This document shows positions 1-32,009 of a stretch of 32,009 bases of DNA, piece by piece. Below the pieces are notes generated by a model. It was not told the origin of the DNA and made no database searches. It was given only the letters and a program-made list of their open reading frames with translations. Position 1 is the stretch's first letter. Each line of letters begins with the position of its first letter. Position numbers and translations under genes: made by a program. The DNA comes from Acidobacteria bacterium RIFCSPLOWO2_02_FULL_61_28 (GTDB lineage Bacteria; Acidobacteriota; Terriglobia; 2-12-FULL-54-10): the NCBI GenBank assembly GCA_001767035.1, contig MEKR01000196.1, positions 1 to 32,009 on the forward strand, written 5' to 3'.

Positions 1-18
1 TGGCCTTCTTCCGATCGG

Positions 19-879
19 TCATTCCTTCCAAAACAGTTCCGCGTCCGAGGCGCGGACGTAGTGGGCATCTGCGGCCATGGCGGCGATTCCCCGTCCTTGT
101 TGGAATCCGACGAAGCCCCGTTGCGCCACGACCCCGGCCAGTTGAGGAGAAACGCGGATGAAAGAGCTTGCGCGCCAGCCTTCGCTCTCCATCGCGGGGC
201 GAAGCAGCGCCTGGTCGGTGGCGCAGAACTCCACATCCTCCAACCCGGCGGCCTGAATCTGCACCAGAAACGTTTGCAGAGCGCAGGCCGTCTCCGGGAG
301 AATCGGAAGGAATCGCTCTCCTTCCACCTGATACACCGCCCCAAAAATCTGTCCCCGGCGCGCATCGAGCACGGGAGCGAAAAGACAGTGACCAGTGACG
401 AGTGACGAGTGATGAGTGACCAACGATGCTGCCGTTTCTGTGTTCTCGTCACTTGTCACTCGCCAGTTGTCACTATTGTCAGCCACCGCTCCCTTGCGGT
501 CGCGGCTCTGATAGGCCGCGGCGGCCAGGGCCTCCAACGTGGAGACCGGGACGACGGGCTTCCCGTGAACTTCGGCCAGGCCCTTCACAGCCGTCAAGCC
601 GAGGCGCACTCCGGTGAACGGACCCGGCCCGACGGTGACGGCATAGAGATCAATGGCTGGCGTGGTCAGGCCGTGACGGGCCACGAGGCGCAGAATTTCT
701 TCATGGAGCGCGGTGCTGCGCCATCCGGGCGGGAGAGGAACAACCTCCAGTTCCCCGCCCTCCGTAGCCTCGGCGGAGGCGGGCTTGCCTTCCCGAGCGG
801 CAGCGGAAGGGGAATCGTCCGCACGCAGCAGCGCCAGGCTCCCCGGTTCGAGACAGGTATCTACGGCCAAGACAATCAT
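19..879 (-). CDS. tsaB: tRNA threonylcarbamoyladenosine biosynthesis protein TsaB
   Basis: TsaB is the inactive-kinase-fold partner of TsaD in the cytoplasmic complex that makes t6A37 on ANN-decoding tRNAs. Seen here: an N-terminal ILAVDT-like strand (residues 2-8), the core VGPGPFTGVRLGL near residue 83, and LDARRGQIFGAVYQ near 171, in the family order. The protein is 286 aa, longer than the usual 220-240, because of two apparent insertions. Residues about 23-42 come from a CCTCCG...CGGAGG palindrome. Residues about 125-164 come from the SRDRKGA repeat plus a run of GTGAC-type repeats. Both keep the frame open. The ATG at 877-879 is the first plausible start and faces away from trpS. Identification is firm; whether the inserted loops are tolerated in the folded protein is inference. 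Confidence 0.93.
   Translation of the reverse strand: MIVLAVDTCLEPGSLALLRADDSPSAAAREGKPASAEATEGGELEVVPLPPGWRSTALHEEILRLVARHGLTTPAIDLYAVTVGPGPFTGVRLGLTAVKGLAEVHGKPVVPVSTLEALAAAAYQSRDRKGAVADNSDNWRVTSDENTETAASLVTHHSSLVTGHCLFAPVLDARRGQIFGAVYQVEGERFLPILPETACALQTFLVQIQAAGLEDVEFCATDQALLRPAMESEGWRASSFIRVSPQLAGVVAQRGFVGFQQGRGIAAMAADAHYVRASDAELFWKE
387..509. repeat. Composite repeat cassette inside tsaB (GTGAC-rich arms plus SRDRKGA element)
   Basis: Positions 387-421 carry iterated GTGACGAGTGA-type units. Positions 444-480 carry similar units in the opposite orientation. Positions 482-509 carry the element CCGCTCCCTTGCGGTCGCGG, which recurs at 2138-2166 and, inverted, at 4389-4413. The whole stretch is translated in frame within TsaB (about residues 125-164) without a stop codon. 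The same GTGA-type units appear again between tsaB and trpS at about 945-981. Confidence 0.7.
754..813. repeat. Palindromic insert coding residues 23-42 of TsaB
   Basis: A GC-rich near-palindrome (CCTCCG at one end, CGGAGG at the other, around 760-781) plus flanking sequence encodes a low-complexity Ala/Glu/Gly/Pro loop in TsaB, between the first strand and the LxVVPLPPGW segment. TsaB proteins normally have no loop of this size here. Read as an in-frame small repeat; no second copy was found in this window, so the repeat call is tentative. Confidence 0.35.
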
Positions 880-1085
880 GCGCGAAATCCACTATACTTG
901 GCTTCGATGGGTTGTGCTAAGATTCCTTGCTCGAAAACAAGAGCCGTGACGAATGATGAGTGCCGAGTGATGCGTGAAACGGGATAAGCCAAGAGGCGTT
1001 CGTTGCCGTGTCGGGATGACAACCCTGCGGTTGCCCTCGTGTTTGGCCGCATCTGCCATTATCTCCTTGAGGACTTGAGCATCGA
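880..1085. other. Divergent intergenic region between tsaB and trpS
   Basis: This 206-bp region must hold the promoters of both divergent genes. It contains a degenerate GTGACGAATGATGAGTGCC-type repeat (about 945-981) like the one inside tsaB. I see no clear -35/-10 pair and no T-box or other leader structure for trpS. Confidence 0.5.
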
Positions 1086-2123
1086 ATGGACTCCCAATCT
1101 CAGCCGCCGCGCCGACAGCGAGTCTTGAGCGGATTGCGCCCGACCGGCAATGTCCATATTGGACACCTGGCCGGGGCGCTCGAGAACTGGATCGAGCTGC
1201 AAAAAAAGTTCGAGTGCTATTTCTTCATCGCCGACTGGCACGCTCTGACCACCCACTACGCCGACACCAAAAACTTGCAGAACGACATCCGGGAGAACGT
1301 CAAGGATTACCTGGCCGCCGGGCTTGATCCCGAACAGGCCGTCCTCTTCTTGCAGTCCCGCGTTCCCGAGCACGCCGAATTGCACCTGCTCCTCTCGCTG
1401 ATTACGCCGCTCGGGTGGCTCGAACGCGTGCCCACGTATAAAGAGCAGCGGGAACAAATCCGGGACAAGGATTTGGGGACCTACGGCTTTCTCGGCTACC
1501 CGGTGTTGCAGTCGGCGGACATCTTGATGTACAAAGCCGACTATGTGCCCGTGGGAGAGGACCAGGTGGCCCACATTGAGCTGACGCGGGAAATCTGCCG
1601 GCGGTTTAACAGCTTCTATGGTTCGGTCTTCCCGGAGCCGCAGGCGATGCTGACCAGCGCCGCGCGCCTGCCGGGGACCGACGGCCGCAAGATGAGCAAG
1701 AGCTACGGCAACGCCATCTACTTGGGCGACCCGGAAGCGGCGATCCGGGAAAAGGTCTCGAACATGCTCACCGACCCCGCCCGCAAGCGCCGCTCCGACC
1801 CCGGCAACCCGGACATCTGCCCGGTCTTTGCCTATCACAAGCTTTTCTCTCCGGCGGCCACGGTCGAGATGGTCAACGTCGAGTGCCGCCGCGCCGGCAT
1901 CGGCTGCGTCGAAGACAAGAAACTGATGACCGCGAATCTTGTCCAGGCGCTCGCGCCGATTCAGGAACGCCGCCGCCAGTATGAGAACCGTCCCCAGGAC
2001 GTGTGGAATGTGCTCGAAGAGGGTTCCCACAAGGCGAAGCAAACCGCCGAAGCCACCATGGAGCAAGTCCGCGCGGGCATGAACCTGAAGCCGGGAGGAA
2101 CGGAGAAGAAAACGGCGGAATAA
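1086..2123 (+). CDS. trpS: Tryptophanyl-tRNA synthetase
   Basis: This cytoplasmic class I aminoacyl-tRNA synthetase charges tRNA-Trp with tryptophan using ATP. The class I signature HIGH is at residues 24-27 after SGLRPTGNV, and the KMSKS loop is at 202-206 (DGRKMSKSYGN). GEDQ near 157-160 and the Rossmann core between them fit TrpS. Length is 345 aa, normal for the family. The ATG at 1086 gives the N-terminus MDSQSQPPRRQRVLSG; a GAGGA lies about 12 bases upstream. It heads a + strand run with scpA, scpB, rluB and a CoA-binding gene. The gap to scpA is short and filled by a repeat element, so cotranscription is likely but not shown. Confidence 0.97.
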   Translation: MDSQSQPPRRQRVLSGLRPTGNVHIGHLAGALENWIELQKKFECYFFIADWHALTTHYADTKNLQNDIRENVKDYLAAGLDPEQAVLFLQSRVPEHAELHLLLSLITPLGWLERVPTYKEQREQIRDKDLGTYGFLGYPVLQSADILMYKADYVPVGEDQVAHIELTREICRRFNSFYGSVFPEPQAMLTSAARLPGTDGRKMSKSYGNAIYLGDPEAAIREKVSNMLTDPARKRRSDPGNPDICPVFAYHKLFSPAATVEMVNVECRRAGIGCVEDKKLMTANLVQALAPIQERRRQYENRPQDVWNVLEEGSHKAKQTAEATMEQVRAGMNLKPGGTEKKTAE

Positions 2124-2137
2124 TTGCGACTCAATGG

Positions 2138-2166
2138 GCCACCGCTCCCTGGCGGTCGCGGCTCGG
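2138..2166. repeat. SRDRKGA-family repeat between trpS and scpA
   Basis: GCCACCGCTCCCTGGCGGTC and the following GCGGCTCGG match the element at 482-509 almost base for base, and match the inverted copy at 4389-4413. Here it fills the gap between trpS and scpA and could extend the scpA reading frame if translation began at 2134. Confidence 0.8.
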
Positions 2167-2178
2167 ATAGAACAACGG

Positions 2179-2952
2179 ATGGAACAACCTTACAGCGTGC
2201 GCCTCGAAGCCTACGAAGGCCCGCTCGACTTGCTGCTCGACCTGATTCGCAAGCAGGAAATCAATATTTACGACATCCCGATTGCGAAGATCACCGGGCA
2301 ATACCTGGACTATGTGCAGCATAATCTCGACCGGCTGATTCCGGAAGCGGCCGGCGAGTTCCTGCTGATGGCGGCGACCCTGATCCACATCAAGTCGCGG
2401 TTGCTGCTGCCGCCCGATCCGACGCTCACGCCCGAGGAGCAGGAAGACCCGCGGGACGAGCTGGTCGCGCAACTGCTCGAGCACGAGAAATTCAAGCGAG
2501 CCGCCCAGATGTTGCAGCAAAAGCACGTGGTGCAGAGCGCCACGTGGTCGCAGCCCGGCTTGAGCGCCTTCCTCGACCCGGAGGCCGAGCCGAGCCTGTC
2601 AGTCACGGTCTACGATCTGGTCCGTGTTTTCCAGCAGGTTATCGAGCGCGCCAAACAGAAGCCGCTGCTCGAAGTGGAAGAGGAACGAGTCACGGTCGGC
2701 GAGATGATGCAGCATTTATGCCGTCTGCTCGCCGCCCGCCGGGAAGCCTTGCCGCTTAGCGAAGCGCTTGCAGGGCTGCGCTCCCGCGACGCCCTTGTAG
2801 CCACCTTCCTGGCTCTGCTCGAACTCATCCGCCTGCAAGCCGTGGCCGCGCGCCAGAAAGACTTGTTTGGAGAAATCCTGTTGCGCAAGTATCGTATGTT
2901 TGATGAGGTGGTCGCAAGAACACAGCGGGGAGTGGACGAGGGGTATCAGTAG
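2179..2952 (+). CDS. scpA: Segregation and condensation protein A (kleisin)
   Basis: ScpA is the kleisin subunit that bridges the SMC heads and binds ScpB in the bacterial condensin complex on the nucleoid. The N-terminus YSVRLEAYEGPLDLLLDLIRK is the family hallmark, followed by INIYDIPIAKIT and an AATLIHIKSRLLLP helix. The C-terminal winged-helix part ends with FLALLELIRLQAVAARQ and a DLFGEI-like tail. I prefer the ATG at 2179 (257 aa). An upstream in-frame ATG at 2134 would add residues encoded by the repeat at 2138-2166. scpB follows after 127 bp. No strong ribosome binding site is visible at either start. Confidence 0.95.
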   Translation: MEQPYSVRLEAYEGPLDLLLDLIRKQEINIYDIPIAKITGQYLDYVQHNLDRLIPEAAGEFLLMAATLIHIKSRLLLPPDPTLTPEEQEDPRDELVAQLLEHEKFKRAAQMLQQKHVVQSATWSQPGLSAFLDPEAEPSLSVTVYDLVRVFQQVIERAKQKPLLEVEEERVTVGEMMQHLCRLLAARREALPLSEALAGLRSRDALVATFLALLELIRLQAVAARQKDLFGEILLRKYRMFDEVVARTQRGVDEGYQ

Positions 2953-2959
2953 ATGAGAA

Positions 2960-2995
2960 GGGAATAGGGAACAGGGAATAGGGGACAGGGAACAG
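2960..2995. repeat. GGGAACAGGGAATA purine-rich iteron run between scpA and scpB
   Basis: Five imperfect copies of a GGGAAYAG-like heptamer lie in tandem just after the scpA stop. Related units in both orientations occur at 5124-5190. It is a short intergenic repeat of unknown role and carries no palindrome by itself. Confidence 0.7.
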
Positions 2996-3079
2996 AAAGC
3001 GGGAAGTAGCGGTCGACAAGCGCACCTCCATTCCCCAGTCCCGACCTCCTGATACCTGCAATCCAGCGTAGGACACAAC

Positions 3080-3775
3080 GTGGAATATCAAGGATCAGAC
3101 CAAACCTTGCAAGCAACCGTGGAAGCGATCGTGTATGTGGCCGACGAGCCGGTGACGGTCGAGCAAATCGCCATCGCGCTGGGAGGGGTGAGCCACGACG
3201 CCGTCCGAAACGCGTTGCGGGCGCTCCAGGAAAAATACCGCAGCGACGAGCACGGCATCGAAATCTGCGAGATCGCCGGCGGCTACAAGATGTTCACCAA
3301 ACCGGAACACCACGAGACGGTCCGGCGTTTTGTGAAGGAACTGACGGCGCCGCTGAAGTTCTCGATGGCGGCGCTCGAAACGCTGGCGACCATCGCGTAT
3401 CGCCAGCCCGTCACCTTGCCGGAGATTCAGCAAATCCGCGGCGTGGACGCCTCCGCCGCCGTCAAGACGCTGCTCGACCGCAAGCTCGTGACCACGGCGG
3501 GACGCAAGAGCGTGATTGGCCGTCCGATCCTCTATCGCACGACCAAGGAGTTCCTGAAGCACTTCGGACTGAGCGGCATAGACGAGTTGCCGAGTATCAA
3601 GGAATTCGAGGAATTGGCCCGCGCCGCGCTCGGCGACATTCTGAGCAGCCCTGTCAGCGATGCTTCCGCCGACGCTGGTAGCGACGCTTTTGGCGACGCG
3701 CTGCCGGAACCGGAGCCGGACGATGCTCCTCCGCAAGCTGTCCCAGAAACCGCCAAGGATAGCGATGGCGCTTGA
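3080..3775 (+). CDS. scpB: Segregation and condensation protein B
   Basis: ScpB is the KITE subunit of the SMC-ScpAB condensin, a tandem winged-helix dimer. The N-terminus LQATVEAIVYVADEPVTVEQ, the middle EICEIAGGYKMFTKPEH, and LSxAxLETLATIAYRQPVTLPEIQQIRGVD followed by GRPxLYRTTKEFLKHFGL are diagnostic. Length is 231 aa with an acidic, disordered Asp/Ala/Pro-rich tail from about residue 190. The GTG at 3080 is chosen because an AGGA lies about 8 bases before it and it gives the expected N-terminus. The 3' end overlaps rluB by 11 bases, indicating translational coupling. Confidence 0.96.
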   Translation: MEYQGSDQTLQATVEAIVYVADEPVTVEQIAIALGGVSHDAVRNALRALQEKYRSDEHGIEICEIAGGYKMFTKPEHHETVRRFVKELTAPLKFSMAALETLATIAYRQPVTLPEIQQIRGVDASAAVKTLLDRKLVTTAGRKSVIGRPILYRTTKEFLKHFGLSGIDELPSIKEFEELARAALGDILSSPVSDASADAGSDAFGDALPEPEPDDAPPQAVPETAKDSDGA

Positions 3776-4748
3776 ACGCCTTCAGAAGATCATCGCGCGC
3801 TCCGGCGTTGCCTCCCGCCGAAAAGCCGAAGAGTTCATCGTCGCCGGCCGCGTGACCGTCAACGGCGTCGCGGTGCGCGAACTCGGCAGCAAGGCCGACG
3901 CCGCCACCGACCACATCCGCGTGGACGGCAAACTGCTACGCGCGCCGCGCCACTTTGTCTATCTGGCCCTGAACAAGCCGCGCGGTTGCGTGACCACCCG
4001 GTCGGACCCCGAGCAGCGCCCGACGGTAATGGACTCGTTGAAGGGGGTGAAGGAACGGGTCTATCCGGTCGGCCGCCTCGATTTTCACACCGAGGGATTG
4101 CTGCTCCTGACCAACGACGGCGAGTTTGCCAACCGCATCATTTCGGCAGCCTCCGGCATCCCCAAGACGTACTGGGCGAAGGTGGCCGGAATGCCCGCCG
4201 GAGAAGACTTGGACAAACTCCGGCACGGGATCGTGCTCGACCGCCGCCGCACCCTGCCGGCCCGCATCCGTCCGCTTTCCCGCACCGACACCGGACTTCC
4301 TCCGCACCGCGCCCGTCCCGTGCGACGCCAAGGGAACCGTGAGGGAGCAGGCACTCGCGCCCGTGCGCGCGCCGGTGGGGAGAGGTATCCGAGCCGCGAC
4401 CGCAAGGGAGCGGAGGACTCCGCGAATCCCTGGTTTGAAGTCATCTTGCGCGAGGGCCGCCAGAACCAGATACGGCGGATGTTTGAGCGGATCGGGCATC
4501 CGGTCCGAAAATTGAAGCGTGTCCGGATCGGCTCGGTCTCCCTCGGTCCGCTCCCGGTGGGACACTATCGCATCCTCACCGCGCAGGAGGTTGAGAGCCT
4601 GCAATGCAAAGAGTGGTCCCGCAGCGAAACCGAGCCGCGCCCGTCCCGAGCAAAGTCGAGGGAACCGCAAGGAAGCAGGCACGGAGTTCCAAAATCCGTC
4701 GAATCGAAACCAAAGTCCCCCGATGGAATCCGAGAAAACCGTCATTGA
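3765..4748 (+). CDS. 23S rRNA pseudouridine synthase, RluB/RsuA family
   Basis: The enzyme isomerises a uridine in rRNA to pseudouridine. An S4 RNA-binding domain spans residues 1-60 (LQKIIARSGVASRRKAEEFI). The catalytic domain follows with LALNKPRGCVTT and GRLDFHTEGLLLLTNDG, where D106 is the catalytic aspartate. EGRQNQIRRMFERIGHPV lies near 230-247. The ATG at 3765 has AAGGA about 6 bases upstream and the gene overlaps scpB. Residues about 178-221, in the variable region before WFEVILREGR, are repeat-derived: they hold a PVRRQGNREGAG stretch and the SRDRKGA element. The C-terminal 45 residues after VESLQ are also repeat-derived. RluB rather than RsuA or RluE is inferred from the scpAB neighbourhood. 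Confidence 0.92.
   Translation: MALERLQKIIARSGVASRRKAEEFIVAGRVTVNGVAVRELGSKADAATDHIRVDGKLLRAPRHFVYLALNKPRGCVTTRSDPEQRPTVMDSLKGVKERVYPVGRLDFHTEGLLLLTNDGEFANRIISAASGIPKTYWAKVAGMPAGEDLDKLRHGIVLDRRRTLPARIRPLSRTDTGLPPHRARPVRRQGNREGAGTRARARAGGERYPSRDRKGAEDSANPWFEVILREGRQNQIRRMFERIGHPVRKLKRVRIGSVSLGPLPVGHYRILTAQEVESLQCKEWSRSETEPRPSRAKSREPQGSRHGVPKSVESKPKSPDGIRENRH
4309..4354. repeat. Second in-gene repeat family, copy 1 (in rluB)
   Basis: The sequence GCGCCCGTCCCG...AAGGGAACCG...AGGGAGCAGGCAC recurs at 4637-4682 with a handful of differences. Both copies are translated within rluB, but in different reading phases: copy 1 reads PVRRQGNREGAG and copy 2 reads PSRAKSREPQGSRH. Confidence 0.75.
4389..4413. 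repeat. SRDRKGA-family repeat inside rluB (inverted copy)
   Basis: CCGAGCCGCGACCGCAAGGG and the following AGCGG are the reverse complement of the elements at 482-509 and 2138-2166. It is translated as PSRDRKGA, the same peptide frame as in TsaB, so both host genes carry it in the same orientation relative to coding. Confidence 0.85.
4637..4682. repeat. Second in-gene repeat family, copy 2 (rluB C-terminal tail)
   Basis: Matches the copy at 4309-4354 along its length (GCGCCCGTCCCG, then GAGGGAACCG, then AGCAGGCAC). It extends the rluB reading frame past the usual end of the enzyme and lies just before the start of the next gene. Confidence 0.75.
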
Positions 4749-5142
4749 TGAAATCCTCACGTCGTCCCGCGTGATTGCGGTGGTCGGCATTTCGAGTCAG
4801 GAGTGGCGGCCGAGCTTCCAGGTCTCTCGGTACATGCAGACGGCAGGCTTCCGAATCATCCCTGTCAATCCCAATGAAACTGAAGTGCTCGGTGAGCGTG
4901 CCTATGCGCGTCTGGAAGATGTCCCGGAACCGATTGATGTCGTGGATATTTTCCGGCGCTCTGAATTTGTGCCGCCGGTGGTCGAGTCCGCGATTCAGGT
5001 GGGTGCGAAAACCGTCTGGATGCAGGAAGGGATTGTTCACGAGGAAGCGGCTAGCCGCGCCCGCGCGGCCGGACTCCGCGTCGTGATGGACCGCTGCCTC
5101 CTCAAAGCGCACAGGCGCTGGAAGAGAGGGAGTGGGGAGTAG
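4723..5142 (+). CDS. CoA-binding domain protein (YccU-like)
   Basis: A single Rossmann-type CoA-binding domain of 139 aa. Seen: VIAVVGIS at residues 18-25 (nucleotide-binding turn), GFRIIPVNPNE, VLGERAYARLEDVPEPIDVVDIFRR, then AKTVWMQEGIVHEEAASRARAAGLRVVMDRC near the end. This is the order in small stand-alone CoA-binding proteins related to the N-terminal half of succinyl-CoA synthetase alpha. The biochemical role of this family is unclear. The ATG at 4723 overlaps the repeat-extended rluB end by 26 bases; a longer in-frame extension upstream is repeat-derived and unlikely. Last gene of the trpS-to-here run. Confidence 0.9.
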   Translation: MESEKTVIDEILTSSRVIAVVGISSQEWRPSFQVSRYMQTAGFRIIPVNPNETEVLGERAYARLEDVPEPIDVVDIFRRSEFVPPVVESAIQVGAKTVWMQEGIVHEEAASRARAAGLRVVMDRCLLKAHRRWKRGSGE

Positions 5143-5190
5143 GGAGTGGGGAATCCTCCTTCTTCTGTTCCCTGTTCCCTGTTCCCTCTC
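5124..5190. repeat. Inverted GGGA/TCCC iteron pair at a convergent gene junction
   Basis: GAGGGAGTGGGGAGTAGGG units at 5124-5152 face CTGTTCCCTGTTCCCTGTTC units at 5165-5190. The two halves are complementary enough to fold into a long imperfect purine-pyrimidine hairpin. It sits at the 3' ends of two convergent genes (the CoA-binding gene on + and the repressor on -), so it may act as a shared terminator. There is no clear T-run. Confidence 0.55.
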
Positions 5191-5866
5191 ACACCTCGCG
5201 GCCCACCCAGACGACTTCCCCGCGAACAACGGATAAGATGTCGCGCTCTTCGAGCGAGATTTCGGTCGCTTTGCTCTCCCGCCAGCGCGAATTCTCCGCC
5301 ACCAGGACGAGAGAATTGCCCGCCAGCGCGCAGTGGCGCAGACCAGCCCCGCCTTCGAGCGACACCGCATAGATGCGGTCGAGGCGCGGCGCTTTTCGCT
5401 TGGCCGGGTCCGTGTCGAGCAGGACCAAATCCAGCGGCTGGATGCTCGGAATCATCGCTTCTTCTTTCGCTCCCACGGCAATCAGCACGGGCCGGTGGAA
5501 CTCGCGGACAAAGCTGCGCAGGAAAGCCCGGTAGCCCTCGATGCGCCCCTCCGGCGGAAAGGCGTGCCCTGGCCCGAGCTTGCCTTTCAAAACCGGGATG
5601 TCTGCATAATCACTGTCCGCGTAATCGAGCCTGGGGACGCGCTTCAACATTTCTTCGACCGAAATCAGGTCCTCGAGATCAATCCCCAGATAGCGGAACA
5701 ACTGGTTCAGCGTGGCAATGCGAAAGTTCCCCCGGCCGTTCAAAAACCGGCTGACATGGGCCTGCTCGATATCGAGCGCCTCGGCAATCTGCCGCTGCGT
5801 GGCTCCCAAGGCAATCCTCTCCCGCAGCAACGCCCGCAGCTTTTCTTGAACTGTGAAAAGGTCCAA
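5189..5866 (-). CDS. CI/LexA-like repressor: HTH plus degenerate S24 domain
   Basis: A 225-aa DNA-binding regulator. An XRE-like helix-turn-helix is at residues 20-62 (TQRQIAEALDIEQAHVSRFLNG...NQLFRYLGI). A C-terminal domain follows the S24 (LexA/CI) pattern: AMIPSIQPLDLVLLDTD at 137-153, DRIYAVSLEGG near 163, and LVLVAENS near 186. The self-cleavage dyad looks lost: Ala137 stands where the nucleophilic Ser should be, and Arg-His (177-178) where the Lys is expected. A longer upstream ORF exists, but I choose TTG at 5866 because AGGAGG lies 9 bases before it and the HTH fold begins soon after. It is divergent from the gene at 6009 across an operator-like promoter, which suggests it controls that promoter. 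Specific target unknown. Confidence 0.75.
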   Translation of the reverse strand: MDLFTVQEKLRALLRERIALGATQRQIAEALDIEQAHVSRFLNGRGNFRIATLNQLFRYLGIDLEDLISVEEMLKRVPRLDYADSDYADIPVLKGKLGPGHAFPPEGRIEGYRAFLRSFVREFHRPVLIAVGAKEEAMIPSIQPLDLVLLDTDPAKRKAPRLDRIYAVSLEGGAGLRHCALAGNSLVLVAENSRWRESKATEISLEERDILSVVRGEVVWVGREV

Positions 5867-5892
5867 CTCCCTATGCCTCCTAGGCGTACCAG

Positions 5893-5954
5893 AAAAGTAT
5901 ACCTCAGACGAAATAAACTTCTTGACAAAAGTATCTGTACGAATATACTTGTTA
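5893..5954 (+). promoter_or_regulatory. Strong sigma-70 promoter with AAGTAT half-site operator
   Basis: TTGACA (5922-5927), a 16-base spacer and TATACT (5944-5949) point toward the small gene at 6009. The half-site AAGTAT occurs at 5895-5900 and 5929-5934, and inverted (ATACTT) at 5945-5950. The last two form AAGTAT-N10-ATACTT overlapping both promoter boxes. An AAAAGTAT direct repeat is spaced 34 bases apart. The divergent HTH repressor at 5189-5866 is the obvious candidate binder (inference). Confidence 0.7.
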
Positions 5955-6008
5955 CACATAGACCGTGTTGTTCTGATACCTACGCAGAACACGATTGGGG
6001 AATGCACG

Positions 6009-6224
6009 ATGCCGCTTACGAACCAAGAGATGGAAGCCAAGCTGGCCGCGCTGGAAGACCGCGTCGGCTTGCTCACAGCGACAGTGGACACCCTGGAGAC
6101 CCGGTGGGACCAAAAGGGGCAAGAGTGGGCGGATTGGTCGCTCCTCCTCCACGTCCTGACGGAGGTGATTGACCGGCAGCTCGAGCGGGACCGGGGGAAG
6201 ACTCCGGGGGCTTCGCCAGCGTAA
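6009..6224 (+). CDS. Small coiled-coil protein, unknown function
   Basis: A 71-aa protein starting MPLTNQEMEAKLAALEDRVG. Heptad-like Leu/Val spacing over residues 5-40 (LAALEDRVGLLTATVDTLETRW) predicts a coiled coil, with a second helix around LLLHVLTEVIDRQLER. A short hydrophilic tail follows. The ATG at 6009 has GGGGAA about 8 bases upstream, and a near-consensus promoter lies 60 bases before it. It resembles small helical accessory proteins next to phage-like repressors, but I recognise no family. GC is still typical here and drops in the next genes. Confidence 0.55.
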   Translation: MPLTNQEMEAKLAALEDRVGLLTATVDTLETRWDQKGQEWADWSLLLHVLTEVIDRQLERDRGKTPGASPA

Positions 6225-6291
6225 CGGACGGTCGGGGACTGCGAAATCTCTCTTGAAACGCGACCGCCTTGCCTGGGAAGGAGGCTCTGGT

Positions 6292-6810
6292 ATGATGGCT
6301 ATGATGCAGCAAAGGCTTCCGTTGACTGAGGAAAGGGCTGAAGGACGAAGAAGAACGCAGGGCGGAGTCTGCACTTCCGAAGTGGTGCTTTCCGCTCACG
6401 AGAGCTTGTCTTCCGTGAAAGGTATACCGGTCGATTCTCCGGCACTTCGAAACCTCCACGAGTTAAATCGCAGAGCGGAAACAAGCTGGAAAGACAAGTT
6501 GGTTCTTGAAACCTCTCTCTCTCGCTCTTTGGTGAGTTTCCAGGCCAACAAAGGCAGGGCGGTCTACCGCTGGTTCAAATACAAAGAAGCCTTCTCTGCT
6601 GGGTTGGTAGAATATTTCCTCAATCGCTATCGCATTACCAAAGGCAACTTGCTGGACCCGTTCGCTGGAAGTGGCACGGCACTCTTTGCCGCAGGAGCCT
6701 TCGGAATGCGGCCAGAGGGTATTGGGTTATTACCTATTGGGCAGACTGTCATCGCGACAAAGAGACTGACCGACCGCGAAATTCGCTCAAAGGATAAGGA
6801 AGGCAGATGA
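6292..6810 (+). pseudogene. C-terminally truncated DNA methyltransferase
   Basis: A 172-aa product carries one clear SAM-binding motif I, LLDPFAGSGTALFAAG at about 120-135, followed by PEGIGLLPIGQTVIATK, as in DNA adenine or cytosine-N4 methyltransferases. Upstream is LVSFQANKGRAVYRWFKYKEAFSAGLVEYFL, which precedes motif I in some restriction-associated methyltransferases. No (D/N/S)PP(Y/W/F) catalytic motif IV is present. The ORF stops about 35 residues after motif I, whereas relatives I recall go on for a few hundred residues. AGGAGG lies 7-9 bases before the ATG at 6292. It overlaps the next gene as ATGA. Best read as a remnant of a modification gene; a stand-alone non-catalytic SAM-binding protein cannot be excluded. 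Confidence 0.6.
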
Positions 6811-7730
6811 TGGCCACCCGATATTGGCTAGCGTCCGGGACAGCCGAGAACTGGCAGGTTGCATTCAAGCTGGGGAACATATGGGGGCTCAAGGGAACGA
6901 AGAGAGCTGAAAAGTTGTGGGAGCGGATTGCCGAGGGTGATGCGCTGCTTTTTTATGTTACGCGCCCGTCCAGCGGAATCGTTGGATTTGGAAAGATACG
7001 AACAAAATTCAAACAAGACCGTCCACTTTGGCCCGATGAGATAGGTAGAGAAAAGGTCATATGGCCTTTGAGGGTAGAGTTCGACGTCGACTTTTGCCTC
7101 GCAATTGACCACTGGGCGAAACGGAGGGTACAGTCCCCCAGGTTTCGCATGCTAGCGCGCAGCGGCTTTGCGGAACTGGATGCTCGTATCGCACTCCAGG
7201 TCCTCGAACAGTTATCCTCTCCAGGCAGTCAATATGTTCAGAGGCAACCCGAAAAGCGTTCTATCTCTGCTCGGACGCATGTCCAGAGGAGTTCTGTCCC
7301 AATTAGGTCCGCAGATTCAAAGTCAAAACCTAGGGTTCCCCTAAGTCACGATGAAATTAAGAGCCGCGTTGCTGAGATCGGGAGAATTCAGAGTTTCATT
7401 GCGGAAGAGGAATACCAGATGGACGGGGAACTGCTCGATGTGGTGTGGAGAAGAGTTGAGCGATCCGTTCCCACTTATGTCTTTGAAGTCCAGGTCGCCG
7501 GTGACCTTCACCATGCCCTGGGAAAGCTTAAACATGCCTACGACCTCTGGAACAGTCATATTTTTCTGATCGTGTCGGAACGTAATAGAGGGAAAGTAGG
7601 CCGTCTATTACAGGGAACCTTCCACGAAATTCGCGACCGGGTAAAACTGATCAGACTGGACGAGATCGAAGAACTGTATCACTACAAGAGTTCTTATAAG
7701 CGATTAGAGAGAGAACTTGGCATCGGTTAG
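6807..7730 (+). CDS. EVE-domain / PD-(D/E)XK-like nuclease fusion (putative modification-dependent restriction enzyme)
   Basis: A 307-aa two-domain protein. Residues 3-137 look like an EVE (PUA-superfamily) domain: RYWLASGTAENW, then WERIAEGDALLFYV, then SGIVGFGKI. EVE domains bind modified bases in DNA or RNA. A Ser/Arg-rich linker follows (about 140-180). The C-terminal part, about 183-305, has a helix (RVAEIGRIQSFIAEEEY), then LLDVVWRR, then YVFEVQV, then HALGKLKHAYDLW. This fits a PD-(D/E)XK fold with D211, E227 and Q229 (an ExQ variant in place of ExK). The start ATG overlaps the stop of the methyltransferase fragment, implying one operon. Domain calls are by eye. Restriction function is inferred from the EVE-nuclease type IV precedent and the adjacent methyltransferase. 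Confidence 0.65.
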   Translation: MMATRYWLASGTAENWQVAFKLGNIWGLKGTKRAEKLWERIAEGDALLFYVTRPSSGIVGFGKIRTKFKQDRPLWPDEIGREKVIWPLRVEFDVDFCLAIDHWAKRRVQSPRFRMLARSGFAELDARIALQVLEQLSSPGSQYVQRQPEKRSISARTHVQRSSVPIRSADSKSKPRVPLSHDEIKSRVAEIGRIQSFIAEEEYQMDGELLDVVWRRVERSVPTYVFEVQVAGDLHHALGKLKHAYDLWNSHIFLIVSERNRGKVGRLLQGTFHEIRDRVKLIRLDEIEELYHYKSSYKRLERELGIG

Positions 7731-7830
7731 CTAGTTGAATTCCACGTTATCAATTTTGAGCAGGCCTTTTTCTCACAATTTGCATCCTGGAAGTCACCGG
7801 AGAAATCGGGCCAGGGAAGGGGAAAGGAAA

Positions 7831-8184
7831 ATGGGAGTTGCCTTATTGGTACGCGATCGCGACAGAGCGGAAGTTTACCGTGAAACAGTCGCCGGCTACA
7901 CAGAATTCCATGAGTTCCGGGTCGCTTGGGCGGATCTATTGGGCACTGATCTCAATCAGATGGACGGATACGGTGGTCGCGAATCTTGGGAAGAACAGCC
8001 CTTGCAATCCTTTTTCGACCATTCCGATTGTGAGGGAAAGATTTCTTGGCGCGCCGCCCGTACGATTCTCCGGCAGGCGCGCAAGGACGCCCCCAGGTTA
8101 CAAACGTTTAACCAGCAATTCACGGTACTTATCAGTGCCTGTGAAAAAGCTATCCAACACCGAACTCCCATTATTTTCTGCTGA
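7831..8184 (+). CDS. Conserved-looking hypothetical protein (HSDCEG motif)
   Basis: A 117-aa soluble protein, MGVALLVRDRDRAEVYRETV at its start. Noticeable motifs are WADLLGTDLNQMDGYGG (about 31-47) and FFDHSDCEGKIS (about 59-70), followed by helical sequence. The DHSDCEG stretch resembles a short motif in uncharacterised bacterial proteins I cannot name. No catalytic residues can be assigned. The ATG at 7831 is chosen over an upstream in-frame ATG at 7735 because GGGGAAAGGAAA directly precedes it. It lies 100 bp after the EVE-nuclease in the same low-GC stretch, so it may belong to the same mobile or defence island. Confidence 0.55.
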   Translation: MGVALLVRDRDRAEVYRETVAGYTEFHEFRVAWADLLGTDLNQMDGYGGRESWEEQPLQSFFDHSDCEGKISWRAARTILRQARKDAPRLQTFNQQFTVLISACEKAIQHRTPIIFC

Positions 8185-8417
8185 ACGCAGGTCACGAAGA
8201 AGCAAGTACCTTGATTGCCTTTATGTCAGATTCACAAAGCATTCGCCAAATACAAACTCAAACCCCATACCTTTTTCATCGGTGCAGCTATTGAGGCAAA
8301 GATGGCCTTAGAAATCTGGGCACTGCTACAGCGCGGCACCTTGGAGAACGCCGCCAACCTCACCAACGAAGATCACATCGCTTCCATCACTCGGTGGCTG
8401 TGTAACCTTTGACAAAG
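8185..8417. other. Gene-poor end of the low-GC island
   Basis: About 230 bp without a recognisable gene. A 65-codon + strand ORF (8215-8412) contains a helical stretch but has no convincing ribosome binding site. An imperfect inverted repeat GTAAC/GTTAC (8402-8421) covers the stop of the convergent hydrolase gene. I see no insertion-sequence ends or attachment-site repeat. Confidence 0.4.
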
Positions 8418-9284
8418 TTACGGGTGCCGGGGTACTCCCTCAGCGAATTCCTCCACCGGAACCACGCCCAACACTCCCGGCGACTGCTCCACGATCCGTC
8501 CTGCCACAACATCGGGGTCGTGATCGAACACGACAATCCATTTTTCCTTTACGGCGCGGGGGAGAATCCTGCGTTTGGTGGCGAGCGTTTCGACCGGATG
8601 GAGATCAAAGGATGCGATCCAGGCATAGGGGACGTGGTGGGTGCTCGGAATCAGGTCGCCCAGGAAGGCTACGGTCTGATCCCCCGCCCGGACCAAGACT
8701 CCCTGCGTGTAGAGCGAGTGTCCTGGAACGGGCAGAATCTCAATGCCCGGCATCACCCGATGCTCTCCCGCGACCAGCTCCCAGCGCGGCTCTTCGAGGG
8801 GCAGGTAATCTTCGGGGCTGAAGCTGGCCTGATCCTTTTCGGTGGCGTAATGCTGTGATCGTTCCCACTCGCCTCGCTGCGACCAGTAGCGCGCATTGGG
8901 AAACGCCGGGACAAGCCGGTTGCCGTCGCGGACCGTGTTCCATCCGGCGTGGTCGAAGTGCAGGTGGCAGTTGATGACGTCAGTCACGTCCTCGGGACGT
9001 ACGTTGCGCTTGCCTAGCTCTTCCATCAGCGTAGTGGGCTGCTCGACGGCGAAGCGGTCAATGAATTTTTCCGACTGCTTGTTTCCCTGCCCCGAATCAA
9101 CCAGCACGGTGCGGTTTCCCGTCCGCACCAGCAGGCACCGCACCGCCAGACGCACGCGGTTGCGCTCGTCGGGCGGGAGCTTCTTTTCCCACAAAACGCG
9201 CGGAACCACTCCGAACATCCCGCCACCGTCCAAACGAAAGTACCCGTCGAGCAAGGGAGTAATCTCAACATCGCCGAATCGCAT
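8418..9284 (-). CDS. Metallo-beta-lactamase-fold hydrolase
   Basis: A 288-aa zinc hydrolase of the MBL superfamily. The metal-binding motif HLHFDH is at residues 107-112 (NCHLHFDHAGW). Further ligands follow in VPGHSLYTQG near 181, FLGDL near 205 and the late FDHDP. The N-terminus with MFGVVPRVLWEKKLPPDERNRV and LLVRTGNRTVLVDSGQG resembles the subgroup that includes acyl-homoserine lactonases and related lactone or ester hydrolases. No signal peptide is seen, so it is probably cytoplasmic. The ATG at 9284 has AGGA about 5 bases upstream. The substrate cannot be told from the sequence. Confidence 0.88.
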   Translation of the reverse strand: MRFGDVEITPLLDGYFRLDGGGMFGVVPRVLWEKKLPPDERNRVRLAVRCLLVRTGNRTVLVDSGQGNKQSEKFIDRFAVEQPTTLMEELGKRNVRPEDVTDVINCHLHFDHAGWNTVRDGNRLVPAFPNARYWSQRGEWERSQHYATEKDQASFSPEDYLPLEEPRWELVAGEHRVMPGIEILPVPGHSLYTQGVLVRAGDQTVAFLGDLIPSTHHVPYAWIASFDLHPVETLATKRRILPRAVKEKWIVVFDHDPDVVAGRIVEQSPGVLGVVPVEEFAEGVPRHP

Positions 9285-9315
9285 ATGTCCTGTCCCAGAT
9301 GTAAAGGAAATGGAA

Positions 9316-9639
9316 TTAACCGGCCCGGCGGATTCCCCTGGCTCCCTGTTGGTTCGTTTCCGTCGCGATCCGCAGTTCCTGATAGGCCACGCGAAACGTT
9401 CCCAGGTGCAAGGCCGGCAGAAGAGCGAGCGTCTTCATGATCTCGGTCGCCCCGGCGTCGAGTTCGATCCACCCCGAGGACGCCGCGTCCTTGTGCAGGC
9501 GAAAGCTCCAGGTCCGGCGCACTTTGTTCCGGCGCACGTCCAGTTTGAGATCGGGCAGATTCAGCGAATTCCGCACCGCCTGCGCGAGCGTGGTTTCGAG
9601 TTTCCCCCTGCGAGCGGAGGCCGTCTGCGTCGGAGTCAT
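9316..9639 (-). CDS. Hypothetical protein
   Basis: A 107-aa protein with an N-terminal region rich in Thr/Ala/Arg, then NSLNLPDLKLDVRRNKVRRTWSF and a hydrophobic core IELDAGATEIMKTLALLPAL. I do not recognise it. It follows the gene at 9643-10104 with only 3 bases between them, and a GGAGCGATAGGGG precedes its ATG, so the two are surely cotranscribed and translationally coupled. No signal peptide or membrane segment. Confidence 0.55.
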   Translation of the reverse strand: MTPTQTASARRGKLETTLAQAVRNSLNLPDLKLDVRRNKVRRTWSFRLHKDAASSGWIELDAGATEIMKTLALLPALHLGTFRVAYQELRIATETNQQGARGIRRAG

Positions 9640-9642
9640 CCC

Positions 9643-10104
9643 CTATCGCTCCAAGGACACCGGCTTTTGCCGCATCCGTTCCATCATCTTCCGGGTTTCT
9701 CCGAGCGCCCCCGGAGCCCGCGTCTCAAGCCATTTCTCGTGTTTCTCCGCGAGGGTTTCCAGGTTCCGGAGGAGCAGGGGATTCTTCCGAACCTCGCGCA
9801 TCTGGAGCGTGACGCTCTTCACGCGCAGCCACACCAGCAGGCCCTCGCCGTTGTTCTCAAAGTAGAGGTCCTCGTCGAGCATCCCGCGGTTAACGATAGA
9901 TGCGACCATCTCCCAATAGCTCGTTACCATGCGGTAGAAAGAGTTCTCGTCGCTGTCGGGCGGGCACACAGCGGCAAACTCCTCCAGATTCTCCGCCCAA
10001 AAATTGGCCATCAACCATTGCCGCGCCCGGCGGAGTCTCTCTTCCCGCCTCATCTCATAGATCTGTAATAACAATTGTGCATTGACCGGATCCAGTCGAA
10101 CCAT
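9643..10104 (-). CDS. Hypothetical helical protein (DUF4760-like)
   Basis: A 153-aa, mostly alpha-helical cytoplasmic protein. Features are LLLQIYEMRREERLRRARQWL at the N-terminus, an acidic segment FAAVCPPDSDENSFYRMVTSYWEMVASIVNRGMLDEDLYF in the middle, and LLRNLETLAEKHEKW near the end. The pattern of Trp/Tyr-rich helices with a GML-like turn is that of small DUF4760-type proteins, a tentative likeness. GAGGAGGAAGC precedes the ATG at 10104. It is the first gene of a two-gene unit with 9316-9639, downstream of serS on the same strand. Confidence 0.6.
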   Translation of the reverse strand: MVRLDPVNAQLLLQIYEMRREERLRRARQWLMANFWAENLEEFAAVCPPDSDENSFYRMVTSYWEMVASIVNRGMLDEDLYFENNGEGLLVWLRVKSVTLQMREVRKNPLLLRNLETLAEKHEKWLETRAPGALGETRKMMERMRQKPVSLER

Positions 10105-10162
10105 TTCTTTGCTTCCTCCTCCGCAAGATTAAGATGTTGTCCGTTGCGGCGCTTTCCCGAAC

Positions 10163-11458
10163 CTACTTCGGAACCAGGCGGCCCTCCGCCGTGATGCGCT
10201 CAGCGCCGTCGAGGTAAGCGCGCAACACTTCCGGAATCACGATGCTGCCGTCTTCCTGCTGGTAGTTCTCTACGAGGGCGATCCAGGTCCTCCCAATCGC
10301 CACGCCGCTGCCGTTCAAGGTATGCACAAACTCCGACTTCCCTTTCCCGCCCGTGCGGAAGCGGATGTTGGCGCGGCGCGCCTGGAAGCTCTCAAAGTTG
10401 CTGCACGAAGATATTTCCCGATACTCGCCCGAGTGGGGAAGCCAGACTTCCAGGTCATAGGTCTTGGCGGAGCTGAATCCCATGTCACCGGTGCAGAGCA
10501 GGACCACGCGGTACGGGAGCCCCAGCTTTTGCAGGATCGCTTCGGCGTCGTTCGTCAGGGATTCCAGTTCCTGGTGAGAGGTATCCGGGTGAGCGAACTT
10601 CACCATCTCAACTTTTTGAAACTGATGCTGTCGGATGATGCCGCGCGTATCTTTTCCGTAGGAACCCGCCTCGCTACGAAAGCAGGGCGTATAGGCCATC
10701 AATTTGATCGGCAGTTCCGCGGCGTCCAGCACTTCATCCCGGAACAGGTTCGTGAGAGGCACCTCCGCCGTGGGACTGAGCCACCAGTCCGTATTCTCGA
10801 GGTGGAACAGGTCCCCGGCAAACTTCGGCAGATTGCCGGTCCCGAAAAGGCTCGCCGAATTCACAATCGCCGGCGGGAGCACCTCGCGGTAGCCGTGCTC
10901 GCGCCCGTGCGCGTCGAGCATGAAGTTGGCGAGCGCCCGCTCGAGTTTCGCCCCCAGGTCCCAATAGACGGCGAAGCGGCTGCCGGTGATCTTGGCGGCG
11001 CGCGCCAGGTCCAGGATGCCGAGCGCCTCCCCCAGCTCCCAATGCGGCCGAGGTGGAAAGGAAAACTGCCGGGGTTCGCCCCAGCGGCGTACTTCTCGAT
11101 TCTGCTTGGGAGAACTGCCAATCGGAACGCTGGCGTGCGGCATGTTCGGAAGGTTTTCCAGGATTTGCCGCAGCTCCTCGTCGAGCTTGCCCACCTCCTC
11201 GTCGAGGCGCTTGATCTCATCGGAGAGCGTCCGCGTCTCCCGGATTCGGTCCTGGACATCCACGCCCTGCTGTTTGAGCTTGCCGATCTCCTCGCTCGCC
11301 CGGTTGCGCCGATTCTTCAGCGCTTCGACTTCCGTCAGCAGCCGGCGGCGTTCCAGGTCCACTTTCCGAAAGGAATCCAGGCCGCCCGGTACGCCCCGCT
11401 CGGCGAGCTTCTCTTCCACCCGTTCCACATTTTCCCGGACAAATGCGAGGTCCAGCAT
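10163..11458 (-). CDS. serS: Seryl-tRNA synthetase
   Basis: A class II synthetase that charges tRNA-Ser (and tRNA-Sec, the first step towards selenocysteyl-tRNA). The N-terminal antiparallel coiled-coil arm (residues about 25-105) binds the long variable arm of the tRNA. Motif 2 is [23 protein letters not shown] near 260-283, and motif 3 is near 390 ([16 protein letters not shown]). TAEVPLTN near 232 lines the active site. Length is 431 aa, normal. The ATG at 11458 has AAGAGAAAG upstream. It is divergent from the candidate selenocysteine rhodanese, an adjacency worth noting but probably incidental. Confidence 0.97.
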
Positions 11459-11665
11459 CCGTTTCTTTCTCTTGGGAGTTAGGCTTTTTTTCGCCGCCCC
11501 GAAAGAAATACTTTACACCATCGCAGGAGCAATTCCGAATCCCGGTCTTGGTGGAAAAAGGCGGTTGATACCGAGTTCTGACTTTCGGCGTTGCTCCGTA
11601 CCAGTTACGTGCGGTAGAATTCGCATTAGCTCATGAAAAACTATTTCTTGCGCTCAGGAGGCAGA

Positions 11666-12109
11666 ATGGCCAAGAGAGTTTCGCTCGTGTTTGCCTTGTC
11701 GGCGGTGATCCTCATCGCCAGCCTGGCGGCGGTCGCGCAGGGGCAAACCGCCCAACAGCCGGGGCGGATCGCCGTCACCGATCTGAAGAAAAAACTGGAT
11801 AGCGGCGAAAAATTCCTTTTGATTGATGTCCGCGAAGACTGGGAACTGAAACAGGACGGCGCCATTGCCGGCGCTATCCACATCCCCGTGGCAGAGCTCG
11901 ACGCGCGGATGAAGGACATCCCGAAAGATGTCCAGATCGTGTTCTACTGAGCGGGCGGAGGGCGCGCGGAGCGCGCCGCTGAAAAATTCATCAAGGCGGG
12001 TTACCACGCGGGTCCGTTCTGCGGAATCCGGGACTGGAAAAAAGAGAATCTGAAGGTAGTCGAAAAGGTAGACCGTCCAGCCCCCGGACCGATCCGGCCA
12101 AAGCCGTAA
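11666..12109 (+). CDS. Exported rhodanese-like protein with in-frame TGA at the catalytic Cys (candidate selenoprotein)
   Basis: Rhodaneses move sulfur through a persulfide on an active-site Cys. Here 147 codons run from ATG 11666 (AGGAGG 4 bases upstream) to TAA 12107-12109, if the TGA at 11948-11950 (codon 95) is read through. A signal peptide or anchor spans residues 1-25. The domain has LLIDVREDWE (51-60), AGAIHIPVAEL (69-79), then IVFY-[TGA]-AGGGRAERAAEKF, then KAGYHAGPFCGIRDW. The TGA sits exactly where the family has its nucleophilic Cys (IVFYC-x4-R pattern). The 52 codons after it are coherent and complete a normal rhodanese. A 7-bp GC-perfect hairpin starts 10 bases after the TGA. 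This supports selenocysteine at position 95. The alternatives are a nonsense mutation or a sequencing error (TGC to TGA). A conventional gene call would stop at 11950. Confidence 0.75.
11948..11980 (+). promoter_or_regulatory. Putative bacterial SECIS hairpin after UGA
   Basis: Following the UGA (11948-11950), GGCGCGC (11961-11967) pairs perfectly with GCGCGCC (11971-11977) around a GGA loop. Three more pairs are possible at the base (AGC 11950-11952 with GCT 11978-11980) across an asymmetric internal loop. The UGA-to-apical-loop distance is 17 bases and the loop begins with G, both within the usual description of bacterial SECIS elements. The hairpin lies inside the coding sequence, as expected for bacteria. 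Confidence 0.6.
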
Positions 12110-12173
12110 TGATTGAGGGCGGGTAAGCTTCCGCGAAAACGGTCGTCAGGACACGCCCAGGACGTGGGCGGTC

Positions 12174-14147
12174 CTAGCAAGACTTGTTGAGGTCCAGCAT
12201 CCTCCAGATCGGCGGAGTGGAGGGAATCGCTACCGAAACTCGATGGCGCTGGCGGGTGAGCCATTTCTCCAAGATCCGCAGGGGCCGCTGTGTGGCGTGA
12301 GTTCCCTCGGCCACGACCAGGTGGACGTGCGCGTCGGTCGTCTTGAGGTGGGAGAGTATCCCGGCAGCCAGGCGCTGCGCGCTGGCTCGATCCAGCGCGC
12401 CCTCCAGCTTCACCACCGTGGGTTTCAGGGAACGTTCGATGTCTACCCGCAACGAACCGATCGTGCCTGGCCGGAGAGGCCAACGCGAACAACGGTAAGA
12501 GCGGCGCTGCAACCGAGGGTGTTGAAAGAAGTCGTGTTGCAGCGTGAAGCGGGTCCAGGCGGCGGCCAGCGGCGCCGCCCATGCAAGGCAGCGCCGGGCG
12601 AGGCTGGGTGGGCCGAGCGCGGCTTCGATTTCTGCCTGAAGACGGGCCGCGGCCTCGGGGTTCGGCCCCCAACGCTTGGCCAGGGGCAAAACCGGGTACG
12701 CCTGCCGGATCTCATCGGCCCAACGGGCTGCTTTGGCTCGCAGGTAGGCGGAGTCGGCGTCATGGTACCGCTTCCAGCCTTGCAGCCAGACCTGGATGGT
12801 TCGCAGGACGGAGGGTCCCAGGACTCGGTTGTCGGTCTCGAAACATTCGCGCTGCAACGCCTCGATCTCGGCTGCAGTCAGGCTCGGATGGCGAACCATA
12901 GCCGTGAATCCGTCGCAGGCCTTATAGTAGCGTTCCGGGTCCTCGGCCAGTTCGGGCTGGAGCCTTCCCTCTTGCATGACGCGCTCGAAGAAAGGCGTGC
13001 CCGGGGTCGGGCCGTAGATGAGGAACTGCGCGAGCGTTGGCTGCAGCGCCAGGAGTCCGGAAAGCTCCGCACGGACGATGTCCGGGGTCTGGTAGTCGAA
13101 GCCCAGGATCATCGAGGTAAGAACACTGATTCCGTGGGACTGCAAATCGGGGATCAATTCTTCAACGGGCCGGCCCTGCTGCTTGGCAAAGCCTGAGCGC
13201 TTTCCCTCATAACCGACCCAGATTCCGTCAATGCCGGTCTCCAGCAGTTCCCTCGGAGTCATCCGGCTCAGCGCCTTCACGGTGGCGAAAGCGAAGATCG
13301 AAAGTGGCGTCCCCCGCGCTTGGACCAGTTCGCGCAGGCGGGTCGCCCGGTCCTTGGCAATCAGGAAATCTTCGTCGAGGATGGTGAAGCTCATCTGCGG
13401 ATCAATTTCGAGGTACCGTTCAATAACCCGGAAGATGTCGTCGCCGGTGGGAAGGAGGCGAACGTGCCGGCGCTTGAAGAAGTGGGAGGTGCAGCAGAAG
13501 TCGCACCCGTGAGGACAGCCTAGTCCCGCGAAGATCATGCCGGTCCGGCCCACCGGGGCCGAGAGGACCCGCAGGGTACTCACCACCAGCGGGTGGTCGT
13601 AAGGCAGAGGACGCGGCGGCTCGCCCAGGAGCGCCCGAAAAAAGCCGACACCTTCTTCCCGGCAGATGTGGTCCGCGTAGGGCGACAGAGTTTTGTCGTC
13701 CAGCACAGTGCCGTAGCCGCCCAGAACAACACGGGCCTGCGGAGCGTGCTTCCGGATCAGCCCGACGATCTCTTTCATCCGATGAAACGTCGCCAGCAGG
13801 AACGACACGCCAACGATGGCGGGCCCCTTCCGCAGCTCTCGGATCAGCTCCTTCCGCGACGGGTAGTGGAGGACAACGGCGGGCGCGTCCAGGTTTGCTG
13901 CAATGTAGTCCAGGGCGAAGGTGTGGTGGGTGGCACGCGGACTGAAGATGCCTTGGGCCCGGGTGACTTGTCCGTGCAAAAGCTCATAGCCAACGCTGGG
14001 GGCGTCACCATGGGCAGGGCCAATCGGGCGACAGACGCTCGTCAGCAAGACCTTCCCCTCGCCAGGGGACGGAACCCGACGCGCCTCCGGTGTGGCGAAT
14101 CCTTGGGGGAGGGTGCAGCCGGAGGGTGATTGCTTGCCCAACGTCAT
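12174..14147 (-). CDS. Radical SAM enzyme with N-terminal B12-binding-like domain and C-terminal STAS-like domain
   Basis: A 657-aa protein. The N-terminal third has the order of cobalamin-binding radical SAM enzymes (IVGVSFLLATFHRMKEIV, then ARVVLGGYGTVLD near 139-150). The radical SAM cluster motif is CPHGCDFC, with C211, C215 and C218 binding the 4Fe-4S cluster, followed by TILDEDFL and GIDGIWVGYEGKRS as in B12-radical SAM methyltransferase and oxidoreductase families. After a helical region, residues about 550-650 (TVVKLEGALDRASAQRLAAGIL) look like a STAS/anti-sigma-antagonist fold, an unusual attachment. The ATG at 14147 is chosen because GGAAAGG precedes it at good distance; an in-frame upstream ATG exists. 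The substrate is unknown; lipid or natural-product modification is possible. Confidence 0.82.
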   Translation of the reverse strand: MTLGKQSPSGCTLPQGFATPEARRVPSPGEGKVLLTSVCRPIGPAHGDAPSVGYELLHGQVTRAQGIFSPRATHHTFALDYIAANLDAPAVVLHYPSRKELIRELRKGPAIVGVSFLLATFHRMKEIVGLIRKHAPQARVVLGGYGTVLDDKTLSPYADHICREEGVGFFRALLGEPPRPLPYDHPLVVSTLRVLSAPVGRTGMIFAGLGCPHGCDFCCTSHFFKRRHVRLLPTGDDIFRVIERYLEIDPQMSFTILDEDFLIAKDRATRLRELVQARGTPLSIFAFATVKALSRMTPRELLETGIDGIWVGYEGKRSGFAKQQGRPVEELIPDLQSHGISVLTSMILGFDYQTPDIVRAELSGLLALQPTLAQFLIYGPTPGTPFFERVMQEGRLQPELAEDPERYYKACDGFTAMVRHPSLTAAEIEALQRECFETDNRVLGPSVLRTIQVWLQGWKRYHDADSAYLRAKAARWADEIRQAYPVLPLAKRWGPNPEAAARLQAEIEAALGPPSLARRCLAWAAPLAAAWTRFTLQHDFFQHPRLQRRSYRCSRWPLRPGTIGSLRVDIERSLKPTVVKLEGALDRASAQRLAAGILSHLKTTDAHVHLVVAEGTHATQRPLRILEKWLTRQRHRVSVAIPSTPPIWRMLDLNKSC

Positions 14148-14420
14148 CTGTGTGCCTTTCCGCCAATCTGTCACGGCAGGGAAATTATCGGAATGGGATT
14201 TCCTGCTTTCCACTTTCGACTTAGCCGAAAATTATACGCCAACCATCCGGTTCCTCCAAGGCTTTCCTCGTGCGTGTCAAACTTCACCAACAGGATTTGC
14301 GCTTGATTCGACAGGCCGCTTGCCGTAGAATCGAAGCCGAGTTAGAGGCGAAAGCGGAAATCCCAGTTTAGGCGGGGCAATTCAAACGAAATCCGGTGTG
14401 TATCTAGGAGAGGGGAGAAT

Positions 14421-15506
14421 ATGAACACTTTACCAAAGCAAGCGCTGGTTGTGTGGGTTTTTGCGGTGGTAATCGGCGGGGTGTTCGCCCAGTTTTCCGG
14501 GGCGCAAGCGCCAGCCGCGCCACAGACGGCCGCGCAGGCTTTTAGAAATGTTGTGGTGCTCAAGGATTTGCCGTCCGAGCAGTTGGTTCCGACCATGCAG
14601 TACTTTGAGGCTGCGCTGGGGGTGGGGTGCAATCATTGCCATCTCCTGGCGCGCGATTTGGATGACAAACGGGAAAAGGCGGTTGCGCGGCAGATGATCC
14701 TGATGGTGGCCGAGATCAACAAGAACAGTTTTGGGGGACGGCACGAAGTCACCTGCTATACCTGCCATCGCGGGTCTGCGAAGCCGGTCGGAATCCCCCC
14801 TGCCGACGCTTTCCGGCCCCAGGAGCCGGGCGCAGGGAGGGAGGCGGAGGGCCTCCTGGACAAGTACTTGCTCTCGCTCGGCGGGATGGATGCGCTCCAG
14901 AAGATTTCCAGCCGTGTTGTGAAGGCCACCGCCACGGACTTCGCCGGCCGGAAGGTTGCCATGGAATATTTCTCCAAGTCGCCCGATAAAGGCACCATCA
15001 TCGCCCACGCTCCCAACGGCGATATCGTTCAGGCTTACACGGGAAATACCGGTTGGCTTCGCATTGCGGCCGGGCAGCCCCGCGATCTGCGGGGGGATGA
15101 ACTCGCCGCGGCCAGAATCGGAGACCAGCTTCTCTTTGCGGCGCGCCTGAAACCGAGCCTCACCGACTTGCGCACGGGGCCTGCGGAAAAAGTGGGCGAC
15201 CGGGAAACGAACGTCGTGCTCGGTACTCTGTACAACCGCGTGCCGCTCAAGCTGTACTTCGACAAGACCTCGGGGACGCTCCACCGCATCGTGTATTACG
15301 TGGAAACGGCAGTCGGGCCACTCCCCGCACAGATGGATTTTTCCGATTACCGCGATGCGGACGGCGTCAAGCTCGCGTACCGCTGGACGATCTCCCGTCC
15401 GCAGGCCCAAGGACTGCAGACGCTCCAGATTGACCAGTTGCAGCAAAACGTCCCCGTCGAAGATTCCCGATTTGCCAGACCCGGCGCGCCGATGGCTTCC
15501 AGATAA
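14421..15506 (+). CDS. Dihaem c-type cytochrome (photosynthetic reaction centre cytochrome c-like) with C-terminal extension
   Basis: An exported 361-aa redox protein. The signal peptide is at residues 1-29 (VVWVFAVVIGGVFAQFSGAQA). Two haem sites are seen, CNHCH (70-74) and CYTCHRG (112-118), separated by a helix with QMILMV that can supply a Met ligand. This is the pattern of the PRC-cytC family common in Acidobacteria. From about residue 135 a second domain follows (LLDKYLLSLGGMDALQKISS, then VPLKLYFDKTSGTLHRIVYYVETAVGPLP, then MDFSDYRDADGVKLAYRW). It resembles outer-membrane lipoprotein-carrier-like beta domains of secreted Acidobacteria proteins. GGAGAGGGGAGAAT precedes the ATG. It is probably a periplasmic electron carrier. 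Confidence 0.85.
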   Translation: MNTLPKQALVVWVFAVVIGGVFAQFSGAQAPAAPQTAAQAFRNVVVLKDLPSEQLVPTMQYFEAALGVGCNHCHLLARDLDDKREKAVARQMILMVAEINKNSFGGRHEVTCYTCHRGSAKPVGIPPADAFRPQEPGAGREAEGLLDKYLLSLGGMDALQKISSRVVKATATDFAGRKVAMEYFSKSPDKGTIIAHAPNGDIVQAYTGNTGWLRIAAGQPRDLRGDELAAARIGDQLLFAARLKPSLTDLRTGPAEKVGDRETNVVLGTLYNRVPLKLYFDKTSGTLHRIVYYVETAVGPLPAQMDFSDYRDADGVKLAYRWTISRPQAQGLQTLQIDQLQQNVPVEDSRFARPGAPMASR

Positions 15507-15690
15507 CGTCCGCCAGCGGGGTCAGAGCGGGTCCGGCATGGGCGGGATGGTCCTGGCGAGCCTGTGTACGGGAGGCCCACGCCTCCTTGTCGGGCAAAAC
15601 ACACTCTCTCCGGCTGCTTTCGGGACCGCGGGTATACAATTCAGCAGAGAATAGCGGTTTCTTGTTGGGACGCGCGTGACATTTCAAACG
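15507..15690. other. Non-coding stretch after the cytochrome
   Basis: The first part of a 578-bp gap before rfbB. It contains GGGAGGCCCACGCCTCC, a possible hairpin (about 15569-15587), and nothing else that I recognise. It leads into the apparent gene remnant at about 15690-15803. Confidence 0.4.
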
Positions 15691-15803
15691 CGGAGTCGGA
15701 TCATCGCCGGATTGACGTGGACCGGAACAATCCGAACCGCATCTGGTGGTCCGGGAATCTTTCCGGCCGGGTTGGCTACATGGAAGTATTGAACGCAAGA
15801 TAG
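15684..15803 (+). pseudogene. 3' remnant of a beta-propeller (streptogramin lyase/Vgb-like) gene
   Basis: The last 40 codons of an ORF read SDHRRIDVDRNNPNRIWWSG, then NLSGRVGYMEVL and a TAG stop. The pattern DxxNPNRIWW followed by RVGYMEV is that of the final blade of SMP-30/virginiamycin-B-lyase-like propellers, which are common in Acidobacteria. Nothing upstream in frame resembles the other blades, so I read this as a decayed gene end. A strong terminator follows 23 bases later, fitting the 3' end of a once transcribed gene. The family call is tentative. Confidence 0.35.
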
Positions 15804-15826
15804 TAGCGAGAGTCTGAAACGGGCAC

Positions 15827-15865
15827 GGCCCTCCGCAGGCACTATCCTGCGGGGGGCCTTTTTTT
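15827..15865 (+). terminator. Strong rho-independent terminator
   Basis: GGCCCTCCGCAGG (15827-15839) pairs with CCTGCGGGGGGCC (15846-15858) over 13 positions with one G-U pair, around a CACTAT loop, and is followed by seven Ts (15859-15865). It is orphaned: the only coding sequence before it is the propeller remnant. Confidence 0.88.
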
Positions 15866-16084
15866 GGAAGTCGCAGGCAATGACCGTGGGTCTGGCCTGA
15901 TGGCTGGAACTCTTACCCATCGGTCTTGCGGCGAATGACCCGACGGACCGGTTCCGGGCCCTGCCGCCCCCTTATGATAGACTGGCGTGGAGTGGATGTG
16001 CGGGGAGATGCGTCGTGTCCGATCGGTTCAGATGGTTTGCGGAAGCATCCCAATCCCGCCGGACGCGGAATTCAGAGGCGCGGA

Positions 16085-17101
16085 ATGAAACTCCTGGTTA
16101 CGGGCGGAGCCGGATTCATCGGCTCCAACTTCGTTCGGTATTGGCTGCGAGACCACCCGTCGGATCGAATCGTCAACATTGACAAACTGACCTATGCCGG
16201 CAACCGGCAAAACCTGGAGGGTGTGTCCCCGGGGCACGAACTGGTCTGCGAAGACATCGCCGAGGCGAACCTGGAAGAACAGATGGAAGGCGTTGAGGCG
16301 GTGTTCCATTTTGCCGCCGAGTCGCACGTGGACCGCAGCATAGACTCGGCGGATGTGTTTGTCCGAACCAACGTGCTCGGAACACAGCGGCTGCTCGAAG
16401 CGGCGCGCCGGCGGCGGATCGCACGGTTTGTCCTGATCAGCACCGATGAAGTCTACGGGGCGCTGGGCGATTCCGGCGATTTCACCGAGGACGCTCCTTT
16501 TCGTCCCAACAGCCCGTACGCCGCCACCAAAGCAGCGGCGGACCTGCTCGCCCGTTCCTATTTCAAGACGTATCAGTTCCCCGTCATCGTTACGCGCGCC
16601 TGCAATAATTATGGCCCGTATCAACACCCCGAAAAGATGATTCCCCTGATGACCACCAATGCTCTGAACGGCCTTCCGCTTCCGGTCTATGGGGAGGGAG
16701 CGCAGGTGCGGGAGTGGATTCACGTCGAGGATCACTGCCGGGCGTTGGAAGCTGTTCTCCGACGCGGGCGTCCCGGCGAGGTGTACAACCTCGGCAGCGG
16801 GTACCGGAGCACGAACCTGGAGTTGGTTCAGATGATCTTGCGGCTTCTCGACAAGCCCGCGAGCCTGATCCGGTTTGTGGCGGACCGCCCAGGCCATGAT
16901 TTTCGCTACGCCTTGGATTCCGCCAAAGCTCATCGGGAACTCGGCTGGGAACCGCAGATCGCCTTGGAGGCCGGTCTGGAACAGACCCTCCGGTGGTACC
17001 GCGACAATCACGAGTGGGTCCGGTCCGCCCGGGGCGATTCCTACCAACAGTATTACTCCCAAATGTATGAGAACCGGGAAGGCTACCGGCAGAACCTGTA
17101 G
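16085..17101 (+). CDS. rfbB: dTDP-glucose 4,6-dehydratase
   Basis: An NAD-dependent extended SDR enzyme that converts dTDP-glucose to dTDP-4-keto-6-deoxyglucose for dTDP-rhamnose and other deoxysugars. The Rossmann motif TGGAGFIGSNF is at residues 6-16. NIDKLTYAGNRQNLEG near 33, HFAAESHVDRSI near 79 and STDEVYG near 119 (the dehydratase Thr-Asp-Glu triad) are present. PNSPYAATKAAADLL near 140 carries the YxxxK dyad. Length is 338 aa, as for RfbB. The ATG at 16085 gives the MKLLVTGGAGFIG N-terminus; an upstream extension adds only unrelated residues. No other dTDP-rhamnose genes are adjacent, so it stands alone here. Confidence 0.95.
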   Translation: MKLLVTGGAGFIGSNFVRYWLRDHPSDRIVNIDKLTYAGNRQNLEGVSPGHELVCEDIAEANLEEQMEGVEAVFHFAAESHVDRSIDSADVFVRTNVLGTQRLLEAARRRRIARFVLISTDEVYGALGDSGDFTEDAPFRPNSPYAATKAAADLLARSYFKTYQFPVIVTRACNNYGPYQHPEKMIPLMTTNALNGLPLPVYGEGAQVREWIHVEDHCRALEAVLRRGRPGEVYNLGSGYRSTNLELVQMILRLLDKPASLIRFVADRPGHDFRYALDSAKAHRELGWEPQIALEAGLEQTLRWYRDNHEWVRSARGDSYQQYYSQMYENREGYRQNL

Positions 17102-17227
17102 CGGGAACGAATCGTTCGCGTCATAGCTTCTCCCGGTTTTGTTTCGGAAGCGCTGTTCGGGAGTGGCAGGCGACTGCGTTGGCCACCTTACGGGCGCGTC
17201 CCGCAAAACAGCTCTCCGGCTTTTTGC

Positions 17228-17233
17228 TATAAT
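17228..17233 (+). promoter_or_regulatory. TATAAT -10 box upstream of the TPR gene
   Basis: A perfect TATAAT hexamer lies 32 bases before the ATG at 17265. There is no good -35 box at the expected distance, so this is a partial promoter match only. Confidence 0.45.
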
Positions 17234-17264
17234 CAAAAGGAGTGAAACTCAACGCGAGGCTCGG

Positions 17265-18884
17265 ATGAAATCGTTCCTGGTAGCGGTGCTTGCCGGTGTT
17301 TTGTGGGGCTCGGCGCTCTGGGCTCAATTTGATGTCGGAGTCGTTCTGCCCTTTGAGAACAATACCCGGGACCCGAACCTCGACTGGATCAGTGCGAGTT
17401 TCGTTGAGGTTCTCTCCTCGCACCTGGCGTCTCCGCGCTTCATGATGCTGGACCGCCGCGAGCGCGCAGCCGCGTTTGACAGCCTGGGCATCCCCGCCAA
17501 TGCCGACATCCTGAGCGATGCGACCATCTACAAGGTTGCGCAGGCGCTGGATGCCAGCAAAGTCGTCCTGGGAAATTACGATTCCGCGAACGGCGTCTTC
17601 ACAGCCACGGCCCAGGTGCTCGAAATGGACGGTCCCGGCCTGAGTCCGAAATTCGCCGAATCGGGTCCGCTGACGAATCTGTTTCAGATCCAGGCCGGCC
17701 TGTCCTGGCAAATTCAGCGGTGGCTGCGGCCCAACCTTTCCATCTCCAAGGGCCAATACGTCCGGGAGCATCCGGGACCGCGCCTGGATGCTTTTGAAAA
17801 TTACCTCCGGGGTTTGACCGCCAAGAGTCGGGCCCAGCAAATCCGCTACTACCGTGCGGCCTTGCGCCTGGACCCTGGCTTTACCACCCCCGCTTTCGAG
17901 CTGGGGATGCTTTATTTCCGCGACCGGGACTACCCGACCAGCATCCTGTGGTTCTCGAAACTTCGGCGAGGCGATCCGGATTATCTCGAGACGAACTATT
18001 TCCTCGGGCTGGCTTATTTGTATCGGGAACAATATGAGCGTTCGGCGGCCGCTTTCCGGGTGGTGGAACAACAATTGCCGCTGAATGAGGTGTACAACAA
18101 CCTGGGGATCGCGCTGATGCGCCAGGCCCGGCCGGGCGCCGTGCCGTATTTTGAGAAAGCCGTGCAGAGCGATCCGAACGATCCGGACTACCAGTTCAAC
18201 CTGGGTTACGCCTACTGGAAGCGGGGGAGTTGGGGGCAGGCCATCCTGCCCTTGCGGAGGGCGCTCCAGCGGGGCAACTCCCCGGCGGGGCGCGTGATCT
18301 ACATGCAGTGCCTTCAGAAGGCCGGGCAGCTCGAAGAAAGCGCGCGGCAGATGCGTCTGCTCCAGCAACAGAACCCGGAGTGGAGCGCGAACCCGGATCC
18401 CAAACTGCTCGAAAAGCTCGAACGCCCCAAGAACAATTACGACGGAGCCAGCTTCCGCCAGCTCCGGATGCTGCGGCAAATTCAGGCGGAATTGAAACAC
18501 TCCAAGTTTGCGCCCGCCGACCATGCCTCGCTCCATTATCAGCAGGCGGTGCAGTTTCTGGATCGCGGCGCTGACCGCGAAGCAATCGAGGAACTTTACC
18601 TAGTCATTGAGTACGATCCCGAGGAGGCCAACGCCTACCGGGACCTGGCCCGAATTTACACCAAGACCCTGCAGTGGGAAGAGGCGTTGAAGGCTCTCAA
18701 CCAATCCATCGAGCGAGAGCCCACGGCCGAGGATTACCTCCTGCTGGCGAGAATCTATATGTTGCAGGGGAAGCTGGAGGAGGCCCGCGTCCAGTTAAAT
18801 ACCGCCTTTGTGCTGGAGCCTTCCAGCCCCGCAGCCGCGACGTTACGAGAGGAGTTGAATGCCAAAAGCCTCCCCCGTCCCTAA
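17265..18884 (+). CDS. Secreted TPR-repeat protein
   Basis: A 539-aa exported protein. The signal peptide is residues 1-20 (SFLVAVLAGVLWGSALWAQ). Residues about 22-165 form a globular domain (FDVGVVLPFENNTRDPNLDWIS, LASPRFMMLDRRERAAAFDSLGIP, ADILSDATIYKVAQALDASKVVLGNY). This matches the CsgG/TolB-like domain seen N-terminal to TPR arrays, which senses or assembles envelope structures. From about 185 there are at least eight TPR-like helical repeats (for example LNEVYNNLGIALMRQARPGAVPYFEKAV, then YQFNLGYAYWKRGSWGQAI). The ATG at 17265 follows a TATAAT. Its stop overlaps the next gene by 26 bases, so it is translationally coupled to the nfeD-SPFH unit. Confidence 0.85.
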   Translation: MKSFLVAVLAGVLWGSALWAQFDVGVVLPFENNTRDPNLDWISASFVEVLSSHLASPRFMMLDRRERAAAFDSLGIPANADILSDATIYKVAQALDASKVVLGNYDSANGVFTATAQVLEMDGPGLSPKFAESGPLTNLFQIQAGLSWQIQRWLRPNLSISKGQYVREHPGPRLDAFENYLRGLTAKSRAQQIRYYRAALRLDPGFTTPAFELGMLYFRDRDYPTSILWFSKLRRGDPDYLETNYFLGLAYLYREQYERSAAAFRVVEQQLPLNEVYNNLGIALMRQARPGAVPYFEKAVQSDPNDPDYQFNLGYAYWKRGSWGQAILPLRRALQRGNSPAGRVIYMQCLQKAGQLEESARQMRLLQQQNPEWSANPDPKLLEKLERPKNNYDGASFRQLRMLRQIQAELKHSKFAPADHASLHYQQAVQFLDRGADREAIEELYLVIEYDPEEANAYRDLARIYTKTLQWEEALKALNQSIEREPTAEDYLLLARIYMLQGKLEEARVQLNTAFVLEPSSPAAATLREELNAKSLPRP

Positions 18885-20262
18885 GACCGATGGCGCGGTG
18901 AGCATGCCGGTGAAGTTTCTCTTGCGCGCCGCCTTGTTTTCTCTCCTGCTGGCCGTTTCCCTGCGGGCGCAGGCCCCGCAGATAATGGAGATTCCCCTCG
19001 AGGGAATGATCCATCCCATCTCGGCCGAATACGTCACGGCGGGCATGGAGCAGGCCATCGGCCAGCGGGTCAACTTGATCCTCATCCCATTGAGCACCCC
19101 GGGCGGCCTCGATACGTCCATGCGCCAGATCATCGAGAAGATCATCTCCAGCCCGGTACCCGTCGTGGTGTACGTGGCTCCGAGCGGCACCCGCGCGGCT
19201 TCGGCCGGGTTTTTCCTCCTGCTCTCGGCGGACGTGGCCGCTATGTCTCCGGGAACCAACACCGGCGCGGCTCACCCGGTATTCTTTGGCGGCGGGCAAA
19301 TGGATGACGTCATGAAGGAGAAGGTGAAAAATGACGCCGCCGCCTACCTCCGCAGCATCGCCGGCAAACGCGGCCGCAATGTCGTTGTGGCCGAGAAAGG
19401 AGTTACGGAGAGCAAGTCGTGGACGGAAGGCGAAGCGCTCAAAGATCGGTTGATAGACATCGTAGCCGCGGACCGGGCCGAGCTGCTGCAAAAACTCGAC
19501 GGCTATGAGGTAACCCGCTTTGACGGCAAGAAAGAGGTGCTCCACCTCAAGGACGCGCAAATCCAGGTGTACGCTCCCAGCTTCCGGCAAACGTTTCTCT
19601 CGAGGATTCTCGACCCCAATATCGCCTTCATCCTGCTCATCCTCGGGATTCTCGGTCTGTACGTGGAGTTCTCCAATCCGGGACTGATCCTGCCGGGAGT
19701 CGCGGGAGGGATCGCGCTGATCCTGGGCTTGTTTGCATTATCACTGCTTCCGGTCAACTGGGCCGGCGCGGCGCTGATTCTACTGGCGATTGTCTTTTTC
19801 GTGCTGGAAGCGAAATTTGCCACCCACGGAATTCTGGCGGCCGGGGGAGTGCTGTCCATGGTCCTGGGAGCGTTGATGCTTATCAACACGCGCTTGCCGG
19901 GCGCCCAGATTACCCTGGTGACGGCGCTCTCCGTGGCGTTTCCGTTCGGCCTCATCACGGTGTTTCTGTTGCGGCTGGTCATTCGTGCCCGCCACCTCAA
20001 GGTTGCCACCGGGGAGATGGCTCTCATTGGGGAAATCGGCCAGGTGGAAAGCGCCCTGGCTCCCCACGGCAAAGTCTACGTCCATGGAGAACTCTGGGAC
20101 GCGATCAGTCCGGAGCCGGTTCCTCCGGGAGGCCTCATTCGAGTGAAATCCCTCGAAGGCCTGACCTTGCAGGTGGAGCCCGTCAATTCCCATCCCCTTC
20201 ACCCCAAATCCGATCCCCAGACCCAATCGGGATCAAGCCAAGAAACCACGAAAGGAGTCTAG
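18859..20262 (+). CDS. NfeD-type membrane serine protease (ClpP-class, long form)
   Basis: A 467-aa membrane-bound S49-type protease that typically works with a stomatin partner. After a signal sequence (about 17-38) comes the protease domain: IPLSTPGGLDTSM near 76-88, GTRAASAGFF with the nucleophile Ser115, and a conserved Lys near 155 in KEKVKNDAAAYLRS. Residues about 245-385 hold four or five membrane helices, followed by an NfeD OB-fold (MALIGEIGQVESALAPHGKVYVHGELWDA) near 395-440. The ATG at 18859 is preferred: GAGAGGAGTTGA precedes it and it overlaps the TPR gene. An alternative start at 18904 has no good ribosome binding site. The stomatin gene follows after 4 bases. Confidence 0.93.
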   Translation: MPKASPVPKTDGAVSMPVKFLLRAALFSLLLAVSLRAQAPQIMEIPLEGMIHPISAEYVTAGMEQAIGQRVNLILIPLSTPGGLDTSMRQIIEKIISSPVPVVVYVAPSGTRAASAGFFLLLSADVAAMSPGTNTGAAHPVFFGGGQMDDVMKEKVKNDAAAYLRSIAGKRGRNVVVAEKGVTESKSWTEGEALKDRLIDIVAADRAELLQKLDGYEVTRFDGKKEVLHLKDAQIQVYAPSFRQTFLSRILDPNIAFILLILGILGLYVEFSNPGLILPGVAGGIALILGLFALSLLPVNWAGAALILLAIVFFVLEAKFATHGILAAGGVLSMVLGALMLINTRLPGAQITLVTALSVAFPFGLITVFLLRLVIRARHLKVATGEMALIGEIGQVESALAPHGKVYVHGELWDAISPEPVPPGGLIRVKSLEGLTLQVEPVNSHPLHPKSDPQTQSGSSQETTKGV

Positions 20263-20266
20263 TCCA

Positions 20267-21070
20267 ATGCAGTTGCCACTTTCTTTTACGGCCGTGGGTA
20301 TCGCCATCATTCTGATTTATCTTCTCTCTTCGATCAAGATCCTTTCCGAATACGAGCGGGGGGTGATCTTCCGCCTGGGACGCCTGCTCCCCCAGGCCAA
20401 AGGCCCCGGAGTTGTCCTGGTATTTGCGCCCATTGACCGGTTGGTGCGCATTTCGCTCCGCCTGATCACCATGGAAGTTCCTCCCCAGGAAACCATCTCG
20501 CGCGATAACGTCACGGTGAAAGTCAACGCCGTGGTTTATTTCCGCGTGATTGACGCCAACCGGGCCGTCGTGGAAGTGGAGAATTATCTCTACGCCACGG
20601 GCCAACTGGCGCAGACCACATTGCGCAGCGTCATCGGCGAAGTCGAACTGGACGAACTGCTCAGCCAGCGGGAAAAACTGAATGAGAAGTTGCAAGCCAT
20701 CCTGGACCTGCACACTGCGCCCTGGGGCGTGAAGGTCTCCAAGGTGGAGATGAAACAGGTGGAACTTCCCGCCGAGATGGTGCGCGCGATCTCCAAGCAG
20801 GCCGAGGCCGAACGGGAGAAGCGGGCCAAGATTATCCATGCCGATGGAGAGCTGTCCGCCTCAAAGAAATTGGGCGAGGCTGCCGCCGTCCTGGCCCAGA
20901 ATCCGGTTTCCATCCAATTGCGATACTTGCAGACGCTGACGGAGATCGGAGTGGAAAAGAACACCACGATTGTTTTCCCCTTGCCGGTGGACATCTTTGC
21001 AAAGCTCCTCGCCCGCTTGGACGCGCCTACAGGCGGCGCTCCCCCGGCCTCCGGGACACGCGGGACCTAA
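20267..21070 (+). CDS. SPFH/stomatin-like membrane protein
   Basis: A 267-aa band-7 protein. An N-terminal membrane helix (residues 5-22) precedes IKILSEYERGVIFRLGRLL, the stomatin signature. The SPFH core follows (FAPIDRLVRISLRLITMEVPPQETISRDNVTVKVNAVVYFRV, near 60-100), then an alanine/glutamate-rich coiled region (ISKQAEAEREKRAKIIHADGEL). A Pro/Gly-rich tail closes it. It is the standard partner of the upstream NfeD protease: together they form an oligomeric membrane microdomain scaffold with the proteolytic C-terminal cleavage known for the stomatin-STOPP pair. AAGGAG precedes the ATG by 9 bases. Confidence 0.95.
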   Translation: MQLPLSFTAVGIAIILIYLLSSIKILSEYERGVIFRLGRLLPQAKGPGVVLVFAPIDRLVRISLRLITMEVPPQETISRDNVTVKVNAVVYFRVIDANRAVVEVENYLYATGQLAQTTLRSVIGEVELDELLSQREKLNEKLQAILDLHTAPWGVKVSKVEMKQVELPAEMVRAISKQAEAEREKRAKIIHADGELSASKKLGEAAAVLAQNPVSIQLRYLQTLTEIGVEKNTTIVFPLPVDIFAKLLARLDAPTGGAPPASGTRGT

Positions 21071-21142
21071 TCGCGCGGTTGGGCCAATCGCCATCCCGCC
21101 GCGCCGCGGGAACTTGGACTTCAGAGGGAGAAGCACGGGATC

Positions 21143-21796
21143 ATGCCAAAGAACGCGGACCGGCCGGGAGAGTTGATCCTGGAAAATCGGCAGTTGCTCC
21201 TGATTTTCTTTGGGATTGTCGCGCTCTGCGGAATCTTCTTTGCGCTCGGCTACATCGTCGGCCGCAATACTCTCTCTCCTTCCGCGACCGCAGCGCAGGC
21301 CGAGGCCGGCGGCCCGGAGGGAGTAGGGAAACCCAGCCCGATGCCCCCGGCTGCCTACCTTAGCCAGGGCCAGCCGGGAACCCCAAGTGGGGAAGGACCG
21401 TCGCCCCCCCCACCCGAACTGAATTTCGATCAGAGTCTCGGCGAAACCACCCCGGAGGCCCGGCTGGTTCCTCCGGAATCGGCGGGCACTCCCGCCGGCG
21501 CCTCCCCGCCCAATCAACCCAGCCAACAGAATCAGCCAAGCGATTCGGCGAAGCCATCGGGAATTCAACCGCCTCCTCCCGGAATCCTTGTTCAAGTTTC
21601 CGCCCTCACGCGCCAAGAGGACGCCCAGGCGCTGGTCCAACTGCTCAAGGAAAAGAAGCTGCCCGTCCTGGTGACTTCCGGGACAGGCGATGCTCTCTTT
21701 CACGTCGTGGTGGGACCGTATCAAACCGAGAGGGAAGCGCAGCAAGTGAAGAAGACGCTCGAAGAGGACGGGTTCCAGCCAATCATCAAGCGCTGA
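21143..21796 (+). CDS. SPOR-domain membrane protein
   Basis: A 217-aa bitopic protein. A short cytoplasmic N-terminus precedes a membrane helix at about 19-40 (LLLIFFGIVALCGIFFALGYIV). A long Pro/Gly/Ala/Gln-rich linker covers about 45-140. A C-terminal SPOR domain (residues about 145-217: LVQVSALTRQEDAQALVQLL, then LFHVVVGPYQTEREAQQVKKTL) binds denuded glycan strands at the septum. This architecture is that of FtsN-like or DedD-like division proteins and of many SPOR proteins in this group. The gap of 72 bp after the stomatin gene allows the same transcript. The 3' end faces coaE convergently. Confidence 0.88.
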   Translation: MPKNADRPGELILENRQLLLIFFGIVALCGIFFALGYIVGRNTLSPSATAAQAEAGGPEGVGKPSPMPPAAYLSQGQPGTPSGEGPSPPPPELNFDQSLGETTPEARLVPPESAGTPAGASPPNQPSQQNQPSDSAKPSGIQPPPPGILVQVSALTRQEDAQALVQLLKEKKLPVLVTSGTGDALFHVVVGPYQTEREAQQVKKTLEEDGFQPIIKR

Positions 21797-21847
21797 ATCC
21801 CGTTTTCTTTTGGGCGGGACTTTCGTTCGGGTTGCGAGTGACCTGGG

Positions 21848-22474
21848 CTACCGGACCGGCCGAGGCTGGGCCGTTGCCAGGGCGCGGAGCTGGGCACAGA
21901 CTTCGTCCACTTGGCGCTCGGTCTCTTCGAGCGACCCCGTGGTGTCAATCACGTAATCGGCCAGCCGCTTCTTCTCTTCTCCCGGCATCTGCGCGGCCAT
22001 GCGGCGCTGAATGTCCTCAACCGAAATGTTGGACTTGGCGCGGTAGCGTTCCACCTGCTGCTCAGGACGGCACCAGACCACGATCATCTTGTCAAAGCGG
22101 CGGTTCTGGCCAGCCTCAAACAGAACGGCCGATTCCACCAGAACGATCGCGTTGGGGTCCTTCTGCCGCTGCGCGAACACCTGGCGGTCAATCTCGCGGA
22201 GCACCGGGGCGTGGACAATCGCATTCAAGTGCTTCAGTTTTTCGAGGTCATGAAAGACGATCTCGGCAAGCTTGGCGCGATTGAGCTGCCCGCTGGCCCC
22301 GATTACCTCCGGACCGAACCCGCTGACAATGCGGTCATAGACGACGTTGCCGGGCTGCATCAAATTGCGCCCGATTTCATCCGAGTCAATCGTGACGGCT
22401 TGGCGCGCCGCAAACATCGCGGCCACCGCCGACTTGCCGCACCCAATGCCCCCGGTCAATCCCGCAGAAATCAT
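21848..22474 (-). CDS. coaE: Dephospho-CoA kinase
   Basis: Catalyses the last step of CoA synthesis, ATP-dependent 3'-phosphorylation of dephospho-CoA. The P-loop GGIGCGKS is at residues 8-15, DSDEIGRNLMQPG near 30-42 holds the catalytic Asp, and VLVESAVLFEAG near 110 and MIVVWCRPEQQVERYRAK near 129 follow, with the lid region RRMAAQMPGEEKK. A 208-aa product starts at the ATG at 22474, preceded by GAGG; a GTG 33 bases further upstream has no usable ribosome binding site. It is convergent with the SPOR gene and stands alone on this strand here. Confidence 0.95.
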   Translation of the reverse strand: MISAGLTGGIGCGKSAVAAMFAARQAVTIDSDEIGRNLMQPGNVVYDRIVSGFGPEVIGASGQLNRAKLAEIVFHDLEKLKHLNAIVHAPVLREIDRQVFAQRQKDPNAIVLVESAVLFEAGQNRRFDKMIVVWCRPEQQVERYRAKSNISVEDIQRRMAAQMPGEEKKRLADYVIDTTGSLEETERQVDEVCAQLRALATAQPRPVR

Positions 22475-22850
22475 ACCCCCAGCCTCGTAGTGTTTGAGTT
22501 CGAACACTCCCTGCGCTCAGGGCGCCGGGAGCCTATCATTCTAACACGCCTCGGCGGCGCATCGCGGAACGGGCATTCTTGCTGTCGCCTAAAAAGATTC
22601 GGGAATGGTGCTCCGGGAAGAAAAAACACCCTGGAACGACTGCCGGGTCCGCATATCAGGAAGAGCTCCCTGCTTTCCCTCCCGGCAGCCGTGCCAGGGT
22701 GATCTAATCATCAGTGTTTGAACCACTGTAATTGTAAGCAAGCGGCAGACCAAATGCCGCGTAAAGTTAACTCCTTTTTCACAAAGAGGTTAGGAGGGAG
22801 CGCCCGGCACCGCAGAATGTCTTGGGCGGGACATTTTGCCTCGGGGCGTG
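22475..22850. other. Intergenic region between coaE and the sigma-54 regulator
   Basis: About 375 bp on the 3' side of the response-regulator gene and upstream of coaE. It holds two inverted repeats near its left-strand end: AATGTC-N8-GACATT (22816-22835) and CGTGTCA-AGA-TGACACG (22847-22863, covering the regulator's stop). It also has a GTGTTTGAGTTCGAACAC partial palindrome near 22491-22508 at the coaE start. No ORF or RNA gene is recognised. Confidence 0.5.
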
Positions 22851-24239
22851 TCAAGATGACACGGGGCGCATTCGCTCCAGCTTCCGGTATAAGGTCTTCC
22901 GCTCGATGCCGAGCAGCTCCGCCGCGCGCGTCTTATTCCCGTGTGTCGCCGCCAGGACTTTCCGAATGTGTTCTTCCTCCGCCTCGGCCAGGGTTTCCCG
23001 CCCGGCTTCCGGCGAGGGCCGCTTCTTTTCCGCCGGGTCGAGCGCGGCAAGCGCCTCCTGGAACGCCTCTTCGTTGACGACGGCTCCGGGGTGCAAAATG
23101 GCCAGCCGTTCGAGCACGTTTTGCAACTGACGCACGTTTCCCGGCCAAGTGTAGCGCGCCGCCAGTTTCATCGCCCCGTCGCTGAGTTGAATCGCCTTGC
23201 CGAATCGCTGCCGGCAAACCTCGAGAAAATGCTCGACCAACAACGAAAAATCCTGGCCCCGTTCGCGCAGTGGCGCGAGTTGGAAGGAGGTCACCTGAAG
23301 GCGATACCAGAGGTCCTCCCGAAATTTCTTTTCCGCCACGAGCCGACGCAGGTCGCAGTTGCTGGCAGCGATCGTCCGCACATCCACCTTGCGGCTCGCC
23401 GCCGAGCCGACCGGCCGGACCTCCCGCTCTTGCAGGAATCGCAATAACCGCAGTTGAAAAGTGGGATCAATTTCTCCGATCTCATCGAGGAAGACCGTGC
23501 CGCCCTCGGCGCTCTCGATCAGCCCGACGCGGTCCCGGTCCGCACCCGTATAGGCTCCCCGCAGCGCCCCAAACAGTTCGGTTTCGAGCAACGTCCCCGG
23601 CAGCGCGCCGCAGTCCACCACCACGAAGCGGTTGTTCCGCCGGGGACCGCTTTCATGGATCAGCCGCGCCACTAATTCCTTGCCGGTTCCCGTTTCTCCT
23701 TGAACCAAAACCGTGGTATCGGTCGCCGCCACGCGCGAGATGAATTTGTACGCCTCGACCATCGCCGGAGAGTTGCCGATCAATTGAGGGCTGGGGTGGG
23801 GGCCGAGGCGGGAACTGGCGCTCTCGGGTCCGCTTCGCAGAGGCGGCGGCACTAGCGACTGTTCGGCGTTTCTCACCGCTTGCGCCAGCCGCTCCAGCGG
23901 AAACGGCTTGGCGATGTAGTCAAACGCGCCGGCGCGCGTGGCTTCGAGAACCGTGTCGAGCGACCCCTTCGCGGTCATCAGGATTACGGCGCAGTCCGGG
24001 TCGAGCGCACGCGCCCGCCGCAGGATGTCGAGGCCTGACCGCTCGTCCAGGAAAATGTCGGAGACGATGATGGGAAAAGAATTCTGCGCCAGTTGCTCCA
24101 GGGCCTCGGCGCTCGACCGCGCCGCCCGCACGGGATATCCCTCCGCTTCCAGCAGCGTGACCACCGTCTGGCTCACCGCCGCATCGTCTTCGACAACCAA
24201 AATCGAGGGTTTCATGCGATGCTGCTCTGGCTGTTCCAT
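22851..24239 (-). CDS. NtrC-family sigma-54-dependent response regulator
   Basis: A 462-aa two-component output protein. The receiver domain is at 12-125, with acidic pocket E17-D18-D19, phosphoacceptor D61 (VSDIFLDERSG) and K111. The AAA+ domain has Walker A GETGTGKE (181-188), GAYTGA (228-233, a Tyr variant of the sigma-54-contacting GAFTGA loop) and Walker B TVFLDEIGE (248-256). A C-terminal Fis-type HTH is at about 430-455 (THGNKTRAAELLGIERKTLYRKL). An ATG at 24215 (MKPSILVVEDD) is a shorter alternative start; AGGAA sits right before the ATG at 24239. It ends the kinase/zinc-ribbon/regulator operon. It is predicted to activate sigma-54 promoters after phosphorylation. Confidence 0.96.
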   Translation of the reverse strand: MEQPEQHRMKPSILVVEDDAAVSQTVVTLLEAEGYPVRAARSSAEALEQLAQNSFPIIVSDIFLDERSGLDILRRARALDPDCAVILMTAKGSLDTVLEATRAGAFDYIAKPFPLERLAQAVRNAEQSLVPPPLRSGPESASSRLGPHPSPQLIGNSPAMVEAYKFISRVAATDTTVLVQGETGTGKELVARLIHESGPRRNNRFVVVDCGALPGTLLETELFGALRGAYTGADRDRVGLIESAEGGTVFLDEIGEIDPTFQLRLLRFLQEREVRPVGSAASRKVDVRTIAASNCDLRRLVAEKKFREDLWYRLQVTSFQLAPLRERGQDFSLLVEHFLEVCRQRFGKAIQLSDGAMKLAARYTWPGNVRQLQNVLERLAILHPGAVVNEEAFQEALAALDPAEKKRPSPEAGRETLAEAEEEHIRKVLAATHGNKTRAAELLGIERKTLYRKLERMRPVSS

Positions 24240-24242
24240 TTC

Positions 24243-24521
24243 CTACGTAGCTTCCGCTGGGGCTTTCTCAGCCAAATGGCGTAGGCCAAGAGACATGAGA
24301 TTTATTAGGCAGGTGTTGCCGCAATGGTTACAAACGAGTGCGACGCAGGGCAAGCTTGTTCCCCCAATACGGAAAGATGAGAAATCATCTTGAATGCCCA
24401 CGGACACAAATCCGTCCGCCAGTGTCCATGAAGTTGCGCGGCAAAGCTGGCACGCTGCCGTCTGAATACGGCTGCGAAGCGCAGCCAGAATCCGGTTCCG
24501 ATCGTCTTCTGCAAGTCCCAC
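24243..24521 (-). CDS. Small zinc-ribbon-like protein between kinase and regulator
   Basis: A 92-aa protein, easily missed because it uses a GTG start. The start at 24521 is preceded by GAAGGGGGGAAACCC, a strong ribosome binding site. It gives GLAEDDRNRILAALRSRIQ, then CQLC, and later CNHCGNTCLINL. The two CxxC pairs (CQLC and CNHC, about 35 residues apart) form a probable zinc knuckle or ribbon. The rest includes WTLADGFVSVGIQDDF and FRIGGTSLPCVALVC. The stop lies only 3 bases before the regulator's ATG and the start is 28 bases from the kinase stop, so it is inside the operon. I do not recognise a named family; similar CxxC...CNxCG proteins of this size are uncharacterised. Confidence 0.65.
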   Translation of the reverse strand: MGLAEDDRNRILAALRSRIQTAACQLCRATSWTLADGFVSVGIQDDFSSFRIGGTSLPCVALVCNHCGNTCLINLMSLGLRHLAEKAPAEAT

Positions 24522-24549
24522 GGGTTTCCCCCCTTCTAAAGAACGGACG

Positions 24550-26442
24550 TCAATGAGTGATGTGGTTTTTTCTCTTGGCGGCTGCCCGCGCAGGCAGAGA
24601 AATTGTAAACCTCGACCCTTCCCCGGGCCTGCTCTCCACCCGGAGGTCGCCGCCGTGGTGGCAGGCGATCTCGCGCGCAATCGCCAGCCCCAGCCCGAAG
24701 CCGGGCGCGTCGGAAGAGCGCGCAGACTCGGTCCGGTAAAAGCGATCAAAAATCCGCCGGCTCTCTTCGGCCGTCATGCCCGGGCCGGTATCGGAAACGT
24801 GGAGGAGCGCACGATCGCCATCCCGCTCCAGGGCCAGCGTTACCGACGTTCCAGTAGGGCTGTACTTCACGGCGTTGGTTACGAGGTTGGAAATGGCAAA
24901 CTCAAGTAATTCCGCGTCTGCCTCGATCTCGGTCTCGGTGAATGCGCCTTCGCGGACCAGGCGGATTCCTTTGCTCTCGGCGGCCGGGCGGACCCGCTCG
25001 ACGGTCGCCACAAGTAACGCGGACAAATCCAGCGGCGCGCGCCGCAGCTCGATCTCCCCCGCGGAAAGCCGCTCGACACTCAGAAACCGCTCGACCAATT
25101 TCCCCAGGCGCTCGGACTCCTCCGAAATCAGCCGGATCATCTGCTCGCGCTTGGCGTCATCGAGCGGATACCGGAGGAGCAGCTCGCTCGAGCCTTGAAT
25201 GGCCGTCAGGGGGGTGCGGATTTCATGCGCCGCCATTTCAAATTGCCGTTGCGACCGCCGGCGTCTCGCCTCCGATTCGTCAAACTGACTTCGCGCCAGC
25301 AGCAATTGGTATGCGCCGCAGAGGAGTGTGGTTGCTCCGAACGGAAGAAGCAGAGAGAACGCGGGCCATACCTGCCCCCTCAGGAAAAGCTGATAGGGCA
25401 CCCCGAGAACCAGCGCGCCGAGACCCGCCAGCAGGATCACCAGCGGCAGCCCGTAGAAGCGCGCCAGAATCCAGGCCGCGACTGCCGCGATCCCGAGCAC
25501 AGCCAGAGCCACTTCGAGGTCTCCCGCCGGACGAAGATATTTCCCCGTGAGCAACGTGTGGAGCACGTTGGCGTGAATCTCCACTCCGGGCATCCCGATC
25601 CCGGCGGAGAACGGAGTAAACAGGCGGTCGCCGGCGCCTTGGGCCGTCACGCCGAGCAAGACCATCTTGCCTGCCAACTGTTGCCGCAGTTCCGGACGGT
25701 TTAACAAACTCGCGAAACCGATCTGCGCGAACATGCCGTTTCCTCCGGCGTAATTGATCAAGAGCGCGCGCCCGTTGGTCCGGGTAGAGAAGACTTGCAG
25801 GACATTGCCCGAATCTCTGGAACGGGGGATTTCCAGAGCCTCGTCGGCTTCCGTGACCGGTTCCTGGGCTGCTCCCAGCCAGAGGCGGGCGCACTCGAGC
25901 GCCAAGGCCCAGCGGCGCTCGCGGCCGCTCCGTTTTTCGAGCAGCACGCGCCGGCTTACGCCGTCGGAATCCGGATCGGCGTGTACGTGCCCGATGGCCG
26001 CGCCGTTCCCGGCGAAGATCGGGAGCGGATGGAGCCACTTTCCGGTTTCGCTTGCCTCCAGGGCCGTGGCCAGAACCACCGGAGCCGAACCGGCGAGGGC
26101 TTCCTGCAACGCGCTGTCGGAGGGGGACGAGGAGACTTCCGAAAGAAGCAGGTCCAAAGCCAGCAGGCGCGGTCCCGCCTCCTCGATGGCGCGAACGCCC
26201 TGGGCCAGCACCGCGCGGTCTAACGGCAATGCGCCGTACCGAGCGAGCGTTTCATCATCAATCGTAACGAGTACGATGTCTTCGAGCGGCGGCTGCGGCC
26301 CGCGCCGGCGAAAATAGAAGTCGTAGAAACTCCCGTTGAACCGGCCGGCGTAGGAACTCCATCCAAGCGCCAGAGAAGCCAGCGCGCAGAATACGGCTAC
26401 CGAAGGGTAATAGAGTTGCGCCCGGTCAAATCTGATCTTCAT
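24550..26442 (-). CDS. CHASE2-domain sensor histidine kinase
   Basis: A 630-aa membrane sensor. An N-terminal membrane helix (about 14-30) is followed by a periplasmic CHASE2 domain (about 35-310; GSFYDFYFRRRGPQPP, then IVLVTIDDETLARYG, then FSAGIGMPGVEIHANVLHTLL). Three membrane helices follow (about 315-385), then a HisKA domain with the phosphoaccepting H406 (AAHEIRTPL), and HATPase_c with N519 (SNLVTNAVKY), DTGPGM at about 551 and GFGLGL at about 581. The ATG at 26442 is chosen over a TTG 15 bases upstream; GAAGGGACA precedes it. It is the first gene of the operon with the zinc-ribbon protein and the sigma-54 regulator, its likely phosphorylation partner. The signal is unknown. Confidence 0.95.
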   Translation of the reverse strand: MKIRFDRAQLYYPSVAVFCALASLALGWSSYAGRFNGSFYDFYFRRRGPQPPLEDIVLVTIDDETLARYGALPLDRAVLAQGVRAIEEAGPRLLALDLLLSEVSSSPSDSALQEALAGSAPVVLATALEASETGKWLHPLPIFAGNGAAIGHVHADPDSDGVSRRVLLEKRSGRERRWALALECARLWLGAAQEPVTEADEALEIPRSRDSGNVLQVFSTRTNGRALLINYAGGNGMFAQIGFASLLNRPELRQQLAGKMVLLGVTAQGAGDRLFTPFSAGIGMPGVEIHANVLHTLLTGKYLRPAGDLEVALAVLGIAAVAAWILARFYGLPLVILLAGLGALVLGVPYQLFLRGQVWPAFSLLLPFGATTLLCGAYQLLLARSQFDESEARRRRSQRQFEMAAHEIRTPLTAIQGSSELLLRYPLDDAKREQMIRLISEESERLGKLVERFLSVERLSAGEIELRRAPLDLSALLVATVERVRPAAESKGIRLVREGAFTETEIEADAELLEFAISNLVTNAVKYSPTGTSVTLALERDGDRALLHVSDTGPGMTAEESRRIFDRFYRTESARSSDAPGFGLGLAIAREIACHHGGDLRVESRPGEGSRFTISLPARAAAKRKNHITH

Positions 26443-26520
26443 TGTCCCTTCACCCAAGTGGCTTGTTCATATTATCAAAAATGAAGGACGTGAAAGAAAT
26501 CCGGGCTGGCGGCGGAAGGC

Positions 26521-26541
26521 AGTATGCTTCGGAAGAATACT
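26521..26541. repeat. Hairpin between HigBA and the kinase operon
   Basis: AGTAT-G-CTTC-G-GAAG-A-ATACT forms a 9-bp interrupted hairpin in the 175-bp gap upstream of the kinase gene and downstream of higA. It may be an operator or a terminator; there is no T-run in either direction. Confidence 0.4.
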
Positions 26542-26617
26542 CCAATCGGTACCAGAATATGGCAAACGATCGCCCCGCAGCTATGGCCCGTTGGCGACGT
26601 TGGGCCGTGAGGCTGGA

Positions 26618-26938
26618 TCAAGGAGCGGAGATGATTCTGGAAAGCTCGCGGCTTGAGGTCCCCAAGGCGAGGAGCGACCGGATCAGCAGATCCAGGGAAA
26701 CCGAGGGGTCTCCTGCCTCCATCTTCGCCACGCGCGACTGGCTTGACTTCAGCGCCCTGGCGAGGTCCGTCTGGGAGAGGCGCTCCCGCTGGCGGCGCTC
26801 GCGTAGGCTTTCGGCCAGCCGCATCTTGAGCTCAATGTACGCCGACTCCTCGTCGGAGAGGCGGAGAAACTCCTTGGCGCTTCCAATCTTCCAGCCACCT
26901 GCTTCCAACTGTTTTCTCTTAACCTCACGCATTTTCAT
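26618..26938 (-). CDS. HigA-type antitoxin (XRE family)
   Basis: A 106-aa DNA-binding antitoxin. The XRE helix-turn-helix is in the second half (about 38-95; MRLAESLRERRQRERLSQTDLARALKSSQSRVAKMEAGD, then VSLDLLIRSLLALG). The N-terminal segment precedes it, as in HigA proteins whose N-terminus contacts the toxin. It overlaps the toxin gene by 14 bases, giving the toxin-first order of higBA loci. It probably represses the operon through the palindrome at 27268-27287. Confidence 0.85.
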   Translation of the reverse strand: MKMREVKRKQLEAGGWKIGSAKEFLRLSDEESAYIELKMRLAESLRERRQRERLSQTDLARALKSSQSRVAKMEAGDPSVSLDLLIRSLLALGTSSRELSRIISAP

Positions 26939-27257
26939 ACTCCCTTAGCCTTTGTTTGCAGGCCTCAATGACCGTTCTGGGCGTAGCCCCGGTCCTCTTG
27001 CTGAAGACTTCTAAGATCACGATGGCGTCGGGTTCGATTCCATAAACGATCCGCCAAGTGCCACCAGCATCATTGACTCGAAGCTCGTGGCACCGAGGGC
27101 CGATGGATGGCATCGGCCTGGAATGGGGCATGCCGAGTAGGTCGCCTCGCTGCAATCGTCGGAGCAAATAACCCGCCTCCAGTCTCGCGGCTTGCGAGAA
27201 AGGAGGAGTCTGTATCTCTCCGTGCAACCAGGCCAGCGGTTTGTCGTTTGGGCTCAC
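26925..27257 (-). CDS. HigB/RelE-superfamily toxin (Gp49-like)
   Basis: A 110-aa putative ribosome-dependent mRNA interferase of the phage-derived Gp49-like/RelE superfamily. The hallmark stretches are KPLAWLHGEIQTPPFS at the N-terminus, LLRRLQRGDLLGMPHSRPMPSIG, CHELRVND near 57 and WRIVYGIEPDAIVILEVFSKRT, ending in CKQRLREYENA. I place the start at GTG 27257, because the longer reading frame to 27293 would put the operator palindrome inside the gene and add residues absent from the family. No strong ribosome binding site is seen there. It is the first gene of a two-gene operon with the antitoxin. Confidence 0.85.
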   Translation of the reverse strand: MSPNDKPLAWLHGEIQTPPFSQAARLEAGYLLRRLQRGDLLGMPHSRPMPSIGPRCHELRVNDAGGTWRIVYGIEPDAIVILEVFSKRTGATPRTVIEACKQRLREYENA

Positions 27258-27267
27258 CCCGTACAGT

Positions 27268-27287
27268 ATATGTCGAAGGCGACATAT
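27268..27287. promoter_or_regulatory. Palindromic operator of the HigBA locus
   Basis: ATATGTCG-AAGG-CGACATAT is a perfect 8-bp inverted repeat with a 4-base centre, 11 bases upstream of the proposed toxin start. It is positioned as the autoregulatory binding site of the antitoxin or the toxin-antitoxin complex. Confidence 0.7.
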
Positions 27288-27400
27288 CGTCAACGGACGA
27301 TCATTGACCGGAGGATCAGAGACCGAAGGTATCGCTCGATCCTTAAAAAAACAGGAGGCAGATGAATCAAAGCGATAAGGCGGCAGAACGCAGACCGAAG

Positions 27401-28087
27401 CTACAGAGCGTTCAGCAATCGTTTGGCGTCTTGAAACCGCGGAAAACGTTTTTCTTCTTTGCGGAACTCGGTGGAGTGAAAGCAGCGGCGGCTGCGCTGA
27501 TGGACGACCGGATGCTTGATGTGGAGCATCTCGTGATAGAGGAGGTACTCGACCAGGAAGCGAGGGACGTCCGGGCGGTCAAAAATCTTGCTCACAATGA
27601 TGGCGTTATGGACCGAGTCATAATGGCCCAGCAGAGCGCGGGCGGCGGTCCGGCTCCAGCTCAGGCGAGGGCGCTCCAACCGCCCCTCGAAGTGGCGTTG
27701 ATTCAGATCGTCGAAAATCTCTTCGAGATGGAACTGCGTTCCCTGCGGCGAGTCGAGCCATTTGCGTCCCCGAGCTCGCCGGACGGCCTGCGTCTGCCGG
27801 CGGACGGAACGCCGGTTCAGGAACTGGCGGTAGCGGTGCTGATGCTGCTTGGGGACCGGCTTGCGGTAAAGTTTGGCGATCAGAATAAAGGCGATGGCTT
27901 CCAGCACCGAGCGCGGCGCCCCTTCCAGCATATCGGAAAGGCCCACCACGAGCCGCCCTTCGCGCACACGGATAAAGTTGTTGATATCCGCGTAGGGACG
28001 GAACTCGACTTCGATCTCCGGCGCCGGCGTTCGCGGACGGAGCGCCCGAAAGGCTTCGTGGAAGATTTCGGTCGCAACCTGAGGCAT
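27401..28087 (-). CDS. SprT-like zinc metallopeptidase
   Basis: A 228-aa predicted cytoplasmic zinc metallopeptidase. The HEMLH motif (residues about 185-189, in YHEMLHIKH) gives two zinc ligands and the catalytic Glu, and a later His in CFHSTEF (about 204) can supply the third. The preceding LGHYDSVHNAIIVSKIFDRPDVPRFLVEYLL is the SprT-like pattern, and the upstream region holds FDDLNQRHFEGRLERPRLSW as in that family. No signal peptide. ATG at 28087 is chosen over a TTG 6 bases earlier. The bacterial role is unclear; related eukaryotic Spartan proteins digest DNA-protein crosslinks. Confidence 0.85.
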   Translation of the reverse strand: MPQVATEIFHEAFRALRPRTPAPEIEVEFRPYADINNFIRVREGRLVVGLSDMLEGAPRSVLEAIAFILIAKLYRKPVPKQHQHRYRQFLNRRSVRRQTQAVRRARGRKWLDSPQGTQFHLEEIFDDLNQRHFEGRLERPRLSWSRTAARALLGHYDSVHNAIIVSKIFDRPDVPRFLVEYLLYHEMLHIKHPVVHQRSRRCFHSTEFRKEEKRFPRFQDAKRLLNAL

Positions 28088-28120
28088 CGCCAATTCAGTC
28101 TCTGTGAGGACTGCGCTCAG

Positions 28121-28173
28121 CGGCTAAAGCCGGATTGAAAACGCAGCTTCTACGGCACGACTGAAGTCGTGCC
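28121..28173. repeat. Two REP-like palindromes with GA/AA centre
   Basis: CGGCT-AA-AGCCG (28121-28132) and GGCACGACT-GA-AGTCGTGCC (28154-28173). Both have the arrangement of the elements at 30681-30999: unrelated but self-complementary arms around a fixed CT-(GA/AA/TT/TC)-AG core. Confidence 0.75.
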
Positions 28174-28186
28174 CTTACGATTTCGT

Positions 28187-28774
28187 TCAAGGAGTGCGGC
28201 CCTTGCGGGGCGGCCCCGCCTCGTATTGTTTTCGGTCGTTCACGCGGGGCGGGGGCGGAGGCGTCGCCGGAAGCCGGGGCGGTTCTCGCTCGCGCAATTC
28301 CGGGAACGAGCCTTTCTTCGTCTCCGCCAGCCCCTCCTCGGTCATCACGATGGCTTCGTCCAGGGTGAAGCGGTAATCCTCAAAGCCGGCGGAACTCTCC
28401 GCATTGAGCGACCGCAGGTACGTCAGGAATTCACCCTCGCGCCGCTCGGTTTCCTTGAGAACCTTCTCCGTCATCACTCTTTGTTCGCGGGCGGCCTCCA
28501 CCGTCACCTCCAGGGCTTCGAGGACCGCGGTGTATTCCTTGAGAAACTTCTGGGCGGCGCGCCCGGCTCCGGCTTTTTTCGAGGCCAGGTTCTCCTGGAT
28601 GGCGTCGAGCCGCCGCTGGGCGAAATCCAGGTACAGGATGAGCCGCTTGTCTGGCTCCTGTTTGTCCCGGAGGTTCTCGACTTCCCCCGGCGTGAGGAAG
28701 TCCTCCTGGGCGTTCCCCGGAATCAGAAGCCCGCTCCACACGACCAGCAGGAATGCGAGCGCAGAGCGTTTCAT
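28187..28774 (-). CDS. Secreted helical protein, unknown function
   Basis: A 195-aa exported protein. The signal peptide is residues 1-22 (SALAFLLVVWSGLLIPGNAQ). The mature part is highly charged and helical: FLTPGEVENLRDKQEPDKRL, LYLDFAQRRLDAIQENL, and a coiled-coil-like stretch around 80-140. It ends in a Pro/Arg-rich tail. It overlaps the gene upstream (28771-29241) by 4 bases, ATGA, so the two are coupled; they look like diverged homologues, both with a ERLxxxL-type helix pattern. No family recognised. Confidence 0.7.
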   Translation of the reverse strand: MKRSALAFLLVVWSGLLIPGNAQEDFLTPGEVENLRDKQEPDKRLILYLDFAQRRLDAIQENLASKKAGAGRAAQKFLKEYTAVLEALEVTVEAAREQRVMTEKVLKETERREGEFLTYLRSLNAESSAGFEDYRFTLDEAIVMTEEGLAETKKGSFPELREREPPRLPATPPPPPRVNDRKQYEAGPPRKGRTP

Positions 28775-29241
28775 TGCTTCGCCTTTCCTGGGTTTGGCTT
28801 CATGAGACTATAGAGAAATCGCTCGCGCAGCGCAGCCACCTGCGCCACCAATTTCTCAATGGCAGGCCGGTCGAGGTAGGAAACATTGGTCTTCAAACTT
28901 TCGAGGTCACGGCCCTGACGCCGGAGGTGCATCTCCGCGGTTTTTGAGGTTCCCGCATGGGCGGCGGCGGTCACGGCAGTATCCAGGCGCGCCAGAGCGG
29001 CCCGGTAGGCTTCCACCGCCTTCTCGCGCGGTTCGGAGTCCTCGGTGTCATAGGCAGCCCGCAATTGAGTGAGGCGTCCCCGAGTCAGTTCGATGGCAAG
29101 CCTGGCCCGCTTTCGGGCATTCGGTTCCCGGTCGTATTGCTGCTCCAGGAGCGCGGGAGATTTCTCCTCCGCCAGCGCCGCGCTTGCTCCCAGCCCGGCT
29201 TCCCCCAACATCACAAGGAAGAACGAAATCGCCCACCACAT
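28771..29241 (-). CDS. Secreted helical protein, unknown function
   Basis: A 156-aa exported protein. The signal peptide is residues 1-22 (WWAISFFLVMLGEAGLGASAALA), and the mature part is helical: LLEQQYDREPNARKRARLAI, LTQLRAAYDTEDSEPREKAV, and a C-terminal helix AIEKLVAQVAALRERFLYSLM. The ATG at 29241 is chosen because GAGGAAAGCG precedes it; longer ORF extensions add no family residues. It lies directly downstream of the TPR gene and overlaps the next gene, so the three are probably one operon. Confidence 0.7.
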   Translation of the reverse strand: MWWAISFFLVMLGEAGLGASAALAEEKSPALLEQQYDREPNARKRARLAIELTRGRLTQLRAAYDTEDSEPREKAVEAYRAALARLDTAVTAAAHAGTSKTAEMHLRRQGRDLESLKTNVSYLDRPAIEKLVAQVAALRERFLYSLMKPNPGKAKQ

Positions 29242-29323
29242 CGCTTTCCTCGCCTCTCGACTCAGTATATCTCTTTTCCCGGTTGCCGGCCCATGACTTG
29301 CCATTCTAAAAAAGGCTGCCACC

Positions 29324-30664
29324 CTACCGCCGTCGTCCTCCCCTTCGGCGAAGCTCGTTCGTCAAAATCCGGATGCGCTGCCGAGCCTGAAATTCCTGGT
29401 TCGGATTTTTCCCCGCATCGAGCGCGAGAAAACGCCGGTAGCTTTCCAGGGCCGGCTCGAGCCGATGGAGCTTATCCAGACTGATGGCCCGCAGGAAATG
29501 CGTGCCGGCGTTGTCCTGTCCGAGCGCGGCCACCTTGGCCAGCGCTGCCACGGTCCCTTCGTAGTCCTGGAGAAGATACAGGGCCGATGCCAAATTGGTG
29601 TAGCCTTCCGCCGAGTCCGGCCGCAGCTCGGTCGCCCGGCGGAACTGCTCCGCCGCTTCCGGGTACTGTTTCTTCTCCATCCGCAGCCGTCCGGCAAGCA
29701 GCCGCAGCTCCGCGTTGTTTCCATCCTGCATGAGCATCTGATCGAGCAACGCCGGGGCCTTGGCCTTGTCTTGTTCGGAACCTTGGAGGTAAGCGTCCAG
29801 TAAGCTCCGCATCAATTCCCGGCTTGTCTCGCCCGCCGCCCGCGCCGCCTCCCATTGCGCGATGGCCTCCGCGTATCGCTTCTGCGTGGCGTAGAGCTGC
29901 CCCAGGCGAACGCGCAGGTCATTGCTCCTTGGGCTCGCTGGACTCTCTGGGCGGTCCGGATGCGCGTCGAGATACCGGCGATAGAGGTCCGCCGCTTCCG
30001 CGAGCGTGTCCGCGCCCCCGGATGCGCGCCTCTCCAGAACCGATGCCAGCAGCAACAGGGCATCGTCCCGAGAAGGCTCGGCCTGCATAGCGGCCCGCAA
30101 GTGTCCCTCCGCCGAGGAGGGATCGGTTTCCGCGAGCAGACGGGCAAAGGCCAGATGCGCGGCCGCGTCATCGGGCTTCAACTTCAGCGCGCGTTCGTAG
30201 GCTTCCCGCGCTTCCGGAAACCGCTGCGTAGCCGTGAGCGCCTCGGCGAGGTAGAACTCCGCCCGGAAGTCGTTCGGCTGGCGGGCCGCAACAAACCGCA
30301 GATGCTCCACCGCCTCGGCGGCTCCGCCTACTTCCACCAGCAGGATTCCCAAATTGAGGTGCGCCGGGACCAACTCTTTTTCTCGCGCCAGCACATTTTG
30401 GTAGAGCCGAATGGCGTCCGCGCGGCGGTCCGTCAAGCTGTAGGCGTAGGCAAGATTGAACTCGGCGCGGAAATCCTGCGGGTTCTGCGAGAGGTAGCTT
30501 TCGAGCGCCTTGGCCGCCTCGGCGTACTCCTTCTTTTCGAGGGCCGCCTGGGCTTGCTGGAGCAGTTGATCGGAGGTCTGCGCCACGACGACCGTCTGAA
30601 AAATCAGAGCCGCCCCAAAACAAATCCTGAACGCAAACCCGGCGACATTTCGTTCGAGGAGCAT
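29324..30664 (-). CDS. Secreted TPR-repeat protein
   Basis: A 446-aa exported protein with an N-terminal signal sequence (about 1-30, ending QTVVVAQ). Almost the whole mature chain is TPR repeats of 34 residues, with the Trp/Tyr-Gly-Ala-Pro pattern clear in ALESYLSQNPQDFRAEFNLAYAYSLTDRRADAIRLYQ, AEFYLAEALTATQRFPEAREAYERAL and AYTNLASALYLLQDYEGTVAAL. It scaffolds protein-protein contact in the envelope or periplasm. The ATG at 30664 has GAGG upstream. It starts the operon with the two helical proteins that follow. Confidence 0.88.
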   Translation of the reverse strand: MLLERNVAGFAFRICFGAALIFQTVVVAQTSDQLLQQAQAALEKKEYAEAAKALESYLSQNPQDFRAEFNLAYAYSLTDRRADAIRLYQNVLAREKELVPAHLNLGILLVEVGGAAEAVEHLRFVAARQPNDFRAEFYLAEALTATQRFPEAREAYERALKLKPDDAAAHLAFARLLAETDPSSAEGHLRAAMQAEPSRDDALLLLASVLERRASGGADTLAEAADLYRRYLDAHPDRPESPASPRSNDLRVRLGQLYATQKRYAEAIAQWEAARAAGETSRELMRSLLDAYLQGSEQDKAKAPALLDQMLMQDGNNAELRLLAGRLRMEKKQYPEAAEQFRRATELRPDSAEGYTNLASALYLLQDYEGTVAALAKVAALGQDNAGTHFLRAISLDKLHRLEPALESYRRFLALDAGKNPNQEFQARQRIRILTNELRRRGGRRR

Positions 30665-30680
30665 CCTATCGCAACCTCAG

Positions 30681-30692
30681 CGGCTGAAGCCG
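30681..30692. repeat. REP-like palindrome near the TPR gene start
   Basis: CGGCT-GA-AGCCG, 17 bases upstream of the TPR gene start, belongs to the same palindrome class as 28121-28173 and the array at 30821-30999. Confidence 0.7.
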
Positions 30693-30724
30693 CAAGGAAA
30701 TTCTATTGCTTTGGCACCGCCTAC

Positions 30725-31048
30725 GGCATGGCTGACCCTGGATTATTCATAACGGTTTCGCAATACGCGCTGGTCCAAGCGTTGCTAAGCTGCTTCTGTG
30801 GCCGTTCCCCTTTTCTCTAGCCCCGGCCTTCAGGCCGGGGTCAGCAACACTATTTATTTTACAGGCCGCTTTAGCGGCCTTCCCGGTTTTCGGCTTTAGC
30901 CCTCGCTAAACCCTCTGGCTAAAGCCGGCCTTGAGAAGCCCGCTGAAGCGGGCTGGGGATCACTTCTTGATACTGCCTACCCAGCGCTGAAGCGCTGGGC
31001 TAGAGAAAAAGGACCGTCCTTCATGAATAATCCAGGTGAAGCCATGCC
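30725..31048. mobile_element. MITE-like element with 26-bp imperfect terminal inverted repeats
   Basis: GGCATGGCTGACCCTGGATT and ATTCAT (30725-30750) face ATGAATAATCCAGG and TGAAGCCATGCC (31023-31048). Fourteen bases (CCTGGATTATTCAT) are perfectly inverted and the match continues imperfectly on both sides. A second, inner pair TTTTCTCTAGCCC (30811-30823) and GGGCTAGAGAAAA (30997-31009) lies within. Between them are five palindromes. No transposase ORF is inside, and no target-site duplication could be confirmed by eye. Non-coding. Confidence 0.55.
30821..30999. repeat. Array of five REP-like palindromes
   Basis: In order: CCCCGGCCT-TC-AGGCCGGGG (30821-30840), AGGCCGCT-TT-AGCGGCCT (30863-30880), CGGCTTTAGCC-N15-GGCTAAAGCCG (30891-30927), AGCCCGCT-GA-AGCGGGCT (30937-30954) and CCCAGCGCT-GA-AGCGCTGGG (30980-30999). 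The arms differ but remain perfectly complementary, while the CT-NN-AG core is kept. There is no spacer regularity, so it is not a CRISPR array. Confidence 0.85.
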
Positions 31049-31096
31049 CTGACGAGCCGTGCCCTAATGCAAAGCCGAGCGTCTTACGGTTGCGCT

Positions 31097-32009
31097 TCAA
31101 GCCCGTCCCGCGCGGGAGCGCAACGCCGCGCCCACGGGTTCTTCGCCCCACTGGCGATGCTTGTCGAGGACCCGGCGCAGAGCCTGACCGGTGTAGGACT
31201 CTGCGCAGCGAGCCACCGTTTCCGGCGTCCCGCAGCAGACGACGTAGCCGCCCCGCTCGCCTCCTTCCGGTCCCAGGTCAATGACCCAGTCGGCGGTCTT
31301 GATCACGTCCAGATTGTGTTCGATGATCAGAATACTCCCGCCGTTGTCAATCAACTTCCGAAATGCCGCGAGCAGCGTGGCGATGTCGTCAAAGTGCAAT
31401 CCGGTGGTCGGCTCGTCGAAAATATAGAGCGCAGATTCGCTTTCGCCAAACGCCAGGTGCCCGGCCAGCTTGACGCGCTGCGCTTCGCCGCCTGAAAGCG
31501 TGGTGGCCGACTGCCCGAGCCGCAGGTAGCCCAGCCCCACGTCGTCCAGAACCTGAAGCCGGCGCGTGATCGAGGAGTGCCCGCTGAAGAATGCCAGAGC
31601 CTCCCGGACCGTCATGCGCAGCACTTCGTGGATGTTCTTTCCCTTGTACCGAGCCTCCAGCACGCCGCTCTTGAAGCGCGTGCCCCGGCACTCTTCGCAG
31701 ACCAGCTCGACATCCGCCAGGAACTGCATCTCGACGGTGATGGTCCCGCTGCCCTGGCAGGCCTCGCAGCGCCCCCCCGATATGTTAAAGGAAAAGTGGC
31801 CGGGCGAATAGCCCCGCTTGCGGGCCTCGGGCTGCGCGGCAAAAAGCGTGCGGATAGGGTCGAACGCTTTGATGTAAGTAACCGGATTCGAGCGCGGCGT
31901 CCGCCCGATGGGCGACTGGTCCACCAACACGACGCTCTGGACGTGCTCCATTCCGTCCACGCGGCGGCAGCCGAGTCGGTCCGTCGCCGAAAACCCTTCT
32001 CCCTCCCCT
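31097..32009 (-). CDS. uvrA: UvrABC excision nuclease subunit A, C-terminal part (runs off the window)
   Basis: UvrA recognises DNA damage as a dimer in nucleotide excision repair. The frame stays open to the window end, so only about 300 C-terminal residues are seen; the start lies beyond 32009. Present are [18 protein letters not shown], the zinc-finger pairs CEAC and CEEC, the ABC signature [13 protein letters not shown] and Walker [17 protein letters not shown], then [24 protein letters not shown], all of the second ATPase domain. It ends in a short basic tail. It is very unlikely to be anything else. Confidence 0.98.

What the first reader, a model, noticed from the sequence alone, without database searches (positions are those of the whole stretch)
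11666..12109. Candidate selenocysteine rhodanese: TGA replaces the catalytic Cys with a SECIS-like hairpin next to it
The ORF would be called as a 94-residue fragment ending in IVFY. Reading through the TGA gives a complete exported rhodanese whose TGA is at the exact nucleophile position, with 52 coherent downstream codons and a normal TAA stop. A perfect 7-bp hairpin with a G-initial loop begins 10 bases after the TGA. Rhodanese-related proteins have been predicted as Sec-containing in metagenomic surveys. Exchange of active-site Cys for Sec in a sulfurtransferase would change its persulfide/selenosulfide chemistry; the export signal suggests a periplasmic redox or selenium-handling role.
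Basis: partly seen in the sequence, partly recalled or inferred. Interest (0 to 1): 0.88.

Follow-up and report, generated by a model that had tools for sequence, protein, structure and literature searches.

The report
Exported selenocysteine rhodanese of Acidobacteriota
An acidobacterium appears to make a small exported sulfur-handling enzyme (a rhodanese) in which a "stop" codon is read as selenocysteine exactly at the catalytic position; related bacteria show that this is real, widespread in their class, and a member of a kind of selenoprotein that was predicted before but, as far as I could find, not studied at the bench.

Summary
ORF 11666-12109 is a complete, exported, single-domain rhodanese interrupted only by TGA (11948-11950) at the nucleophile position. 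Among 89 homologues from the same class whose codon I read, that column is TGA in 56, TGC/TGT in 33, and nothing else. Downstream sequence is conserved. The hairpin 11961-11977 meets all four published bacterial SECIS constraints. In relatives with another SECIS form (CGUGC loop) the stem covaries with compensatory changes. The one Cys ortholog in the window's own family keeps the protein motif but has lost the hairpin through synonymous Arg codons. The genome has native selA, selB and a selD that itself carries TGA at its Sec site. The only tRNA-Sec found in the bin lies on a contig that looks foreign; 17 of 20 relatives have a clear tRNA-Sec. Sec decoding is very likely (about 0.95). What the enzyme does is inferred: persulfide/thiol redox chemistry outside the cytoplasm, with U95 as nucleophile and C119 as possible partner. 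Sec rhodaneses were already predicted (Sargasso Sea 2005; five forms in a 2026 review), so this is a new member of a known kind, notable for its breadth in Acidobacteriota and a clean Sec-to-Cys reversion.

The parts
11656..11661 (+). Shine-Dalgarno AGGAGG, 4 nt before ATG 11666
   Evidence: read directly
11666..12109 (+). Sec rhodanese gene, 147 residues with Sec at 95, TAA stop
11666..11737 (+). N-terminal signal peptide (residues about 1-24, MAKRVSLVFALSAVILIASLAAVA)
   Evidence: n/h/c regions read from sequence; hydrophobic N-terminus in 49 of 56 Sec homologues, some with a lipobox-like Cys (simple hydropathy heuristic); no dedicated predictor was available
11948..11950 (+). TGA read as selenocysteine (U95), catalytic nucleophile of the UX4R loop
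   Evidence: 56 TGA / 33 Cys / 0 other in homologues; aligned to catalytic Cys
11961..11977 (+). SECIS hairpin: 7-bp stem, GGA loop, 17 nt from the UGA
   Evidence: constraints; lowered synonymous change in codons 100-105; lost in the Cys ortholog
12020..12022 (+). Cys119 codon, candidate resolving residue (FCGIRDW, where many rhodaneses have GG)
   Evidence: position after strand 114-118 in the model

Best explanation
The gene encodes an exported single-domain rhodanese in which UGA is decoded as selenocysteine at the catalytic nucleophile position, driven by a SECIS hairpin just downstream and the cell's SelA/SelB/SelD machinery (very well supported, not shown by experiment). Outside the cytoplasm Sec95 most likely attacks sulfane sulfur or an oxidised thiol, forming a selenenyl-sulfide intermediate (inferred). 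The intermediate is then resolved by thiols, possibly by Cys119, which sits at the end of the strand following the Sec-bearing one (inferred). Net role: persulfide/thiol redox or sulfur transfer in the envelope (inferred, about 0.6).
For: Column is TGA in 56, TGC/TGT in 33, nothing else in 89 homologues. Downstream codons 106-117 vary mostly at synonymous sites (mean ps about 0.62 vs pn about 0.25), while SECIS codons 100-105 have ps 0.23. The hairpin meets loop, stem, spacing and energy limits. In 33 distinct Sec homologues with a CGUG loop, 92% of stem cells pair, 19 cells show two-sided changes (shuffles 6.5), covariation 0.30 vs 0.11 (0/500), slid controls at most 0.10. CGTGC loop in 37/56 Sec vs 1/33 Cys forms. 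The Cys ortholog L036 has AGA/CGA Arg codons that break the stem. Native selB (74% to sister genomes), selA, and selD with TGA at its UxxK site. 52 of 55 other TGA genomes have SelB above cut-off (my count); 17 of 20 relatives have tRNA-Sec. Rhodanese fold confirmed by model and Foldseek.
Against: No proteomic or selenium-incorporation data. No native tRNA-Sec was found in this bin: the only one lies on contig C197, and it is 62-65% identical to those of family sisters that share 90% or more among themselves. SelB is also present in most Cys-form genomes, so its presence does not discriminate. C119 is absent in 15 of 56 Sec forms. No conserved gene neighbours point to a substrate.
Confidence: 0.9

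Rival explanations
1. The TGA is a true stop: the gene is a pseudogene or makes a truncated 94-residue protein, and the rest is decaying.
For: Mechanical ORF calling ends the frame at the TGA.
Against: The same TGA is kept across many genera and several families, the codon is otherwise only Cys, and downstream sequence is under purifying selection.
Confidence: 0.02
2. Sequencing or assembly error of TGC to TGA.
For: Reads were not available.
Against: Independent assemblies from many genera show TGA at the same codon.
Confidence: 0.005
3. TGA is read as another residue (e.g. Trp or Cys by code change or suppressor tRNA) without selenium.
For: The native tRNA-Sec was not found in this bin.
Against: Only Cys alternates with TGA, a SECIS is present and covaries, and SelA, SelB and SelD are native.
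Confidence: 0.03
4. It is a Sec rhodanese, but acts as a classical thiosulfate sulfurtransferase or a selenium carrier, and C119 plays no catalytic part.
For: 15 of 56 Sec forms lack Cys at 119; a selenium-substituted rhodanese was reported (Ogasawara 2001, seen only as a reference in PMC5877670).
Against: Export places it away from cytoplasmic SelD (inference); C119 is kept in every member of the window's own family examined.
Confidence: 0.35

Closest known systems
Predicted Sec-containing rhodanese-related sulfurtransferases, forms 1, 2 and 4 (PMC1088965; PMC9312934; PMC13188914)
   Same: Rhodanese domain PF00581 with a Sec motif starting at U; forms 2 and 4 are listed with UxxG, which the window protein has (UAGG)
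   Different: Acidobacteria are not named at all in the two reviews searched; the representative sequences could not be fetched, so clade identity was not tested
NF041203 rhodanese-related (seleno)protein, LYCAU motif (form 3)
   Same: Rhodanese domain selenoprotein
   Different: Listed motif CxU, Sec two residues after a Cys; here Sec itself is at the nucleophile; score 46 vs cut-off 115
TsoB rhodanese/DsbD fusion-like selenoprotein (NF045694, form 5)
   Same: Sec in a rhodanese domain
   Different: Fusion-like protein with two Sec (UxxxxU); score 29 vs cut-off 805
Exported single-domain Cys rhodanese PspE
   Same: Single-domain rhodanese with signal peptide
   Different: Cys nucleophile; NCBIfam PspE scores 20-22 vs cut-offs 102-126
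Thermoplasma rhodanese-related protein 3gk5
   Same: Best fold match, TM 0.89 on the target, 31% identity
   Different: Uncharacterised, not described as a selenoprotein

Membership tests
Rhodanese homology domain (PF00581) | Domain score above Pfam gathering cut-off | tested here: met
   55.7 bits vs 22.2
Rhodanese homology domain (PF00581) | Catalytic residue in six-residue CX4R-type loop after strand 4 | tested here: met
   U95-AGGG-R100, strand 90-94, helix from 100; Cys replaced by Sec
Rhodanese homology domain (PF00581) | Sulfurtransferase activity | not testable with these tools
   needs protein
Bacterial selenoprotein | In-frame TGA aligned with Cys of homologues | tested here: met
   56 TGA / 33 Cys / 0 other
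Bacterial selenoprotein | bSECIS: 3-9 nt loop, 4-16 bp stem, G in first two loop positions, 16-37 nt spacing, MFE at most -7.5 | tested here: met
   3 nt GGA, 7 bp, 17 nt, -12.9 kcal/mol (limits)
Bacterial selenoprotein | SelA, SelB, SelD in the genome | tested here: met
   C183, C17, C12
Bacterial selenoprotein | Native tRNA-Sec | tested here: inconclusive
   only on a foreign-looking contig; present in 17 of 20 relatives
Bacterial selenoprotein | Selenium shown in the protein | not testable with these tools
   needs 75Se or mass spectrometry
Sec rhodanese forms 2/4 (UxxG) | UxxG motif in PF00581 | tested here: met
   U95-A-G-G98; G98 invariant; motif listed
Sec rhodanese forms 2/4 (UxxG) | Sequence clade with the named representatives | not testable with these tools
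   MBM9537886.1 and MCY3690685.1 were not available
NF041203 rhodanese LYCAU | Curated cut-off and CxU motif | tested here: not met
   46 vs 115 bits; motif here is F-Y-U-A
TsoB (NF045694) | Curated cut-off, rhodanese/DsbD fusion | tested here: not met
   29 vs 805 bits; single domain

The most novel reading that the evidence does not exclude
A large exported clade of Acidobacteriota rhodaneses uses a Sec95-Cys119 pair on neighbouring strand ends as a selenenyl-sulfide redox couple, making it an envelope oxidoreductase (persulfide or disulfide reductase) rather than a sulfurtransferase.
Probability: 0.35. Interest if true: 0.65.

Novelty: new member of a known kind. Interest (0 to 1): 0.45.

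Why it matters
Sec rhodaneses appear in selenoprotein inventories as predictions, with no characterised function in the texts I could read. Mechanical ORF calling cuts the gene at the TGA, so an exported selenoenzyme can be missed in many acidobacterial genomes. The set provides natural Sec/Cys pairs, including a reversion that erased its SECIS by synonymous change. That makes the question of what Sec adds to a rhodanese directly testable.

Tried and rejected
Rfam on the region found nothing near a gathering threshold, as expected since bacterial SECIS elements vary. The MFE z-score alone was not significant, and z-scores did not differ between Sec and Cys forms (p = 0.11); only the bSECIS-type hairpin energy differed (p = 3e-6, but sequences are related). 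Gene neighbourhood: no window neighbour recurs beside the homologues, and Pfam on ten flanking genes of homologues showed nothing tied to sulfur or selenium. Counting the C197 selA-selB-tRNA-Sec cluster as native was rejected: SelB there is about 35% identical to native ones that share 60-74% within the family, and its neighbours (Rieske oxygenase-like, UbiD-like, porin-like) look proteobacterial (gene names by eye, not by search). SelB presence as a discriminating test failed because most Cys-form genomes have it too. Model coordinates were not returned, so the U95-C119 distance was not measured. A sequencing-error reading, a pseudogene reading and a code-change reading were considered and rejected (see rivals).

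Full report
Observation. The sequence is as described: ATG 11666 behind AGGAGG, TGA 11948-11950, TAA 12107-12109, 147 residues with Sec at 95. The protein scores 55.7 bits against Pfam Rhodanese, across the TGA, and the TGA falls on the catalytic Cys of solved rhodaneses. The AlphaFold2 model has pLDDT of 92 or more over most of the domain, and its best PDB matches are rhodaneses (3gk5, E = 5e-8).

Comparative evidence for Sec. A scan of genome contigs found seven close Acidobacteria homologues; six have TGA and one (L012, the same sequence as L036 of genome G023) has TGC. A search of 399 genomes of the class, with the codon read in 89 loci including the window, gave 56 TGA, 30 TGC and 3 TGT at this column and nothing else. 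The tree needs at least nine Sec/Cys changes at face value, though strongly supported branches force only one. The Cys ortholog of the window's family lies inside the Sec clade in that tree, so it is most simply a reversion.

Selection. Between family members, codons 106-117 change mainly at synonymous sites, while codons 100-105, which form the hairpin, have reduced synonymous change (mean ps 0.23 against about 0.6 further on). In the Cys ortholog the residues G-G-R-A-S-R-A-A are written GGCGGCAGAGCCTCGCGAGCTGCT, so the palindrome is gone without changing the protein motif. That is what is expected if the hairpin exists for Sec insertion and not for the protein.

SECIS. The window hairpin has a 7-bp stem, GGA loop, 17-nt spacing and -12.9 kcal/mol, within the four limits of the bSECIS model quoted in PMC13188914. 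Closest relatives keep GGCGCGC-GGA-GCGCGC(C/U); a neighbouring family has GUC in the loop. More distant Sec forms use a different hairpin with a CGUGC loop 21 nt after the UGA, present in 37 of 56 Sec and 1 of 33 Cys forms. Its stem shows compensatory changes well above shuffled and slid controls. The shuffles do not account for relatedness, so the slid controls are the better guide.

Machinery. The own genome (91.7% complete, 0.86% contamination by the tool's figures) holds SelB on C17 (60-74% identical to family relatives), SelA on C183 and SelD on C12 whose own TGA lies in a UxxK motif. A second selA-selB-tRNA-Sec set on C197 is foreign-looking by SelB identity, tRNA identity, tetranucleotide profile (0.895 against 0.94-0.97 for the other three sel contigs, short stretches) and gene content. 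The native tRNA-Sec was therefore not found in this bin, but 17 of 20 relatives have one. Of the 55 other genomes with the TGA form, 52 have SelB above cut-off (my count); the three without (G006, G031, G233) are draft assemblies.

Mechanism. Nearly all Sec forms start with a hydrophobic signal-like stretch, several with a lipobox-like Cys, so the enzyme most likely works outside the cytoplasm. The active-site loop keeps the rhodanese UX4R spacing. In the window's family Cys119 replaces the first Gly of the usual GG and directly follows strand 114-118, while Sec95 directly follows strand 90-94. From general knowledge of the rhodanese fold these strands are parallel neighbours, so the two residues could meet; this was not measured. 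C119 is commoner in Sec (41/56) than Cys forms (12/28; Fisher p = 0.009, not corrected for relatedness). I therefore favour persulfide/thiol redox or sulfur transfer in the envelope, with less confidence than the Sec claim itself.

Known or new. Rhodanese-related selenoproteins were reported from the Sargasso Sea survey and listed in later work, the 2026 review naming five forms including two with UxxG. The window protein has UxxG. It does not meet the NCBIfam cut-offs for the CxU or TsoB forms. It is thus a new member of a known kind, with unusually good comparative support and no experimental work found in the texts searched.

Noticed in passing
G000:C197 (L122, 1-12904): A 12.9-kb contig with selA, selB and tRNA-Sec beside Rieske-oxygenase-like, UbiD-like and porin-like genes looks like a proteobacterial contaminant in the bin.
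   Followed up: partly
L126 (G000:C12:30000-36000), minus strand about 2300-3418: SelD is itself a selenoprotein (AAGUASK, TGA at the UxxK site).
   Followed up: yes
L036 minus strand 1501-1896; L012 340-735: Natural Sec-to-Cys reversion with loss of the SECIS by synonymous Arg codons AGA and CGA.
   Followed up: yes
L057, L059, L064, L069-L072, L074, L087: One family has the CGUGC SECIS with a U-C mismatch in the third stem pair, reminiscent of the bulged U of E. coli fdh SECIS elements (from memory).
   Followed up: partly
G000:C183 (L124, 2786-4621): The native SelA frame carries an insert of about 40 residues (NPSRERERAGNPSREQPAPPALSAVEGSLSRDERAGTS) that looks like an interspersed repeat read in frame; similar PSRDRQGA/RDRKGA stretches occur in window ORFs.
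   Followed up: no
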